From: a bacterium 1XD21-70
GTDB taxonomy: Bacteria > Bacillota > Clostridia > Lachnospirales > Lachnospiraceae
Assembly (NCBI GenBank): GCA_003669055.1
Contig: RAYB01000021.1
Location: 1-64,000 of the forward strand
Reading direction: 5' to 3'
Length of the DNA stretch: 64,000 bases
Part shown: positions 1 through 64,000 of the stretch, one piece after another
How positions within the stretch are numbered: position 1 is the first letter of the stretch
How the letters are laid out: each line of letters begins with the position of its first letter
The notes under the pieces: generated by a model
What the model was told of the DNA's origin: nothing
Databases searched by the model: none
Seen by the model: the letters and a program-made list of their open reading frames with translations, nothing else
Made by a program: the position numbers and the translations under genes

Positions 1-186
1 ACTCTTTTTATCTATAGTATTACTGATTTCATGAGACATGCCCCATCTTCTCTGCCGTTCTGATTCCGCCCCCGTTTCATCTGCCTCCCTCCCCTACATA
101 TTAATAATCACCGGAAACTCTCCAAAAAATGATTATTGCACTATTCCTCGTGTCCTTGACCAGTATATATAATCCCTGCAATTACA

Positions 187-843
187 TTATGTAATCATAT
201 TTTCCAGACCCGGATAATCTCCCAGATGTTTTTTTACATAGTTTCTCTTAAATGCCGCAAATTGGCTTGAACGGTTTAGCATCTCATTTAAACTTCTTTT
301 ATAACGCTGTGCCTCAGGATTATCTTTGTATTTCTTCAAGGTTTTAAAAAGAATACTCATGGTTTTGGCTAATTCTCTGATTCGATACTGACTTGCTGCC
401 TCACGAATCCCGGTATTCCTTAATTCAAAACAAGTCTGAATCAACTCTGCCGTCGTTTGTATCATCTCATCCTGAGATTTGCTATGTATCTCAACATGCC
501 CATCCAAAAATATATGATCCATGACCTCCTCTGGATCTACTGCACAGCAATCCAATATTTTATCATCATATTTTGATGCAGATTTTATCAGATTGCAATG
601 CCTGCATGAATAAAACAAATTATTCCAGTCAAAAACCAGTTCTTTTCTTTTTCGGTTGTGATGAGGTTTCAAATGTTCAACTTCTGGGTCTGACAGATAT
701 TTTAATTCACATATATAGCATTTGTCATGAGAATCTTCTTTTAATTGTCTGATAACATCTTTTTCGGAATAACTGCCACGAGATTTCTGTGATTCCACGC
801 TTAAAGACATCGGTGGAGTCAACGCTCTTTCTATCTTAACCAT
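187..843 (-). CDS. HNH endonuclease, PtuB-like (Septu-type defence)
   Basis: A 218-residue protein with a zinc-supported HNH nuclease core. A CxxC pair at residues 42 and 45 is followed by VEHLKPH (His57 as the likely first HNH histidine), NNLFYSC (Asn74/75) and a second CxxCN at 80-84. Nucleases of this layout cut DNA. The start codon lies 6 bases after the stop of the upstream ATPase gene, and the GGGGG ribosome site overlaps that stop, so the two are translationally coupled. An AAA ATPase followed by an HNH protein is the gene order of Septu (PtuA-PtuB) anti-phage systems. The assignment rests on motifs and order; some retron and other ATPase-HNH defence pairs look alike, but no reverse transcriptase is present here. 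Composition is AT-rich like the rest of the left end. Confidence 0.8.
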   Translation of the reverse strand: MVKIERALTPPMSLSVESQKSRGSYSEKDVIRQLKEDSHDKCYICELKYLSDPEVEHLKPHHNRKRKELVFDWNNLFYSCRHCNLIKSASKYDDKILDCCAVDPEEVMDHIFLDGHVEIHSKSQDEMIQTTAELIQTCFELRNTGIREAASQYRIRELAKTMSILFKTLKKYKDNPEAQRYKRSLNEMLNRSSQFAAFKRNYVKKHLGDYPGLENMIT

Positions 844-849
844 ACCGTC

Positions 850-2100
850 TTACCCCCTATTGGCAAACTCCAGTTTTAACCGATTATACTCAGCCGTAAA
901 CTCCGCTGCAAGGTAGTCAGGTATCTCGTCCAGATAATATTCCAGACTGTCGATTTCCGCGTATTCTGCGTCTGTCAATTCCTTTTTGTTAACCAGGTTC
1001 ACATACCGTTCATATTTCTTTCTCAATTCATCGGAAAGTCGATCTGCTCCAAAATACCCTTCTACAATTCCTTCATAGGGAAGTTTTTGCATTCCCTCTT
1101 TCACCAAAATATTTTTTTCTAAATCATAAATAACTGCATTTTCCAAAGAGTTTAATACAAATGGCGAATGCGTTGTTATAATAAACTGCAAATTCGGAAA
1201 AAGTTTCGTCAGGATCGGCAATATCTTTTTCTGAAGTTCCAGATGAAGATGAGTTTCAATTTCATCAATCAGCACGATCCCTTCTGTATCAAATCCATCT
1301 CGTAATCTCGTCTGAGCCTCCATACGCATAATTAAATCATTTACAATATCCAGAACAGCCGCATACCCACTGGATAACGTGTTAAAATCGAAAGGCTCAT
1401 GTCCAGCCTCTCTGATCGTAAATTGAAATGACGTAACATCAAATTCTAAAGAAAGAGTAGGATCAGAAAAAATATCTTTCATCACTTCTTCCAGGCGATG
1501 AAACCATCTATCGATCCTCTCCACAGTATTGTCCTTTACCTGCTGCTCTTTTGCAAAGGCTTTTGTTGCTTTTAAATTCACCAAATATTTTGCCAGCTTA
1601 TTCCCTGGCTTTTCTTCCAGCCCATAGCATGATTTCAAATTTACCTTTTCAATACTTTGATAAGTTTCAACCTGAAACTCTCGTTTATCTCCATAGTATG
1701 CCAGCAAAAACTGCCCGTTTTTATATTTTTCTCGCAATTCACCGTAAGAACAGCATGAAGAAACTGCTCCGCTTTCCCAATACTGAAGCACTCTGGCGCA
1801 CATATCCATATTTTTTATATGGTTTTCTTTTTCATGCCGCCCCTTTTCATCCTCAACGGGCTTATCTCGCATCTCCTTCCAGTAATTATAAGAGTTTTTT
1901 GCTTCTTCATATGGTTCATATCGATCAGAAATAATAAATTCCAAATGCTCTTTTAAGCTTTCCAGCGTACTAGTCTTTCCGCTGCCATTTTTCCCGGTTA
2001 AAATTAAATGTTTGCGTACCGTATCAGATAACGGAATCGCTATTCCATGTAAATGGCGAACAGACACAATATCTAATTTTGTCAGAAAAATATTCTCCAT
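850..2100 (-). CDS. AAA/ABC-type ATPase, PtuA-like (Septu-type defence)
   Basis: An OLD/RecF-like P-loop ATPase of about 416 residues, the likely sensor or motor partner of the HNH nuclease encoded next. GKNGSGKT (Walker A) lies near residue 40, LIDEIETHLH (Walker B) in the last third, and a switch-type ITTHSPFVL follows it, the usual pattern of ABC-type ATPases of the AAA_15/AAA_21 kind. A longer frame begins at 2,145, but that ATG lies inside the -10 element and has no ribosome site. The ATG at 2,100 is preceded by GGAGG with 8-base spacing, so I chose it. PtuA proteins form a complex with the HNH protein in characterised Septu systems. The pair lies outside the spoVAC repeats that bound the neighbouring island. 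Confidence 0.8.
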   Translation of the reverse strand: MENIFLTKLDIVSVRHLHGIAIPLSDTVRKHLILTGKNGSGKTSTLESLKEHLEFIISDRYEPYEEAKNSYNYWKEMRDKPVEDEKGRHEKENHIKNMDMCARVLQYWESGAVSSCCSYGELREKYKNGQFLLAYYGDKREFQVETYQSIEKVNLKSCYGLEEKPGNKLAKYLVNLKATKAFAKEQQVKDNTVERIDRWFHRLEEVMKDIFSDPTLSLEFDVTSFQFTIREAGHEPFDFNTLSSGYAAVLDIVNDLIMRMEAQTRLRDGFDTEGIVLIDEIETHLHLELQKKILPILTKLFPNLQFIITTHSPFVLNSLENAVIYDLEKNILVKEGMQKLPYEGIVEGYFGADRLSDELRKKYERYVNLVNKKELTDAEYAEIDSLEYYLDEIPDYLAAEFTAEYNRLKLEFANRG

Positions 2101-2143
2101 CCCTACTTCCTCCAAACCACATTGATATAAGCAGCTTTTTTTC

Positions 2144-2152
2144 ATTATAACA
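2144..2152 (-). promoter_or_regulatory. Extended -10 promoter of the Septu-like pair
   Basis: Read on the minus strand, TGT-TATAAT is an extended -10 element about 44 bases before the chosen ATG at 2,100. The -35 position (TAGGAA, 17 bases away) is poor, which fits an extended -10 promoter. Its position excludes the upstream in-frame ATG at 2,145 as a start. Confidence 0.55.
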
Positions 2153-2320
2153 AGTTCAAAAAAAAATTCCTACTATATTTTACCTATAATTTAAAATCTT
2201 TTCATTTTTCTCTTAATTTTCGCTATATCAATCAGCTTTATTCTATGTATGCAAAAAGCTGGACAATAAAAGGCGTTCCCTCTCATCATCCGGCTCTTCG
2301 CACGTACTTTTATGTCCTTT

Positions 2321-2451
2321 TCACAGGATTCCCAGTGCAATCCCGCCCCAATAAATCACCCCCAGCACCCAACTGCTCAAAACCCCATACAAAATCACAG
2401 GCCCCGCAATCGTAAAGATCTTACACCCGATCCCAAACACCTGTCCCTCCG
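2321..2451 (-). pseudogene. Duplicated 3' end of spoVAC (island boundary, attR-like)
   Basis: The minus strand encodes the last 43 codons of SpoVAC in frame (from EGQVFGIG to a TGA at 2,321) with no 5' part. Positions 2,348-2,451 match 16,063-16,166 of the intact spoVAC at 102 of 104 bases; homology stops abruptly at 2,451/2,452. Beyond 2,348 the two copies diverge but both stay open: this copy ends IYWGGIALGIL and the intact gene ends IYWIGGVMGII. I infer that this is the displaced original tail of spoVAC, left when an element integrated into the gene end. Confidence 0.85.
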
Positions 2452-2786
2452 AATGAGTCAATATAGGCACAAAAAAATTTTATAAAAAAATTATAATATT
2501 ACAGTTATATTTTAGTTATTCTATTTATTTTCAGGTTTTAACTGTAACAATATCATATTTACATTAAATATAGCGATATGTTTATAATATTCTATTTGTT
2601 TTTATTTCCAACAAACGATTATCCCAAAACTATTCTGAAATCCTCCACACATTATTATATAAACTCTCCAAACATCCAATATTCCCTTTAGCCAAATTTC
2701 TTTTTATCTCCATTGGCCAACTCTTTGACACACGCATATACAAAAAGCAAGATGATAAATTTTATTATACCACCCTGCCTTTCTTG
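2452..2786. other. AT-rich intergenic stretch at the island's left end
   Basis: This stretch follows the spoVAC tail and is strongly AT-rich, with long A and T runs. I found no open frame with a ribosome site, no clear hairpin terminator and no RNA gene. Element-end sequences needed for recombination could lie at its right side next to 2,451, but nothing identifies them. Confidence 0.4.
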
Positions 2787-3005
2787 TCACTCTAGCACTT
2801 CCACCTGATACTGCTCTGCTATCTTCTTTACTTTATCTGCTGACTCTTTTGTTTCTGCCACGATCTGTTGAATACTTTTCATCTCCAGCAATGTCTGATA
2901 TATAAAAATTCCTTTTTTCACACCTCTATTTTCAATCACCTGACTATATGAACACATATTCCTGACCTTCTCTCCAATTTCTTCTGATTTATCGCTCTTC
3001 CAATT
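2787..3005 (-). pseudogene. C-terminal fragment of a Rpn-type PD-(D/E)XK nuclease/transposase-like gene
   Basis: About 72 codons are open on the minus strand, starting right after an in-frame stop and ending at TGA 2,787. The peptide contains RNMCSYSQVIENRGVKKGI and then a charged helix. This looks like the tail of the Rpn family (PD-(D/E)XK nuclease family transposase-like proteins), in which a 'MCN.S..IEERG...G' segment follows the nuclease domain. No nuclease domain and no start or ribosome site are visible, so it is a decayed remnant. The family call is from memory of that tail motif only. Confidence 0.45.
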
Positions 3006-3064
3006 TTAGATTAACATAAAAATCTACACGGAAACATACCTACTCATTTTCAAAAATACATTCA

Positions 3065-4090
3065 TTAATCCTTTTCAAAAATGCCCAGCCGTCTCACAAT
3101 CTCCTCCGGTTCTGGTAGCATTTCTTTCATATTATCCGGCAAAGAACTACAGAGCTGATATGTCGCCACCCCTATGGGAACATTCGACCTTTTTAGTGCG
3201 TACTCCACATAGGTTCTGTCTTTGCTCTTACAAATAATAATCCCGATAGATGAATTCTCATCAGGTAGCTTTACCTGTTCATCTAAAGCAGTCAAATAAA
3301 GTTGCATCTTTCCCGCATACTCCGCCTCAAACTCCCCTATTTTCAGTTCAATCGCCACCAAACACCTTAATCTTCGATGAAATAGAAGCAAATCGATATA
3401 TAAGTCCCGACTCCCAACAACTAAGTGATATTGATTTCCTAAAAAAGAAAAGTCTCCTCCCATCTCAATCAAAAAAGCTCTGATATGGTTTACCAACTGC
3501 ACTTCCAGTTCATGCTCGGTATATTCAGGAGACAGTTCTGCAAAATCAAACGTATATTCGTCCTTCACAGCCAATTTTGCCTGTATTCGCCGTTCTTCTG
3601 GAAGCGTCAAGTCAAAATTTGTCTGATTCAGAAGATATTTTTCATACGTCTTAGCCTCAATAAAATTAATCAGAACTCGCTTTGTCCAGCCAAATCTCTT
3701 TGTCATCTGAATATAAAACTCTCTCTGTAAATCATCTTTACATTTTTCCATAATAGCGATATTGTTGCTCCAGCTAATTTCTCGCACCAGCGGCGCGAGT
3801 TTTTCAGAATTGCAATATGTCAGATAAAAATTACGCATTCTCCACAGATTCGCCGCTGAATATCCCTGCGTTCCTGGGAACTCCTTTTGCAATTCTTTCG
3901 CCAATATCTGTACAATGGATTTTCCCCATCCCTTTTCTCTTTGCTGACGATATATTTCTTCACCGATTTCCCAGTAAAGATTAATAGTTTCTGTATTTAT
4001 CATTTTAATTGCCTGAAATTGCTTCCTTTGAATCAATTCCTTAATTTCATTTACAAAAGGCTGATATATAATAATATCCATATCCATCAT
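3065..4090 (-). CDS. YhcG/DUF1016-type PD-(D/E)XK nuclease
   Basis: A 341-residue protein with the two-part layout of the YhcG (DUF1016) family. The N-terminal helical domain contains NLYWEIGEEIYRQQREKGWG and LWRMRNFY, and the C-terminal PD-(D/E)XK fold contains DLYIDLLLFHRR (metal-binding Asp) followed by AIELKIGEF (the E-x-K pair). The family is common in defence islands and near restriction genes; its exact role is not established. Full length, no frameshift. GAAAGG lies only a few bases before the ATG-ATG at 4,090/4,087, so the true start could be either or the Met at 4,081. It follows the helicase gene in the same direction but is separated by a 27-base palindrome, so it may be a separate unit. 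Confidence 0.8.
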   Translation of the reverse strand: MMDMDIIIYQPFVNEIKELIQRKQFQAIKMINTETINLYWEIGEEIYRQQREKGWGKSIVQILAKELQKEFPGTQGYSAANLWRMRNFYLTYCNSEKLAPLVREISWSNNIAIMEKCKDDLQREFYIQMTKRFGWTKRVLINFIEAKTYEKYLLNQTNFDLTLPEERRIQAKLAVKDEYTFDFAELSPEYTEHELEVQLVNHIRAFLIEMGGDFSFLGNQYHLVVGSRDLYIDLLLFHRRLRCLVAIELKIGEFEAEYAGKMQLYLTALDEQVKLPDENSSIGIIICKSKDRTYVEYALKRSNVPIGVATYQLCSSLPDNMKEMLPEPEEIVRRLGIFEKD

Positions 4091-4098
4091 ATCCTTTC

Positions 4099-4125
4099 AA
4101 CTCTCGCACCAGTGGTGCGAGAGTT
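4099..4125. repeat. 27-base near-perfect palindrome between helicase and yhcG-like genes
   Basis: Two 13-base arms (AACTCTCGCACCA / TGGTGCGAGAGTT) surround a single central G. The core CTCGCACCAGTGGTGCGAG (4,103-4,121) recurs with two changes at 3,781-3,799 inside the yhcG-like gene, where it encodes LAPLVRE. No T tract follows on either strand, so an intrinsic terminator is unlikely. It could be an operator or a REP-like element. Confidence 0.7.
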
Positions 4126-4196
4126 AGTGACACCATTAATGATTATCCTTCTTAATACTCATAAAAGAAATAACTTCCGCCTTTTGAAAGCATGAA

Positions 4197-7100
4197 TCAA
4201 TCACTAAAATATCTTTTCCATCCATTACGAATCAATTCATCAGCTTTCGGTAAAGCATATTTCAAAAGTTTATCCGCAAGAGTGATTGTCCCTGCTGGCA
4301 GCAAAATACTGCTTTCACACCACATCGCCGGATATGCCGCAATCTTGCATCTTTTATTTTGCATGGCAACAAAATGATGTATCCCATCCCCAACTATTTT
4401 ATATTCCGCTCCCAAAGCATTTAATGGTTCCAGCAATTTTTCCTGTTTATCATAAGACAATTCTGACGGAAGACTGGAATTTTCGCACCATTCCAACAGC
4501 TCTAGCGCCGCAAAACGGTCTAACAAGCCATGAACCCGTTGATTCCAGTAATGCATCAGACATTCATGGCAGGCACTGTCACATCCGGCATGGCAGCTTA
4601 CCAAAATCTTTTTTGTTTCCTCCATCAACTCCTCTGTTCTTTCCGCTAATGCAGAACAATACCCTGCTCCACTGGAAAGACTGTCAAACAAAAAGACATC
4701 TACATATGCTTTAATACCATCTTCGGAATATCGCAGCCGATATCCGCTTTTGATTTCATTGAATTCAATATCCAGCAAGCGTCCACCTGCCAAAGTCATA
4801 GCCTCAGCTAAAGTCTGGCCGGCTCTTCGTATCCAAAGCCCTCCAGGATTTACATTTATTTGTTTCGCATCAAGGGAAATCTCATACACCACCATGTCTG
4901 TCCTAAACTGGTTGCCCAGATAGGTGTTTACAACCCTTCCTGCCCCATGATGACAGCTATAATTTGTATACGGATGACGATACGGTTTATATATCTTCCT
5001 AAGAATCCCTTCGTCATCCCCGGGAACTGCAGCCCCACAATCTTTACAGACCATAAAACCTGTAGATTTCGGCCCTTTATTCAAGATAATTAACGGATCA
5101 TCGGATCTCTTTGAATAGTGCAGGTTTCTAAAACCGATTACCGTCTCCATCTCACTTTCCTTGGGTGTAATAGAGTAACAAGGTTCCTCCGCATAAGTCA
5201 TTTCTGCTTCAGCCCCTACTTCCTTGGCACTTGTTCCATTGACAGGCGCAAATCCCCATGGTTTAAGCATATTTTGACTCCGAATAGTTGATTTTCCACA
5301 AAATGGGCATTGGTCTTCATGCTTCAGTCCCATCCAATTGCAGGCAGAGTCTCCACAATAGTATAGATCTTTAAAATATTCTTTGCTTTCAAAAAAAGGC
5401 AGGGCAGGGTGTTCCTGCTCATCCGCACGAAATTTTGAATGAAAGCTGTAAATACCGCCTGATTTATAAGTAATCTTATTAATCACCACCAGCCGCCCAG
5501 GTGCGTATTCACTAATCCCTATGTCCAAAGCGCGTTCCGGCTTTTCTTTAATGGATGATCCCTTTTCATTTTCCACATGAAAACCCACAACATCTTTAGG
5601 AAAAGAATATGTTGGAAAAATCCCTCTTTCCAAAAAAACGTCCAGCACACTCTTTTCCTGGTGGTTATCACCATCCTGATACTCCTCTGGAAATTCTTCC
5701 GTGCTTTTTCTCAGTTCCTCCAGTTGAGTCAAAATTTCTTTTTTATATTCCGCTATATCGAAATCTATCCCTTCTGGAATGAGCGTTTCCAACTCAAAAT
5801 CCGATTCTCTTTTCCCACTGATAAACTTTTCAAAATTTTTAAAATCATTCCGGAAAAAATCACCAATCCCAACTTCGTCCGCCCCTGCCTCCATCATGTC
5901 AAAAAACTCTGTAGCACAAATTACATTCATATGTCGATATGCTAATTTTTTATTGTCAACATCAATCCATGGTGTTCTGGGAACGCCGGAAATGATTTTT
6001 TCAGGATTATGAAAGTAATAGCTGTCATGAGGTCTATTGTCTGTATATGTAACGATTGTGGATATTGCTGCGCTTTTCCGGCCTGCGCGCCCGGCGCGCT
6101 GCTGGTAATTTTCCCTCATAGGGGGAATATTTCTCAAGCCAACCGCTGTCAGCGAACCAATATCAATACCTACTTCCATAGTCGTAGTACAGCTCAATAT
6201 ATCTACCGGACGATCATTGTCCACATGGACATTTTGAAACCTCATTTCAAAATCTTCCGTAGTTGACCATGTTTTTTGCCGTTGATCCTTATGGGAAAGC
6301 TGGGCTGTATGTTCCTCTGTATTAATACGCGTCATATATGCCTGCGGATCACCATGCACCGCTCTTAAAACAGGCGCCCGCCAGAATTTGAGCCCATCAA
6401 AATCTTCCTGCGTCATCTTTCTGGGAATCCCTTTCCCACAGTGTACGCATTTTCCCCACAATGTGAAAGGAAACACACCGCTGCATCTGGGGCATTTATA
6501 CCATTCATGATTTTCACCAAAGTGTAACATAATCATATCTGAATTGAGATACATAGAGGATGTATGATTGCCTTTGGCAAGGAACCTGCATAACTGTCCG
6601 ACCACAATTTGAATCTGAGCCTTTGTGAATCCCTGGGCTTCCAACATCTTCCTGATTCTGGGCGGCAATTCGTTTCCATTCCCGATTCCCAGCCTGGGAT
6701 ATGCAGTAATATTTCTTCGCACGTCATCATCAATTTCAGATCCTACCGCATACTGTGAAGTCATGATTTCCATTGCCCATGCGGAGAACAGCACCTTGAA
6801 CTCATCTAATGATATCTCAATTTCTGCTTCCTCCAGCTCCTCTTCGATTTCGTCAAAAGTCTCACCACCAATATTACAAGGTTCTATCCAACATAATCCC
6901 GCATCCGTCAGAGACCGAAAGCTACTACACAACTGTCTCAGCAAATGTTCATAGTACTGACTTGGCTTGTGTTTAAAATGTGTGTCTATGACAATATTAT
7001 ATTTTATCTTGTCCTTCTTTTTTTCATATAATTCCCCCATTTTCTTTAGGTCATCCAACAATTCTGTTTCATTATTTCCATAGAAGAATTGAAGTTTATT

Positions 7101-9473
7101 TTTGTAGGCAACTTTCAGAAAAACCGCATACAAATTATCCAATTTTGGAACTTTATTATTTCGTGCCGCCCAATCCTGGAGTTCCTTTGCTGCAACTGTC
7201 AAGGCTTTTTTCATGACCCATTCATCTGCCGCGCGGGTCAAATCCCTTGCCAGAACAGCCGCACGCTGTCTGCTGTCTGAAAACAGCAAAACCTTTCGTC
7301 CTCCGTTGGCCTCATCCTTATATTGAGAAACAGGCGGCTGTACATAAAATTGCTCTGATACCAGATTGAAAAACGGTTCATTTCCTTTGGTAACAAAATC
7401 GGTTGCCTCAAAGCGCATTTTGTCGCATTTAGGGCAAGTCCCAAAAGTCCATAAATCCGGTCTTCCCTTAATTTCCACATCACAACAGAACGCTACCTGA
7501 ATACAGCTATTCTCCCCATCAGGCTCCCCGGAAAATTTGTCCAGGTATCCTGTCATCGCATTCAGATATGCGGTTTGAATCTTCTTGTTTCTTTTACTTC
7601 TTTTAAAGTCGCTATCCTGAAGAATCGGATAAAAAAGAAGTTCTTTCAAGTTATCCGTAAACTGGATACCCGGCTCATTCCAGACAAAAGGTTTTTCATG
7701 TTCAGATACGTCCATATAGCCGCGCAGAAACAATGCACCGCAAGATCGCTCATTCAGCAGTTCATATATCATGCCTCCACATTTGCAGCGTGTTCCCGGT
7801 TTTCGCAGATAGACACGACCTAATCCAAGCCTTGCATCCTCATAATTTTTTTCTGTGCAGGATGGATTCGAACAGGCATAAATTCCCTGCAATCCCCGAA
7901 ACATCATATGCAGTCTGGCAGGATACAGCACCTTCCCCTCAGTATTTTTTGCAAATGGAGCGATTGCAAGCAATACACTGGTGGCCTTTTCCGCTGCAGA
8001 TGATTCACTTTCTGGGAACGCAATTTTCACTAATTTCTTAAAGCTGACTGCATGCCCCCCGGTTTGTTTTATAATCCGCAACATAGGATTGCACAAACGC
8101 AAACAATCATACAGCCATGTTTCCACATTTCCTTCCTCCTCAGAGCCATTGTATACAGGAAAATCTACCCTCTTGGCAAAATCCATAATTGCCAGATAGC
8201 GCCCATTCCACTCCTGCTGCAATGCATCCAGATCGTAATCTATAAGAACAATCGGATCAAACTCTCTGCCGTTTTCCGGAAGTTTCTCCGCCTTTCCCTT
8301 GATCAATACAAACGTATTTTTATTTTTTTGCTGGGCACTTAAATCATAAGCAAATTGGTATACTTCTTTCTCCTTTTCTTTTCCTGAAGGAACGCTGGCG
8401 CTGGTAAGAATAAACTGTACCTGATTACGGTTAATACACAGCTTATGAAATAATCTGCGAACTAAAAGAGCAACTTCTCCTCCAGATGAACCTCGATACA
8501 TATGGGCCTCATCCATAATGAACAATAACTTATTCTCCGGATCGCTATTAATCCATTCTTTCGTCCTATTCCAAATTTCCTTTTCAATGGGACGCATCAA
8601 CATATATTCCAGCATAGAATAATTTGTAATCAATATGTCAGGACAATACTGATGCATTTCATGTCGGGTTATTAACTCCGCATCCTCCGGGTCTGTCAGG
8701 CAATCCTCCTGTTTTCGCAACCGCTCCACAAACGTTTCCAAATCTTTTTTAGATGGATATTTTCCAAGTTCACGGAGCTTTTTCTTAGTTTCTTCCGGTT
8801 GCTTAAGAATATCTTTCTCCATCGTATTCGCCAAATTCAAGTTCTGATCTCTGTCAGCTCTGCCTGAATATGGTGTACGACCAGTATACATTCCAAATTG
8901 CACTACCCGGCTTCCCGGAGCCAATTCATTGATTAAGCTATGAAAACCGTTTTCACCATTGCCAATCATGCGGCGAAGTCTTCCCAACTGATCAGAAACC
9001 AACGCATTCATTGGATACAGCATGATTGCCCGTACCCCGCGAATCTCCCATGTTCTGGGAGAACGCATTTGCTCCAGAACCAGTTTGCTCACCATCGGCC
9101 ACATAAAACATTCTGTTTTTCCAGAACCGGTACCTGTAGCAATGAAAAGGTCTTGGCCTTGATAAAATGCTTCCAAGGCTTCCATCTGGTGTTTGTATGG
9201 GGTCTTAAACACGCCTAAATCCAACTCTGCCATTTTTAGAAGAATTCTTTTAACATCTGTCTCCAACGCTGCGCCGTTAATTCCCCCTTCCGCTTCCAGA
9301 TAAGCGGGATTAGCCTCTATATAAGGTTCCTGGAAAACCATTCCTGCCTTTTGCAGTTCTTTTTCACACGCAGCACGTAATGCGTCATTTTTGCCAAGAT
9401 ATTCCGTATTGATATAATCCAGCAGCCGGTTTCTGATGGCATCATAAGTGTTTCTTACTCCATACTTATCCAT
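4197..9473 (-). CDS. Giant DUF1998-type SF2 helicase, DruE-like
   Basis: A 1,758-residue superfamily 2 helicase, probably the DNA-translocating core of a phage-defence system. Motifs in order: ATGTGSGKT (112-120), MLYPMNALVSDQ (motif Ia, about 151-162), DEAH (321-324), LTSAS (357-360), a long insertion, TTTMEVGIDIG (about 1,091-1,101) and QRAGRAGR (about 1,123-1,130). The C-terminal part matches DUF1998, with FDSLSSGAGYCS near 1,596 and a CHAGCDSACHECL cysteine cluster near 1,635. At least five further CxxC pairs are spread along the chain, so several zinc knuckles are likely. Length and layout fit Druantia DruE (1,800-2,100 residues) better than DISARM DrmA, which is shorter. It is the last gene of a four-gene operon and overlaps the preceding gene by 8 bases. 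A Druantia link is inference; the partners do not match DruA-D, DruH or a methyltransferase. Confidence 0.85.
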   Translation of the reverse strand: MDKYGVRNTYDAIRNRLLDYINTEYLGKNDALRAACEKELQKAGMVFQEPYIEANPAYLEAEGGINGAALETDVKRILLKMAELDLGVFKTPYKHQMEALEAFYQGQDLFIATGTGSGKTECFMWPMVSKLVLEQMRSPRTWEIRGVRAIMLYPMNALVSDQLGRLRRMIGNGENGFHSLINELAPGSRVVQFGMYTGRTPYSGRADRDQNLNLANTMEKDILKQPEETKKKLRELGKYPSKKDLETFVERLRKQEDCLTDPEDAELITRHEMHQYCPDILITNYSMLEYMLMRPIEKEIWNRTKEWINSDPENKLLFIMDEAHMYRGSSGGEVALLVRRLFHKLCINRNQVQFILTSASVPSGKEKEKEVYQFAYDLSAQQKNKNTFVLIKGKAEKLPENGREFDPIVLIDYDLDALQQEWNGRYLAIMDFAKRVDFPVYNGSEEEGNVETWLYDCLRLCNPMLRIIKQTGGHAVSFKKLVKIAFPESESSAAEKATSVLLAIAPFAKNTEGKVLYPARLHMMFRGLQGIYACSNPSCTEKNYEDARLGLGRVYLRKPGTRCKCGGMIYELLNERSCGALFLRGYMDVSEHEKPFVWNEPGIQFTDNLKELLFYPILQDSDFKRSKRNKKIQTAYLNAMTGYLDKFSGEPDGENSCIQVAFCCDVEIKGRPDLWTFGTCPKCDKMRFEATDFVTKGNEPFFNLVSEQFYVQPPVSQYKDEANGGRKVLLFSDSRQRAAVLARDLTRAADEWVMKKALTVAAKELQDWAARNNKVPKLDNLYAVFLKVAYKNKLQFFYGNNETELLDDLKKMGELYEKKKDKIKYNIVIDTHFKHKPSQYYEHLLRQLCSSFRSLTDAGLCWIEPCNIGGETFDEIEEELEEAEIEISLDEFKVLFSAWAMEIMTSQYAVGSEIDDDVRRNITAYPRLGIGNGNELPPRIRKMLEAQGFTKAQIQIVVGQLCRFLAKGNHTSSMYLNSDMIMLHFGENHEWYKCPRCSGVFPFTLWGKCVHCGKGIPRKMTQEDFDGLKFWRAPVLRAVHGDPQAYMTRINTEEHTAQLSHKDQRQKTWSTTEDFEMRFQNVHVDNDRPVDILSCTTTMEVGIDIGSLTAVGLRNIPPMRENYQQRAGRAGRKSAAISTIVTYTDNRPHDSYYFHNPEKIISGVPRTPWIDVDNKKLAYRHMNVICATEFFDMMEAGADEVGIGDFFRNDFKNFEKFISGKRESDFELETLIPEGIDFDIAEYKKEILTQLEELRKSTEEFPEEYQDGDNHQEKSVLDVFLERGIFPTYSFPKDVVGFHVENEKGSSIKEKPERALDIGISEYAPGRLVVINKITYKSGGIYSFHSKFRADEQEHPALPFFESKEYFKDLYYCGDSACNWMGLKHEDQCPFCGKSTIRSQNMLKPWGFAPVNGTSAKEVGAEAEMTYAEEPCYSITPKESEMETVIGFRNLHYSKRSDDPLIILNKGPKSTGFMVCKDCGAAVPGDDEGILRKIYKPYRHPYTNYSCHHGAGRVVNTYLGNQFRTDMVVYEISLDAKQINVNPGGLWIRRAGQTLAEAMTLAGGRLLDIEFNEIKSGYRLRYSEDGIKAYVDVFLFDSLSSGAGYCSALAERTEELMEETKKILVSCHAGCDSACHECLMHYWNQRVHGLLDRFAALELLEWCENSSLPSELSYDKQEKLLEPLNALGAEYKIVGDGIHHFVAMQNKRCKIAAYPAMWCESSILLPAGTITLADKLLKYALPKADELIRNGWKRYFSD

Positions 9474-10494
9474 GTCCTGTCCTTTCTTCTATCAGTTTTA
9501 TCCCTAATCCACATAAATGCGGCTTTACAAATTCCCACACCAACTCACCCATATCCCATTCCAGTTTATCCATAATGGAATTGTGAGGCCATGCGTATGT
9601 TTCCAACAGAGAGTTTTCCTTTTGCGGCAAATGGATCCTCAATTTCACAAAAACATGATCCACATAGTGATATACCTCTATCGGCACATCATTCCCTGCC
9701 ATATGCCTCATTGCCAACATAAACCGTCTATGTTCACTAACTTTCTGTAAGAACGGATCCACCCGATGTTCATACAAATATTCATCCTGACGCAGAAGAT
9801 AATACTCATACCCGTTTTGACAGATATTACGGCGGGCAAACCATATTCCTTCTACTGGTTTTGGCCGTTCTGACTGCCAACAGGAATGATTATTTTTTGA
9901 CTTCTTATATGCATTAAAGTATTGAACATCCTTATCCATGCCCTCAGTTTTCCACCAAGCGAAGTGTACAAAATCCTTAAACCATCCTGTTACATCCGTA
10001 ACCGGCTCAGGTTTGAATATTATGCTTTCTTGTGTTTTTTGAAGCATTGCTATACCTGAGTAATATGTATCCTGTAAAAGTATCTCCCCTTTTCTGCACT
10101 CCACATTACCTGATAGCGGCATTTGGCTGCTTCCTGCAAGAATCAGGTTTGTCCCAAATCCAACCTGCAGCAAATCCCCATGTCTTATGAGCCTGCCCTG
10201 CAGCACACCTATGGGACTTCCTATCTCTGGTTCCATTTCAAACCATGATCTGGATTCCGGATACCTTTTCAGCATTTCATTAAGAACAGAAGTACATTTA
10301 TCAAAAATATGTCTCCTGCTCACCCCTTGTACAACTCTTTGTATACTGGTGACCGGCCGATCCAATGCAGCAGCTTTTACCCAACTGGCCATTGCTGAAT
10401 ACAAAACTCTGCTGCAATATCGCATTTCTGATTCATTTTCAAACCTATCAATCCCTAAGTCGCTAGCCATAGCATATAGGATTCTGTCTTTCAT
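9466..10494 (-). CDS. Unrecognised 342-residue protein of the DruE-like operon
   Basis: I do not recognise this family. The N-terminal third is helical (DRILYAMASDLGIDRFENE...), the middle is beta-rich with many glycines (LLQVGFGTNLILAGSSQMPLSG), and the C-terminal third is mixed, ending near LWEFVKPHLCGLG-type hydrophobic sequence. No nuclease, helicase, methylase, signal peptide or membrane segment is seen. The stop overlaps the helicase start by 8 bases and the start lies 10 bases after the 964-residue gene, so it is made together with both. By position it could be an adaptor for the helicase. A conserved defence-subunit role is inference only. Confidence 0.75.
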   Translation of the reverse strand: MKDRILYAMASDLGIDRFENESEMRYCSRVLYSAMASWVKAAALDRPVTSIQRVVQGVSRRHIFDKCTSVLNEMLKRYPESRSWFEMEPEIGSPIGVLQGRLIRHGDLLQVGFGTNLILAGSSQMPLSGNVECRKGEILLQDTYYSGIAMLQKTQESIIFKPEPVTDVTGWFKDFVHFAWWKTEGMDKDVQYFNAYKKSKNNHSCWQSERPKPVEGIWFARRNICQNGYEYYLLRQDEYLYEHRVDPFLQKVSEHRRFMLAMRHMAGNDVPIEVYHYVDHVFVKLRIHLPQKENSLLETYAWPHNSIMDKLEWDMGELVWEFVKPHLCGLGIKLIEERTGHG

Positions 10495-10504
10495 CCTCTG
10501 TACC

Positions 10505-13399
10505 TCACAGATATTTTTTAATATATCTGTTGGACTTTACATCCAATCCAACTACTGAAAGCTTTTCTAAGAAATCCTCCTTTTTCCCAAAAGATTTCGC
10601 ACTCAGCAAAACCTGAATAAATATCATTTCATCCGTTTCCATTGTTCCATCTGTCACAGCAAGATATTTTGCATAATTTAAAATTGCCATATTATCAATC
10701 AATCCATAGAACTGTTTTAACAGCTTACGTTTTTTTCGAAAAACTTCTATGTCGTATTCTAAAGCAAAATCAACTGAAGAATGAAAAGCGTTTAAGGTAT
10801 CCATCCCAAAATCTGTAATTCCCAAATCTCCGTCAATAAACATAGTTTGATTCCATACATGGCTTGAAATCATTTCTATATTAACACCATTCAACGGGAA
10901 AATAAGAATTGCCTTATTGCCCCACTCTTCTGAACGCTGCCTTATCTCATGAAAAGCGCTCAGGCTAAATCCCTCAAAAATCCCATTGACCATAAATACT
11001 CTATTAACGTCTTTTATCTCCTGCCCAATAAAATCACAGATTTCTTTGCAGCGTGGTTCTCCTATTGGCAATGAAATCATACAAGTCCCATCACATCCAA
11101 ACATAGGGGAAATACAATCAGCTATCCTTTCTGCGTGTTCACCACATACAATGGGCATGTTATTACAAATCGCAAATACAATTATCTGCGCCATCTGAAG
11201 TGCAGTTCTTTCATCATAACCAGACAAAATTAAATTCTCTGTCAGCTCCTCTTCAAAAGAATCCATATCTGTTATTTCAGTACCAAGATGATACTTCTTT
11301 TTTCTATAAGTAATCGATGTGGAACTTCCTTCTGACATTGCACTCTTACTTTTCGTATCGATTGGCATAGCAAATGCCATCTCAGATATAAAATCCGATG
11401 CGTCTTTTCTTGCCAGAGCAATTCGGGCTGCAATTTTTTCTTGTACATCCTGAGCCAGTTTTTCCTGTTTTGAAGTCTCTGCCTGGAGTTCTTTCAGTTC
11501 CTCCTGCACTTTGGTGTGCTGCTCCTTATATGTAATATAATTATCTCTTTCCTCCCTTGCGGCTCTCTGCACTTTTTCCAATTCCTCCTGCGCCATGAGA
11601 AGCTTTTCAGAATTCTCCTTCTGCCAGTCTTCCAAAAGCAATTCTTTACATCTCCTCACAAGTTCCGCATTTCTCTCCACCGCAGCTCCTAGCGTTTCCA
11701 TATCAATATCATTTTCCGACAAATAGGAATCGGCCTGTTTAATAAAGGCAGATAGGTATTCTTCGGCTTCCTTCTCCGTACATTCATACGCATCAATAAT
11801 TTCCTGATACATCGTCTTTTCTGGTAGTTCTTTCAAGAAAGCCTGACAATGCTGGGTTTCTTTTATACTAAGACCACCTTGTCGTAATCTGGCACTTGTA
11901 GCACGCCTTACCACAATCTCCTTAACAACTTCCAGTGGGCTCTTTACTTGCAAAATATTTTGAGGAATACCCATATTAAGGTATCTGTAAATCTTCTTTC
12001 CGGCAATTTCTATTACATCGCCGCTATCAATAGTATACTGAGGCAATATGTACACATTTTTCTTCAACCGGACATACCCATTGCAAAATTCCAGTTCCCT
12101 GGTTCCACACAACAAACCATTCACCTGATTTTCTGTCATCTGGTACACAAAGAGCACTTTGCTTCCTGATATGCAGGAGAGATTCTTGTCAATAAGACGC
12201 TCTAAAAGTTCCTCATAACTATGACATTCCGTAAATTCCACGACCTCTATGTACTTCAAGTTACTATTATACTGCATCTTATTGACATAGTCTCTATTAG
12301 AATCCTTATAATTGGGAATGACGCTCCAATTCCATATCCCAACAAATTTCTCTGTATCAGGCCCATCAAGCAATGGCAATTTGTCGCGATTACCGAAATA
12401 GGGCGGTTCTTCCTCGATTTTAATAAACCGGTTGATCCTTCTATCCTCTATGTCTGCTAACCGCCTGCATTTTTTTCCATTATAATCAGTAAATATCTGA
12501 CAAATAGATGTGTGTTGATAATCTTCTCTTTGCTCTTCTGTCTCCTCATCACAGTACTTTGATAGTTTGCGGTATTTATCCAACTCCGCCTGAAGCCGTT
12601 CCTCCTTTTCTCTCTCTTGTTCAATCTGCTTTTTTATTAACATTACTTCACTTTCCAATTCACTGTTTCTCTCAGATAATTTGGACAATGATGTCTGAGT
12701 TTTGGAATAAAGCTCTTTTTCCGTTTCTGCTTCCTGCTCCAACTTTACTTTTTGAGCCGTCAAATTCTTTACTTTTTCTTTTAGTTCTGTAATCTCCCCC
12801 CTTTTTACTCCCTCCTCAGTTTCACTTTTCAGGGTTTCAATTGAAATTTCTTCTCTTTTTTTCTTTTCATTCAAAAGCTGTAACGCCGCTTCCATCAAAG
12901 CAACATATTCTTTGGAGCAAGGTTCTCCTGTCACTTTAAAAAAGAGACCTACATTTTCCCGAAACACACTTTGAAGTATGGATTCAAGCAAAGCTATGGA
13001 TCTTGATTCCCCCTTGTCTTCCTGCATTTTTTGATATTTCTCTATTTCCAATCTCCAGACATCAAGCTGCTTAATGATAAATGATGTGATAAAATCTTTC
13101 GTAATATTTTTTCTCACAAGCATTACCGTCATATCATCCGATAAAGAAGCAGCTCTGCTTCCCGGTCGAATTTTATTGAATTCCTGAGGGTGCCTTTGAA
13201 AATACACACGAATTTTTCTTGGTGTAATTTTCATACAAATATATTCTATTTCCTCTTCTGAAAGATCATTCACTAAAATTCTTCCCGTTTTCCTCAAGTT
13301 CTGCTGCAAAAAATTTATATTCTCTGCATTATCATTGCTTCCTGTTTTCGCTGCTTCATTCTCCTTCAAATGATTAATACTTTCCTCTGATTGTTTCAT
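10505..13399 (-). CDS. Large coiled-coil protein of the DruE-like operon
   Basis: A 964-residue protein with no family I can name. Residues about 1-170 form a helical N-terminal domain. Residues 173-290 are a strong heptad coiled coil rich in E, K and Q. Residues 300-560 form a globular middle with GIWNWSVIP and YIEVVEFTECHSYEELLERLI. Residues 586-666 are a second coiled coil. The C-terminal 260 residues look alpha/beta, with PIVCGEHAERIADC near 753 where an AAA protein would have its P-loop, and VFMVNGIFEGFS plus AILIFPLNG as possible beta strands. The overall plan (globular, coil, globular, coil, globular) is SMC-like, but no intact Walker A is present. GGGAGG precedes the ATG, which overlaps the upstream stop as ATGA. 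In the operon it may be a scaffold or sensor for the helicase. Confidence 0.8.
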   Translation of the reverse strand: MKQSEESINHLKENEAAKTGSNDNAENINFLQQNLRKTGRILVNDLSEEEIEYICMKITPRKIRVYFQRHPQEFNKIRPGSRAASLSDDMTVMLVRKNITKDFITSFIIKQLDVWRLEIEKYQKMQEDKGESRSIALLESILQSVFRENVGLFFKVTGEPCSKEYVALMEAALQLLNEKKKREEISIETLKSETEEGVKRGEITELKEKVKNLTAQKVKLEQEAETEKELYSKTQTSLSKLSERNSELESEVMLIKKQIEQEREKEERLQAELDKYRKLSKYCDEETEEQREDYQHTSICQIFTDYNGKKCRRLADIEDRRINRFIKIEEEPPYFGNRDKLPLLDGPDTEKFVGIWNWSVIPNYKDSNRDYVNKMQYNSNLKYIEVVEFTECHSYEELLERLIDKNLSCISGSKVLFVYQMTENQVNGLLCGTRELEFCNGYVRLKKNVYILPQYTIDSGDVIEIAGKKIYRYLNMGIPQNILQVKSPLEVVKEIVVRRATSARLRQGGLSIKETQHCQAFLKELPEKTMYQEIIDAYECTEKEAEEYLSAFIKQADSYLSENDIDMETLGAAVERNAELVRRCKELLLEDWQKENSEKLLMAQEELEKVQRAAREERDNYITYKEQHTKVQEELKELQAETSKQEKLAQDVQEKIAARIALARKDASDFISEMAFAMPIDTKSKSAMSEGSSTSITYRKKKYHLGTEITDMDSFEEELTENLILSGYDERTALQMAQIIVFAICNNMPIVCGEHAERIADCISPMFGCDGTCMISLPIGEPRCKEICDFIGQEIKDVNRVFMVNGIFEGFSLSAFHEIRQRSEEWGNKAILIFPLNGVNIEMISSHVWNQTMFIDGDLGITDFGMDTLNAFHSSVDFALEYDIEVFRKKRKLLKQFYGLIDNMAILNYAKYLAVTDGTMETDEMIFIQVLLSAKSFGKKEDFLEKLSVVGLDVKSNRYIKKYL

Positions 13400-14994
13400 A
13401 TATGATATTCCTCCCCACTACAGCATTCATATAATATTTTCAAAATGCCGACCGGTATTTTTCCATTAACAATCATCCTCTTTACTTCATTAAATATCCT
13501 GTTATTCCCCATCCTTTTCCATTTAAGGAACATATTTTCTACCCAATATGGGACGGGAACTAACTCTCCCTGACAACACTTTCTTATTTTATCTACTGTC
13601 AATGTTTCCTTTAAGCTTTTTGCTTTATTTACAGTTTTTGCCCGATAATGAAGAAAAACTCCACCATCCTTCACAAACATAATTTCTTCTGAATTGTATT
13701 GGGCAGAAACAGCTACTCTCTGCTCACGAACCGATATATGCTGAAATATCTTATCCCTGGTTCCAATATAAATTTCCGTTTTTGCATTTGAGTTTAGAAA
13801 AAAGGATTCTGAAATCACATCTTTCGTGACATCCTTCCATTCCACTAAATCTCCGTTTTCCTTCTCAATACAAAAATTATACTCATAATCCGGATGAATA
13901 ATCTTTTTGGATTGAAACGCTATTTCTCTTCCTGCATATTTTCTATCTACCGAAAGAAATACTTCCTGGGAATGTATAGTAAAGGAAACTGTATGGCAAC
14001 CGCCTTCAGCTTTATTGACAGGCATCGGAAAAACTTCATGACCGTCATATCTATATACATTTGGTTCGTCATTTCCACTGGATACTGAACAATACACCTT
14101 TTCATTGCTTTTGGCAGGTATCACCACTCCCTGTTCTACCATGGGTGGCCACAGCGGAATCAATTCCGGTGATGTCTGCAGCAGCCATATGCCAAACTGT
14201 CTTTGCAGATAGTTTTTTACATATTGGTATCTACTTGCGTTTTCTACCGAAACATTAATGGTAATTAAATATACATTGTAGACATTCTCACTCAATATTA
14301 TCGTTCCAAGCTTTTGTGAAGAAATCTCCTGGGGCGGATCAAATTTTCTGGCAATCACATAATATTGTTTATCAGATGAAATATTACCGCCTTTCCTGAT
14401 CTTTTTTCCTCCTGTTTCTCCATATGTAAAAATTGCCCCTCCATAGCTAAATCCATCTGCATAATCAGACCATTTTTTGTGAAGTTCTAATGCTCCTTCT
14501 GGTTCAATCGTCATTCCAAAATTTTTTCCCGGATACGGGATAAAATTAATCGGCACCAAAGTAACATCATCTTCCAGAAAATTGACTGCATTCACAGAAA
14601 CTTTTCTATAATGCTCCGCCCCTGTAATACAAACCTTGATATCCCATGATGCAGCCATGGCAAGTAACTGCTCACCAACCGCAGGAAATCCTATCATCAA
14701 AGAAAACTGATTAACAGCTCTGATAGACAGATAAACAGGCAAACCAACACGCTCATACAAATTCAATCCTGAGCGCCCGTCCACTCGTTTATCACATTCC
14801 GGAGTCTGTTCGGTCTTGTTGTAGTGCGAAAACTTGTCCGGCTGTGAGCCTCCTCTGGAACTCCAAAATACAGGCTCACCACATTCAGGACAAAAGAACC
14901 TGTCCTTTTTCCGGGGAATATACTTATTATAAAAGATATCTGCACTAACCTCTTTCTCTAACCCCATCTCATATCTATCAATAGCGTATTTCAT
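13396..14994 (-). CDS. First protein of the DruE-like operon, CoiA-like zinc N-terminus
   Basis: A 532-residue protein. The first 70 residues hold FFCPECGEPVFWSS (Cys35, Cys38), FSHYNK (His57) and Cys67, which resembles the N-terminal zinc knuckle of competence protein CoiA and related phage or defence proteins (CPxC ... HFxH). No CoiA nuclease motif follows. The rest is beta-rich with many short strands and has no match I can name. AGGGG lies 5 bases before the ATG and a good promoter lies about 75 bases upstream, so this gene opens the operon of four. Its stop overlaps the next start by 4 bases (ATGA). A DNA- or RNA-binding role for the zinc knuckle is inference. Confidence 0.75.
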   Translation of the reverse strand: MKYAIDRYEMGLEKEVSADIFYNKYIPRKKDRFFCPECGEPVFWSSRGGSQPDKFSHYNKTEQTPECDKRVDGRSGLNLYERVGLPVYLSIRAVNQFSLMIGFPAVGEQLLAMAASWDIKVCITGAEHYRKVSVNAVNFLEDDVTLVPINFIPYPGKNFGMTIEPEGALELHKKWSDYADGFSYGGAIFTYGETGGKKIRKGGNISSDKQYYVIARKFDPPQEISSQKLGTIILSENVYNVYLITINVSVENASRYQYVKNYLQRQFGIWLLQTSPELIPLWPPMVEQGVVIPAKSNEKVYCSVSSGNDEPNVYRYDGHEVFPMPVNKAEGGCHTVSFTIHSQEVFLSVDRKYAGREIAFQSKKIIHPDYEYNFCIEKENGDLVEWKDVTKDVISESFFLNSNAKTEIYIGTRDKIFQHISVREQRVAVSAQYNSEEIMFVKDGGVFLHYRAKTVNKAKSLKETLTVDKIRKCCQGELVPVPYWVENMFLKWKRMGNNRIFNEVKRMIVNGKIPVGILKILYECCSGEEYHI

Positions 14995-15067
14995 AGTTCC
15001 CCTATCTTTTTATCTGAATAATATCTGATTTTTGCGCAAAATGTACATTCAAGTATGCTCTATTCTT

Positions 15068-15096
15068 ATTATACACATAATATTCTGCCTTTACAA
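15068..15096 (-). promoter_or_regulatory. Sigma-A promoter of the DruE-like operon
   Basis: On the minus strand TTGTAA (15,091-15,096), a 17-base spacer and TATAAT (15,068-15,073) lie about 73 bases before the first ATG of the operon at 14,994. No operator-like palindrome was seen beside it. Confidence 0.7.
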
Positions 15097-15143
15097 TCAG
15101 TACTTTGGTATCAGTAACATTTTCTCTTTCTACCTTTATGTAT

Positions 15144-15832
15144 TTATGTATTCCATACTACCCCTATATTCCCCACACAATCCATACTTACATACTTCAA
15201 GTATCTTATAGCAATTTCCCTTGTTAGATCCTTACAGTATAAACCCTCTCTATCTCCAATCGCTTTCCTTATTTCCTCTAAAACTTTCTTGTCTAACTCT
15301 TCAACTGCTACTTTATGTGTCGAATATCCCTTTCCTTTTTATTCTTTCCACACATATAATATAAATATGTCCGCCTCCAGTTGATACCAATTTCTCCACC
15401 AACAAACTGCCACACTCCTTACACACTGCGATTCCAACCAAATCACTTATTTCCATACGTTTTCCAACCACTCTAGTATTTAGCGCCAACATTCGTCTTG
15501 CTATTTTTAATTTTTCCTTAGCAATAACACCGTACCTTTCATTTCTATAAATTGGATCGGACAATATCTTTCTTATTTCTGCCAAAGACCACCCTACGAT
15601 CTTATCTTTCTTATATTTGCCTGGATACTCAATTCCTTGAGATTCTATAACATTCTTGATCTGCCTCAGACTCATTCCATCAAGGCATAAACTTAAACAT
15701 TAATTTCACTGATTCCATTTTTTCACGATCCATTACCACTACATCATACTTTTCATGTCTCATAAATCCATATGGGATTTTTTCTGTAATTTTTCCGTTC
15801 ATATAAACTCTCTCCATTCGTAAAATATTCAT
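15144..15832 (-). pseudogene. Large serine recombinase remnant (recombinase domain and zinc ribbon)
   Basis: Three frames on the minus strand join into one decayed gene. From 15,832 the frame reads NGKITEKIPYGFMRHEKYDVVVMD and stops after LMFKFMP; a shift near 15,685 continues with CLDGMSLRQIKNVIES, then GWSLAEIRKILSDPIYRNERYG, the signature of the Recombinase domain, and a CKECG zinc-ribbon half. A second shift near 15,330 continues with VAVEELDKKVLEEIRKAI to a TAA at 15,144. The catalytic N-terminal resolvase domain is missing; nothing upstream to 16,000 restores it. It sits at the spoVAC-proximal end of the island, where an integrase gene normally lies, so it may be what is left of the enzyme that inserted the element. 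It cannot be active as it stands. Confidence 0.75.
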
Positions 15833-16035
15833 ACTGCCAGTTTAAATATTGTCTAAAACCGTCTAAACTCATTTATCTATTAAACGAAGTACAAAGCAAA
15901 CACTATATAGGTAATCCTTCTGTATCCTATAAAGCATCAAAAAAGCAGGCCAATGAACTATTTCATCCATCACCCTGCCCATAAAACTTAGTTAAAAATC
16001 ATCCCCTAATTTTCTTAATTGCTTATCTCCACTTC

Positions 16036-16491
16036 TCAAATAATTCCCATCACTCCCCCAATCCAATAAATCACCCCCAGCACCCAACTGCTCAAAACCC
16101 CATACAAAATCACCGGCCCCGCAATCGTAAAGATCTTACACCCGATTCCAAACACCTGTCCCTCCGCCTTATACTCAACCGCCGGCGCCACCACGGAATT
16201 GGCAAACCCGGTAATCGGCACCAGGGCGCCGGCGCCGCCCCACTTGACAATCTTCGGATAGATATTCATCCCTGTCAGCACGACACTCAAAAGAATCAAT
16301 TCCAGCTGCGTCCATGTCATTGCCGTCTCCTTTTCCATCCCCCAGAGGTGTATCATACTCATCGTAGAAATCTGACCCAAAAGGCAGATCGTCCCGCCCG
16401 TCACAAATGCCCGCAGCATATCTGCCCCCAACGGATGCGTGGGTGTAACCTGCTTTACATATTTATCATATTCCTGCTTATTCAATTCCAT
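16036..16491 (-). CDS. spoVAC: Stage V sporulation protein AC, with island-derived C-terminus
   Basis: SpoVAC is an inner-membrane subunit of the channel that moves dipicolinic acid into the forespore and out at germination. The 151-residue product has the family sequence VTPTHPLGADMLRAFVTGG, GAGALVPITGFANSVVAPAVEYKAEGQV and hydrophobic segments throughout. I chose the ATG at 16,491 (GGAGAG 9 bases before) over an upstream in-frame Met. The last 104 bases or so repeat at 2,348-2,451, and the final codons (IYWIGGVMGII) differ from that copy (IYWGGIALGIL), so this C-terminus was probably supplied by the inserted island. The frame stays full length, so function may be kept. spoVAD and spoVAE, which normally follow at once, are missing here. 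Confidence 0.92.
   Translation of the reverse strand: MELNKQEYDKYVKQVTPTHPLGADMLRAFVTGGTICLLGQISTMSMIHLWGMEKETAMTWTQLELILLSVVLTGMNIYPKIVKWGGAGALVPITGFANSVVAPAVEYKAEGQVFGIGCKIFTIAGPVILYGVLSSWVLGVIYWIGGVMGII
16063..16166. repeat. Direct repeat in spoVAC 3' end (attL-like)
   Basis: This segment is 102 of 104 bases identical to 2,348-2,451 in the same orientation; the two mismatches are internal single changes. The right edge (16,166/16,167) is where the intact spoVAC continues upstream and the other copy departs. Direct repeats of a gene's 3' end on both sides of a foreign AT-rich segment are the usual mark of site-specific integration. Confidence 0.85.
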
Positions 16492-16712
16492 AATTTTCTC
16501 TCCTGCCAATTTTCCAATCTGCAAACTGCCGATTTGCTAATCTACCAAACTACCAGCCTTCCAATCCCGTCCTTGTAGTTCATCACTCCTTGGATTCATT
16601 CTCAAGCAAATCGTAACCACTATCCGGCATCCCTTCCATGCCCCGGTATCCCCACATATCACGCATACGCATTATATACGGTTACATACACAACATAAAC
16701 ACATTGACCCCC

Positions 16713-17195
16713 TCACATACACATCCCCTTCATAAAATATACCAGTGACCCCACCAGCTTCCCCAGCGCCACCGACAATATCACATACTGCAGCCCCACT
16801 GCCAGCCGGATCCTCCGGTTAATGACAGGGAGCGCCTTCAGCGTCTCGGCCAGGGACATCACCAGGCAGCCTACGAAGATCCCTGATGCCAGCCCGAAGA
16901 CCCCCAGTGCCACATTCCCCCCGACCCTCACCGGGATCTCATAGAGATCCGACACATTGCCCAGGATCCCCCCCAGGATAATCAAGGTTTCATACAGCAG
17001 GATCCGTTTGGTTCCGGTTTTTCCCATCAGCCGGGGGAATACGCCAATAATCGCCAGGAAGGCAAACACCCCGGCTGCAACCACCCCTCCGGCACTCAGC
17101 CCCAGAAACCCCAGTGCCGTTGTCTGCCACCACGGAAGCTGCCAGGCGCCCACAGCCGTTTCCAGGCAGGCGATCCTTCCTATTTCACCGAACAT
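16713..17195 (-). CDS. spoVAB: Stage V sporulation protein AB
   Basis: SpoVAB is a small membrane protein of the SpoVA dipicolinate transport system. The product (160 residues from the ATG at 17,195) has five or so hydrophobic segments and the conserved stretch FGLASGIFVGCLVMSLAETL and INRRIRL. AGGGG lies 4 bases before the ATG, inside the end of spoVAA, which it overlaps by 11 bases; a longer in-frame start at 17,222 would overlap by 38. It is followed by an unusually long 221-base gap before spoVAC. Confidence 0.9.
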   Translation of the reverse strand: MFGEIGRIACLETAVGAWQLPWWQTTALGFLGLSAGGVVAAGVFAFLAIIGVFPRLMGKTGTKRILLYETLIILGGILGNVSDLYEIPVRVGGNVALGVFGLASGIFVGCLVMSLAETLKALPVINRRIRLAVGLQYVILSVALGKLVGSLVYFMKGMCM

Positions 17196-17820
17196 CAATC
17201 CCCTGCTCCTTCCTCCCGTCATTCTGGATCAGGGTCTTGCTGATATTATCCTCATACAGGCGCATCTCCACCTCCAGAGGGGTCGGATCTGTACTCAGCT
17301 TCCATTTGGCAAAATGGTTGAAAAACACGGTAATCCCCAATGCCAGGCCGATAGAATAGGTCAGTTCCAGGACAGTGGTTCCCTGGGCCTCCTCCCCGGT
17401 GACCAGGCGGTAGAGTTCCTGGAACACGTCCCGCACGTTGGCATCATTATTAAAGGTCATGATGGCAAATGCCGCCCCGCAGAAGCAGACCACACAGACA
17501 AAGGCCGTCTTGGCCCACTGCCATAGATAATGCGGGCGCATTGGCGGCTGGTAGTCGATAATATATTCCACCTTCCCGATGTTCGTCACGGAAACGGACG
17601 GATCCACAGCCTCCAGCTTCTCAATCACATCCAGCGCGCTCTCCACATAACAGGCACATTTTTCCCCCGTAATGTGCTTTACCTTCACACACTCGCACTT
17701 GTTTTTGATGTTCGTATCACTGCAATATATCTTTGCCACATCCTTCACAAGCACGTCTTTCCCATGCACCTCTGTGATCTCACTCAGGTTCAGATAGACC
17801 GTGTTCGTTTTACCGCTCAC
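17185..17820 (-). CDS. spoVAA: Stage V sporulation protein AA
   Basis: SpoVAA is the first classical subunit of the SpoVA operon, made in the forespore. The 211-residue product has a soluble N-terminal domain (residues 1-110; DVAKIYCSD and VGKVEYIIDYQPP-type sequence) and two membrane segments around TAFVCVVCFCGAAFAIMTF and TYSIGLALGITVFFNHF. Translation begins at GTG 17,820, overlapping the stop of the small upstream gene by 4 bases, so it is coupled to it. Transcription most likely comes from the sigma-G-type promoter at 18,100-18,129. Confidence 0.9.
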   Translation of the reverse strand: MSGKTNTVYLNLSEITEVHGKDVLVKDVAKIYCSDTNIKNKCECVKVKHITGEKCACYVESALDVIEKLEAVDPSVSVTNIGKVEYIIDYQPPMRPHYLWQWAKTAFVCVVCFCGAAFAIMTFNNDANVRDVFQELYRLVTGEEAQGTTVLELTYSIGLALGITVFFNHFAKWKLSTDPTPLEVEMRLYEDNISKTLIQNDGRKEQGIDVR

Positions 17821-17966
17821 AGCATTACCTCCTGCGCATGCTCCACCAGCGTCCCCCCCGGCTCCTGCCTGACCTTACCGAACAGGCAATACCAGACAAT
17901 CAGCGCCGCGATTGACAAGCACAAAAACACCGTCACTATCCCTATCAAATGCTTCAAAAAATCCAT
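17817..17966 (-). CDS. Small single-pass membrane protein at the head of the spoVA operon
   Basis: A 49-residue product starting at ATG 17,966, with AAGGATGTGG before it, and ending in an ATG/TGA region that overlaps the GTG start of spoVAA by 4 bases. Residues about 5-28 (LIGIVTVFLCLSIAALIVWY) form one membrane segment, followed by a short polar tail. It is the first gene after the sigma-G-type promoter. I know no named family; its position suggests a forespore membrane protein linked to the SpoVA channel. Confidence 0.7.
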   Translation of the reverse strand: MDFLKHLIGIVTVFLCLSIAALIVWYCLFGKVRQEPGGTLVEHAQEVML

Positions 17967-18099
17967 ATTCCCACATCCTTTTCTGTCCCAAAATAACAGT
18001 ATAGTGCTGCCCTTCATTTATTCTCAGCAGATATAGGGTATCTATCCTATGATATTACCCCCGGCGGACAAACAAATTCCATGCCTTGTCCACTGAGGG

Positions 18100-18129
18100 T
18101 AGTATGTGTGATAATCGATACAGATATTC
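18100..18129 (-). promoter_or_regulatory. Sigma-G-type forespore promoter of the spoVA operon
   Basis: On the minus strand GAATA (-35, 18,125-18,129), an 18-base spacer and CATACTA (-10, 18,100-18,106) match the B. subtilis sigma-G consensus (G-h-A-T-R and CATnnTA). The -35 begins 11 bases after the sigF stop codon, so the spoVA genes can be switched on by sigma-G separately from the spoIIA operon. Confidence 0.7.
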
Positions 18130-18139
18130 CGGTTCCCGA

Positions 18140-18859
18140 TTAATTTTCCATACAGTTCCGCATCTTTTGCAGGATCTTTTTTTCCAGCCGCGATACCTGC
18201 ACCTGCGAAATGTTCAGGTCTGCGGCAATCTCGCTCTGTGTCTGGTTCTCAAAATAGCGCCTCACAATGATTTCACGGTCTTTGTCATTTAATTCCTTTA
18301 AAAGCTGTTCCAGTACCATGCGGTTTAACAGTTCCTCCTGTGCCTCCCGCTCGTCAGGCAGCTTGTCCAGCAGGCGCAGGTTCTGGTCTTCCCCCGAGCC
18401 GACCGCCCTGTAGATGGATTCCACCTCTGTCGCTGCCTCCATGGAGGCGGCAATCTCCTCGCAGCTGACGCCCACCCGGGCTGCCAGTTCCTCTAACCCC
18501 GGTTCCCGCCCCAATTCCCAGATCATCTGCTCACGGGCACTGCTGACCCGCATCCCCAGTTCTTTCAAGGAACGGCTCACCTTTATCATGCCGTCATCAC
18601 GCAGAAAACGCTTGATTTCCCCAGTGATCATCGGCACGGCATAGGTGGAAAATTTTACATCAAATTCCAGATTAAACTTATCGATGGCCTTAATCAGCCC
18701 GATACATCCGATCTGATACAGATCCTCCAGTTCATGCCCCCGGCCGGCAAAACGCCGCACGATGCTCCACACCAGCCCCACATTGTCCAATACCAGCCGG
18801 TCCCTGGCCTCCTGGTCGCCTTCATGGGCAAGACGGATCAATTTTGCGGTATCCTCCAT
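18140..18859 (-). CDS. sigF: RNA polymerase forespore sigma factor SigF
   Basis: Sigma-F is the first forespore-specific sigma factor. The product of about 239 residues has region 2 (LEDLYQIGCIGLIKAIDKF, then KFSTYAVPMITGEIKRFLRDD), region 3 and a region 4 helix-turn-helix (QTQSEIAADLNISQVQVSRLEKK). Length and sequence fit SigF, and the preceding genes spoIIAB and spoIIAA confirm it over SigG. The ATG at 18,859 has AGGTGA 6 bases upstream; a GTG at 18,865 is an alternative. Its activity is controlled by SpoIIAB and SpoIIAA. Confidence 0.95.
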   Translation of the reverse strand: MEDTAKLIRLAHEGDQEARDRLVLDNVGLVWSIVRRFAGRGHELEDLYQIGCIGLIKAIDKFNLEFDVKFSTYAVPMITGEIKRFLRDDGMIKVSRSLKELGMRVSSAREQMIWELGREPGLEELAARVGVSCEEIAASMEAATEVESIYRAVGSGEDQNLRLLDKLPDEREAQEELLNRMVLEQLLKELNDKDREIIVRRYFENQTQSEIAADLNISQVQVSRLEKKILQKMRNCMEN

Positions 18860-18865
18860 GCTCAC

Positions 18866-19282
18866 TCACCTGCCGATTTTCTTTCTCATAGTCACCAGGG
18901 TTCCCCTCCCCGGCTCTGACTCTACCTGAACCTGATCCATAAATGCTTCCATGAAAGAAAAGCCCATGCCGGAGCGTTCCCCCGACGGGTCAGTTGTATA
19001 CATCGGCTCCATTGCCCGCTTCACATCTGCGATCCCCACTCCCAGGTCACGCACCATCACCGTAAGCTGCCGCTCCTCCGCCTGCAGTTCCATATAGATG
19101 ATGCCTTCCCCCTCCTGGTATCCGTGGATCACTGCATTCGTCACCGCCTCGGAGACTGCCGTCTTGACATCATCCATCTCCTCTAACGTTGGGTCTAAGC
19201 GGCTCATGAACACAGCCGTCACCACCCTCGCCAACTCCTCATTTTTCGATAAACTCTCGATTTCCATCCGAAAACGTTCCAT
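18866..19282 (-). CDS. spoIIAB: Anti-sigma-F factor / serine kinase SpoIIAB
   Basis: SpoIIAB binds and silences sigma-F and phosphorylates SpoIIAA. The 138-residue product has the GHKL ATPase motifs: N box EAVTNAVIHGY, G1 DLGVGIAD and G2 SGMGFSFMEAF. The start has GGGAGG 10 bases before it. The stop codon lies just before the sigF start. The intergenic stretch to spoIIAA is 77 bases with no terminator seen, consistent with one spoIIA operon. Confidence 0.95.
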   Translation of the reverse strand: MERFRMEIESLSKNEELARVVTAVFMSRLDPTLEEMDDVKTAVSEAVTNAVIHGYQEGEGIIYMELQAEERQLTVMVRDLGVGIADVKRAMEPMYTTDPSGERSGMGFSFMEAFMDQVQVESEPGRGTLVTMRKKIGR

Positions 19283-19359
19283 GCTATCTTACCTCCCATG
19301 CCGCATCCGACGCAGCATCCTGTTATCTCTCATTAAAAATATGTAACCGCGAACACCCA

Positions 19360-19698
19360 TCACCCCGTCACCGCTGCCTCCCGGTTCTCATACTGCTCCA
19401 TCAGCCGGCTGATCCCCCCAATCGTAAGGATCCTCCTCACCCGGGTGTTTACCCCGCACAAGGCCACCTCCCCCCCATTGGCCGTCATCTGTTTGTACCG
19501 GTTTAACAAAACCCCTATGCCCGACGAATCCATAAATTCTGTCCTGGAAAAATCAAACACAATCCGGTTGATATAATTCTCCGCCAGAAGCAGATCCGTC
19601 TCGTATTTCAGATTCCGGCAATTATGATGGTCCAGTTCTTTTGGCAGATGGATAATCAATGCCTGCCCCCTGGCCTCATAGCTAAATGTCTGCTGCAT
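19360..19698 (-). CDS. spoIIAA: Anti-anti-sigma factor SpoIIAA
   Basis: SpoIIAA releases sigma-F from SpoIIAB when unphosphorylated. The 112-residue STAS-domain product has FMDSSGIGVLLNRYK, with Ser58 at the place of the B. subtilis phosphorylation site. A strong ribosome site (AAAGGAGG) precedes the ATG. It is the first gene of the operon; a possible sigma-H promoter lies about 105 bases upstream. Confidence 0.95.
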   Translation of the reverse strand: MQQTFSYEARGQALIIHLPKELDHHNCRNLKYETDLLLAENYINRIVFDFSRTEFMDSSGIGVLLNRYKQMTANGGEVALCGVNTRVRRILTIGGISRLMEQYENREAAVTG

Positions 19699-19802
19699 AT
19701 TGCTTTTCCTCCTTTACAACCCAATATAAAATCCCATTCCGTCAGAATCCGCTTCCAACGGCCTTGCCTGTAACTAAAAGCACAAAAAAAGATACACCAA
19801 GA

Positions 19803-19829
19803 ATTCCATTTCCTGCTGTATCTCTTCCT
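19803..19829 (-). promoter_or_regulatory. Possible sigma-H promoter of spoIIA
   Basis: On the minus strand AGGAAGA (19,823-19,829) and ATGGAAT (19,803-19,809) resemble the sigma-H pattern (AGGAwWW ... RnnGAAT), but the 13-base spacer is one longer than usual. The spoIIA operon of Bacillus is sigma-H-driven, which is the main reason for proposing it. Confidence 0.35.
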
Positions 19830-19888
19830 TTTTTATCTTTTTGTAAATAAGTGAAAACCCAGGGGCTTTGAATCGGGGATACCCCCCT

Positions 19889-21193
19889 TTAAAACCCTCT
19901 CTGCTCTTTCGCCTGCGCTGCAAACTCCGAATTCGGGTGGTTCATAATAATCTCCCCAAAATACTCGTTCGCCGCCTCCGTATCACCGGCGCTCTTATAA
20001 GCCAGCCCAATCTTGTAGATCACCCCGATATTGTCCCCCTTTATCTGCAGGCTCTTCTGGAAATAATCCACAGCCTCGGCTGCATTCCCCCGCGTCACTG
20101 CCGCATCCCCCAGCTGTTCTAATACCTGGTAGCCATTCTGCGCCATATCCTGCTGCACCCAAGATACCGTGCTGTCCAAAACCCCGTCATTCAGCACGGA
20201 AAAATCCGTCTCCACATAGAGTTTTACTGCCGTCGGCATATCCTGTGCACGGTAGGCATCCAAAATCTGCACCAGCCGCTGATACTGGCTGAGCACCCCG
20301 CCACTGTTGCTGACCATCGCCGCCAGGCTGCTCTCCGCCTCCTGTTTTGCGCTGCTGGCCTCTTCTAACTGGCGGTTTAACGAATCAATCTCAAGGCTTT
20401 TCTGGTTGACCAGTTCTAAGCCCCGGCGAACCTCTTCTGTATACTTGCTGCTGATGGAATCCCGGATGGTCGGAGTCACCAAAAAGAACATTGCCACCAC
20501 TCCCAGGACTAATCCGGCCAGGATATTCAACACTGACTGCAGGCCGGTATTCTCCTTATAGCTGGGGGGGAGGATAATGTCATCATCCTGCATCTGCCGG
20601 TGGGAAAAGGCATTTTTCAGTTTCCGCTTCTCCACCTCGGCCCGCCCGGTATTCTGCTTGGCAATCGCCATATAACGCTGTGCCATCGGGTTATAATGGT
20701 CCACCTTCAGCGCCTGGAACAGGCAGCGCCCGGCTTTCGTGTAGTCCTCATGGTGGATATACAATAAAGCCAGCAGCTGCTGCGCCTTTACAAAATTCGG
20801 CATCTCCTCCACCATACGCATCAGCAGCAGGATTGCCAGGTCTTCATTGTCATTACGGGCATAATTCAGCGACTGGTTATACTTCTTAGCCGCCTGGTCA
20901 GCCATATCCAGATATCCCGGGGCATCCTGAAGGGCATTTAAATACTCTTCCGCCAGATTGTCCGCCTGCTGAAAATTCAGGCTGATAATCCACTGCGCCA
21001 GAGCCGCCCCCACCTCACCGATCTCATGGTAGATCAGCCCCAAAAGGTTGCGGGCATCTGTCTGGTATTTATGGAACCGGAGACTTTTTTTCAGTGCATC
21101 TGCTGCACCTGTCAGATCCCTCTCCTTCGCCTTCGCCAGCCCGATATTATAATAGGCATTGGAAATCTGGCGACTTCTCATTTCCGCATTCAT
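19889..21193 (-). CDS. Membrane-anchored tetratricopeptide repeat protein
   Basis: A 434-residue protein with TPR repeats in two blocks. The N-terminal block (residues about 10-200) contains AYYNIGLAKAKERDLTGAADALKKSL and the C-terminal block (about 340-430) contains ITIGLAYKSAGDTEAANEYF-like repeats. Between them lie a single membrane segment (LQSVLNILAGLVLGVVAMFFL, near 235) and a coiled coil. The C-terminal TPRs and coil should lie outside the cell, the N-terminal ones inside. It follows folC and a small gene in the same direction, just before the spoIIA operon. The role is unknown; TPR proteins usually scaffold protein complexes. Confidence 0.8.
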   Translation of the reverse strand: MNAEMRSRQISNAYYNIGLAKAKERDLTGAADALKKSLRFHKYQTDARNLLGLIYHEIGEVGAALAQWIISLNFQQADNLAEEYLNALQDAPGYLDMADQAAKKYNQSLNYARNDNEDLAILLLMRMVEEMPNFVKAQQLLALLYIHHEDYTKAGRCLFQALKVDHYNPMAQRYMAIAKQNTGRAEVEKRKLKNAFSHRQMQDDDIILPPSYKENTGLQSVLNILAGLVLGVVAMFFLVTPTIRDSISSKYTEEVRRGLELVNQKSLEIDSLNRQLEEASSAKQEAESSLAAMVSNSGGVLSQYQRLVQILDAYRAQDMPTAVKLYVETDFSVLNDGVLDSTVSWVQQDMAQNGYQVLEQLGDAAVTRGNAAEAVDYFQKSLQIKGDNIGVIYKIGLAYKSAGDTEAANEYFGEIIMNHPNSEFAAQAKEQRGF

Positions 21194-21206
21194 GCTTTGT
21201 CTCCGT

Positions 21207-21440
21207 CTAATTTCTCTTCTCGTTCAACAGTTCCACCATCAAATCTGTCATATCGGTCAGATCTTCCTTTCCGATGGCATCCTCCACATTTCCGATCTCC
21301 AGGCTGGGCCGGAAACGTTTTAACTCCTCCTCAAAATCCAGCAACGTCCATCCCTCCTCGTCTTGTATTCTGCAATCTTCCCCCGCCTGCACTGCCAAAA
21401 TCCTTACGCTTCCCCGGCTATCCGGCCGGTACGGCCACAC
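21207..21440 (-). CDS. Small conserved-looking protein between folC and the TPR gene
   Basis: A 77-residue acidic product with GTG start at 21,440, 12 bases after the folC stop, and 13 bases before the TPR gene. It reads ILAVQAGEDCRIQDEEGWTLL and ends with a charged helix (DLTDMTDLMVELLNEKRN). No family is recognised. The close packing and good codon use on the operon strand support a real gene; the start is uncertain because the ribosome site is weak. Confidence 0.5.
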   Translation of the reverse strand: MWPYRPDSRGSVRILAVQAGEDCRIQDEEGWTLLDFEEELKRFRPSLEIGNVEDAIGKEDLTDMTDLMVELLNEKRN

Positions 21441-21452
21441 GCCTTTTAATCC

Positions 21453-22694
21453 TCAGGCGCTTCCTGTCCTCAACAGTTCCTTGATCTCGCCAATCAGATA
21501 CAAAGAGCCCACCACGTAAAGCCTGTCCGCCTCCCCTTTATGGGCAAGCGCCGCTTCCAGAGCCTGGCTGACTGTCTCACAGGCCTCCGCTTCCGGGCAG
21601 CCCGATTGTTCAAACTGCTCTGCCAGAACCCTTTCCTCCAGTCCCCTCTCACTCTTTAAGTGTACCACAGTTACCCGGGTTATGGGAAGGGAATCACACA
21701 GCAAATGAATCATTTCTTCATAATCCTTGTCCGCTACTGCCGCAAACAAAAGCTGCACCTGCCTGGCTTCCCCTGCCAGCTGTGCCTTCACCGCCTCGAT
21801 AAACGCCCGGATTCCGCCCGGGTTGTGCGCACCATCCAGCCAGACCTCCGGCGCGGCTTCCTCCATCCGCCCCTGCCAGCAAACCTTCCCCAGCAGGCTC
21901 TCACACAGCTTCCTGTCCGCTCCCGGTATCTGCAATACCTCCAGCGCCTTCCTCGCCAGCGCAGCATTCCTGGCCTGGTAGGGGGCGGCAAAGCAGGCAT
22001 ACTCTGCCGCCGTCACCTCCTCTTTCCGGACTGCATACGCCGGCGCGCCAAGTTCACCCGCCCTCTGGCGGATCACCCGGGAAGCCGCAGGTTCATTGTC
22101 ATCATAGATCACCGGTACGCCCGCTTTGATGATTCCTGCCTTCTCTGCCGCAATCTCCGGGATGGTATCTCCCAGATACTGCGTGTGGTCAAGGCTGATG
22201 GAAGTAATGATACAGGCTATGGGACGGGCAATGACATTCGTCGTATCCAGCCGTCCCCCCATGCCTGTCTCCAGCACCACATAGTCCGTCTTTTCCCGGG
22301 CAAACAGAACCATTGCCATCAGAAATACAAATTCAAAAAATGTGGGATGGCAATAGCCCTGCGCTGTCATCTTCCGAACCACGGACAGGACGTTTTGGAA
22401 ACATTCCTCAAAAACCGCTTCTCCTGCAATCTCCCCTCCGATCAGAAAACGCTCCCGGATATCCACCAGATGCGGCGAAACAAAAGTGCCTACCCGGTAT
22501 CCGGCTTCCTTCAGGGCTGCTGTCAGTTCTGCACAGACCGAACCCTTGCCATTGGTTCCGGCCACATGGATCACGGCCAGTTCCTCCTGCGGATTGCCTA
22601 ACTGCTCCAGGAAATGCCTGGTCTGTTCCAGAGTATTTTTCCTCCTGGCCCAGAATGGTATTTTTAAAATATAATCTTTCGCCTGTTCATACAT
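21453..22694 (-). CDS. folC: Folylpolyglutamate synthase / dihydrofolate synthase
   Basis: FolC adds glutamate to dihydropteroate or to folates in the cytoplasm. The 413-residue Mur-ligase-fold product has HVAGTNGKGSV (P-loop) near residue 45, FVSPHLVDIRERF, TGMGGRLDTTNV, and the later LDGAHNPGGIRAF. I chose ATG 22,694 (MYEQAKDYI), which matches FolC N-termini, over an in-frame start further upstream; its ribosome site is weak. It lies 114 bases after valS, a common pairing in Firmicutes, and probably shares the valS T-box-controlled transcript. Confidence 0.93.
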   Translation of the reverse strand: MYEQAKDYILKIPFWARRKNTLEQTRHFLEQLGNPQEELAVIHVAGTNGKGSVCAELTAALKEAGYRVGTFVSPHLVDIRERFLIGGEIAGEAVFEECFQNVLSVVRKMTAQGYCHPTFFEFVFLMAMVLFAREKTDYVVLETGMGGRLDTTNVIARPIACIITSISLDHTQYLGDTIPEIAAEKAGIIKAGVPVIYDDNEPAASRVIRQRAGELGAPAYAVRKEEVTAAEYACFAAPYQARNAALARKALEVLQIPGADRKLCESLLGKVCWQGRMEEAAPEVWLDGAHNPGGIRAFIEAVKAQLAGEARQVQLLFAAVADKDYEEMIHLLCDSLPITRVTVVHLKSERGLEERVLAEQFEQSGCPEAEACETVSQALEAALAHKGEADRLYVVGSLYLIGEIKELLRTGSA

Positions 22695-22808
22695 AACTAT
22701 AATATATGTGAAATTTTCCTGTTTATGAATCCGATTTGCAGCTTCTTGCCCAGATCCGGCGGGCACAGCCTTTTAGCCGGGCCGCTCTGCAGGCTGCTGA
22801 CATTTTTG

Positions 22809-25538
22809 TCAATGCTGCAGCTGCCCCAGGCGCTCCTCCACCTGAGCCATCATCTGTCTGTACTTTTCCTGCTTTGCCTTCTCCTCATTAATCTTGGCCT
22901 CCGGCGCCTTGCTGACAAAACGCTCATTGGAGAGCATCCCATCCACCCGGGCAAGCTCCTTTATCAGCCGCTCCTTTTCCTTAGCCAGCCGCTCGATCTC
23001 CTTTGCCACATCCACCAGTTCCGCAAAAGGCATATAAATAGTGGCCTGGGAGATCACCGCAGACACTGCATCGTCATCAATCCCGCTCTTGTCCGGCTGG
23101 ATGCATACCTCGCTGGCAAAGCCCAGGGTGGCAAAAAACACCTTGCTGTGCTGAAAGATTTCCAGCACCTTCTCCTCCTGGGACACCACATATACCTTGG
23201 CCTTGCGGCTGGGCGGCACATTCATGGAGGTGCGCACATTGCGGATCGCACGAACCGCATCCTTAATCAGTTCCACCTCCTGCTCCTCAGAGGCAAAATC
23301 CCAATCCTGGCGGTATACCGGCCAGGAGGAAACCATGATCGACTCCTCCTCGTCCTGCAAATTGCAGAAAATCTCCTCTGTCACAAAGGGCATATAGGGA
23401 TGGAGAAGCTTCAGGGACTGAATCAGCACCGTCTTAAGCGTCCACAAGGCAGCCCCCCGGGTCTCATCCTCCTCGTTCCACAGCCGCGGCTTCACCATCT
23501 CAATATACCAGTCACAAAATTCCTCCCAGATAAAATCATACACTTTCTGGAGGGCAATCCCCAACTCGTATTTGTCCAGGTTCTCCGTCATCTCCCGGGC
23601 CAGGCCGTTGACCTTGGAGAGAATCCACTTATCCGGCATCATAAACGGCAGTTCTTTCCCACCTGGGTTTCCTCCTGCCATCTCTGCCTGCCCCCATCCC
23701 CTTCCCTTGCCGAAGGCCATTTCATACTCCTTCATCTGCGCAAGCGGCGCCTTTTCCATGTTCATCATGATAAAGCGGGAGGCGTTCCATACCTTGTTGG
23801 CAAAATTCCGGCTGTTCTCCACCCGCTCCCAGTAGAAGCGCATGTCATTGCCCGGGGCATTGCCGGTGATCAGGGTCATGCGCAGGGCATCTGCGCCGTA
23901 TTTATCAATCACTTCCAGCGGGTCAATGCCATTGCCCAAGGACTTGCTCATCTTGCGCCCCTGGCTGTCCCGCACCAGCCCGTGAATCAGCACCGTGTGG
24001 AACGGGCATTTCCCCGTCTGCTCCAGGCCGGAGAACACCATGCGGATGACCCAGAAAAAGATGATGTCATACCCTGTCACCAGCACATCGGTGGGATAGA
24101 AATATTCCAGTTCCTCCGTATTCTCCGGCCAGCCCAGGGTTGAGAAGGGCCACAAAGCAGAAGAAAACCAGGTATCCAGGGTGTCCTCATCCTGGACAAA
24201 ATGGCTTCCCCCGCATTGGGGGCATTTCCCCGGCATCTCCTTGGCCACCAGAAGTTCCCCGCAGTCCTTACAGGTATAGGCCGGAATCCGGTGCCCCCAC
24301 CACAGCTGCCGGGAAATACACCAGTCACGGATCCCTTCCAGCCAGTGCAGGTAAGTCTTGCCAAAGCTTTCCGGCACAATCTTTAAATCACCGGTCTTGA
24401 TCGCCTCAATGGCCGGCTTTGCCATCTCCTCCATGCGCACAAACCACTGGGGCTTCACCATAGGCTCCACCGTGGTCTTGCAGCGGTCATGGGTGCCCAC
24501 ATTGTGGGAGTGGGGAACCACCTTTACAAGCAGGCCCAGCTTTTTCAAATCCTCCACAATGGCTTTCCTGGCCTCATACCGGTCCATGCCGTCATAAGGG
24601 CTTCCGGAAAAGTCAATGGTGGCATCGTCATGCATGATGCAGATTTCCTCCAGGCCATGGCGCTTTCCCACCTCAAAGTCATTGGGGTCATGGGCAGGGG
24701 TGATCTTCACGCACCCGGTTCCAAACTCCTTGTCCACATACGCATCCGCCACCACCGGAATCTGCCGGCCGGTGAGAGGCAGTTCAAGCATCTTGCCAAT
24801 CAGGTTCTGATAGCGCTCATCCTCCGGATTCACCGCCACCGCAGTGTCTCCCAAAAGAGTCTCCGGGCGGGTGGTGGCAATCTCCACATACCGCCCTTCC
24901 TCCCCCACAATGGGATAATGGATATGCCAGAAAAAGCCGTCCTGCTCCTCATGTTCCACCTCGGCATCCGAGATGGAAGTCTTACAGACCGGGCACCAGT
25001 TGATGATGCGGGAACCCTTGTAGATATAGCCCTTTTCGTATAATTTGACAAAAACCTCCAGCACTGCATCCGAACATCCCTCGTCCATGGTAAACCGCTC
25101 TCTGTCCCAGTCTGCGGAGGAGCCTAATTTGTAAAGCTGGTTGATAATCCGGGCGCCGTATTCCTTCTTCCAGTCCCAGCACTTTTCCAAAAATCCGTCA
25201 CGGCCTAAATCCTGCTTGTCAATGCCCTCGGATTTCAGCTTGTCGATCACCTTGACCTCCGTGGCAATGGCCGCGTGGTCGGTTCCCGGCTGCCATAAGG
25301 CCTCATAGCCCTGCATCCTTTTGTAGCGGGTTAAAATATCCTGCATGGTATTGTCCAGGGCATGGCCCATGTGCAGCTGCCCGGTGATGTTGGGCGGCGG
25401 CATCACAATGGTAAACGGTTTTTTGCCTTCCCGCCTCCCCCTCCGGGCATCAGCATGGAAATACTTGTTGTCCAGCCATTTCTGGTACAGCTTCTCCTCG
25501 ATCTGGGATGGGTTGTAGTTTTTCTCCAGTTCTTTCAT
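22809..25538 (-). CDS. valS: Valyl-tRNA synthetase
   Basis: ValS charges tRNA-Val with valine. The class I enzyme of about 909 residues has the HIGH motif as HMGHALDN (after PPPNITGQL), the KMSKS motif (GRKMSKSLGNG), a CP1 editing domain with TTRPETLLGDTAV, two CxxC zinc pairs (CPVC, CKDCG...CPQCG) and a C-terminal coiled coil (AKEIERLAKEKERLIKEL). The ATG at 25,538 has AGGAGG at good distance; a longer frame runs into the T-box leader and is not real. Expression is controlled by the leader just upstream. Confidence 0.97.
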   Translation of the reverse strand: MKELEKNYNPSQIEEKLYQKWLDNKYFHADARRGRREGKKPFTIVMPPPNITGQLHMGHALDNTMQDILTRYKRMQGYEALWQPGTDHAAIATEVKVIDKLKSEGIDKQDLGRDGFLEKCWDWKKEYGARIINQLYKLGSSADWDRERFTMDEGCSDAVLEVFVKLYEKGYIYKGSRIINWCPVCKTSISDAEVEHEEQDGFFWHIHYPIVGEEGRYVEIATTRPETLLGDTAVAVNPEDERYQNLIGKMLELPLTGRQIPVVADAYVDKEFGTGCVKITPAHDPNDFEVGKRHGLEEICIMHDDATIDFSGSPYDGMDRYEARKAIVEDLKKLGLLVKVVPHSHNVGTHDRCKTTVEPMVKPQWFVRMEEMAKPAIEAIKTGDLKIVPESFGKTYLHWLEGIRDWCISRQLWWGHRIPAYTCKDCGELLVAKEMPGKCPQCGGSHFVQDEDTLDTWFSSALWPFSTLGWPENTEELEYFYPTDVLVTGYDIIFFWVIRMVFSGLEQTGKCPFHTVLIHGLVRDSQGRKMSKSLGNGIDPLEVIDKYGADALRMTLITGNAPGNDMRFYWERVENSRNFANKVWNASRFIMMNMEKAPLAQMKEYEMAFGKGRGWGQAEMAGGNPGGKELPFMMPDKWILSKVNGLAREMTENLDKYELGIALQKVYDFIWEEFCDWYIEMVKPRLWNEEDETRGAALWTLKTVLIQSLKLLHPYMPFVTEEIFCNLQDEEESIMVSSWPVYRQDWDFASEEQEVELIKDAVRAIRNVRTSMNVPPSRKAKVYVVSQEEKVLEIFQHSKVFFATLGFASEVCIQPDKSGIDDDAVSAVISQATIYMPFAELVDVAKEIERLAKEKERLIKELARVDGMLSNERFVSKAPEAKINEEKAKQEKYRQMMAQVEERLGQLQH

Positions 25539-25620
25539 GATGTTTGACCTCCTGCTATTTTCTGTTTCAGAATTGGCATCAGCCGAAAAGCTTTTCCCTT
25601 TATCGGACTGTGAGTCCTGA

Positions 25621-26012
25621 TAAATAAAAACGCCCTCTATTCGGCCAGCTGCCGGATAAAGGACGAAATAAAATTCCGCGGTACCACCTTTATTATGCCG
25701 TTCATCGCCAATATGCTGCCCTGTCTGTGAGAATCCAGGCAGCACACTTATGCTGTCCGCACTGGTCAGGCTTTCCCTTAAAACGGCATCTCTTCATCAA
25801 TCCTTAACGCGGACCATACGGGGAATCTTACTCTTTGGAGTTCCTGCTCCGGCATAGGAAAACATGCCCGGACACATCCTGCCCTGTTCAGACTCCCGGC
25901 TCTAAAGCTACCTTCCAATGGCTTCCCCCAAACCGCCTTTCAGCCGGTGAACGGTTCTCTCTGAGAGGTATCCCACTGTACTCCTCTTTTTCATCGCCTT
26001 TTTTGTATAGTC
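25621..26012 (-). promoter_or_regulatory. T-box leader of valS (tRNA-Val-sensing riboswitch)
   Basis: The minus-strand leader contains the T-box core AAAGGTGGTACCGCG (inside 25,677-25,694). Just after it, GTCCTTTATCCGGC pairs with GCCGAATAGAGGGC (13 of 14 positions, 25,631-25,664), followed by TTTTTATTTA, as the terminator. The T-box bulge reads UGGU, complementary to an ACCA acceptor end, which fits tRNA-Val (discriminator A) and the valS gene. Uncharged tRNA should favour the antiterminator and read-through. I could not fix the specifier codon by eye. Confidence 0.92.
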
Positions 26013-26015
26013 CTT

Positions 26016-26044
26016 ATCATAGGGGATTTGGGGTGGATTGTCAA
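26016..26044 (-). promoter_or_regulatory. Sigma-A promoter of the valS T-box transcript
   Basis: On the minus strand TTGACA (26,039-26,044), a 17-base spacer and TATGAT (26,016-26,021). The -35 overlaps the stop codon of the upstream UroD-like gene. Confidence 0.85.
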
Positions 26045-27069
26045 GCAGGAAAATCATCAGGGGAAAATTTTATCGATTCACTCTGTACCAGCCTGGAAAA
26101 TACTTTGTCATCCCCATACGTCTCACAGGCCTTTGCCGCCATGGCAATCCTTCCATAATCCAGGTCCGGAGGCAGGGTGCAGTCACTTCCCAGGATAAAC
26201 CTTCCTGGCTCCATCTGGCAGATAATCCCGTGAATCTCCCGTTCCAGCTGCTCATAGGTTCCTTCCATCCATGCCCCATGCCGGTTATTCAGGCCGCCTA
26301 AAACCACCTTGCCCGGGAACAGTTTCTGCCCCTCAGACAGAGACACCCCGCTCTCCTCGATTCCCCAGTTCACCACATCGCAGGGATAATCGGCAAAACG
26401 CTCCAGCTTTACCTTTGGCTTACACATATGTAAAATCACAAATTTTGCTCCTGCCCTGTAGGCTGTTTCAATCACCATCCGGTCCTGCTTTGCAAGACAC
26501 TCTGCGTGCTCCTCATCCGTAAATCCGTCCCTTTCCCCCCCTAAGGCCGCATAGTAGATTCCCTCCGCCCCGGCCTTTACCGATGCCTCTGTAACTGCGC
26601 ACAGGGTAAGGGCAATCTTCTCATAGGCATCCTTCATGGTCTGAGGGGAGGTTCGAAGATGGTACAGCTGGGCAAAACGCCCGATGGTATCATACCTGGG
26701 AATACCCAAAAGCGTGTGGGATGCGGAAGCCACCACCCCATGAATCGTGGCAACCGCAACTCCCTCGGGGCAATGCTCCACCACCTGTTTTATTACGTCT
26801 GCCTGACGCACAATAAAGTCTGCTTCTCTCCCATACACCTTTACCTGCTTCCAGTCCGATGCTGCCTGGATATTATGCTCACAGGGGTAAGTACACTCAT
26901 TCATAATCTTACAGATATCTGTCCGTGTCTCCCTGAAATACTTCATATGCATAGCCACCGCCTCCTCTCCGTAAAAAGCTTTGGGCGGAAAATGCATCCA
27001 AAAGCCCACAGGAACCCGATCCGGCCGTTCTCCCGCCAGGACGGCTAAAACACGTTCTCTTCCATTCAT
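26041..27069 (-). CDS. Uroporphyrinogen-decarboxylase-fold protein
   Basis: A 342-residue TIM-barrel protein of the UroD/MtaA/CmuA superfamily. It begins MNGRERVLAVLAGERPDRVPVG, the family's N-terminal signature, and ends with a GRFILGSDCTLPPDLDYGRIAM stretch typical of UroD-like methyltransferases of anaerobes rather than of haem-pathway HemE. No haem genes are nearby. It is the last gene of the ABC-transporter/amidohydrolase cluster, 110 bases after livF, so it probably acts on the transported compound or a methyl group from it. GAGGTG lies 7 bases before ATG 27,069; an in-frame TTG at 27,075 is less likely. The substrate is unknown. Confidence 0.8.
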   Translation of the reverse strand: MNGRERVLAVLAGERPDRVPVGFWMHFPPKAFYGEEAVAMHMKYFRETRTDICKIMNECTYPCEHNIQAASDWKQVKVYGREADFIVRQADVIKQVVEHCPEGVAVATIHGVVASASHTLLGIPRYDTIGRFAQLYHLRTSPQTMKDAYEKIALTLCAVTEASVKAGAEGIYYAALGGERDGFTDEEHAECLAKQDRMVIETAYRAGAKFVILHMCKPKVKLERFADYPCDVVNWGIEESGVSLSEGQKLFPGKVVLGGLNNRHGAWMEGTYEQLEREIHGIICQMEPGRFILGSDCTLPPDLDYGRIAMAAKACETYGDDKVFSRLVQSESIKFSPDDFPA

Positions 27070-27185
27070 TTTCAATCACCTCGTCCGTTTTTATCTGACA
27101 CCTGCCGCACCGGCGGCTTTACTTCCCTGGTCCGCCGGCTTTCCCTCCTCATAGCCAGAACATAGATTCTGCACAAGCAGAAATC

Positions 27186-27899
27186 TCAGCCTCCCAGATA
27201 AGAAGCAAGGATCTCCTGGCTTTCCAAAAGTTCCTTCCCCGTACCGCTGCCTGTGATATGTCCCACTTTAAGCACATATCCCCGGTTGGCAACAGACAAG
27301 GCGGACACTGCATTCTGTTCCACCAGAAGAATGGTTGTCCCCTGGTTTCGGATTTCCAATATTAACTCAAAAATCTTTTCTGTCAAAAGGGGAGACAGTC
27401 CCAGAGAAGGCTCATCCAGCATCAAAAGCTTGGGGCTGCTCATCAGAGCCCTGCCGATGGCCAACATCTGCTGTTCCCCTCCTGACAGGGTTCCTGCAGG
27501 CTGGCTCCTGCGTTCCTTCAAACGGTCAAACAGGCTGTAAACCCGGTCATATCCCGCAGACAGTTCCCCTTTTTTGCGGGTATAGCCTCCCATCTTCAGG
27601 TTCTCCTCCACAGTCATGCGGGGGAAAATATGGCGTCCCTCCGGGCAAAGGGTCATCCCCAGCTTTACCATCCTGCTGGCCTTGCGCCCATATCCCGGCC
27701 CGAAGCTTTTTCCGTCATAGACAATGGTTCCCCGTTCCATGGGAATACTTCCTGCAATGGTTTTTAATAAGGTGCTTTTCCCCGCTCCATTGCTTCCGAT
27801 CAGGGCCACGATCTCTTTTTCCTCTACCTGAATATCGATATCCCAGATTGCATGAAGGTTTCCGTAAAATGTATTCATCCCCTTAACTTCCAGCAGCAT
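27186..27899 (-). CDS. livF: Branched-chain-amino-acid-type ABC transporter ATPase, LivF family
   Basis: A 237-residue cytoplasmic ATPase of the hydrophobic amino acid uptake (HAAT) family. GSNGAGKSTLLKTIAG is Walker A, LSGGEQQMLAIGRALM the signature, LLMLDEPSLGLSPLL Walker B, and LLVEQNA the His/Gln-switch region, all in LivF form. It overlaps livG by 17 bases. The symbol marks family membership; the neighbouring amidohydrolase and UroD-like genes suggest that the substrate is not a plain branched-chain amino acid. Confidence 0.9.
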   Translation of the reverse strand: MLLEVKGMNTFYGNLHAIWDIDIQVEEKEIVALIGSNGAGKSTLLKTIAGSIPMERGTIVYDGKSFGPGYGRKASRMVKLGMTLCPEGRHIFPRMTVEENLKMGGYTRKKGELSAGYDRVYSLFDRLKERRSQPAGTLSGGEQQMLAIGRALMSSPKLLMLDEPSLGLSPLLTEKIFELILEIRNQGTTILLVEQNAVSALSVANRGYVLKVGHITGSGTGKELLESQEILASYLGG

Positions 27900-28665
27900 A
27901 CGTTTTGCCCCCTTTTCCTATATAGGCCTCAATCACCTTAGGGTTTCTCTGCACCTCCTTTGGAATCCCCTGGGCAATCTTTTTTCCGTAATCCATCACA
28001 TAGATGTAATCCGAAATATTCATGACCAGGCTCATGTCATGCTCAATCAGCAAAATGCTGTAACCCTTCCCAGGAAGCCCTTTAATAAATGATGCCAGCT
28101 GGTCCGTCTCCTGAGGATTTAATCCGGCGGCAGGTTCATCCAGAAGCAAAAGTTTTGGCCCGCTGACCATGGCCCTGGCAATCTCTAACTGCTTTTGTAC
28201 GCCGTAAGGAAGGTTCATGCAGCGGGACTGCGCATAGCCATCCATCTCAATATCCTTTAAGATTTCCATGGCCCGCTCCCTGGCCGACTGCTCTGCCTGC
28301 CGTTTCTTTTTTGTATGAAAGACAGCATCCAGCCATTTGTAGGAGATGCAGGACTGATAGCCAATCAATACATTTTCTAAAACCGTCATCGCCGGAAACA
28401 GCTTCAGATTCTGAAAAGTCCGGGTCAGCCCCCGCTCCACATAGGTGTAGGGGGGCAGATTGGATATCTCCTCTCCGTCAAAAAGAATGCTTCCCTCGTC
28501 ACAGGTATAAAAACCGGTCAGAAGATTAAATACCGTGGTCTTGCCTGCCCCATTAGGGCCGATGATGCTGACAATCTGCCCCTTTTCCACCGCAAAGTTC
28601 ATATGGGACACAGCTGCCAGACCTCCAAACGATTTGCTGACATCACACACTGTCAATAAACTCAT
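27883..28665 (-). CDS. livG: Branched-chain-amino-acid-type ABC transporter ATPase, LivG family
   Basis: A 260-residue ATPase, partner of the LivF-type subunit. GPNGAGKTTVFNLLTGFY is Walker A, the LivG-type insert RTFQNLKLFPAMTVLENVLIG follows, then YGVQKQLEIARAM in place of the usual LSGG signature, LLLDEPAAGLNPQET and LLIEHDMSLVM. It overlaps livM by 4 bases (ATGA-type coupling) and livF by 17. Confidence 0.9.
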   Translation of the reverse strand: MSLLTVCDVSKSFGGLAAVSHMNFAVEKGQIVSIIGPNGAGKTTVFNLLTGFYTCDEGSILFDGEEISNLPPYTYVERGLTRTFQNLKLFPAMTVLENVLIGYQSCISYKWLDAVFHTKKKRQAEQSARERAMEILKDIEMDGYAQSRCMNLPYGVQKQLEIARAMVSGPKLLLLDEPAAGLNPQETDQLASFIKGLPGKGYSILLIEHDMSLVMNISDYIYVMDYGKKIAQGIPKEVQRNPKVIEAYIGKGGKTYAAGS

Positions 28666-29657
28666 CCTTTACCGTCCCCTTCCTTAAGACCCTTTCTTTG
28701 ACGTATTTTCCCCAAAACCCCCGTTCCCCATCTGCCTAAGGCAGTGGTCTCCCAGGACACATTTTTCCCCAGCATCAGGCCGATCAGCAAAAACCCATAG
28801 ATCAGCATCCGGTATTTGTCAAGCCCCCGAAGGGTCTCCGGAATCACAGTCAAAAGAGCGGCCGCAATCACGCTGCCAGGCATAAAACCCATGCCTCCTA
28901 ACACCACCATGCTGAGAATATTGGTAGAAAAATCCCCCACAAAAATCGTGGGCGATATGAAAAGCATATAATGGGCCAAAAGAGAGCCCGCGGCTCCTGC
29001 CATGGCGGCAGCGGCGGAAAATGCAATCACCTTTTCCCGGTGTACGTGGATCCCCATGGTCTCCGCCGCAATCTCATCCTCCCGGATCGCCTTCAGATTC
29101 CTTCCGTACTTGGAGTTGAGAATATTGTGAAGAATCAGATAAATCAAAAGAAACAAGGTCAGAGCCACCACCATATACTGGCTTCCGCTTTTGATTGTCA
29201 CCCCAAAAAGCACCGGTCTTGGGATATTGACCAGTCCCATAGGCCCTCTGGTCAGGGACACCCAGTTTAAAAGAATCAGACGCACCAGCTCCCCAAAGCC
29301 CACCGTACAGATAACCAGATATCCGCCGGAAAGCTTTAAGGCCGGTATCCCGATAAGCACCCCGATCACGCCTGCCGCAATTGCCGCCGCAATCACGCAG
29401 ACCACCCAGTTGATTCCAAAGCGGATTGCCGCCAGGGCAGATGCATAGGCGCCGATGCCGTAAAAAGCCGCATGGCCCATGGACACCTGGCCGCAGACAC
29501 CGGAGATCAGATTCAGGCTGCAGGCCAAAATAGAATAGATGCATACATAGACCCCAATCCGGAGCATATACTGATTCTTCACAAAAAGCGGTATCCCATA
29601 CAAGGCTGCTATCAGCAATAGGGGCAGGATCCTCTTTTTTATTTTCTGTATTTTCAT
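28662..29657 (-). CDS. livM: Branched-chain-amino-acid-type ABC transporter permease, LivM family
   Basis: A 331-residue membrane protein with 8-10 hydrophobic segments. Family marks include LNLISGVCGQVSMGHAAFYGIGAY, KSKYGRNLKAIREDEIAAETMGI (the cytoplasmic EAA-like loop) and VVLGGMGFMPGSVIAA. It lies 21 bases after the livH-type gene and overlaps livG by 4 bases. It forms the membrane channel with LivH. Confidence 0.92.
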   Translation of the reverse strand: MKIQKIKKRILPLLLIAALYGIPLFVKNQYMLRIGVYVCIYSILACSLNLISGVCGQVSMGHAAFYGIGAYASALAAIRFGINWVVCVIAAAIAAGVIGVLIGIPALKLSGGYLVICTVGFGELVRLILLNWVSLTRGPMGLVNIPRPVLFGVTIKSGSQYMVVALTLFLLIYLILHNILNSKYGRNLKAIREDEIAAETMGIHVHREKVIAFSAAAAMAGAAGSLLAHYMLFISPTIFVGDFSTNILSMVVLGGMGFMPGSVIAAALLTVIPETLRGLDKYRMLIYGFLLIGLMLGKNVSWETTALGRWGTGVLGKIRQRKGLKEGDGKG

Positions 29658-29678
29658 AAATGGCCACCTCCGAAAAGT

Positions 29679-30563
29679 CTAAACCTTTTTGATCACCTTT
29701 TTGCCCAGCAATCCTGTAGGCTTTAAAAAGAGCACCAGAATCAAGATAATAAATGCAGTAATATTGCGGTAATTGGATCCGATATACGCTGCGGTATACA
29801 CCTCCGTCAGGCCAATAACCAGCCCTCCGAGAACCCCTCCCAAAAACACTCCGATCCCTCCCAAAACCGTGGAGGCAAAAGTCTTTGTCCCGATAGCCGC
29901 CCCAATGGAGCAGTCCACACTCCGGTAGGACATACAGCCCATGATTCCTGCCACTGCTGCCAGAGCCGAACCGATAAAAAATGTCATGGAAACCACCTGG
30001 TCAACCGACACCCCCATCAGTTCCGTAGCCTCCGTATCCTGGGCGCAGGCCCGCATGGCCATCCCCAGCTTTGTCCGGTTTATAAAAAAGGTAAATGCTG
30101 CCAAAAGCAGCACGGTGGAAACTACAATGACAATCTGGACCACCGTCACATGAAAGCCCAACACCATAATGCTCTGATTTTCAGCAATGGTAGGATATTG
30201 CTTTGTCTCGGATCCCATAAGAAGGAAAAAAACATTCTGCAGCACAATAGACGTACCGATTGTGCAAATGAGCATAGCAAACTTAGGACGGTTTTTCGCC
30301 CGGAGAGGCCGGATGGTAATCCGCTCATTCAGCGCTCCCACTGCCCCTGTAGCCAATATGGCCAAAAGGAAAGAAAGGGGCATGGGGATGTGCAGCAGAG
30401 TCACAAAGATATAAAACAAATAGGCCCCCACCATGTAAATCGTGCTATGTGTAAAATTTACCAGTTCCAATATGCCATAAACCATGGAATAGCCAATGGC
30501 TGTCAGAGCATAAGTACTTCCCAAAACCAGCCCGTTGATCGTATAAGCAAGAAAACTCTCCAT
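29679..30563 (-). CDS. livH: Branched-chain-amino-acid-type ABC transporter permease, LivH family
   Basis: A 294-residue membrane protein with TINGLVLGSTYALTAIGYSMVYGILELVNFTHS at the start, LGMAMRACAQDTEATELMGVSVD as the cytoplasmic loop and VLGGIGVFLGGVLGGLVIGL near the end, all LivH marks. Forms the channel with LivM. It starts 45 bases after the amidohydrolase gene with GGAGCGGGGT before the ATG. Confidence 0.92.
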   Translation of the reverse strand: MESFLAYTINGLVLGSTYALTAIGYSMVYGILELVNFTHSTIYMVGAYLFYIFVTLLHIPMPLSFLLAILATGAVGALNERITIRPLRAKNRPKFAMLICTIGTSIVLQNVFFLLMGSETKQYPTIAENQSIMVLGFHVTVVQIVIVVSTVLLLAAFTFFINRTKLGMAMRACAQDTEATELMGVSVDQVVSMTFFIGSALAAVAGIMGCMSYRSVDCSIGAAIGTKTFASTVLGGIGVFLGGVLGGLVIGLTEVYTAAYIGSNYRNITAFIILILVLFLKPTGLLGKKVIKKV

Positions 30564-30608
30564 ACCCCGCTCCTTTTTATTGATATGTTCCGGATATTTT
30601 GCCCGTTG

Positions 30609-31805
30609 TTATCTGTCACATGGTTTCTCCCTTGTGCCTGCGGGCAGGTATTGGCCCTGAACCCAGACGCCTTTTAGGCTGTCCCGGTAAGCGGAGAGAT
30701 TTTCCAGCGGATTTTCTCCAAGAAGAATCAGATCCGCGTCTTTTCCCCGGGCAATCGTCCCGGTCTTATCAAGGATTCCCAGCAGATCCGCCGCATTTTT
30801 TGTAGCGCTTTGAATAATGTCTGCCCTTGAGATTCCGGCCTTCTCCATGTAAAGCATCTCCTCCACAAAATCCCCCTGGTCCATCATAAAACCTCCGCTG
30901 TCCCGGCCAAATGCCAGCTTCACCCCCTGGCAGTAAGCCTCATACAGCCTCTCCTTCTTTTCCTCCACAATTGCCCTTGCCGCCAGCACCGTATCCGTCA
31001 TTTGTCCGTGTTTTTCTCCCAAAAACGCATAATTCATATAGGGTTCAAAGGTTGGAACCACATAGATCCCTTTTTCCATAATCTTTTTATTGATCTCCGG
31101 ATCCAGATAGGTGCTGTGTTCAATGGAGGCCGCGCCAGCATGGACTAACAGTTCCATTCCTTCCCGGCTGTGGCAGTGGCAGGCCACCTTTCTTCCATGT
31201 CTGGCCGCCTCGGACACAATGGCATCCAGTTCCTCCTGTTCCATCTCCACCCTTCCAGGCTTCTCCCCGGGCTTTCCCAGCCCTCCTGTCACCATGACCT
31301 TGATAAAATCCACCCCTAAGCGAACCATCTCCCTTACCTTGGCCCGGGCTTCATAAGGTCCGGTTATGTCCGTCCCCGGCTCATGCCCTCCGATTACCTT
31401 GATGGGGGTGCCGGAGCAAAGCATACGGGGGCCAATCAGCTTTCCTGCCTGAATAGAATCCCGCACCGCCAGGGTTTCCATCCACCGCCCGCCGCAGTCC
31501 CGGATCGCTGTGATGCCGCACCGAGCCATTTTTTCTGCATGGATTACACTGTTGATCGTCAGCATTGATTCATTGGCAGCAAAAAATTCCTGCATATGCC
31601 GAACCCCGCACACCATGGTGCTGTGGGCATGGCAGTCAATCACTCCCGGAAGCAGGTATTTGCCCCTGCCGTCAATGACTTGCCCCATGTCTGCATCCCT
31701 GGATCCGCTTCCTAAGGAAACAATCTTTTTATCTTCCACGACCACATCGTTGATCTCAAAAACCCCCGCCTGCCATACATGGACAGACTTGATCAGAGTT
31801 TTCAT
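30609..31805 (-). CDS. Imidazolonepropionase/Xaa-Pro-dipeptidase-like amidohydrolase
   Basis: A metal-dependent amidohydrolase of about 398 residues, cytoplasmic. Expected metal ligands are visible: DCHAHS (first HxH) near residue 60, VDFIKVMVTGG (the carbamylated-Lys region), ACHCHSREG and SIEHST (two His), and FGRDSGG (Asp). The closing segment TGTIARGKDADLILLGENPLENL is typical of the family. Such enzymes cleave cyclic amides or Xaa-Pro dipeptides. The gene lies between the binding-protein and permease genes of an ABC importer, so it probably opens or deacylates the imported compound. I chose ATG 31,805 (MKTLIKSVHV) over one 8 codons upstream. No signal peptide. Confidence 0.85.
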   Translation of the reverse strand: MKTLIKSVHVWQAGVFEINDVVVEDKKIVSLGSGSRDADMGQVIDGRGKYLLPGVIDCHAHSTMVCGVRHMQEFFAANESMLTINSVIHAEKMARCGITAIRDCGGRWMETLAVRDSIQAGKLIGPRMLCSGTPIKVIGGHEPGTDITGPYEARAKVREMVRLGVDFIKVMVTGGLGKPGEKPGRVEMEQEELDAIVSEAARHGRKVACHCHSREGMELLVHAGAASIEHSTYLDPEINKKIMEKGIYVVPTFEPYMNYAFLGEKHGQMTDTVLAARAIVEEKKERLYEAYCQGVKLAFGRDSGGFMMDQGDFVEEMLYMEKAGISRADIIQSATKNAADLLGILDKTGTIARGKDADLILLGENPLENLSAYRDSLKGVWVQGQYLPAGTREKPCDR

Positions 31806-31843
31806 TATCGTGCCGCCCCCTTTCTCCATCCTAACGAATTATT

Positions 31844-33061
31844 TCATTCGCTTTTTAACATTTCCCACAGTCCTTCTCCTTTATACTGGAGAATCAGATA
31901 TTCTTCCTCTGACTGACGGTTTATCCACTTATTTCCACCGGTCTTTCCGTCCCAGTGCTCCATGGAAATCATCGCTTCATAGAGTTCCTGCCTGGTGGCT
32001 GCACCGTCCTTTAAGCACTGGGCAATCATAGCCGCACATTCATAAGAATTTCTCTGATAGGCATTGGGTATATTCCCGTCAATGTCTTTGCACTGACGGA
32101 TAAACTCCTGAACCCCTTCATCCGGATTGTCTGCATAAAAGCCTGTGCTGACGTAAAAGCCTTCCCCTGCATCTCCCACCAGATTGGTAAAGTCCTCTGT
32201 GTACATAGACTGGTTCCCCAGCCATTTCACATCTGTAAGCCCCGCCTGTTTTGCCTGATTTAAAATGGCCGCACACTCCACATAGCCCATGTTTACCACA
32301 ATGACATCCGGCTTTGCTTCCTTGATCTTTAATACCATGGCGCTGTAGTCCCGGACCTCCCCCTCATTGAAGGTCTCCGATGCCACCATCTCACAGTCTG
32401 TTCCTGACTCCTTCAGACCCTCGATAGCACCGGAGGCAAATTCCATAAACTGAAGGCCGGCATCGTTGTTCAGAGCAATAAAGGCAATGCGCTTTCCGTC
32501 CAGCTTTTCCACCGCATAGCGGGCCATGAGTGCGGACTCAATGGGAATGGTCATCCCTCTCTGGAACGTATAGTTATATTCTGTGGCAATGGCGCTGTTC
32601 CCTGCGCAGGGAACCATAACCGGCATCTGGGCCTCGTCAAAGATCGGTCCAAAAGCCAGCGTACAGGTGCTGGAATAGCTCCCGATTGCTGCAATATATT
32701 TGTCATCCTCCGTGACGATCTGAGCCATATTGGTGCTCTGCGCCGCATCTGCCCCATCATCGAAAACTTCAAACGTAAGTTCTGCCCCATTGATTCCCCC
32801 TGCTGCGTTGACCTCATCGCAAAGGGCGGTTACTCCGGTTTTAAAGGCATTGCCGTACTGGGCGTTGTCGCCCGTGAAGGGGGCAATCAATGCAATGGTA
32901 TAAGCCTCTCCTTCCTGCCCGGATGCAGGGGTGTTTTCTGCAGCCAAGTTCTGCCCTGCCGGGCCTGAAGAAGCCTGAGGTGCGGCCGGATTTTCTCCTC
33001 CGGAGCAGGCGCTTAACATTGTGGCTGCCAGTAAGATTCCTAGTCCAATCCTTCTTTTCAT
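31844..33061 (-). CDS. ABC transporter substrate-binding lipoprotein, LivK/peripla_BP_6 type
   Basis: A 405-residue exported lipoprotein. The signal peptide ends in a lipobox (LLAATMLSAC), followed by a Gly/Pro/Ala linker and a type I periplasmic-binding fold (YTIALIAPFTGDNAQYGNAFKTGV, then DDKYIAAIGSYSSTC, KPDVIVVNMGYVECAAIL). GGAGGG lies 6 bases before the ATG. It is the first gene after a strong promoter with palindromic operators and the best place to read the substrate specificity of the cluster. Confidence 0.92.
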   Translation of the reverse strand: MKRRIGLGILLAATMLSACSGGENPAAPQASSGPAGQNLAAENTPASGQEGEAYTIALIAPFTGDNAQYGNAFKTGVTALCDEVNAAGGINGAELTFEVFDDGADAAQSTNMAQIVTEDDKYIAAIGSYSSTCTLAFGPIFDEAQMPVMVPCAGNSAIATEYNYTFQRGMTIPIESALMARYAVEKLDGKRIAFIALNNDAGLQFMEFASGAIEGLKESGTDCEMVASETFNEGEVRDYSAMVLKIKEAKPDVIVVNMGYVECAAILNQAKQAGLTDVKWLGNQSMYTEDFTNLVGDAGEGFYVSTGFYADNPDEGVQEFIRQCKDIDGNIPNAYQRNSYECAAMIAQCLKDGAATRQELYEAMISMEHWDGKTGGNKWINRQSEEEYLILQYKGEGLWEMLKSE

Positions 33062-33116
33062 CTTGTTCCCTCCGTTTTCTTACAATGTGCTTGTGATTGA
33101 TCGCTCTCCTCTTTTA

Positions 33117-33155
33117 TATACATCAATTTTTATTTTTAATAATTGATGTATACAT
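33117..33155. promoter_or_regulatory. Palindromic operator of the ABC/amidohydrolase operon
   Basis: A 12-base inverted repeat (TATACATCAATT at 33,117-33,128 and its complement at 33,141-33,152) surrounds a short A/T loop. The right arm also lies in a full palindrome ATGTATACAT (33,146-33,155). It sits just downstream of the -10, where a bound GntR-family protein would block transcription. The FCD-type regulator gene next door is the obvious binder. Confidence 0.65.
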
Positions 33156-33160
33156 TATGA

Positions 33161-33189
33161 ATTATAACAACGAAACCTCGTTTTGTCAA
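33161..33189 (-). promoter_or_regulatory. Consensus sigma-A promoter of the ABC/amidohydrolase operon
   Basis: On the minus strand TTGACA (33,184-33,189), a 17-base spacer and TATAAT (33,161-33,166): a perfect consensus promoter, which makes tight repression at the adjacent operator likely. Confidence 0.9.
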
Positions 33190-33272
33190 TTTATTTTCCG
33201 TTGTTTTTTATAATTTATTCGGCATTGCTATTTTCTTTTAAGACAACTATGACAATCGGATCTGATATTATT

Positions 33273-33893
33273 TTATCCAATATATTTTTTCATCGCATAG
33301 TTTTTGGCATTTTTTATGTGCTCAAGCATGTGTTTTGCTGCAGCCGCGTAATCATTTTTCAACAGTTCATCTATGATCTTTATGTGCTCTCTGATCCCTT
33401 CCCGCACTCGTTCATCATTACTTTTGTATACGCGGTTCCGGTGGTCCATCCCTTCCACCATCCGCAGTACCTCCCGCAGATATCGGTTATCGCAGGTCTG
33501 GTATAGCAGTTCATGAAATTCTTCGTCCAGACGGATCTGTTTTTGTGTGTCGGTTTCTTCCTCGCAGCGTTTGAGGTAATCTTTCAGAAAACTTTTGCTG
33601 ATCTGCCGGCCGTATATTTGTAAAATCTGCGGTTCGATTATAGCCCTGGCGTCAAATACCTCTGCTATGTCGTCAATGGTGATTCCGCGGACAATGATGC
33701 ATTTTTTTGGAATAATCGTGACCAGGTTTTCTTGCTCTAACTTGTTGAGCGCCTCTCGTATGGGCGTTCTGCTGGCTCCGATTTCTTTGATTAGCTCGGC
33801 TTCGTTTAATATGCTTCCGGGGATGTATTCACATTCTATGATTTTTTGTCTGATGATTTCGTATGCTTTGTCTTTTAAGTATTTGCCTGCCAT
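33273..33893 (-). CDS. GntR-family transcription regulator, FCD type
   Basis: A 206-residue DNA-binding protein. The N-terminal winged helix has YIPGSILNEAELIKEIGASRTPIREALNKLEQENLV, the GntR signature. The all-helical FCD domain has DARAIIEPQ, LDEEFHELLYQTCDN and EHIKIIDELLKNDYAAAA, with the Asp/His residues that usually bind metal in this domain. AAAGGAG precedes the ATG and a TATAAT lies at 33,962-33,967. The gene is 84 bases from the promoter of the ABC/amidohydrolase operon, which it probably represses until the substrate binds. Confidence 0.9.
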   Translation of the reverse strand: MAGKYLKDKAYEIIRQKIIECEYIPGSILNEAELIKEIGASRTPIREALNKLEQENLVTIIPKKCIIVRGITIDDIAEVFDARAIIEPQILQIYGRQISKSFLKDYLKRCEEETDTQKQIRLDEEFHELLYQTCDNRYLREVLRMVEGMDHRNRVYKSNDERVREGIREHIKIIDELLKNDYAAAAKHMLEHIKNAKNYAMKKYIG

Positions 33894-34165
33894 GGCGGTT
33901 CTCCTTTCGGCTGGGAGTTATGGAAATTAGTTATTGTTGTATATATGTGTTTCTAAAATAGATTATAGCAGATGTTGAGGAGAATTGGTAGAGGGATTTG
34001 TGCAGCCCCGCCTGAACAACCGTTTTGTATCGGTACGCACTATCTACGTCTACTTTCAAAACAGTACTTTCTGCATGGATCCCATCTTCATACTTCTTCA
34101 ATACTTTTCGTTTGAATTTTCCATTTTCTACCATACGGGGAGCATGTCGCTCCCTGTGGTGTTCC

Positions 34166-34942
34166 CTATCCTTGTGAGGCCGACAGGGTGGTAAACAGGT
34201 TCCATTGCTCTGCTGTCCCGTAAAAAACATTGAGGTCCACAAAGGCTTCTTCCCCGGAAAATCCTTTGAGGCGCCCCCGGTTGGTGTACTGCCAGAACGT
34301 CCAGCCCTGCCCTTCTTCATTTTCGGCCAAAGGTTTCTGTTTTGGTTCTTTCCAGATATCCCGGATCCATAAAGGATAACTGTCAAACCGCCCACGGATA
34401 TAGAGTTCCCACACCTCCTGGGTGGCATAGATCACCGGCTTTTGGCCGCAGGCCTGTTCGACCTTGCCCAGATAGTCTGTTAATTCTGCCCCTACCTGTC
34501 CCGGATCCGGCGGATTTTCTTTTTTGTTGCCGTAAAACTCTACGTCCACCACCGGGGCGATCAGGCCTTCATAAGGCTCTGTTGTTTCTATAAAATGTTC
34601 TGCCTGGGTGATCCCGGGGCTGTCAAAGCTAAAAAAATGGTAAGTTCCGACTTTTAAGTCTGTTTTCATGGCTTTTTCACAGTTTTCGGCAAATCGCCGG
34701 TCAACGTGGGAACTTCCTTCCGTGGCCTTGATGTAGGCGAACCGGATGTTCTGCCCGGACAGCACCTGCCAGTCGATCTCTCCTTGATAATGAGAAACAT
34801 CCACGCCACGCACCAGATAGCGGCTTGCCGCCAATCCGTTGATGTGCAGATACCCGTGGCAGACGGCAAACGCAGACCCTGCCCCCAAAATAATGATGAT
34901 CGCAGCGGCAGTGATTATGGCCGCCAGAAGCCTTTTTTTCAT
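34166..34942 (-). CDS. GH25 lysozyme (muramidase), membrane-anchored or secreted
   Basis: A 258-residue glycoside hydrolase family 25 protein that should cut peptidoglycan. An N-terminal hydrophobic segment (LLAAIITAAAIIIILGAGSAFAV) is followed by RGVDVSHYQGEIDW, FAYIKATEGSSHVD and PVVDVEFYG, which carry the catalytic Asp/Glu residues of GH25, then WIRDIW and WTFWQYTNRGRLKG at the end. No cell-wall-binding repeats. ATG 34,942 has AGGAGG upstream; a longer frame is not used. A strong hairpin separates it from the upstream operon, so it is its own transcription unit. Confidence 0.92.
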   Translation of the reverse strand: MKKRLLAAIITAAAIIIILGAGSAFAVCHGYLHINGLAASRYLVRGVDVSHYQGEIDWQVLSGQNIRFAYIKATEGSSHVDRRFAENCEKAMKTDLKVGTYHFFSFDSPGITQAEHFIETTEPYEGLIAPVVDVEFYGNKKENPPDPGQVGAELTDYLGKVEQACGQKPVIYATQEVWELYIRGRFDSYPLWIRDIWKEPKQKPLAENEEGQGWTFWQYTNRGRLKGFSGEEAFVDLNVFYGTAEQWNLFTTLSASQG

Positions 34943-35053
34943 ATGGGATCCTCCTGCGGTTATGGGAAAGGGGTGACGGTTTCGGAAGGCTGCCCCGCAG
35001 TGCGCCCGCTCGAATCCGCTTCGCTTCTTCTCGCTGGGCGGGCTTCGCCCTAT

Positions 35054-35118
35054 GGAAAAAGAGCCGAGGGAACCGGCTTTTGTGCTAGCACAACGCCGGT
35101 TCCCTCGGCTCTTTTTCC
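35054..35118. terminator. Very strong bidirectional hairpin (24-base perfect arms)
   Basis: Arms 35,054-35,077 and 35,095-35,118 are perfect reverse complements, with A5 at one foot and T5 at the other, so both strands give a GC stem flanked by a T tract. The 17-base loop itself contains the 14-base palindrome TTGTGCTAGCACAA. On the minus strand it ends the TPR/coiled-coil operon before the lysozyme gene. Confidence 0.85.
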
Positions 35119-35131
35119 GCACTGCTCATGC

Positions 35132-35944
35132 CTAGGCCATGTTTCGGTATTCTTGTTTCCATTGGTAGAGTTGGTTGGCTTCGCCGGTTTGGCGTTTTAC
35201 GGTGTCTTGCCGAAACATTTCCTCCAGTTCCTTTACCTGCTTGGATTGCCTGGCTTTTTCTCTGGCCATCTTTAGCTTCTGTTCCCAGAGTTCTCTCTGT
35301 TTTTCGGTGATTTCTTCCTGTAGTTCCTTGTTTAAGGCCAGCCTTTCATCGATGCGGCTTAAGTCGTACAGCCTCTCTAGCACTGCGTCCTGCTGGTTTT
35401 TCTGGTAGGCATTCACATAGGCTTCAAATGCCTTGTCTAGCTGGAACATCCTCGCATAACACGAACCTAGGTTGTTGTAGACCCTCCCGAAGAACAGATC
35501 ATCTACCTGCTCGCCCTTGGGGTACTCCAAAAGCTTCCGGTAGATTTCAACGGCACGGCCGTATTGGCGCAGGGAGAACAGTTCGTCCGCTTTCATCCGC
35601 AGGAAATCCGCGGGATGTTTTTTTCTGAGGGCGGCCGCCATCTGCCGGAAACGCCCCACCTCTGCCATGCTGTAATAATCGCAGTCCTGGAGGATGATCA
35701 TCAAAGCCTCGTCGGGGTTCTCCCCGCTCTTTAGCCATCTCTCCAGCTTCAAGGCCAAAAAGCCCTTGTCCAGTTCCTCCCTCAAAAATGTCAGCAGGCG
35801 CTCGTCCACAAAATCATCCAGCACCAGCATCGGATGGTTGAAAATCACATAGGAAAGTTCCTGGGAGGAATACAGATGAACCCCCATCAACTCCATAAAA
35901 TAAGGCCGCTTTACATGTTCCTGCCTGCACAATAATAAACTCAT
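35132..35944 (-). CDS. TPR plus coiled-coil protein of the DUF5717-like operon
   Basis: A 270-residue soluble protein with no enzyme motif. The N-terminal 100 residues are helical. Residues about 110-200 hold TPR-like repeats (ADELFSLRQYGRAVEIYRKLLEY, VYNNLGSCYARMFQLDKAFEAYVNAY), and residues 210-260 form a charged coiled coil. The start overlaps the stop of the Hsp70-like gene by 4 bases, so the two are made together. A co-chaperone or adaptor role for the Hsp70-like partner is inference. Last gene of its operon, ended by the hairpin at 35,054-35,118. Confidence 0.8.
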   Translation of the reverse strand: MSLLLCRQEHVKRPYFMELMGVHLYSSQELSYVIFNHPMLVLDDFVDERLLTFLREELDKGFLALKLERWLKSGENPDEALMIILQDCDYYSMAEVGRFRQMAAALRKKHPADFLRMKADELFSLRQYGRAVEIYRKLLEYPKGEQVDDLFFGRVYNNLGSCYARMFQLDKAFEAYVNAYQKNQQDAVLERLYDLSRIDERLALNKELQEEITEKQRELWEQKLKMAREKARQSKQVKELEEMFRQDTVKRQTGEANQLYQWKQEYRNMA

Positions 35945-37158
35945 AGCATTACCTCTTGCCGGATTAGGGCATTGCTTGCCGGGAACAGTTCCCCAAAACC
36001 ATGGTCACGCAATGTCACCTCCATCGTCCGCTCATCCAAGAACATCACCTGGATCTGCACCCGCGTCGTCCGGTCCGGGCGTTTCGGGAAGCCTTCTAGC
36101 GGAATCGATATCAGCTTTTTTTTGCGGGAGTCCATGGAGGTTACAATAAAATCCACCGTATTCTGGCGGTCCGGGATTACATCAATGACAGAAACGCGGT
36201 CATACCAGCAATCCCCTGCCGCCGCTACAGTCACGTTCGTCTCCTGCCCGCGGTGCAGTACCTTCATAGACACCGTAGTCTTTAAACGTCCGTCACAGAT
36301 ACAGGTAAACGAGGCATTCTCCTGGGCGCCCTCCTGCGCCCGGCACGCCGCCCCGCGGGCAAAGATCCCCTGTTCTATATATACCTTGCGCCTGGAGCAC
36401 AGATACTGCATCAAATTCCCCGCCCACTCCTGGCTGAGGAAACCCTTGCCGGTCAGAAAAACCGCCGAATATGCCTTGTGCGCCATCATCCGCTCCGCGC
36501 AGGAAGTCAGGATCCTGTCTGCCAGATGGCCTCCGGACGGCTTCTTTAAGACATCTAAGTTTACCCCTTCCTCCAAATCCTCATATTCTGCCACCACCAT
36601 GACCTTCTTCATCCCGCGCTGCACCTTCATTTCGTAATAACGCAGGCCGACTTCAGACAGGTCAAACATCCCCACCGTGTTGTTCCAGACTTCTTTTTTC
36701 TGGCTTAATGTATAATAGATAAACCCTTCCGAATGGCTGATTACCTGCACCTGCTCCTTCAAAATCCCCAGGCGCAGGACAATCTCCTGCAGCATCCGGC
36801 TCAGCCTGGGTTCCAGCCTTTTCACGGCAATCACCAGATACTCGGGCTTTCCCTTCTGGTACTCCTGTGCCGGAAGCTGCAGGATCCTTTCCAGGAACAA
36901 AAACAGCAATTCCTTCCCCTCGTAACGCACCCCTCCTAAGGTTGCCGTCCCGTCCCGCAAAGCAAGGTTCAGCAGCTTATCCACGATGATGCCGTCGCCC
37001 TTAAGCGTATGGGCGTATGCTTCCTCTCCCACATACCACTCATCCGCATTTTTATTCCGGCAGATCACGGTAGGAACCGTCCACAGTTTTTCTTCCTCCG
37101 GGCAATTGACCTGGGTGTACTCGTCACACAAATCAACCCCTACCAAAAGTCCATCCAT
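35941..37158 (-). CDS. Divergent Hsp70/actin-fold protein (DUF5716-like)
   Basis: A protein of about 405 residues that follows the DnaK plan in degenerate form. LLVGVDLCDEYTQV (residues 4-17) stands for the phosphate-1 loop, PTVICRNKNADEWYVGEEA for the next strand pair, ISHSEGFIYYTL for the DnaK 'EPTAAALAYG' helix, GMFDLSEVGLRYYEM near 165 for phosphate-2 (DLSEVG instead of DLGGGT), and VFLTGKGFLSQEW with GIFARGAACRA (about 229-270) for the adenosine site. The last 110 residues are beta-rich like a short substrate-binding domain. Loss of the GG-Thr in phosphate-2 suggests weak or no ATPase. I chose the ATG at 37,158 by its GGAGG spacing. The DUF5716 name is recalled, not verified. Confidence 0.75.
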   Translation of the reverse strand: MDGLLVGVDLCDEYTQVNCPEEEKLWTVPTVICRNKNADEWYVGEEAYAHTLKGDGIIVDKLLNLALRDGTATLGGVRYEGKELLFLFLERILQLPAQEYQKGKPEYLVIAVKRLEPRLSRMLQEIVLRLGILKEQVQVISHSEGFIYYTLSQKKEVWNNTVGMFDLSEVGLRYYEMKVQRGMKKVMVVAEYEDLEEGVNLDVLKKPSGGHLADRILTSCAERMMAHKAYSAVFLTGKGFLSQEWAGNLMQYLCSRRKVYIEQGIFARGAACRAQEGAQENASFTCICDGRLKTTVSMKVLHRGQETNVTVAAAGDCWYDRVSVIDVIPDRQNTVDFIVTSMDSRKKKLISIPLEGFPKRPDRTTRVQIQVMFLDERTMEVTLRDHGFGELFPASNALIRQEVML

Positions 37159-37252
37159 CATTCCCTCCATTCCATATTAGCAGCCTACACCTGAAAACTG
37201 TTTTGCCCATCCTTCCCCGGGCACTGCATACCCAAGGCAAAACAGGCCATTG

Positions 37253-40200
37253 CTACATCAGCCGGAATAACTCTTCCATGGCTGCACTGTCCCTGGCATA
37301 CTTTAGCATCTTCTCTTTCAAAGTATTTTCTTCCTTCAAAGCCAGGCAAAGCCCCATCTCATTAAGCGCCGCGAACCGGCTCCCTTTGATCTTTTCCTGC
37401 CCCGGCTCCCAGGTAAGGCTCCCCTCTTTCAGCAATGTCAGCTTTTCCTCTTTTTTTTCAAAAATCCTGTACTCCAGGATCTCCCCCTCAAACAATACCT
37501 TCTGCCGGATAAAAATCCCTGGGTATACCCTGCGCATCTCCTCCCAATGGTACTCTTCTTCCTCCGGCAATATCCTGACCTGGAGGGCAGGCCTGGCATC
37601 CCTGTCCCCCTGGTATTCCACCGCCACCTGTTCCATGACAGAATCCGGCATGGGAACCCATTTCCCCAATTCCTTAAACCATGAGAACACCCTGCCTTCC
37701 GCCAGCAAATGGCTGGTGATGGCCAGGCAAAGTTCCCTCTGCCCCTCATCCAGTGCAGGCAGGGCCGAATAATGCCGGCTCAGCGCCAGCAGATAAACCG
37801 TAGGGATCTTGTCAAAATCCGTAATCCCCCGGATGGCGCCCTCCAGGTAAGCAAAGACCCGGTCGCCGGCTGCCTCCCCCCTCATGAAATACTCCGATGA
37901 TTTTATGGTAAAATACGCCTTCACCAGGTTATCCTCGGTCTTCTTTCCCGCCGCATACCAGTCAAACACCTGATCTATGCGTTCTGTCGCACCGGTAAAC
38001 AGCATCTGTGCCAGCAGCCGCTCCGGCATGTCATACACAACAATCTTTTCCCTCACTGCCTGGTTCAGTATCCGGTACATCTGTTTCCCGGAACCGTTAA
38101 AATGCTCACAGAGATAATCCAGCACCACGCTGTCATGCTTCCCCTCAGAAAACAGGTCGCACGAGAGAAGCATCAGCGTCTCATCCTCGTCAAGAAAAGG
38201 GCTGAGGATCATCCGGCTGCAAAGCTTTAGCAGGCGCGCCCGCCGGATCCCCTCCGTCCCGTATCTGCAGACCCTCGCCCATGCCTCCCGTATATAATCC
38301 TGCTGGATCAGGGTCTCGCAGATCCCCGCCCGTTCCTGCCTGCTCAGGCGTTCCATGTTCAGCCCCAAAAGATACTCTGCGCCGCCTGCCGCATCCGTCC
38401 CCTCTGCCTCCGCAACCTTCTGATAATACTGGACCATCCGGATCAGGATCCTCTTGCGGTACATCGGCTTTAAACGCAGATCTGCCGCTATCCTCCTCAG
38501 CGTTATCACATCCGCCTCACCGGAGATCCCCCCGTCCACGATCTCCCCGCATTCCTGCAGCCGCAGCATCTCATGGGAAGGGTACACGTCATAACAGCGT
38601 TCCTCCAATTCGCGGATGTTTTTCTTTTCCATGGCCGGAACTTTCTTGTAAGGGATATTCGCATAACGGTTGCCGTACCCGTCCTGGAACAGGATCACCG
38701 AATGTTCCCGGAACAACGGCACATACGTCATCTTGTCCCTGACCAAAAACGCATCCTCCTCTTCCAGTTCCTCATAACAGACCACCACATATTTGATATT
38801 GGGGTTGTCCAGTTCAATCCTGCAGGAGCGCAGGACCGCAGGCAATACCCGTGCCACCCGCTGGTCGATCATCTCCTTATATATCATATGCCGGTAAAGC
38901 ACCACCAAACGCTCGTTGACCCTGGCTGCCAGCAGCTGCTCCATGGTAAACTTCTCAATCTCGCGCTCATACTGCTTGTATAGTTCCGCATCCGGCTTCA
39001 TGTATTTTAGAATGTTCATGTATAACAGCGAACGGCTATATTCATCCATGGATTTCTCGTAGGAAAAATACATCAGCACTTCCTTGGGCAGCAGATACGG
39101 ATAGTCCTTCGGCAGGGAATACAGGTAATATTCGTATAACCGGGTCAGGCTCACCCCGCCCTCCAACGCTTTCTGGTACCAGGGAAAATACTTCTCGTCC
39201 CGGCAATCCCCTTTGATCAGCATCCCGCAAGCGGCGCTTAAAAACTCTTTCTCCGGATATTTCTCATACAATGAACGCAACAGCCGGCCGCAGGATCTTG
39301 TGTAATGCTTGGCCGAACCTGCCAGCTGTGCCGCCCTCTGCGCCAGTTCCAGGCCCAGGATTCCCCGCCGGACAGCAAAATAAAGCACCTGGACTTCAAA
39401 CTTCCCCAACCGGTGCATCAGTAACGGCTCTCTCTGAAAAAGGAAAAAAGCCTGGGCATATAGAAAAGGGCTGCAAAAACCGCGTTCAAACAGCCTGCGC
39501 ATCCGTTCCAACAACTCAGCCGGGTTCTCCCTCAGTTCCGGCTCCAGCTTCAGCCACAGCAAAAACAGATAAGGGTGGCGGCGCTCCTCCAGAAGGCACT
39601 TTTTTACCAGGCGGATCAGGGTATCCCTCTGCCCCTCCTTTTTCTTTAGGACCTGCAGCAGATACTGGTAGAAACAATAAAGTTCCGGCATATCCCGGCG
39701 CAGGTCCGCCAGTTCCCCCCGGTGCCCCTCCAGCAGTTCGTCTGCCCTCCCGGCCTGGCCTTCCAATACCGCCTGTTCGGCCTGCAAAAGCACATTCAGG
39801 GGCGTCTCCCCGCTTTTCCTCCGCAAGCTGTCAATCTCCTGCCTCATCTTACCCAAAAGCGGTCCAGGCTCCGAAAGCCCCAGTTCATACCGGAGCCTGG
39901 ACTGGAGATAATGCCCCAAGTTCTCCCGCTCCTGATCCTTTGGGAGCCTGAATTCCTCGTCGCCCCCCTGTGCCTCCACCCGGATCTGGACTGTCTCCCG
40001 GATCGTGGAAACCATAAGCGCCCCCAAGTTCCTGCCCCCATGCAGCCTTGCCGGGTTCACTATATAAGTGACCTGGCATGTGCCGTCCTTAAAATCCAGC
40101 GGCCCGAAAGACCTCTTGGGCAGTTCCAAAAAATCTCCGTCTGCCGTCACTTGGAACTGCACATATCCCCAGGTGCTGGCATGCACCTCCAAAACCTCCT

Positions 40201-40828
40201 TCACCGGCTTTTCCAATTTTTCATAGGAAAGGAGGCTGCTTTCCACCTCCAGCCTGACCGCGTCTTTTGCCTTTAAGGCTACCAGGAATTCCTCCAAAAG
40301 GTTCTGGCGGTTCCCCCGGCTTTTCAGTCCGTCGTATAATGCCCGTACATGGATGTCCTGCATAAAAGGCGCTTCAATAAAATCCTGATATTCAAACAGG
40401 CGCAGAGCCGTCTCCTGGTCTTTTCTTGCCAGTCCGGCAAAATCTGCCGCCGTATTCAGATTCTCCAATGTCCTGCCGGAGGCCTCCACCTCAACGGAAA
40501 ACGAGTAAGGCACCTTCTGCTCCCCGGCATTGGTCACAAGATAAAAGGCACCCGTAATCACATCTTTCTGGGTCAGGTACATGCTGTCGATCTCAAATGC
40601 AATGCGATTGCGGACACCGCCGAAAGCGTTATTGGCAACGCGGACACGGATATTAGAAGAGTAAACAAGGCCTTTGATATACCGGCCTTCTTCATCTGAC
40701 ACAGTTATGTCTTTTCTTGTCACTTCCCCGGCATGGACGGTATCGTTCAGTTCCGGCGGGCTGACTGCCAGCCTTAAAACCTCCGGATCGACAATCCCCT
40801 TTGCCAGCCGGTTTATTCTTTCTCTCAT
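37253..40828 (-). CDS. Giant DUF5717-like protein
   Basis: A soluble protein of 1,191 residues from ATG 40,828 (GGTGAT before it). No signal peptide or membrane segment. The N-terminal 250 residues are beta-rich (VHAGEVTRKDITVSDEEGRYIKG, RNRIAFEIDSMYLTQKDVITG), like one or two Ig-type domains with a helical linker; about 290-1,020 is helical and TPR/HEAT-like; the end is again beta-rich (VRILPEEEEYHWEEMRRVYPGIFIRQ). I recall such proteins as DUF5717 in Lachnospiraceae; function unknown. It leads the operon with the Hsp70-like and TPR proteins and is transcribed away from the DUF4364-like regulator gene. A large client-binding scaffold is one guess. Confidence 0.78.
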   Translation of the reverse strand: MRERINRLAKGIVDPEVLRLAVSPPELNDTVHAGEVTRKDITVSDEEGRYIKGLVYSSNIRVRVANNAFGGVRNRIAFEIDSMYLTQKDVITGAFYLVTNAGEQKVPYSFSVEVEASGRTLENLNTAADFAGLARKDQETALRLFEYQDFIEAPFMQDIHVRALYDGLKSRGNRQNLLEEFLVALKAKDAVRLEVESSLLSYEKLEKPVKEVLEVHASTWGYVQFQVTADGDFLELPKRSFGPLDFKDGTCQVTYIVNPARLHGGRNLGALMVSTIRETVQIRVEAQGGDEEFRLPKDQERENLGHYLQSRLRYELGLSEPGPLLGKMRQEIDSLRRKSGETPLNVLLQAEQAVLEGQAGRADELLEGHRGELADLRRDMPELYCFYQYLLQVLKKKEGQRDTLIRLVKKCLLEERRHPYLFLLWLKLEPELRENPAELLERMRRLFERGFCSPFLYAQAFFLFQREPLLMHRLGKFEVQVLYFAVRRGILGLELAQRAAQLAGSAKHYTRSCGRLLRSLYEKYPEKEFLSAACGMLIKGDCRDEKYFPWYQKALEGGVSLTRLYEYYLYSLPKDYPYLLPKEVLMYFSYEKSMDEYSRSLLYMNILKYMKPDAELYKQYEREIEKFTMEQLLAARVNERLVVLYRHMIYKEMIDQRVARVLPAVLRSCRIELDNPNIKYVVVCYEELEEEDAFLVRDKMTYVPLFREHSVILFQDGYGNRYANIPYKKVPAMEKKNIRELEERCYDVYPSHEMLRLQECGEIVDGGISGEADVITLRRIAADLRLKPMYRKRILIRMVQYYQKVAEAEGTDAAGGAEYLLGLNMERLSRQERAGICETLIQQDYIREAWARVCRYGTEGIRRARLLKLCSRMILSPFLDEDETLMLLSCDLFSEGKHDSVVLDYLCEHFNGSGKQMYRILNQAVREKIVVYDMPERLLAQMLFTGATERIDQVFDWYAAGKKTEDNLVKAYFTIKSSEYFMRGEAAGDRVFAYLEGAIRGITDFDKIPTVYLLALSRHYSALPALDEGQRELCLAITSHLLAEGRVFSWFKELGKWVPMPDSVMEQVAVEYQGDRDARPALQVRILPEEEEYHWEEMRRVYPGIFIRQKVLFEGEILEYRIFEKKEEKLTLLKEGSLTWEPGQEKIKGSRFAALNEMGLCLALKEENTLKEKMLKYARDSAAMEELFRLM

Positions 40829-40915
40829 AGTATCACCTGTTCCGATTTCCTGCAGCATTTCACCATATAAAATGCTGCTGCTCCGTCATTTCATCTTATC
40901 TTAGCATATTTTCAC

Positions 40916-40944
40916 TTGATTTAAAAGGTTTAAATTGGTATGAT
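40916..40944 (+). promoter_or_regulatory. Promoter of the DUF4364-like gene
   Basis: TTGATT (40,916-40,921), a 17-base spacer and TATGAT (40,939-40,944) lie about 45 bases before the ATG at 40,989. The same 160-base region must also hold the promoter of the divergent giant-protein operon. Confidence 0.7.
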
Positions 40945-40988
40945 ATAGAAAAAGTTTAGACTTCTATGACACAAAGAGAGGCTGCGTT

Positions 40989-41519
40989 ATGTTATCGGAT
41001 CCCATGACCCTATATAAACTAATGAATCTCTACATGCTCAAGCAGGTAAACTTCCCGCTGACCAATGCACAGCTGACCGAGTTCTTCCTGCAGCACGAAT
41101 ACACCAGCTATTTCACCTTGCAGCAGGCACTGAACGAACTCCAGGAGTCCGGCCTGGTCCATGCGGAATCCTCGCACAACAGCACCCGCTATGAGATCAC
41201 CCGGGAAGGCGAGGATACGCTGAATTTTTTTGGCGGCAATATCTCCCCCGCCATCGTGGAGGACATGGACAATTACCTTAAAGAGAACCGTTTCCGCATG
41301 CGCAACGAGGTCAGCACCATCTCCGACTACTATAAGTCTACCAACCAGGACTACATCGTCCACTGCGAGGTGCGGGAAGGGCGGAGTTCCCTGATCAGCT
41401 TAGACCTCTCCGTCCCTGACAAGGACCAGGCAGAACTGATGTGCTCCCACTGGGAATCACGCAGCCAGGAAATCTATGCTTTTGTCATGAGGACGCTGAT
41501 GCGCGACCACGACAGCTGA
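40989..41519 (+). CDS. DUF4364-family winged-helix protein
   Basis: A 176-residue protein of the DUF4364 family. Residues 1-90 form a PadR/MarR-like winged helix (TNAQLTEFFLQHEYTSYFTLQQALNELQESGLV, then YEITREGEDTLNFFGG), and residues 90-176 an alpha/beta domain (YIVHCEVREGRSSLISLDLSV). GAGAGG precedes the ATG. It is one of the few plus-strand genes and is divergent to the Hsp70-like operon, so it may regulate that operon. Target and signal are unknown. Confidence 0.85.
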   Translation: MLSDPMTLYKLMNLYMLKQVNFPLTNAQLTEFFLQHEYTSYFTLQQALNELQESGLVHAESSHNSTRYEITREGEDTLNFFGGNISPAIVEDMDNYLKENRFRMRNEVSTISDYYKSTNQDYIVHCEVREGRSSLISLDLSVPDKDQAELMCSHWESRSQEIYAFVMRTLMRDHDS

Positions 41520-41551
41520 ATTTAGGAAATTTATAACAGCACATTTATAAA

Positions 41552-41583
41552 ATGCGGCAGGGGTTCTTCCGTCCCTGCCGCAT
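41552..41583. terminator. Bidirectional terminator between convergent genes
   Basis: ATGCGGCAGGG (41,552-41,562) pairs with CCCTGCCGCAT (41,573-41,583). TTTTAT follows on the minus strand and a looser T-rich tract on the plus strand. It lies between the ends of the DUF4364-like gene and the surface-protein gene. Confidence 0.85.
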
Positions 41584-41644
41584 CTTCCTGTTTTATTTCT
41601 CCAGCCATGCCCCGGCTTTCTTGCTCTCCTTGGCTCTCACTTTT

Positions 41645-44600
41645 TTATCCCTGATTCCGTTTCCTTCTCCTGGCCAATGCCAGCGCTGCCATGCCGGACA
41701 GGGAAATCCCGCACAACACTGCCCATAATATCCTGCGGAAATGGTCGCCTGTCGGAGGAAGCATAAAAGCCAGCGGAATCTCATCTTCAGGGATATACAT
41801 AAATTCCTGTTTCTCAGGATCCCACATTTTCAGATAAGTGCGCGGTACGCCGTTCTCTAAAATGGTAACGCTCTCCGGGCTGCCCGGGTCGTTTGGATCC
41901 GGCAGTTCTTCCGGATAAGACGGCAGCTGTGGCTTTTCGGCCTCTTCTGCAGGAGCCTCTGGGGAGGTTTCTGTCGGCTCCGGAGGGGTGGGATCCTTCG
42001 GGTCGCTTCCTCCGCCTCCTCCGCCTCCTCCGCTATCTCCGCCGCCCGGATGGGTCGGGGTTGGGCCTGCCGGGTCTGTCGGGTCCTCGGGTCTGTCCCC
42101 GCTCTCATTGCGGATCTCCAAATAAGCCGCTGTAGCAGAATTTTCCACCATCCCCTTCTGAACCGGTACGCTTATATATCCGTCTGCTTTCTTCTCTGCC
42201 ACTTCATAATAAGCCCCGGCAGGAAGGTCATGGACCGTGATGCTTTCGTTATGTTTTAAGGTGAATTCACCGTTATTTCCAATTGTCGGGTAATTTTCCC
42301 CTTCCTTGGGAGGCACGGTATATTCCTGGCTGTTTTTGGTGTAAGGATATGCATCCGGGTACTCACCTGCAAGCAAATTTCCCTCTTTGTCTGTAAATTT
42401 GATAACAAAATGGAATTCATCAGACTCCCTTGGGTCACCGGCAGGGATCGGAGATCCCCCATCATAAATGACCTTTTTGACCGTCAGTTTTCCCTTGGGG
42501 ATATTCCGGAAAGTGACCTCGCTTTCAAAATGCTGCCACAGCGGCCCATTGGCAAGACCATCGTTCGGAAGCCTGACATAAGCATCGCCATTCGTCTCTT
42601 TCACTTCATATTCCCCTATGGGGAGACCGGTGATTTTAATGCTCTGCCCATTATGCAAGGCCACTGTATCCCCGCTATGTACCAATATCTGGGACTGCCC
42701 ATCCGAAACTGCCGGTTCGATCGCCGCCTGATATCCTTGACCGGAATTGTCCTCCTTTCCGTTTTCATCCTTCCAGGAAACCACGAAAGTAAATATTTCT
42801 TTTTTATCTAAGATATTTGTCCCGTCTGCAAGCTGAACCTCTTTTCGGATTATCAGCCCTCCTTCCCCTCCCGGATTATCGCCAATCCCGAAGGTTCCGT
42901 TACTCATAACGCCTCCCCCATGGGCGGCCGAATGGTTTCCGGTAATAAAAATCCCTGCTGCACTTTTTGCTGCCGCAACAGTTTGGGGACTGGGGTTCGC
43001 GTTAAGGCCTATCATGTTGCTCGCAGATGCATAGCTGTCCGTTTCTATCCTGAGCGGATATGCCTCCGGAAGCTTCCCGTCGGTCTTGCTGCTGTTGCTG
43101 TAGCTTCCTCTCCAGTTCGCGCTGCCGCCCCCTAACATCCTGTCATACACCTGGCTTATGTTGGAACAATAAAAGTCCTGATAGCTTTTTTCGCTGCCGT
43201 CATACGCATAATCAATAAAATTTGTTATTTTGTCCTCTTCTATTACCGAGGTTTTTGCATCGATCCTGTCTGCGTGGTTCCGGTGGTCTTTTTTAGGCAG
43301 GTCCTGGTCTTTATAGCCATCCAGTTTTCCTCCCCCTCCATGTGCAGTATTGTTAAAAATGGCGCCTCCCTGAATGGCAAACACACGGTTCGTCCCATGG
43401 TTGCAGCCCGCAACACCGCCGCCAAAGCCTTCGGCAGTATTCTCCGTAATCAGGGCATTCCTAATATTAAGCCCTGCACTGCTCATGACAAAAACGCCGC
43501 CTCCGCCCCATGTCTGTGCGGTACCTGTCTTATTGTTCGTAATATAAATTCCCCGGCCTTTTATGCTCCCTTCCTTTCCGTCTATCCGCAGGCCGCCGCC
43601 TTCTTCTGTCTCGGCATAATTTCCCGCAATCGTGCCTCCGGTCATAATATATTGCCCGACACGGGTAGGGAACTGGCCTGCTGTCCCCGCCTTCGCATAA
43701 TAACTATGCAGATAGATGCCCCCTCCGGCTGCTTTTGTTTTGTTCCCTGTGACATATCCGCCGTTCATGCGCAGCAGCCCTCTGGCAAAAATCCCGCCTC
43801 CTCCTGTTCCGCCTGTACCCGTACGGCGGTTTGCCTGGCCTGTATAGTTGTTGGTAATATAGCAGCTGTCCCGGATTTCCAGGGTTTCTCCTTTTTCTTT
43901 GTCCCCGTCAAAGAAGATGCCGCCACCGCCATGGAAATTGACCGCATTTTTCCATTTATCGGCGTCCTCCACATCCCCTTCCTCGTCCTCTGCCCCTTCC
44001 CGGGGCGTCTGTGCGTGCGCCTGGTTGCTGGCAATAACCGCATCTCCCCCAACCTGGGCATTCCCTTCTATGCTGATGCCGCCGCCGCGGTCCTGGGCTA
44101 TATTCGCCGCAATAATTCCCCCTGTAATCTGTATATTGCTGCTTTTTTCCACTGCTGTATCGCTGCTGCTTTTCTCGGCCCGGTAATTTTCGGCCTTGAT
44201 GCCGCCGCCGTCCCCTGATGCCTTGTTACCGGCAATCACCCCGCCTGTGATTTGTGCATTACTGCCTATCACTATGATACCGCCGCCATCGGTCTTCTCA
44301 GAACCCTGCCCACTGTCAGAACCGCTTCCGACAACATATCCCCCTTTCATCATGAAAGAAGAATTATCCTCGACAGAAATGCCATGCTTCCCCCCAGGGT
44401 TGGTAATAATGCCGCCTTCCAAAACAATACGGGCATTGCCGCTCGCAGCTATGGCAGATTCCACCCCGGAGGCCTTAATGGCTCCGATCTTTTTGTTCCC
44501 TGGCCTAGCCTCCGGGTTCAATTGGTATTGGTATGTCCTTTCTGTGGTGCGGATACCGTTAGAAGCTGACTCGGTAATGTAATACGTCAGGCATCCGTCC

Positions 44601-47600
44601 TCATATGCCCCTGCTTTTCCTGCATTTTCCGGAATACCTGCACTTTCTCCCACTTTCCGGGGCGCCGGGTCTTCCCCTGCCTCGCTGTCTTGGATGGTCA
44701 GGCTGCTATCCTTCCCCGCCACGGAAAAAATACTGCTGCTTCCTGCTGCCGGATTCCCTTCAATCTTGTATCCTTTCAAATCCAACACGATATTTTTGCC
44801 GCCGTCCACCTCAAGGGTCTTCTCCCCTGCCATATTAAGGTCACTGCCAAGGGGGATCACGGTCGTGTCATAACGGCTGCTGCTGGCTGCTGTGACCGCT
44901 TCTCTTAATTCTTTAACCGATGTAACCGCGCCTTTAGAATCTGTTTTCCACATTCCTTCAATATAACAATCCGTTCCCACTGTAAAGCTGCCGGCATCAA
45001 GAGGCGCCGGGTAAGTGCTGTTGCTTGCCGTTTTTTCTGCCTTGTTTGCTGCAATTATGCTCTTGCCTTGTATCGTGACTGTCTGCGACCCGGTTTTATA
45101 AATGCCCCCGCCTTCTTCCCCGGCGGTATTCCCAAGAATAACGGTTTTAGCATTATTGGAATCAATCTTTATCTTGCTGTTAACGGCATAGATTCCTCCG
45201 CCATATTTTCCGGCAGAACTGTTTGCCAATATTACGTTGGCTTCTATTTGATTTTTGTTTCCGTTTGTATCCCCTTCCTTTGAGGAAGTATGGTTTCCGA
45301 TCAGGTTGTCTGTTCCGGAATTTTCAAAATAGAACCCGCCGCCAAAATCCGCGGCACTATTCCCAGCAACCTGCCCGCCGGTAAAGTTAACCAAACTGGT
45401 GCTTCCAAAACTTAAAACCCCGCCTCCGTGTTTACCTGCCGAGTTGCCCACAATAGCCGTCATTCCTTCAATAAGGATTTTTGCATTGGTATTATATATC
45501 GCCCCGCCATTCTGAATGGAATGATTATGTGCAATAATACTATTGCTGATTGCTAACGTGGACCCCGAATTCTTTATCCAAACAGCACCGCCATTTTTTC
45601 CCACATTGTCAGCAATAACTCCGCCTGAAATGCTTATATATCCTCCTTCTGCATAAATGGCACCTCCGTTTTCACTGTCTGTTCCGCAATCAACAATGTA
45701 ACCGCCTCCCATTTCTATGGTTCCGCTGCTCATGGTAATCCCATTCCAGCCATCGGCGGCAGATTCTTTTTTGTTCCTGATCCTTCCGCTCTTGATGTTC
45801 AGTCTTCCTCCTGTTACAGAAAAAACGGCTCCTATCCCTTTTCCGTCAAGCGTGCCTATGCCGCTGCTGTCTAAATCCAGCGTATATTCCCATACAGAAT
45901 CCGTTGTGCTTCTCCCGTCCAGGTTCAATTCAGATTCTGTTACATAATAAGTCAGCTTTTTTGTGTCCTTGTCATATTCAGTTTTCCCCGGAGTTTGAAC
46001 CATTCCCTCTTTGACCGCAGACACCTTATATTGGCTGCTTACTGCGTCACTGACTGTCAGGATCCCACCCGTCCGTACATCAAACATGGGAGTACCCGAT
46101 GCCCCTTCATAACATAGCGTACATCCATTCAAGTCGATAGCAACCGACTTCCCGCTGCTAACCAGAACCGTTCTGCCTACCGAAAAATCATTGGCAATTA
46201 CAATCTCCGCCCCAGACGCAACCGCCTTTTCCAGTTCCTCCTGGTTATGGACATTCCCTTCCCGCAGCGCCGTCAGCATCATCCCACGGCATCGGTAAAC
46301 CGCAGCGTAACAGCCCTCTTTATGTACGTGTTCTTCCTCTTCGGCCGCATCGGCATTGGACGGGCTGGCAACCTCGGCGGTTAACCCATCCATATCATTG
46401 CTGCTGTCCTCCGCAAGCGTGGTTTCCGTCATGCCTTCTTCCGGCAAAGCCTCCCCTTCCTCCTCTTCATTTGCAATGTCCCTGTCCAAAAGGAGTTCCG
46501 TGCCGTCGGTTGCAGGCTCTTCTGCCCCATCCTCTTCGGGCAGGCATTCTTCCCCAGCGGCAGGTTCTGCCGCCCCTGCCTCCGCATCCTCCGTCCCTTC
46601 TGTTACCGGATCCAAAGCCGTATTATTTGCCAAGAGCAGGCCTCCTGCATCGATCCTGCGCACAAAAACGCGGCCTTGCATCAGCCGGTTGGCTGTGAAC
46701 AAGGCATAATTCTCCCTACCTGCCGCATTATCTGCATTGCCGCCGCCGGCCTGGCCTGAAGAGGCCGTTCCGCCGTCTGGTGCCTCACCCGAACCGGCAT
46801 TGCCTCCCGTCTCCCCACTGTCCAAGCCGCTGTTGCCATGGTCATTGCCGGTGCTGTTTCCGTCTGTGCCTGCACCGCTTTCCTCTTCCCCTGCACCGTT
46901 TCCGTCCGTGCCGCCGCTGCTTGCCCCTTCGTCTGTGCCTGCACCGGCGCCGCTCCCGCTCCCGTCCTCCCCGGCGCTGCCTTCATTCCCCTCTCCGTCT
47001 GCATCGGCGCTGCCTTCATTCTCTTCTCCGTCTGCACCGGCGCTGCCTTCACTCCCTTCTCCGTCTGCACCGGCGCTGCCCGGATCTTCCTCTATGCCCC
47101 CGCTTGCATCCTCTTCATTCCCGTCTTCACCAGCACTGCCTTCATTTCCGTCTCCGCCTGCGCCGGTATTGTCCCCGCCTTCACTTCCGCCCGGGGCCAA
47201 ACCGCCCCCGTTTTCTCCTGAACCGGCGCTTCCTTCTTCCGGCCCACTGTCCCCACCGTCCCCGGAAGCATTGCTATCCTCCCCGGAACCGGCGCCGTCT
47301 CCCCCTGGCAGTTCCGGTGCACCCGCACTGCCGCCGCTTTCCCTGTCTCCAGAGCCGCTGCCTGATACGTCCCCGCCAGGCCGTCCGTCCTCCTCCTCAA
47401 GTTCTTCCTCTGTCTCTTCCTCATCCTCCCCGGCAATCAGGTCTGTCCCATCTCCTAAGAGCGCCCCATCCGTGCCCTTCCCACAAACAAGGACTCTTGC
47501 CACCGCCTCACAGCCGGATACATCATGGTCATGCAGCTGCCCCTCTTTCATGCCGCAAACCAGTTCCCCGGAATAGGTATAGCACTGCTCCCGATGCCCA

Positions 47601-47815
47601 TCCTCGGGATGGTTCTCTATACAATCCAACTCAAAATGTTCATAGCAGGCAAACGTGTGGATATGGGGATCCCCGAAAACCTCTTCTTCCCCTGTCTCTT
47701 CCGCCCCCGCTGTCGGCATAACCGAAGCTGCCAGGCACAAAGACATTGTCATTGAAAAGGCCACTGCCAAAGAAACTGCCCTATGATACAATCTCTTAAA
47801 ATACCTTCTCTTCAT
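41645..47815 (-). CDS. Giant sortase-anchored beta-helix surface protein
   Basis: A 2,056-residue exported cell-wall protein. It has a signal peptide (1 to about 38), a Cys/His-rich segment (HTFACYEHFELDC, 55-115) of the type common in Firmicute surface proteins, and a Gly/Ser/Glu/Asp-rich stretch (about 130-370) with 11-residue repeats. Residues about 520-1,640 carry dozens of beta-helix coils of the form GGAIYAEGG / GNSAGKHGGGV, as in pectate-lyase-like or polymorphic outer-protein repeats. Two Cna-B/FctA-like domains (about 1,650-1,905) end in ITVHDLPAGAYYEVAEKKADGY. A Pro-rich linker, LPPTG (about 2,019), a hydrophobic helix and ARRRKRNQG form the sorting signal. It is probably an adhesin or a glycan-binding protein. 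No sortase gene is in the window. Confidence 0.92.
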   Translation of the reverse strand: MKRRYFKRLYHRAVSLAVAFSMTMSLCLAASVMPTAGAEETGEEEVFGDPHIHTFACYEHFELDCIENHPEDGHREQCYTYSGELVCGMKEGQLHDHDVSGCEAVARVLVCGKGTDGALLGDGTDLIAGEDEEETEEELEEEDGRPGGDVSGSGSGDRESGGSAGAPELPGGDGAGSGEDSNASGDGGDSGPEEGSAGSGENGGGLAPGGSEGGDNTGAGGDGNEGSAGEDGNEEDASGGIEEDPGSAGADGEGSEGSAGADGEENEGSADADGEGNEGSAGEDGSGSGAGAGTDEGASSGGTDGNGAGEEESGAGTDGNSTGNDHGNSGLDSGETGGNAGSGEAPDGGTASSGQAGGGNADNAAGRENYALFTANRLMQGRVFVRRIDAGGLLLANNTALDPVTEGTEDAEAGAAEPAAGEECLPEEDGAEEPATDGTELLLDRDIANEEEEGEALPEEGMTETTLAEDSSNDMDGLTAEVASPSNADAAEEEEHVHKEGCYAAVYRCRGMMLTALREGNVHNQEELEKAVASGAEIVIANDFSVGRTVLVSSGKSVAIDLNGCTLCYEGASGTPMFDVRTGGILTVSDAVSSQYKVSAVKEGMVQTPGKTEYDKDTKKLTYYVTESELNLDGRSTTDSVWEYTLDLDSSGIGTLDGKGIGAVFSVTGGRLNIKSGRIRNKKESAADGWNGITMSSGTIEMGGGYIVDCGTDSENGGAIYAEGGYISISGGVIADNVGKNGGAVWIKNSGSTLAISNSIIAHNHSIQNGGAIYNTNAKILIEGMTAIVGNSAGKHGGGVLSFGSTSLVNFTGGQVAGNSAADFGGGFYFENSGTDNLIGNHTSSKEGDTNGNKNQIEANVILANSSAGKYGGGIYAVNSKIKIDSNNAKTVILGNTAGEEGGGIYKTGSQTVTIQGKSIIAANKAEKTASNSTYPAPLDAGSFTVGTDCYIEGMWKTDSKGAVTSVKELREAVTAASSSRYDTTVIPLGSDLNMAGEKTLEVDGGKNIVLDLKGYKIEGNPAAGSSSIFSVAGKDSSLTIQDSEAGEDPAPRKVGESAGIPENAGKAGAYEDGCLTYYITESASNGIRTTERTYQYQLNPEARPGNKKIGAIKASGVESAIAASGNARIVLEGGIITNPGGKHGISVEDNSSFMMKGGYVVGSGSDSGQGSEKTDGGGIIVIGSNAQITGGVIAGNKASGDGGGIKAENYRAEKSSSDTAVEKSSNIQITGGIIAANIAQDRGGGISIEGNAQVGGDAVIASNQAHAQTPREGAEDEEGDVEDADKWKNAVNFHGGGGIFFDGDKEKGETLEIRDSCYITNNYTGQANRRTGTGGTGGGGIFARGLLRMNGGYVTGNKTKAAGGGIYLHSYYAKAGTAGQFPTRVGQYIMTGGTIAGNYAETEEGGGLRIDGKEGSIKGRGIYITNNKTGTAQTWGGGGVFVMSSAGLNIRNALITENTAEGFGGGVAGCNHGTNRVFAIQGGAIFNNTAHGGGGKLDGYKDQDLPKKDHRNHADRIDAKTSVIEEDKITNFIDYAYDGSEKSYQDFYCSNISQVYDRMLGGGSANWRGSYSNSSKTDGKLPEAYPLRIETDSYASASNMIGLNANPSPQTVAAAKSAAGIFITGNHSAAHGGGVMSNGTFGIGDNPGGEGGLIIRKEVQLADGTNILDKKEIFTFVVSWKDENGKEDNSGQGYQAAIEPAVSDGQSQILVHSGDTVALHNGQSIKITGLPIGEYEVKETNGDAYVRLPNDGLANGPLWQHFESEVTFRNIPKGKLTVKKVIYDGGSPIPAGDPRESDEFHFVIKFTDKEGNLLAGEYPDAYPYTKNSQEYTVPPKEGENYPTIGNNGEFTLKHNESITVHDLPAGAYYEVAEKKADGYISVPVQKGMVENSATAAYLEIRNESGDRPEDPTDPAGPTPTHPGGGDSGGGGGGGGSDPKDPTPPEPTETSPEAPAEEAEKPQLPSYPEELPDPNDPGSPESVTILENGVPRTYLKMWDPEKQEFMYIPEDEIPLAFMLPPTGDHFRRILWAVLCGISLSGMAALALARRRKRNQG
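46973..47071. repeat. 33-base tandem repeat, three units, in the surface-protein gene
   Basis: Units 46,973-47,005, 47,006-47,038 and 47,039-47,071 differ by a few bases each; a partial fourth unit follows. Each encodes 11 residues of the type DGEGNEGSAGA, so gain or loss of units keeps the reading frame and changes stalk length. Confidence 0.85.
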
Positions 47816-47986
47816 TTCATCCTCCCCATATCCGCAACAGGAAAATATTGTGGTTACGAAATATTATTAAATATTATTTTTTTCATTTTTTTGTTTCATC
47901 TGTTCATTAAGATACCACATTGCCCATGATTATTCAATCCTTTCATCCCATTATTACCGGGATCCGCAAAAAAGAACCCCCTTCCT

Positions 47987-49354
47987 TTACAAAAATTCCT
48001 TCCTGCCCCGGCAATTGGCAATATTCATCTCCTCCCGGTATTTGGCCACTGTCCGGCGGGAAATATCCATGCCCTGCCGGTTCAGCAATTCACAGAGCCT
48101 GCTGTCACTGTAAGGCTCCTGTTTGTTCTCTCCCTCAATAATCGCCGCCAGCGCCTGTTTGATCCGCAAAGAAGCAACCGCCTCCTCCCCCTGCCCCTGC
48201 TGGCTGACTCCCTTCGGGAAAAAATAACTCAGCGGATAGACGCCCCAGCAGCACTGCAAATGCTTATCCTTCAGCGCACGGCTGATTGTAGATTCATGGC
48301 ACCCGATCTGCTTTGCCGCATCTGCTAAGCGGAACGGCTTCACAAACCCTTCCCCGCGAATAAAAAAATCCTGCTGGACATCCACGATGCACCGCGCAAG
48401 CGCAAGCAGCGTCGAACTTCTGCGGGCAATGCATTCCTGGATTTCCTCCGCCTGGCGGACCTTGGCAGACAAGTATTCCTTCACTTCCTGGTCACATCCT
48501 GACTTTAGCATCCCCAGATATTCTTTGTTGATATGGAGGGTCGGGCAGGTATAATCATTCAGCAGGATTTCAAACCCGTCCCTGAATTTGACTACCGTGA
48601 TATCCGGTATCACATAGCGCAGCAGATCCCCGTTGTCAAAACCCTGCGCAGGCCTCGGGTTCAGTTCCCGGATCCGCCCGGCCGCCTGGGCAACCTCTGT
48701 GAGCGGAGCCTTTAACGCCTTTGCAATCGCCTGCAGCTGGTTTTTCCCCAGCATTTCCATATAACCGGCCACGATTTCCCTCTCCAGGCTGCCGCAGTCC
48801 CCGCGCTTTTCCAATTGCTTTTGCAGGCATTCCTGCATACCGGCAGCACATACACCGGCCGGTTCCAGGCCGCGCATCACGGCAATGCATTCCTCTGCCT
48901 TCTCCTCGGAAACCCCGTTTACCGCGGCAACCTCCGAAGCAGGAACCGTAAAATATCCCCTGGAATCCAGGCATTGGATAATATACTCAAAAACCTCCAT
49001 CTCCTTCTCCGAGTATGCCCCGCCCAGAAGCTGAAGCCGCAGGGCATCCTCCAGGCGTTCGTCCATGCGTCCGGCTATGTTGTTCATGCCCTTGTCCTCT
49101 TCCGCCTCGTCCCGGTCATACTGGTAATAAGACCGGTTCTGTTCATCCAGGCTCGCCAGCCACTCCAGCTTCCTCAGCCTTTCCTGGTCTTTGTCCTCGG
49201 GCATCCTCTCGTCAAAATCAAGTACCGGGTTCTCCAATGTGGCTTCTTTGATATAATCTGCCAGTTCCTGCGTACTCATCTGCAGGATACTGACAGACTG
49301 GATCATTTTCTGTGATACTATCTGCTTCTGGGTCTGCTCTAACCGAATCGACAT
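47987..49354 (-). CDS. rpoN: RNA polymerase sigma-54 factor
   Basis: RpoN directs polymerase to -24/-12 promoters and needs an enhancer-binding ATPase. The 455-residue product has the Gln/Leu-rich region I (LEQTQKQIVSQKMIQSVSILQMSTQEL), a core-binding middle, the helix-turn-helix ESTISRALKDKHL, and an RpoN-box SRRTVAKYREEMNIANCRGR at the end. No enhancer-binding protein and no convincing TGGCAC-N5-TTGC promoter was noticed in the window, so its targets lie elsewhere. It stands alone between the surface protein and a divergent small gene. Confidence 0.95.
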   Translation of the reverse strand: MSIRLEQTQKQIVSQKMIQSVSILQMSTQELADYIKEATLENPVLDFDERMPEDKDQERLRKLEWLASLDEQNRSYYQYDRDEAEEDKGMNNIAGRMDERLEDALRLQLLGGAYSEKEMEVFEYIIQCLDSRGYFTVPASEVAAVNGVSEEKAEECIAVMRGLEPAGVCAAGMQECLQKQLEKRGDCGSLEREIVAGYMEMLGKNQLQAIAKALKAPLTEVAQAAGRIRELNPRPAQGFDNGDLLRYVIPDITVVKFRDGFEILLNDYTCPTLHINKEYLGMLKSGCDQEVKEYLSAKVRQAEEIQECIARRSSTLLALARCIVDVQQDFFIRGEGFVKPFRLADAAKQIGCHESTISRALKDKHLQCCWGVYPLSYFFPKGVSQQGQGEEAVASLRIKQALAAIIEGENKQEPYSDSRLCELLNRQGMDISRRTVAKYREEMNIANCRGRKEFL

Positions 49355-49641
49355 GTTGATCCCTCCATTATCTTATGTTTTCCCGCTGCCATTCCTGTAT
49401 CACATTTATATTATCACATTTCGGCAGAAAATGAAATCAGAGGAATCGACAGTGTTCAGCCCCCGAGGGAGGGAGGAGCATGCCTTACGGATTACAAAAG
49501 TTCGCGTTTACCGTGCCTACCCATGACTTTCTTATAGAAATCCACCGCCATTTATGGTAAAATGGTTGCCAGAACACAATCCTTTGCAGGCATATCCCTT
49601 TGCCCGCTGAAGGTATCATTTGCAGAAAAGGAGCATTTATT

Positions 49642-50076
49642 ATGGATTTCTCTCTGTTTTTTCTTCTTCTCGCACTCCTCACCATTGCCATCGTGGCTGT
49701 TTGGTACATTGTCCTGATTATTGCAGACTGGAAAATTTTTGTAAAAGCCGGGGAACCCGGATGGAAAAGCCTGATCCCCTTTTATTGCGCCTATATCCAA
49801 TACAAGCTTTTCTGGAATACCTGTTTTTTCCCGGTCTTTCTGATCAGTTATCTTATCCTGTTCATTTATCAGCTGGCCGACATCACCTCCCCTGCCTCTG
49901 CCCTTCTGTGCATTGGCAACTCCGTGGTTTCCCTGGTTCTTCATGTCGTCTCCACCCACAAGATGTCAAAGGCATTCGGCCATGGCATCGGCTTTACCCT
50001 GGGCCTGCTGTTTTTTGAACCTATATTTAGCATGATATTGGCTTTCGGGGATTCACAGTACCAAGGGCCGCAATGA
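49642..50076 (+). CDS. DUF5684-like small membrane protein
   Basis: A 144-residue protein with four hydrophobic segments (FFLLLALLTIAIVAVWYIVLIIA at the start). ADWKIFVKAGEPGWKSLIPFYCAYI matches the cytoplasmic signature 'WKIFxKAGxPGWxxxIPxYN' of DUF5684 proteins; the last part (FGHGIGFTLGLLFFEPIFSMILAFG) is also typical. AAAAGGAG lies before ATG 49,642, which I prefer to an upstream in-frame start. The family's job is unknown. It reads toward the DUF3842-like gene 72 bases on. Confidence 0.82.
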   Translation: MDFSLFFLLLALLTIAIVAVWYIVLIIADWKIFVKAGEPGWKSLIPFYCAYIQYKLFWNTCFFPVFLISYLILFIYQLADITSPASALLCIGNSVVSLVLHVVSTHKMSKAFGHGIGFTLGLLFFEPIFSMILAFGDSQYQGPQ

Positions 50077-50148
50077 GGGGTATGCGGCCCACTTTCCGGA
50101 TACAGCGGTATCCGAAAACACAGATAAAAACAGACAAGGAGAACATTT

Positions 50149-50556
50149 ATGAAAAAAATCACGGTTATTGACGGCCAGGGGGGCAAGATGGGGCGCAGCA
50201 TCATCGAGCAATTAAAAAAACAGTTTCCGGAACAAGAGATCCTGGCCATCGGCACCAACACCACGGCCACCGCCGCCATGCTAAAGGCCGGGGCTGATTC
50301 CGGCGCTACCGGCGAAAACCCGGTGATCGTGGCTGCCAGGGATTCTGACCTGATCATCGGCCCCATCGGCATTGTCATTGCAGATTCCCTCTGCGGTGAG
50401 GTGACCCCCGCCATGGCAGTGGCCGTAGGGCAAAGCAAAGCCCGGCAGCTGCTCATGCCGGTCAACCGCTGCAACCATCTGGTGATCGGCTGCAACGGCC
50501 TTTCCCTGAATGATATCATTTCCCTGGTGATCGAAGAGGTTCGTAAATTCCTGTAG
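50149..50556 (+). CDS. DUF3842-like small protein
   Basis: A 135-residue protein with a Rossmann-like start (MKKITVIDGQGGKMGRSIIEQL) and the sequence ALGTNTTATAAMLKAGADSGATGENP-like core followed by SDLIIGPIGIVIADSLCGEVTP; this is the pattern of DUF3842. AAGGAG precedes the ATG. The family is common in Clostridia; its function is unknown, and a nucleotide- or cofactor-binding role is suggested only by the GQGG loop. The stop codon lies in the loop of the following terminator hairpin. Confidence 0.85.
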   Translation: MKKITVIDGQGGKMGRSIIEQLKKQFPEQEILAIGTNTTATAAMLKAGADSGATGENPVIVAARDSDLIIGPIGIVIADSLCGEVTPAMAVAVGQSKARQLLMPVNRCNHLVIGCNGLSLNDIISLVIEEVRKFL

Positions 50557-50575
50557 CAGGAATTTACGAACCTCT
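50535..50575. terminator. 19-base-arm hairpin with the stop codon in its loop
   Basis: Arms 50,535-50,553 and 50,557-50,575 are perfect complements; the 3-base loop is the TAG stop of the DUF3842-like gene. ATTTTATATATTT follows on the plus strand. It also lies just past the end of the convergent M24-type gene. Confidence 0.85.
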
Positions 50576-50588
50576 GATTTTATATATT

Positions 50589-51983
50589 TCATGCCCCCAC
50601 AACCAAAGCCATATCCCTGTTCAGCATGAACGGACGGTACAAACCTGCTAAGTTAGATAATGGCAGCACCTCTGGCTTTAGCTTAATGTTCAGCACATGG
50701 ATCATAAAATTGCGCCTGTTCTCAATCCGCTGATACACATCCGGGTACTCTTCCCTCAACTCCCGGCGCAGAGATTCATCCGCGATTGCCAGTCCGTCCT
50801 CACAGTTCGGGGCCGCATAATGCGGCGGCGCCGAAGGGATGATGTCCATCTGAAGGCACATCCCGCTCTTTAGGGTTATCTTTGACCCCTCACTGATCGG
50901 CGATGAGAGCCACTCTTCTGTGGCAATCAGATGTCCCGGGTTCAAAAACCAGCCATACTTTTCCTTCGGGAAGACCGTCTCCACCATCTCGTACAGATCC
51001 CCGCAGGACACCCCAATCCCTATCATCTCATACCAGTTGGCCACCACGGCAAAGTAAGGTTTTACCATCTCATTGAGAAAATCACGTGACTCCTCCGGCA
51101 GGTCCTGCTCCGAATAAGCTGCAAATCCCCTGCGGTTGGTCAGTCCGCCGATCAGTCCCACACTGACCTGGAAGCGGTCGCCCAGTTTCACCTCATTTGT
51201 GGTTGGGCTGGCCATCCCCAGATCTATCCTGTCGCCTGCAAGCACCTTGGGGAAGGTCGAAGTGGGCAAAAAGCCATGGGTACCGAACTGGGAAATCTCC
51301 ACCTCGTTGAGGCCTGTCCTGGCATGCAAAAGCATCTGCTGCGCCGCGTCGGACGCGTAGGCAGCGCCATATTCAAAATAGGCGATCTCATGCGCATCAT
51401 TGACCACGCGGATGCCGTATTCCGGGTGGATAAAGGCATCGGTGGCATTGACTGCCTGCTCCTTCCCCACGATGGCACGCACGCTTTCCGCAATGAACGA
51501 AGGCACTTCCGTGTCAAAGGCTGACCCATATACCGGGTAGATCAGCTTCCACCCCACAAGCCCTACCCGGTGTTCCTGTGAAATGCCGATCCCCCGAAAG
51601 ACCTGTTCTAAATCTTTGTGCTGCCCAATCGGCTGGTTGGGGAGGGAGAAGGACTGGCAAAGGATTGCCTCGCTGGGGATCCGGCTAAACCGGCAGAGCC
51701 CCAGGCATTCATTTCCCAGCAAGGTATATGACCTGCCCCCTTTCCCTATCACAAGCAGAGCCTCCTCAAACCGCGGTCCATACCCCGTCAGGTAGTCAAA
51801 ATTCCCGTAATGCTCCCGGTCTGCATAGACGAGCAGAAAATCCAGCCCGCCGGCCTCCATCTTTTCCAATGCCTTTTCCAGCCTGCGCCGGTAAACCTGG
51901 TCCGGGATGCGCGGCATTTCTTTGGGGACTCCCCAAAACGGTTCCTCCACCCGGGTATATTGTATGTTATTTGCTGTAATCAT
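50589..51983 (-). CDS. M24 (pita-bread) family protein with a degenerate metal site
   Basis: A 464-residue creatinase/aminopeptidase-P-like protein. Residues 1-180 form the N-terminal creatinase domain (YRRRLEKALEKMEAGGLDFLLVYADREHYGNFDYLTGY) and 190-464 the pita-bread fold. In active M24 peptidases five ligands are expected (D, D, H, E, E). Here GDRIDLGMA, NPGHLIATEE and MDIIPSAPP are visible, but the second Asp region reads FQVSVGLIGG and the first Glu is replaced (MDIIP for EPG), so ordinary dinuclear metal catalysis is doubtful. It is last in an operon after an M81-type protein and TRAP genes; it may hydrolyse or bind the imported compound without two metals, as creatinase does. Confidence 0.75.
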   Translation of the reverse strand: MITANNIQYTRVEEPFWGVPKEMPRIPDQVYRRRLEKALEKMEAGGLDFLLVYADREHYGNFDYLTGYGPRFEEALLVIGKGGRSYTLLGNECLGLCRFSRIPSEAILCQSFSLPNQPIGQHKDLEQVFRGIGISQEHRVGLVGWKLIYPVYGSAFDTEVPSFIAESVRAIVGKEQAVNATDAFIHPEYGIRVVNDAHEIAYFEYGAAYASDAAQQMLLHARTGLNEVEISQFGTHGFLPTSTFPKVLAGDRIDLGMASPTTNEVKLGDRFQVSVGLIGGLTNRRGFAAYSEQDLPEESRDFLNEMVKPYFAVVANWYEMIGIGVSCGDLYEMVETVFPKEKYGWFLNPGHLIATEEWLSSPISEGSKITLKSGMCLQMDIIPSAPPHYAAPNCEDGLAIADESLRRELREEYPDVYQRIENRRNFMIHVLNIKLKPEVLPLSNLAGLYRPFMLNRDMALVVGA

Positions 51984-52099
51984 GATATGTATTACCTTCC
52001 TGTCCTGATTTTATTTGCGCCGCAGCCCGGGTGCGGATGCCTTTTGGAGCGGTTCCCTTCGGCACTGCTGCCCAAACAAGCGGCTTATTCTGCAGCCCC

Positions 52100-53524
52100 T
52101 CATTTATCCAGCGGATACATAGGCCTGAGCAGGTTATGAAACTCCATATCTTCGATCATCAGGTTGCATGCCCCCGGTGTCAGAGCCATAATATGCAGGC
52201 TGGCAATGGCTGTCAGTTCCGCAAACAAGTAGCCCTGCTTTACGATGGCGACATCGTAACCGCTGATATCCAGCCCTGCCCTTGTAAAATGGTTCACCGT
52301 GGTAAAAGAATCCCCTCCGTTTGCCACCACCACGTCGATGTCCCCCATGGAAACGGTGCACACCTGGCCTGTCACATCATTTTTTGAAGAGTAATATCCC
52401 ATCAAATCCCCTTTTGCCTTAAGCGTGCCTTCCACCCTGGCCGGGGCGCTGTCGCTGTCATAATTGACGCCCACCATAACCGAGACCCTCTCCCCCACTT
52501 CATGGCAGGCAAGCTTTTCATATGCCCCCTTATCCAAGATTGCTGCAACCACCGCCTTTTTGCCTTTTAAGTCCTTCTCCATCAGCTTCCTAAGCAGCAA
52601 GGTATTAATCCCCGGCGCGCCTCCCGTGGTGTTATCGCCGGAATCGGTGACAAAAACCGGCTTCCCCTCTTCTGCCAGCGCCCTGTCTAGCGCCTCGTCC
52701 GGCCCTAGCGCCAGCTGGTGGAAGACAAATTCTTCCCTGCGGCTGAATGCATAGTCCGCGAGTTCATCTGCCACCTTTTGCGCCAGCTTCCGGTACTCGT
52801 CAGACTCAGGAACCACCAGCACTGCCGCTGAGGTGTTGGGGCGGTCTGTCCAGGCATGCCCGTTTAAATAATTGACCTGCATAATGCCCTCAAGCTTCTC
52901 GTATCCCCTCACCTTTTCCAGGATGCTCTTGATCGGCTCTGTGTCCGTGGTCGATTTTTCCCCGGGGGTGATCATCCGCACACGTTTAAAAACAGGCGTC
53001 ACCACTGCTTTTCTCTCAATGCAGCCGACCAGCAGTTCTGCCGTGACACGCTCGCACTCCTCCTGGTCCACATGCGGCGCCGTCCTGTACGAACGGATGA
53101 TATTTGCCAGCTTTGGGACGTCATCGTGGAGGTTTGCGTGGAGGTCCGCCACCATGGCAATCGGAACCTCCTTCGGGATCACCTCACGGATCCTTCTCAA
53201 AAGATCCGCCTCTGCGGAACCGACATCCACCACCTCCATGGATCCGTGCAGGTGCAGCCAGACACCGTCAACCCTCTCCCTTCTCAGCACATCTATGATC
53301 TTATCCGAGAAAAACAGGTATGCCTCTTTAGTCACGCACCCGCCCGAAATCGCCGAGGCAAAGATCGTGGGAACCACCTCCGCTCCCAGGCCTTCCAAGA
53401 CCTTCGTTGCCGAGATACGTTCCTTCCCCGCCTCCCCCTCCAGCAAGGTGAAGGCGCTGCGGTCCATCAAAAAAGGATTGAAGGTCGTGGATTCCTGATA
53501 AAAATAACCAACTGCAATTCTCAT
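52100..53524 (-). CDS. M81 family metallo-hydrolase, MlrC-like
   Basis: A 474-residue MlrC-type protein. It starts MRIAVGYFYQESTTFNPF, the family mark, and has WLHLHGSM, VADLHANLHDDV (Asp/His metal ligands), YRTAPHVDQEE and TDSGDNTTGGAPG at the nucleotide- or metal-binding loop. MlrC was first known from microcystin breakdown, but the family is widespread and usually sits with transporters for peptides or modified amino acids. GGAAAGGCGG precedes the ATG. It lies 103 bases after the TRAP permease gene and 116 before the M24-type gene, so it belongs to the same operon and probably acts on the TRAP substrate. Confidence 0.88.
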   Translation of the reverse strand: MRIAVGYFYQESTTFNPFLMDRSAFTLLEGEAGKERISATKVLEGLGAEVVPTIFASAISGGCVTKEAYLFFSDKIIDVLRRERVDGVWLHLHGSMEVVDVGSAEADLLRRIREVIPKEVPIAMVADLHANLHDDVPKLANIIRSYRTAPHVDQEECERVTAELLVGCIERKAVVTPVFKRVRMITPGEKSTTDTEPIKSILEKVRGYEKLEGIMQVNYLNGHAWTDRPNTSAAVLVVPESDEYRKLAQKVADELADYAFSRREEFVFHQLALGPDEALDRALAEEGKPVFVTDSGDNTTGGAPGINTLLLRKLMEKDLKGKKAVVAAILDKGAYEKLACHEVGERVSVMVGVNYDSDSAPARVEGTLKAKGDLMGYYSSKNDVTGQVCTVSMGDIDVVVANGGDSFTTVNHFTRAGLDISGYDVAIVKQGYLFAELTAIASLHIMALTPGACNLMIEDMEFHNLLRPMYPLDK

Positions 53525-53627
53525 AAATTACCGCCTTTCCTGTCCTATGCTTTGGACATGTGCTCTCCCATTATTTACCGTCGTTTTTACCACCGCCCCC
53601 AGCCGCCTTACCCGCCGCTGCCGCGCA

Positions 53628-54929
53628 TCACATCAGCCCCAGCAGCTTAGGCAGTGCCAAACTCAGCGCAGGTATATAAGTTACCAGCAGCAAAACAGCC
53701 AGGATCGATACAAAGAACGGCAGCATCGGCTTTATCACCTTCTCAATCGGCACCTTGCTGACCGCGGACGCCGCAAACAAAATATTGCCTACCGGGGGCG
53801 TAATCCCGCCGATGCACATCGCAAAGGTGATGAAAACGCCGAAATGGACCACATCCATCCCAAAATTTTTGACCACCGGCAGAAAGATCGGGGTAAAGAT
53901 CAAAACCGCAGGTGCAATGTCCATAAAGGTGCCGATAAACAATAAAAACACAATCAGGATCATCATAATGATGTAAGGGTTTTCCGTGATGCTTAGAATC
54001 GCATCGGCAATCGCATTCGGGATACCGGCAATGGTCATGATGTGGATCATCATGGAGGAAGCCCCGATCAGAAACATCACCGTGCCTGTCGTCTTGGCCG
54101 TCTGCAAAAGCATGGCCGGAATGTCTTTTAAGGAAAATGTCCGGTAGCACAGCATCAGGACCAGCGCATAGAGCACTGCGATTGCAGAACCCTCTGTGGG
54201 GGTGAAAAAGCCAAAGATAATGCCGCCGACCACAATTATGATCAGGGACAAAGCCGGGAGCGCCTGGACGGTGATATTGGCCGCCTCCTTAAACCCTGCC
54301 TTCTCACCGACCGGATACCCTTTTTTCCTGGCAATGAAATATGCCATCACCATACAGCTGAGCCCCCACAGGACCCCTGGCACATACCCGGCCACAAACA
54401 GTGTGGCAATCGATGTCCCCCCGCTGACAACGGAATAGAGGATCAAAGTATTGCTTGGCGGGATCAAAAGCCCGGTCGGCGCCGAAACGGCATTCACCGC
54501 TGTGGAAAACTCCGGGTCATAGCCTTCCTCATCCTGGAGAGGCTTCATGACACCGCCGATCGAGGTAGCGCTGGCCACCGCCGAGCCTGAGATCGCGCCA
54601 AAAAGCATATTGGAAAGGATGTTCGTATGTGCCAGCGATCCCGGCAGCCTGCCGATCAAAAGTTTTGCGAAATTGATCAGCCGCCTGGAAATCCCTCCAT
54701 GGGACATCATCACACCGGACAATACAAAAAACGGGATCGCATTCAAGGTAAAGCTTGACATGTTGGTAAAGAGTGCCTGCGCGCCGGAAAACGCCGCCAC
54801 GTCAAAGGTATATAAGGTAATCACCATCGCCGCAATGGACGGGATCGCCAGGCCAATCGCAATCGGCACCCCCAAAAAGAGCAGAACCAAAAACCCGAAC
54901 AACAGTATAAACCCAACTTGCAGTGCCAT
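53628..54929 (-). CDS. dctM: TRAP transporter large permease, DctM type
   Basis: The ion-coupled membrane transporter subunit of a TRAP system. The 433-residue product has 11-12 hydrophobic segments and DctM marks: FFVLSGVMMSHGGISRRLINFA, FGAISGSAVASATSIGGVM, PPSNTLILYSVVSGGTSIATLF and GGITPPVGNILFAASA. TAGGAGGG precedes the ATG. It follows dctQ by 10 bases. Substrate is probably a carboxylate or peptide-like compound handled by the M81 and M24 proteins encoded next. Confidence 0.95.
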   Translation of the reverse strand: MALQVGFILLFGFLVLLFLGVPIAIGLAIPSIAAMVITLYTFDVAAFSGAQALFTNMSSFTLNAIPFFVLSGVMMSHGGISRRLINFAKLLIGRLPGSLAHTNILSNMLFGAISGSAVASATSIGGVMKPLQDEEGYDPEFSTAVNAVSAPTGLLIPPSNTLILYSVVSGGTSIATLFVAGYVPGVLWGLSCMVMAYFIARKKGYPVGEKAGFKEAANITVQALPALSLIIIVVGGIIFGFFTPTEGSAIAVLYALVLMLCYRTFSLKDIPAMLLQTAKTTGTVMFLIGASSMMIHIMTIAGIPNAIADAILSITENPYIIMMILIVFLLFIGTFMDIAPAVLIFTPIFLPVVKNFGMDVVHFGVFITFAMCIGGITPPVGNILFAASAVSKVPIEKVIKPMLPFFVSILAVLLLVTYIPALSLALPKLLGLM

Positions 54930-54939
54930 GTTTTCCCTC

Positions 54940-55398
54940 CTAGAAAAGATCCATCAGGTTCACGATGGAATAGAATGTCACAAATACGCCGGAAACCGGG
55001 AGCACCATATAGATATATCCTATCCGGATAAAAAGTGTGGGAGAAATCTCGTTCATCCCCAGCTTCACCCCCTGGATCCCTCCCAGGATCAGGACAGTCA
55101 CCGCGAAAAAGATGATGACAAGTTCCGTCACCACATTCAAAGCCTTAAGTGTGTTCCCCCGGAATTTGTCTTTGACAAAAGTGATAGAGATATGCCCCTT
55201 CTCCCCAAAGCAGTATGCACCTGCCAATAGCGATGTCCACAGCAAGGCATACCTTAAATACTCCGTGGTAAAACTCGCCTGGTTTTTCAGCACAAGGCGG
55301 GTAAACACCCCCCAGAAGGCTACGGCAACCATGCTGATCAAGGTTGTGCACAACAAAAAGGCAAGTGATTTGTCAAATATCGATTTTAGCATTTTCAA
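54940..55398 (-). CDS. dctQ: TRAP transporter small permease, DctQ type
   Basis: A protein of about 152 residues with four membrane segments (LAFLLCTTLISMVAVAFWGVFTRLVL; RYALLWTSLLAGAYCFGEKGHISI, a DctQ signature). The frame opens at ATG 55,413, but that codon has no ribosome site and a GGAGGTG lies inside its first codons. The site fits a TTG start at 55,398 (8 bases) or, less well, ATG 55,392. It joins DctM and the binding protein in one importer. Confidence 0.88.
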   Translation of the reverse strand: MKMLKSIFDKSLAFLLCTTLISMVAVAFWGVFTRLVLKNQASFTTEYLRYALLWTSLLAGAYCFGEKGHISITFVKDKFRGNTLKALNVVTELVIIFFAVTVLILGGIQGVKLGMNEISPTLFIRIGYIYMVLPVSGVFVTFYSIVNLMDLF

Positions 55399-55461
55399 AA
55401 CAGCCACCTCCATGGTTTGGGAGCCGGGCGGGCATGTACATATGCCCGCCTAACCTAAGCC

Positions 55462-56547
55462 TTATTTCATCCCGTTGATGATCTCCATATATTCCGCAAC
55501 TTTCTCATTCTCAATCAGTTCCTCCTGCAAAGGCTTTAATGCCTCGGCAAAGGGAGCCAGGTCCGGACGGTAGATGGTAACGCCTGCCGCCTCGCTCTTT
55601 TCGATGGCCGCCTGCTCCGCCGCACCCCAGATCTCGTCATGGTAAGCCGTGGACTCCTCTGCCGCTTCCTTGACGGCTTTTTGCTGCTCGGGGGTCAGCT
55701 TCTCATATACGCTGTTTTTTATTAACAGGATATCGGGGGAGAGGATATGCTCGGTAAAGGAGAAGTGCTTTACCACCTCACAGAGGTTATTGTCTGCAAA
55801 AGCCACAATCCCGTTGTCAGCGCCGTCTACCACCCCCTGCTGGAGCGCAGTGTAAAGTTCCCCCCAGTCCACAGGGGTGGCACTCCCTCCCAAGGTTTCA
55901 ATCGTCTTAATCTGGATCTGGCTTGACTGCACGCGCATGACCATACCTTTCATGTCGCCCGGGGAAAGGATAGCCTTGTCCCTGGCATAATAATTCCGGC
56001 CGCCGGAGTTATACCATGTAAGCCCGCGGATATCCAGGGTATCAATGGTTGAAGTATAAAAATCCTCCATCTTTTCACTGTTCATAAACTTCCTCCCATG
56101 ATCCATGCCCTCAAAAGCATAGGGGATTGTAAAGACCGAATACAGCTTCTCAAAATTCTCCATGGAGTCAACCGATACCTTCGCCATATCCAATAGACCT
56201 GTCTGCAGGGATTCAATATATTTTCTCTCATCGCCGAGGACACCATTGGCAAAAATCTCGACCGTCACCTCCCCGTCCGTCTTTTCCTTGACCAGCTCGG
56301 CAAATTTTTCCAGCGATTTATGCACCGGATGGTCGGTGGACTGTGTATGTGCCAGCTTCAGCGATACCGGCTTGGACTTCTTGCCTGCCTGGGCACTGCT
56401 GTCTTCTGCACCGGCACTCCCGGCATCGGCACTTCCTGCTTTGCTGCCTCCGTCGGCACTATTCTTTGCAGCATTGCCGCCGCAGGCAGTTAATGCCATC
56501 GCTGCCGCCAAGCCAAGTGCCAGTAAATTATGCCTTTTCCTCATCAT
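55462..56547 (-). CDS. dctP: TRAP transporter substrate-binding lipoprotein, DctP type
   Basis: A 361-residue lipoprotein: the signal peptide ends LAAAMALTAC, then an Ala/Gly/Ser linker, then the DctP fold. Family marks are KLAHTQSTDHPVHKSLEKFAELV, the conserved Arg in MVMRVQSSQIQ that usually holds a carboxylate, and GGSATPVDWGELYTALQQGVVDGADN. The Arg suggests that the ligand has a carboxylate. AAGGAGG lies 5 or 8 bases before the two Met codons. First gene of the operon, behind a strong promoter and downstream of the ROK regulator gene. Confidence 0.95.
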   Translation of the reverse strand: MMRKRHNLLALGLAAAMALTACGGNAAKNSADGGSKAGSADAGSAGAEDSSAQAGKKSKPVSLKLAHTQSTDHPVHKSLEKFAELVKEKTDGEVTVEIFANGVLGDERKYIESLQTGLLDMAKVSVDSMENFEKLYSVFTIPYAFEGMDHGRKFMNSEKMEDFYTSTIDTLDIRGLTWYNSGGRNYYARDKAILSPGDMKGMVMRVQSSQIQIKTIETLGGSATPVDWGELYTALQQGVVDGADNGIVAFADNNLCEVVKHFSFTEHILSPDILLIKNSVYEKLTPEQQKAVKEAAEESTAYHDEIWGAAEQAAIEKSEAAGVTIYRPDLAPFAEALKPLQEELIENEKVAEYMEIINGMK

Positions 56548-56598
56548 AGTACCCTCCTTAAACGTTTGTATTAATTAATTTCTCCACTGATGTTATTA

Positions 56599-56627
56599 AT
56601 AATACAACATTTTTTCTGCAATGTCAA
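56599..56627 (-). promoter_or_regulatory. Promoter of the TRAP/M81/M24 operon with AT-rich palindrome
   Basis: On the minus strand TTGACA (56,622-56,627), a 17-base spacer and TATTAT (56,599-56,604). The palindrome TTATTAATAA overlaps the -10 and a second one, ATTAATTAAT, lies some 20 bases downstream; AT-rich palindromes like these are plausible ROK-protein operators. Confidence 0.8.
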
Positions 56628-56724
56628 TAATTTTATGTCGTTATTTCTTTCTTTTTTATAGATTTTTTTCACTATTTTATATTTCAAAACACAAAATGGC
56701 AAATTATACAAAAAAATTGGCAGT

Positions 56725-56759
56725 AAAAAAGGAACTGCAAGCTATTTCGCTGCAATTCC
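56725..56759 (-). terminator. Intrinsic terminator of the ROK gene
   Basis: On the minus strand GGAATTGCAGC and GCTTGCAGTTCC form an imperfect stem (56,731-56,759) followed by TTTTTTA. It separates the regulator transcript from the TRAP operon. Confidence 0.75.
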
Positions 56760-56780
56760 CATGGATTTTTGGATCTACAC

Positions 56781-57956
56781 CTATAATTCGATGTCAATAT
56801 ATTTGTTGACAAGCAACACCGCCATGCCCAAAAGCCCCGCATGCTCCCCCAAGGACGAGCACTTGATCTCATAGCTGCCCTGGAACTGCGCCCAGATCTG
56901 CCTATCCACCTTCGCTTTGATTATGCTTTCAATATCCGGGGGCTGCTTCACCATTTTCCCGCCAATAATCACGGTATTGGGATTATACATACAGATAATG
57001 TTGCATATGGCTATGGAAATGTAGGTATGTAAATTGTCAAGAATGCTGACCGCCCAGCCTTCGCCCTTTAAAGCCGCCTCAAAAATCTCGTCAATACCGG
57101 AAATATTCCTGATTGTCCTGGCTTCCTGGAGCAAGGCCCGCTCGGTAATATAAGTCTGGAGGCAGCCGCGCCTCCCGCAGTCACACAGCCTGCCGTTGGG
57201 ATTGATCGTTGTATGGCCGATCTCCCCGGCGCTGTTTGTGACGCCCCGGTAAATCCGGTTATCCGTAATCAGGGCCGAACCCACGCCTGTCCCGAAATGG
57301 ACAAACACTACCCTCTTCGCGTCCCGGTCAGAGCCGTAGGTATTCTCGGCAAGCGCCTTGGCCTTGATGACATTATCAATCGTAGTCTTGTATCCTAAGC
57401 GGCCTTCCATGTATTTTGCCAGCCGGATATTCTCCCATCTCAGCTGGGGGGAGGACAGCACGATGCCATTGGCCGTATCCACTAAACCCGGCACCCCGAT
57501 GCCCAGGCCGATGATCCTGCTCTTGTCAAAATCTGCCTCTGCAATAATCTTCTCGATTTCGCCGCACACCTTATCGGTAAATTCGTCCCAGCCCATGCTG
57601 TGGGCATCGCAGATACAGGTACGCTCGCAGATGATGGTACCGTCAAAATCCACTATACCGACCCGGGATATATCTTCGTCAACCTGGGCACAAACCACAT
57701 ACACGGAATTCGGCTCCGTGTCCAGCAGCAATGCCTTTCTGCCGACCACCCTGCTAAAGGCCAGTTCCGTCTCCTTTATCAGGCCAAGTTCAATCAGTTC
57801 CGTCACGATGCGCCCCACAGAGGTTGGGCTCATACCGGTTATCCTCGCCAGTTCTGAACGGGACACCGGTTTTTTCTCCCGGATCAGATTAAGGATATTC
57901 GCCTTATTGACCTTCCTCATCATTTCCTGGTCATGTTTTACAATCTCATATGCCAT
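56781..57956 (-). CDS. ROK-family transcription regulator
   Basis: A repressor of about 391 residues. The N-terminal winged helix has NKANILNLIREKKPVSRSELARITGMSPTSVGRIV. The ROK sugar-kinase-like domain has GIGVPGLVDTANGIVLSSP, VFVHFGTGVGSALI, GEIGHTTINPNGRLCDCGRRGCLQTY (CxCGxxGCL zinc motif) and IIGGKMV. AGGATCAGGAAT lies before ATG 57,956, which I chose over in-frame codons upstream. It lies 102 bases after glyQS in the same direction. Its neighbour downstream is the TRAP operon, so that is its likely target; the effector could be a sugar derivative, as for most ROK proteins, or the TRAP substrate. Confidence 0.92.
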   Translation of the reverse strand: MAYEIVKHDQEMMRKVNKANILNLIREKKPVSRSELARITGMSPTSVGRIVTELIELGLIKETELAFSRVVGRKALLLDTEPNSVYVVCAQVDEDISRVGIVDFDGTIICERTCICDAHSMGWDEFTDKVCGEIEKIIAEADFDKSRIIGLGIGVPGLVDTANGIVLSSPQLRWENIRLAKYMEGRLGYKTTIDNVIKAKALAENTYGSDRDAKRVVFVHFGTGVGSALITDNRIYRGVTNSAGEIGHTTINPNGRLCDCGRRGCLQTYITERALLQEARTIRNISGIDEIFEAALKGEGWAVSILDNLHTYISIAICNIICMYNPNTVIIGGKMVKQPPDIESIIKAKVDRQIWAQFQGSYEIKCSSLGEHAGLLGMAVLLVNKYIDIEL

Positions 57957-58058
57957 ATTCCTGATCCTCATTTCCCAAACCGTGCATGGCCCTACAGCGC
58001 CGGGAACTGTCCAGTACCGCCATAGGGCCATCCTTGTTCAGGTCATGATATGGACTCC

Positions 58059-59447
58059 TTAAAACCGGAATTTATCCTCAAAATACGCCTTCAGTTCTGC
58101 AATCGGCACCCGCACCTGACCCATGGTATCCCGGTCGCGCACGGTCACCGCCTGGTCAGCCTCGGACTCAAAATCATAGGTTACACAGAACGGCGTCCCG
58201 ATCTCATCCTGCCTGCGGTAGCGCTTGCCGATATTTCCCCGGTCATCATATTCACAGTTATAATACTTGCTCAGTTCTCCATAGATTTTCTCTGCACCCT
58301 CCGCCAGCTTCTTGGACAGAGGCAGCACTCCGATCTTCACCGGGGCTAAGGCCGGGTGGAAATGCAGCACGGTACGCACATCCCCTTCGCCGATCTCCTC
58401 CTCGTCATAAGCGGCGCAGAGGAACGCCAGGGTCACCCGGTCGGCGCCTAAGGAAGGCTCAATCACATAGGGGATATACCGCTCCTTGGACTCATCGTCA
58501 AAATAGGACAGATCCTGCCCCGAGGTTTCCTGATGGCGGCTTAAGTCATAGTCGGTCCGGTCTGCAATCCCCCAAAGTTCACCCCAGCCAAAGGGGAACA
58601 AAAATTCAATATCCGTGGTTGCCTTGCTGTAAAAACTCAGTTCCTCCGGCTCATGGTCACGGGCACGCATCTCCTCCTCCTTCATCCCTAAGGATTTCAG
58701 CCAGTTGATGCAGAACTGCTTCCAATAGGCAAACCATTCCAAGTCTGTGTCCGGCTTGCAGAAGAACTCCAGTTCCATCTGCTCAAATTCCCTGGTACGG
58801 AAGGTAAAGTTGCCGGGAGTGATCTCATTGCGGAAGGATTTCCCCACCTGGGCGATGCCGAAGGGCACCTTCTTGCGGGAAGTCCGCTGCACATTCTTGA
58901 AATTCACAAAAATGCCCTGGGCTGTCTCCGGGCGCAGGTACACCGTGTTCTTGGCATCCTCAGTCACTCCCTGGAAGGTCTTGAACATCAGGTTGAACTG
59001 CCGGATATCCGTAAAATCATGCTTGCCGCAGCTGGGGCAGCAGATATTCTTCTCGTCAATATACTTCTTCATATCCTCCTGGGACCAGGCGTCCACCGAC
59101 CCCTCGGGCTGAATGCCATGCTCCTCCATATAGCTCTCAATCAGCTGGTCGGCGCGGAAACGCTCCTTACATGCCTTGCAGTCCATCAAAGGATCCGAAA
59201 AGCTGCCCAGATGGCCGGAGGCCACCCAAGTCTGGGAATTCATCAAAATGGCGCAGTCCACGCCCACATTGTAGGGGCTCTCCTGGACAAACTTCTGCCA
59301 CCAGGCCTTTTTTACATTATTCTTCAGTTCCACTCCCAGGTTGCCGTAGTCCCAGGTATTGGCAAGCCCGCCGTAGATCTCGGATCCCGGGTACACAAAC
59401 CCCCTGCTCTTTGCCAGTGCCACAATCTTATCCAATGTCTTTTCCAT
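58059..59447 (-). CDS. glyQS: Glycyl-tRNA synthetase, single-chain dimeric type
   Basis: Class II synthetase that charges tRNA-Gly. The 462-residue product is the alpha2 type found in Gram-positives, not the alpha2beta2 type. It has [27 protein letters not shown] near the start, [15 protein letters not shown] (motif 2 region), [28 protein letters not shown] and the C-terminal anticodon domain. GAGAGG fits the second Met (59,447), 9 bases away; the Met three codons earlier is too close. No T-box was seen in front; the gene follows a lipoprotein gene by 16 bases. Confidence 0.96.
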
Positions 59448-59462
59448 GGTAACCATCCTCTC

Positions 59463-60125
59463 TTATTTAAATATGATGTAATTCATCCCCTCGCCGGTCC
59501 TCACCGTATGCTCATCCAGGACTGCATTTACCCCAACGGATGCGGCAACCAGCTTGCCCTCTGTGCACACCACCGCGGCACCTTCCACAGCCACCGCCTG
59601 GTAACCGTCCTTGGCCAGGCTGCCCGCTTCCACCGTACTGCCGTCCGGGGCCGTAAAGCTTTCCCCGCTCCCGCCCAAAGGCAGCACAGCAGAGGCCGCA
59701 CCCGTCTGCAATGCCGTGACCGTATGGGTGGTATCCCCGGTCTCTTTTGCAAATCCCACAAAATCCGACGGGCTTCCATAGTCAAATATCAGCTTTCCGG
59801 TCTGCCCTTCCAGGCTGCAGGACTTAAGCGCCACCGGGAGTTTCTCCCCGCCGTCGGCGTTCTCAAAAGCCGCCTGCGCCCCCTTTGCCACATTATAGTC
59901 CCGGATCCACTCCCCGGCTTCTGCTGCCAGTTCATCCCTGCTATACAGTTCGTTGGCCTCCGGCGCAGTGAACACCATTGCACTTTGGACCTGCAAATCT
60001 TTTGTCACATAAATACTGTTTTCATCGGCAGCCCACTTACCGGCGCCTCCCAGCTTCCCGCAGGAAACCATCAAAAATCCGGCCGTCCCCAGTACAAGGA
60101 ACCGCAGGAAATCCCTTCTTTTCAT
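59463..60125 (-). CDS. Small lipoprotein of unknown function
   Basis: A 220-residue exported lipoprotein. The signal FLRFLVLGTAGFLMVSC gives a clear lipobox; the RRDF at its start resembles a twin-arginine motif but the lipobox argues for ordinary lipoprotein export. The mature part is beta-rich and acidic (SIYVTKDLQVQSAMVFTAPEANELYSRDELAAEAGEWI) with no enzyme motif I recognise. AGGAGG lies before ATG 60,125. It lies between recO and glyQS, 15 bases before the latter's longest frame, so it may be co-transcribed. Confidence 0.78.
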   Translation of the reverse strand: MKRRDFLRFLVLGTAGFLMVSCGKLGGAGKWAADENSIYVTKDLQVQSAMVFTAPEANELYSRDELAAEAGEWIRDYNVAKGAQAAFENADGGEKLPVALKSCSLEGQTGKLIFDYGSPSDFVGFAKETGDTTHTVTALQTGAASAVLPLGGSGESFTAPDGSTVEAGSLAKDGYQAVAVEGAAVVCTEGKLVAASVGVNAVLDEHTVRTGEGMNYIIFK

Positions 60126-60368
60126 AGACTCCTCCTGATGCCGGCAGTACCCGTCAGGCTTCTGGCAGACGCTTTCGCCACAAACTCCCGCAGCACATGG
60201 CATGCGCCGCCCCCGGCTCTTTCTCAGTATGCCCTATTATATCCTCAATTTCTCAGATTTTCAATACCTTACTGAAAAATCTATCTGCTTATCTCCCGCC
60301 CTAAGGCAGCCTCAGCGGGCAAGGCCGTCCGTCCGCGGCAGCCGGCAAAGCCGGGGCAAAAAGCCAAA

Positions 60369-60392
60369 TGGCCAGATGCAGGCATCTGGCCA
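60369..60392 (-). terminator. Probable terminator after recO
   Basis: TGGCCAGATGC and GCATCTGGCCA (11-base perfect arms, 2-base loop) lie 12 bases beyond the recO stop on the minus strand and are followed by TTTGGCTTTTTG, a moderate T tract. Confidence 0.65.
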
Positions 60393-60403
60393 ACGGTTTC
60401 CCC

Positions 60404-61054
60404 TCACTTTTGCAGTTCCCGCAAAATCCCCAGCGATTTGAACTCCCGGTCAATAAACCTTCGCTTGTTCATCTCCACGCACTCCCTCAGTTCCCGCTGC
60501 ACCCCGTCCTTTAACACAAAGGTATAGAGGCTTTCCAGGGGTGAAGCGATGATAAATTCCCATGCATAGGACGCCGAATCGCTGACCGGCTTCGGCGGGC
60601 GTGCCGTATACTCCCCGCATGCGGCCATCGCCCGCAGTTCAAATACCAGCCGCACCAGGGCATTCGGAAGCGCAGGCTTTAAGAGCGCCCGCATCGACTG
60701 ATAGAGCAGCAGCAAAAGTTCCGCGGCTTCCACATTCTCCCGCCCATAATAATCGGCAAATTCCAAAAAATACGAGCCATAGCATGCCGCCTCCACGTCC
60801 CCCACAATTTCCGTAAAATAATTCTTTACCTCCGCCGAGGCCAGGCTATAGGAATCCCGTCCCTCGTACAGCTTAAAATCCCCGAACACAAACGGCCGTC
60901 CCGCCGCCATCAAGGCATTCCCCGGCCGTTTTGCGCCCCGGGCAAAGGCCGTGATCTTCCCCCGTTCACGGGTCAGGATCACCAGCCTCCGGTCATACTC
61001 CCCCACCGGGCTGGATTTCAGCACCATCCCCAAAAGGCTTACCGCTTCCCTCAC
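60404..61054 (-). CDS. recO: DNA repair protein RecO
   Basis: RecO helps RecA load on gapped DNA in the RecFOR pathway. The 216-residue product has the OB-fold start (LLGMVLKSSPVGEYDRRLVILTRERGKITAFARGAKRPGN) and the helical C-terminal part. It is somewhat short for RecO (usually about 240-260), and the four-Cys zinc finger of some RecO proteins is reduced to CGEYTARPPKP. Start is GTG with GGAGGG 5 bases before it. It lies 24 bases after the NusG-II gene. Confidence 0.93.
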   Translation of the reverse strand: MREAVSLLGMVLKSSPVGEYDRRLVILTRERGKITAFARGAKRPGNALMAAGRPFVFGDFKLYEGRDSYSLASAEVKNYFTEIVGDVEAACYGSYFLEFADYYGRENVEAAELLLLLYQSMRALLKPALPNALVRLVFELRAMAACGEYTARPPKPVSDSASYAWEFIIASPLESLYTFVLKDGVQRELRECVEMNKRRFIDREFKSLGILRELQK

Positions 61055-61078
61055 CTGTTCCCTCCGCTTTTTTGTATC

Positions 61079-61447
61079 TTATTCGTCCCCGGTTACCTGC
61101 ACAAACATCCTATTCGGCAGGCAGACGATCTGCCCCCCGTCCAGCGATTGCTTCCCCTGGCGGACACATACTTTATCCGGGCAGGAGGCTTTGTCACACC
61201 AGATTACCCCATTCTCTACCACAAGGTGGTTGGTTCCTCCCCCGGCGCCCTTTATCGTCACTTCCTGGTCCTCTGACAGGTCCAGCACCTCCACCAGTTC
61301 CCCGTCTATGCTGACCTTTGCCTGCAGCGCCGGCGCCTGGTGCAAAAAATAATACCAGACGCCCAAAAGCGCCGCAAATGCCAGCAGAAACACCGCCAGC
61401 CAAATGTCGTTCCTTTGTTGGTGCCCTTCTTTTTTCTTTCTGCCCAT
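61079..61447 (-). CDS. NusG domain II-containing membrane-anchored protein
   Basis: A 122-residue protein with one N-terminal membrane helix (IWLAVFLLAFAALLGVWYYFL) and an extracellular NusG_II (KOW-like) domain (HLVVENGVIWCDKASCPDKVCVRQGK ... GQIVCLPNRMFVQV). The CDKASCPDKVC cysteines are typical of this family. Such genes often lie near electron-transport or flavin-transfer genes; here it lies between an ABC exporter pair and recO. Function unknown. Confidence 0.88.
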   Translation of the reverse strand: MGRKKKEGHQQRNDIWLAVFLLAFAALLGVWYYFLHQAPALQAKVSIDGELVEVLDLSEDQEVTIKGAGGGTNHLVVENGVIWCDKASCPDKVCVRQGKQSLDGGQIVCLPNRMFVQVTGDE

Positions 61448-61458
61448 ACGTATCCCCG

Positions 61459-63210
61459 CTACTGCGCAAACTGGCTTCGGTACAGCCCGGCATAGAAACC
61501 GTCCTGCCCCAGCAGATCCTCATGCGTTCCCTGCTCAATGATATGGCCGTCCTTCATGACCAGGATCACATCCGCCTCACGGATTGTGGACAGGCGGTGC
61601 GCCACGATAAAGCTGGTCCTCCCTTCCATCATCGCCGCAAACGCCTTCTGGATCCGGATCTCCGTGCGCGTATCAATCGATGATGTCGCTTCGTCAAGAA
61701 TCAGCATCGGCGGCAGGCACAGCATGACGCGGGCAATACAAAGAAGCTGCTTCTGCCCCTGGGACAGATTCCCCCCGTCCTCGGTAATTACCGTGTCATA
61801 GCCCTGGGGCATCCTTTTGATAAAACTGTGTGCATGGGCTGCCTTTGCCGCCTGTATGACCTCCTCCAAGGAAGCCTCCGGCCTGCCGTACGCGATATTT
61901 TCCCGGATGGTGCCGGACATCAGCCAGGTTTCCTGCAGCACCATCCCGTAATTCGCCCGCAGGCTTTTGCGGGTCACATGGCGGATGTCATGGCCGGAGA
62001 CCCGGATCCTGCCATGGTTCACATCGTAGAAACGCATCAGCAGGTTGATCAGCGTGGTCTTGCCGCACCCGGTAGGGCCTACGATGGCAATCCGCTGCCC
62101 TGGCCTTACATCCAGGTTCAGATGCTCAATCAGCGGTGTCTGCGGCTGGTAGGCAAAGGACACGTCCTCCAATTCCACACGGCCTTCCACCTCTGCCAGC
62201 ACTGCCGCGTCCTTATCCTCTGCCGGAATCGGCGGCTCGTCGATCAGCTCAAAAACCCTTGCCGCGCAGGCCAGGGCATTCTGCAGTTCCGTCACCACGC
62301 CCGAGATCTCGTTAAAGGGCTTGGTATACTGGTTGGCATAGCTGAGGAAAACCGACAGCTGCCCCACGCTTAAAAGGCCGCGGACCGCCGCATATGCCCC
62401 TGCAATCCCTACACTGGCATAGACCATGCTGTTGACAAAGCGGGTGGACGGGTTGGTGATGGAAGAAAAGAAGATCGCCCGCAGGCTGCAGGAACGCAGG
62501 CGCTCGTTAATCTCCTCAAAGCGTTTTTGGGCCTCCTTCTCATATCCAAAGGCCTGCACCACCTTCTGGCTGCCGACCATCTCATCGATCAGGGACGTCA
62601 GTTCCCCCCTGGTCTTTGACTGCAGCTGGAACATGGCAAAAGTACGCTTGGCGATATAGCTTGCCACAAACAGGGACAACGGCGTCACCAGCACCACCAC
62701 CGCCGTGATCAGCGGGTTGACCATAAGCATAAAAGCCAGTGTGCCTATGATTGTCAAAAGCCCGGTAAACAGCTGGGTAAATCCCATCAAAAGCCCTTCC
62801 GAAAACTGGTCGATATCTGCAATGATGCGGCTGATCACATCCCCGTACTGGTGGGAATCGATATAGCTAAGGGGAAGGACTTCCAGGTGGTTAAACGCCC
62901 GGGTCCTTATATCTTTCACCACGTGGTACGTGATCCGGTTATTAATATGGTTCATCATCCACTGCGCCAGTGCCGTAATAAAAATCACCGCGGCAACCCG
63001 CTTTAATATCCCAAGCAGCCTGCCAAAATCCACCTGCCCGGGCCCTAGGATCAGGTCTACCCCTTCCCCTACGAGGATCGGGGCATACAAGGAGGTGGCA
63101 ACCGTCACCGCAGCCAAAGCCAGGGACAAAAGCACCAGCCAGCGGTAAACCCCAATATAATCCAGGATCCTTGCCAGGGTTGACTTATGCTGTTGTAATG
63201 ATATCTTCAT
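61459..63210 (-). CDS. ABC exporter, fused membrane and ATPase domains (second half-transporter)
   Basis: A 583-residue type IV ABC exporter subunit. The membrane domain (about 1-310) has six helices; the ATPase part has GPTGCGKTTLINLL, LSQGQKQLLCIARVM and LILDEATSSIDTRTEI with the catalytic Glu intact. AGGAGG precedes ATG 63,210. The stop of the upstream partner lies one base before this start, as in heterodimeric exporters (YheH/YheI or BmrC/D type). Likely an exporter of drugs or lipids. Confidence 0.92.
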   Translation of the reverse strand: MKISLQQHKSTLARILDYIGVYRWLVLLSLALAAVTVATSLYAPILVGEGVDLILGPGQVDFGRLLGILKRVAAVIFITALAQWMMNHINNRITYHVVKDIRTRAFNHLEVLPLSYIDSHQYGDVISRIIADIDQFSEGLLMGFTQLFTGLLTIIGTLAFMLMVNPLITAVVVLVTPLSLFVASYIAKRTFAMFQLQSKTRGELTSLIDEMVGSQKVVQAFGYEKEAQKRFEEINERLRSCSLRAIFFSSITNPSTRFVNSMVYASVGIAGAYAAVRGLLSVGQLSVFLSYANQYTKPFNEISGVVTELQNALACAARVFELIDEPPIPAEDKDAAVLAEVEGRVELEDVSFAYQPQTPLIEHLNLDVRPGQRIAIVGPTGCGKTTLINLLMRFYDVNHGRIRVSGHDIRHVTRKSLRANYGMVLQETWLMSGTIRENIAYGRPEASLEEVIQAAKAAHAHSFIKRMPQGYDTVITEDGGNLSQGQKQLLCIARVMLCLPPMLILDEATSSIDTRTEIRIQKAFAAMMEGRTSFIVAHRLSTIREADVILVMKDGHIIEQGTHEDLLGQDGFYAGLYRSQFAQ

Positions 63211-63211
63211 C

Positions 63212-64000
63212 TCACTGCACCTCCTCCTTTGATAGCTGGGACAGGCAAATCTCCCGGTAAATCTCGCAGTCCTGCAAAAGCTGCTGATGTGTGCCTCTCC
63301 CCACCAGCTGCCCGTCATCCAGCACCAGGATCAGGTCTGCATTCCGGATTGTGGTAGCCCGCTGGGACACAATAAACACGGTCATCCCCTGCGTCCCCTC
63401 CCGGATTGCCTTGCGCAGCCGGGCATCCGTGGCAAAATCCAGGGCAGACGCGCTGTCATCCATGATCAGGATCTCCGGCTGCCTCACCAGCGCCCGCGCA
63501 ATCGTCAGCCTCTGGCGCTGCCCCCCGGAAAGGTTTTTCCCGTTCTGCCCAATCGCTAACTCCAATCCCTTTTCCTTGCTCTTTACAAACTCCAGCGCCT
63601 GGGCAATCTCCAGCGCACGGTAAATCTCCTCGTCTGTAGCGTCCTTTTTCCCCCACTGCATATTTTCCCGCAATGTCCCTTGGAAAAGCACTGCTTTCTG
63701 CGGCACCACCCCGATCTTCCGGCGCAGTTCCTGCAGCGGGTACTCCCGCACATCCCTCCCGTCAACCAGCACGGCGCCCTCCCGCACATCATAGAACCTG
63801 GGGATCAGGTTCACCAGGGAGGATTTGCCGGAACCGGTACCGCCGATAATGCCGATGGTCTGTCCGCGTTCCACTGTAAAATCGATCCCTGACAGGGAAT
63901 CCTCCTTTGCCCCCTGGTATTGGAAATCCACCTGCCGAAAGCAAACCTTTGCCCCAAAGGCTTCCGTCCTTTTAACCTCCCCCGGCGCCGGGTCCGTGAT
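63212..64000 (-). CDS. ABC exporter partner subunit, cut by the window edge
   Basis: Only the C-terminal 262 codons are in the window; the frame is open to base 64,000, so the start and the membrane domain lie outside. The ATPase part has GGTGSGKSSLVNLI (Walker A), LSGGQRQRLTIARAL and LIMDDSASALD, in which Asp stands where the catalytic Glu of Walker B is expected. That is the degenerate site usual in one half of heterodimeric exporters. It pairs with the intact subunit encoded 1 base downstream. Confidence 0.92.
   Translation of the reverse strand: MTDPAPGEVKRTEAFGAKVCFRQVDFQYQGAKEDSLSGIDFTVERGQTIGIIGGTGSGKSSLVNLIPRFYDVREGAVLVDGRDVREYPLQELRRKIGVVPQKAVLFQGTLRENMQWGKKDATDEEIYRALEIAQALEFVKSKEKGLELAIGQNGKNLSGGQRQRLTIARALVRQPEILIMDDSASALDFATDARLRKAIREGTQGMTVFIVSQRATTIRNADLILVLDDGQLVGRGTHQQLLQDCEIYREICLSQLSKEEVQ

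Follow-up and report, generated by a model that had tools for sequence, protein, structure and literature searches.

Druantia type I, the closest described relative of the operon reported here, is described as a five-gene system (DruA-B-C-D-E; PMC7251935, PMC13316683). Types II and IV have a DruE-family helicase in common with it, and the cytosine methylase partner of type II, DruM, recalls a methylase found upstream in some of the relatives described below. Type III (DruH-DruE) likewise uses a YprA-family helicase as motor; one paper describes its DruE as acting on intermediates that contain ssDNA, with sensing probably done by DruH (PMC13192584). An active PLD nuclease is part of DruE in type III, so this mechanism is not directly transferable. 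For type I, our literature searches listed no paper on the mechanism beyond one review remark on evasion, namely that a phage protein evades the system by promoting site-specific methylation (PMC12904381).

The window, i.e., the whole stretch of 64,000 nucleotides analysed here, contains four co-directional genes that very probably form a Druantia type I operon without DruA:

13396..14994, minus strand: druB-like gene, 532 aa (open reading frame; N-terminal C35/C38/H57/C67 zinc site followed by beta-rich domains)
10505..13399, minus strand: druC-like gene, 964 aa (coiled coils; alpha/beta domain at the C-terminus, AAA+-like but lacking Walker A)
9466..10494, minus strand: druD-like gene, 342 aa (PADLOC DruD1)
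4197..9473, minus strand: druE-like gene, 1758 aa, YprA-family SF2 helicase (PADLOC DruE1)
15068..15096, minus strand: possible sigma-70 promoter of the operon, TTGTAA-17-TATAAT, 10/12 matches (motif scan)

All four reading frames are full length in the ORF listing, and the genes are tightly packed (druB/druC overlap of 4 nt, druC-druD gap of 10 nt, druD/druE overlap of 8 nt). The coordinates and the lengths of 1758, 342, 964 and 532 residues agree exactly with the overlapping minus-strand operon of our preliminary description. The order druB-druC-druD-druE is that of Druantia type I minus DruA. The "one good promoter" proposed earlier is present as a sequence at 15096-15068, but such sites are no commoner in the region than in shuffled sequence (40 found, 40.6 +/- 6.8 expected), and for this reason its role as the operon promoter is only plausible.

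The helicase is the most clearly recognised component, and its expected likeness to DruE was confirmed over the full length of the protein. The DruE1 model of PADLOC matched residues 1-1750 with 1859.6 bits, nearly three times the score of any other DruE model (633.8 bits for DruE2, 588 for DruE4 and at best 520.5 for DruE3). The DEAD, Helicase_C and MZB (MrfA Zn-binding) domains all exceeded their Pfam cut-offs, and TGTGSGKTE and the DEAH box were intact in all 46 aligned DruE rows (set aligned without the E. coli locus L070):

9111..9140, minus strand: Walker A of DruE, residues 112-121 (alignment of DruE rows)
8502..8513, minus strand: DEAH box of DruE, residues 321-324 (alignment of DruE rows)
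4557..4781, minus strand: MZB domain of DruE, residues 1565-1639 (Pfam PF09369, E 1.5e-9)

Besides YprA (6znp), a PDB sequence search with DruE retrieved 9tu7 and 9wae, both giant helicases. No recognisable D-ExK motif occurs in the tail of the 46 aligned proteins, which agrees with the inactivated Vsr domain reported for type I DruE by Bell et al. (PMC12458937). The locus differs from types II and IV in that DruE2 and DruE4 score about one third of DruE1 on the window helicase; DruF, DruG, DruL and DruM did not match the partner proteins at E<=1 (PADLOC). In contrast to type III, there is no DruH match, and the Pfam scan found no PLD domain in DruE. Weak DrmA and DpdJ matches of the helicase (PADLOC) reflect the YprA core in common with ARMADA, DISARM and Dpd, whereas the PglX-like methylase, BrxHII-like helicase, DrmB/C and deazapurine genes of those systems are absent from the four genes of the operon.

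Our preliminary description held the three partners of the helicase to be unrecognised, and this was not upheld: DruB1, DruC1 and DruD1 were matched in that order by PADLOC and family scans. The 342-residue protein is the clearest of the three (DruD1, E 1e-16, PADLOC), with DruD1 matching 38/38 family members (best 1.9e-32); a PDB sequence search with the DruD family gave no match. For the 964-residue protein the DruC1 match is weak and partial (E 7.4e-6, PADLOC) and extends to 11 of 33 family members. Coiled-coil models (LmuB, JetC) also match in the PADLOC and DruC family scans, DruG2 is matched by 2/33 relatives (best E 7.4e-4), and a PDB sequence search with the family returned mostly coiled coils. 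The window DruC is more than 300 residues longer than that of Pseudomonas putida type I (964 vs 625 aa), and its structural model points to one further domain, with limits read by eye from the AF2 model:

10508..11332, minus strand: possible degenerate AAA+-like domain of DruC, approximately residues 690-964 (AF2 model, Foldseek, alignment)

The best Foldseek matches of the DruC model were TRIP13, PCH-2, spastin and Vps4 (E 1.4e-3 to 1.1e-2, probability 0.87-0.97), with none under E 0.001, and the Walker A pattern GxxxxGK[ST] was absent from DruC in 38/38 rows. It is possible, judging from the predicted structure, that this end is a degenerate AAA+-like domain.

The DruB1 match of the 532-residue protein itself (E 0.0038, PADLOC) is too weak to stand alone and is no match at a threshold of 0.001. 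At family level, with a threshold of E<=0.001, at least 10 of the 35 members are matched by DruB1, the best of them at 1.2e-9. The N-terminus carries a candidate metal site, in which C35, C38, H57 and C67 were invariant in 35 rows:

14794..14892, minus strand: predicted zinc-binding site of DruB, residues 35-67, CoiA_N-like (below the Pfam cut-off)

Pfam CoiA_N reached E 0.0023 and 17.8 bits (cut-off 26.3), and a PDB sequence search with the DruB family gave zinc ribbons and one Csm2, all at E>0.09. The AF2 model of DruB (mean pLDDT 83.6) was uninformative as to fold, with 16 Foldseek matches to Ig/FN3-type or similar beta-sandwiches at E<=0.001 (best E 1.6e-5) and TM of at most about 0.3.

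To compare these partners with a system that has DruA, HMMs were built without any DruA-bearing row and run on the P. putida operon, in which DruA is annotated. They matched P. putida DruB (6.3e-9), DruC (1.8e-10) and DruD (4.5e-6), and the gene order and sizes of the two operons resemble each other. Because the DruB match lies mostly in the zinc region (residues 16-103 of 558), the homology of DruB could be that of a shared zinc finger. By sequence comparison, then, DruC, DruD and DruE are homologues of the described type I components, and DruB at family level only. A clear match of all four proteins to a known system, the outcome that our preliminary description named as counting against it, was largely obtained, with DruB at family level as the exception. 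No methyltransferase model matched any of the four proteins in the PADLOC and Pfam scans, as had been expected, and no nuclease match was found in any of them. Our preliminary description was correct in the DruE family, in the lack of DUF4338 and methyltransferase, and in treating the genes as one unit within an island; of its suggestion of a "new system or Druantia subtype", the DruA-less composition, common to the whole DruE clade, stands together with the frequent restriction-modification pair before druB, whereas a new system with unrecognised partners does not.

A neighbourhood survey, proposed earlier as a check, showed all four genes together in 35 of 39 relatives, and the other four loci were cut by contig ends; a helicase occurring without the other three genes was not observed among the 35. 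Across 30 loci, the pairwise distances of the four proteins were correlated with one another (r 0.74-0.96), and none of 2000 permutations reached any of the six correlations. This set excluded L004, L009, L013, L024, L032 and L036 (genes split or truncated, or copies nearly identical to others) and four loci without DruB. On these sequence data, the four genes are co-inherited.

What sets the lineage apart from type I is a DruE clade without adjacent DruA, in which many relatives have a restriction-modification (R-M) pair upstream. A type II C5-methylase and/or endonuclease (EcoO109I- or Eco47II-family) lies directly before druB on the same strand in 14/34 informative loci. The recognition sites of EcoO109I, Eco47II and NgoPII are GG(N)CC-like. 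These genes lend some weight to an alternative that we consider improbable: a hybrid of restriction and Druantia, in which BCDE act with the upstream cytosine methylase/endonuclease, methylation is the self mark, and the window copy uses another genomic methylase. Methylase remnants at the same slot in L004 and L038, a methylase (L031) and an NgoPII-family endonuclease (L038) behind druE, PF00145 matches at 10 places in the window's own genome (some of them fragments), and the reported evasion of type I by methylation are consistent with such a hybrid. Against it, the pair is absent upstream of druB in 20/34 loci, two of which keep remnants; the window's druB has neither the pair nor, at tblastn E 0.01, remnants of it. 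Furthermore, PF00145 was without a match in 11/43 genome records (10/42 with the identical G001 and G061 counted once), a count made on assemblies that may be incomplete. These include the DruA-bearing G465 as well as carriers of BCDE operons (e.g., L001, L008 and L015, in G001, G008 and G014). A C5-methylase as a general requirement was ruled out by these 11 records. A further speculative reading, to which we give about one chance in five, is that Druantia I without DruA forms a subtype of its own with an exchangeable upstream slot (an R-M pair of changing endonuclease family), where BCDE would form a second line attacking DNA flagged by the restriction enzyme or by a missing methyl mark; copies like that of the window would have emptied the slot and would use other methylases or cues.

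With regard to DruA, PF14236 (DUF4338) had no match in the operon or in the whole genome assembly that contains it, as anticipated for the DUF4338 protein. None of the 14 standard control genomes matched PF14236, and the effective positive control is therefore 7/8 plasmid records with related helicases, in which DruA lies within 6 kb of the helicase. These 8 neighbourhoods, mostly best-matching, were read among 40 plasmid records listed (169 with a match). The one plasmid record without DruA was the E. coli locus L070, whose DruE is far-off; DruA is also within 6 kb of the helicase in G465, a genome of the same phylum whose DruE groups with that of P. putida. By our B, C and D HMMs, only one of the seven DruA-bearing plasmid loci (L065) shows all three partners, two archaeal loci show B alone and four none, so that these controls reach beyond type I.

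Among genomes with a DruE of the window's clade, DruA was wholly absent in 40 of 41 distinct genomes and present on another contig in one. This total combines the window's own genome, 38 genomes of relatives, one of which matched PF14236 (on a contig without B, C or D), and three further clade genomes, none of which did; one of these three is the same assembly as G001 and is counted once (L113 and L001 share sequence), and L011 was left out. In the single exception, G021, the druE contig ends before druB, and DruA is found close to the end of a fragment, the 2,143 bases of it that were searched showing no B, C or D; it is possible that the two adjoin in the cell. In the DruE tree (35 of the 39 loci, DruE >1400 aa), a branch with SH-aLRT 100 sets the 39 DruA-less rows apart from the others, with a long-branch warning among and next to the plasmid rows. 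Given that 40/41 clade genomes lack DruA and the remaining one carries it on a different contig, the gap is, on this genomic evidence, not local damage, and the whole DruE clade is without DruA beside it.

These results bear on the possibility that the operon was once a five-gene Druantia I, lately lost DruA, e.g., with the upstream recombinase remnant, and is now a damaged, non-functional relic. A DruA homologue adjoining the operon was not seen, and the druB-spoVAC interval, the expected place of druA, shows only this fragment:

15313..15675, minus strand: decayed serine-recombinase fragment at the island edge (Pfam Recombinase E 0.0027, Zn_ribbon_recom E 0.0041; both below cut-off)

The occupied position and the lack of PF14236 in the genome would fit a recent loss. 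We nevertheless regard a relic as very unlikely, considering that the relatives are also without DruA, that the clade is diverse, with best-segment DruE identity as low as 38%, and that all four reading frames here are full length. Breaks do occur among the relatives, with druB or druD split in L013, L009 and L024 and a short druE in L036. Least probable of all is a new system related to Druantia I by its helicase only, with zinc-finger and coiled-coil similarity in B, C and D, as the weak, partial DruB and DruC matches and the LmuB and JetC hits might suggest, but which the DruD1 matches throughout the family, the P. putida-like gene order and sizes, and the DruE1 score contradict.

The DruA-less Druantia type I operon probably defends its host against phages. 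DruB, with its zinc site and beta domains, and DruD could be recognition and adaptor parts, and DruC could serve as a scaffold of coiled coils whose AAA+-like end is inactive. Together they would load DruE on phage replication intermediates, where unwinding or translocation may block phage DNA replication. If DNA is cut, a different enzyme would make the cut, either a nuclease of the host or the type II endonuclease encoded next to the operon in many relatives. That the complex is a motor that does not cleave DNA, and not a nuclease, is a tentative proposal, somewhat short of even odds. As a whole, the locus is likely best explained as an anti-phage operon of Druantia type I, druB-druC-druD-druE, from a DruE lineage without DruA. 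A natural DruA-less clade separates the four-gene core from the accessory part and offers a smaller system to reconstitute. With no nuclease recognisable and the AAA+-like end of DruC motif-less, the question arises of what destroys or blocks phage DNA; through the R-M pair before druB in 14 of 34 relatives, a connection with DNA methylation can be tested directly.

Two copies of a direct repeat delimit a 13.7-kb island that contains the operon:

16032..16166, minus strand: right copy of the 135-nt direct repeat, spoVAC 3' end, attachment-site-like (repeat comparison)
2317..2451, minus strand: left copy of the 135-nt direct repeat, partial spoVAC 3' end (repeat comparison)

A YhcG/PDC-S02 gene at 3065-4090 was ruled out as a fifth component, with no relative in any of the 39 loci (31 span at least 1.5 kb behind druE and 8 do not). 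This gene and Septu genes (187-2145) adjoin the operon (PADLOC), in keeping with the early description of a position beside other defence genes. The repeat copies are 89% identical over 135 nt (102/104 in the core) with a start-to-start spacing of 13,715 bp, which, together with the sub-threshold recombinase fragment, supports the mobile island proposed at the outset.

On sequence comparison, the operon belongs to Druantia type I, a known kind of system, but in a new composition. A probable homologue of DruB and homologues of DruC, DruD and DruE stand in the same order as in type I, whereas DruA (the PF14236/DUF4338 protein) is absent. No description of this composition was found in the largely open-access literature searched. 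An ORF check confirmed the coordinates and sizes that the preliminary description had claimed for the four genes:

13396-14994, minus strand: first gene, druB-like, 532 aa
10505-13399, minus strand: second gene, druC-like, 964 aa
9466-10494, minus strand: third gene, druD-like, 342 aa
4197-9473, minus strand: fourth gene, druE-like helicase, 1758 aa
15096-15068, minus strand: promoter-like site, ~70 nt upstream of the first gene

The gene junctions consist of overlaps of 4 nt and 8 nt and one gap of 10 nt. The "one good promoter" proposed earlier exists as a promoter-like site, but such sites are equally common in shuffled sequence (40 found vs 40.6 +/- 6.8).

The DruE-like assignment of the helicase was upheld by PADLOC, in which DruE1 matched residues 1-1750 of the 1758-aa protein with 1859.6 bits (best scores of other DruE models: DruE2, 633.8; DruE4, 588; DruE3, 520.5 bits). 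The three partners had been called unrecognised, which no longer holds: the 342-aa protein matched DruD1 (1e-16), the 964-aa protein DruC1 (7.4e-6, residues 532-785) and the 532-aa protein, weakly, DruB1 (0.0038, residues 28-81). At E<=0.001, DruD1 was matched by 38/38 and DruC1 by 11/33 family members from relatives, and DruB1 by at least 10/35 family members, the window's own DruB lying outside these. Family HMMs built without any DruA-bearing row, and searched against 922 ORFs of other loci, recovered DruB (6.3e-9), DruC (1.8e-10) and DruD (4.5e-6) of a Pseudomonas putida plasmid, where an annotated DruA precedes them and the helicase follows, in the order A-B-C-D-E. Based on these matches and this recovery, the partners are homologues of DruC and DruD and a probable homologue of DruB, the last judged mainly by its zinc region and position.

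A scan of genome contigs yielded 39 loci from families including Lachnospiraceae, Clostridiaceae, Paenibacillaceae, Selenomonadaceae, Oscillospiraceae and Anaerovoracaceae. Recurrence of the four genes together, a check set by the preliminary description, was seen in 35/39 loci, the others (L003, L022, L027, L030) being interrupted by contig ends; no helicase without partners was seen among the 39 wherever the contig was long enough. Imperfect genes among the 35 were druD (split in L009 and L024), druB (split in L013) and druE (short in L036, continuing past the contig edge in L032). In L037, the only such split among the 35, druE lies 4.3 kb from druD with four ORFs between (5754-9545). Pairwise distances of the four proteins were correlated (r 0.74 to 0.96, 30 loci), values reached by 0/2000 permutations. 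Occurrence is sparse, with matches at E<=1e-60 in 3/398 genomes of the phylum, counting the window's own and the DruA-bearing G465. Locus L004, on a contig filed under Prevotella, encodes a DruE almost identical to that of Clostridium aerotolerans L038, and its label is probably a binning error or reflects a very recent transfer.

The earlier statement that there is no DUF4338 protein can be extended to the whole genome, in which PF14236 had zero matches. Among the relatives' genomes, 1/38 matched (39 loci; L011 left out). In this genome, G021, DruA sits on a contig that has no sequence in common with the druE locus and no DruB, DruC or DruD match; the druE contig ends before druB, and DruA could still be adjacent there. 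Zero matches were also found in G049, G061 and G490, whose DruE belongs to the same clade (41 distinct genomes searched in all, the sequence of G061 being that of G001). The search was not blind, since PF14236 matched 7/8 plasmid records with related helicases, <=6 kb from the helicase in 7/7; the DruE of the eighth, Escherichia coli L070, is very distant. Among the seven, DruB, DruC and DruD were all present by HMM only in L065, with DruB only in L066 and L072 and none in the remaining four, so these plasmid loci are DruA-bearing relatives and not all plain type I. G465, of the window's phylum, carries DruA and its DruE groups with that of P. putida, so DruA presence follows DruE clade rather than host phylum. 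A DruE tree of 48 rows, built by a quick method and rooted at the midpoint, places the 39 DruA-less rows on one side of a branch supported at SH-aLRT 100, with a long-branch warning among plasmid rows and at this join. In G465 (L110, 10025-17917), DruA lies ~1.4 kb behind the canonical-clade druE, on the opposite strand and not first in the operon.

Walker A, DEAH and motif VI of DruE were intact in 46/46 rows, and the aligned tail showed no D-ExK pattern, in agreement with the inactivated Vsr domain reported for type I DruE (PMC12458937). The AF2 model of DruC (mean pLDDT 77.1, pTM 0.37) combines long coiled coils with an alpha/beta domain at the C-terminus. AAA+ folds topped its Foldseek list (TRIP13 1.4e-3, spastin, Vps4; no hit <0.001), a similarity that, in our reading, would be located in the C-terminal domain; GxxxxGK[ST] occurred in 0/38 rows. 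DruB has invariant C35, C38, H57 and C67 (35 rows), and its model is good (mean pLDDT 83.6) but gave Ig/FN3-type PDB hits at TM <= ~0.3. DruD is conserved, and no sequence relative was found for it in the PDB.

In published work on type III Druantia, DruH is the likely sensor, and DruE, a helicase-nuclease, engages ssDNA-containing intermediates (PMC13192584); also for type III, a mycobacterial system is described as blocking phage DNA circularisation and replication (PMC13316683). The window's DruE has no recognisable nuclease. The operon may encode a motor complex in which DruB, DruC and DruD would recognise and load, and DruE would unwind or translocate and thereby stop replication; cutting of DNA, if any, would fall to another enzyme. 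DUF4338 in DndF has been described as a GNAT-like domain (PMC10853773); as a lead only, this would make DruA a possible modifying accessory and not the nuclease.

A C5-cytosine methylase and/or type II endonuclease gene immediately preceded druB, in the same orientation, in 14/34 loci with druB and >600 nt before it: L005 (methylase only), L006, L009-L013, L016, L017 (endonuclease only, contig end), L019, L029, L036, L037 (methylase interrupted by contig end) and L039. The endonuclease was of the EcoO109I family in nine loci and Eco47II in four; across the 14 (L010, L016, L019 and 11 others) the two families occupy one spot as if exchanged. The near-copies L004 and L038 have a methylase remnant there (with stops in L038), while neither genes nor remnants were found before druB in the remaining 18 loci or the window. 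The restriction-modification label (12 rows) required 4 changes on the DruE tree vs 10.9 in shuffles. This suggests a favoured, exchangeable position; a functional tie to the operon is hypothetical. A C5-methylase match was absent in 11/43 genome handles, including G001, G008 and G014, whose whole operons count against a need for the methylase. The gene behind druE encodes an NgoPII-family endonuclease in L038 and a C5-methylase in L031.

The proposed placement in a mobile island beside other defence genes was supported by the following features:

187-2145: Septu pair (PtuA, PtuB), adjoining the operon
3065-4090: YhcG-type PD-(D/E)xK protein, adjoining the operon
2317-2451 and 16032-16166: 135-nt direct repeat, two copies 13,715 bp apart
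15313-15675: recombinase fragment, the one remaining

The repeat copies share 89% identity over 135 nt (core 102/104), and of the adjoining defence genes only the YhcG gene lies inside the 13.7-kb repeat-bounded unit. The repeat consists of the spoVAC 3' end, and partial spoVAC ends occur in the same-genus genomes G045, G048, G050, G053 and G055 (confirmed as DNA in G048, G050 and G055). With partial copies in the window and several same-genus genomes (loci L099, L105, L107, L108), this end looks like an integration site. The genome's own spoVAD is on a separate contig, C51, behind Wadjet, FRG and AIPR genes (L098, 632-15843: JetABCD, an FRG-domain protein and an AIPR protein); the island array in the window may have its other end on C51. 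Between the spoVAC copies of L099 are defence-like genes (OLD-like/UvrD, Schlafen-like, YhcG and caspase-like).
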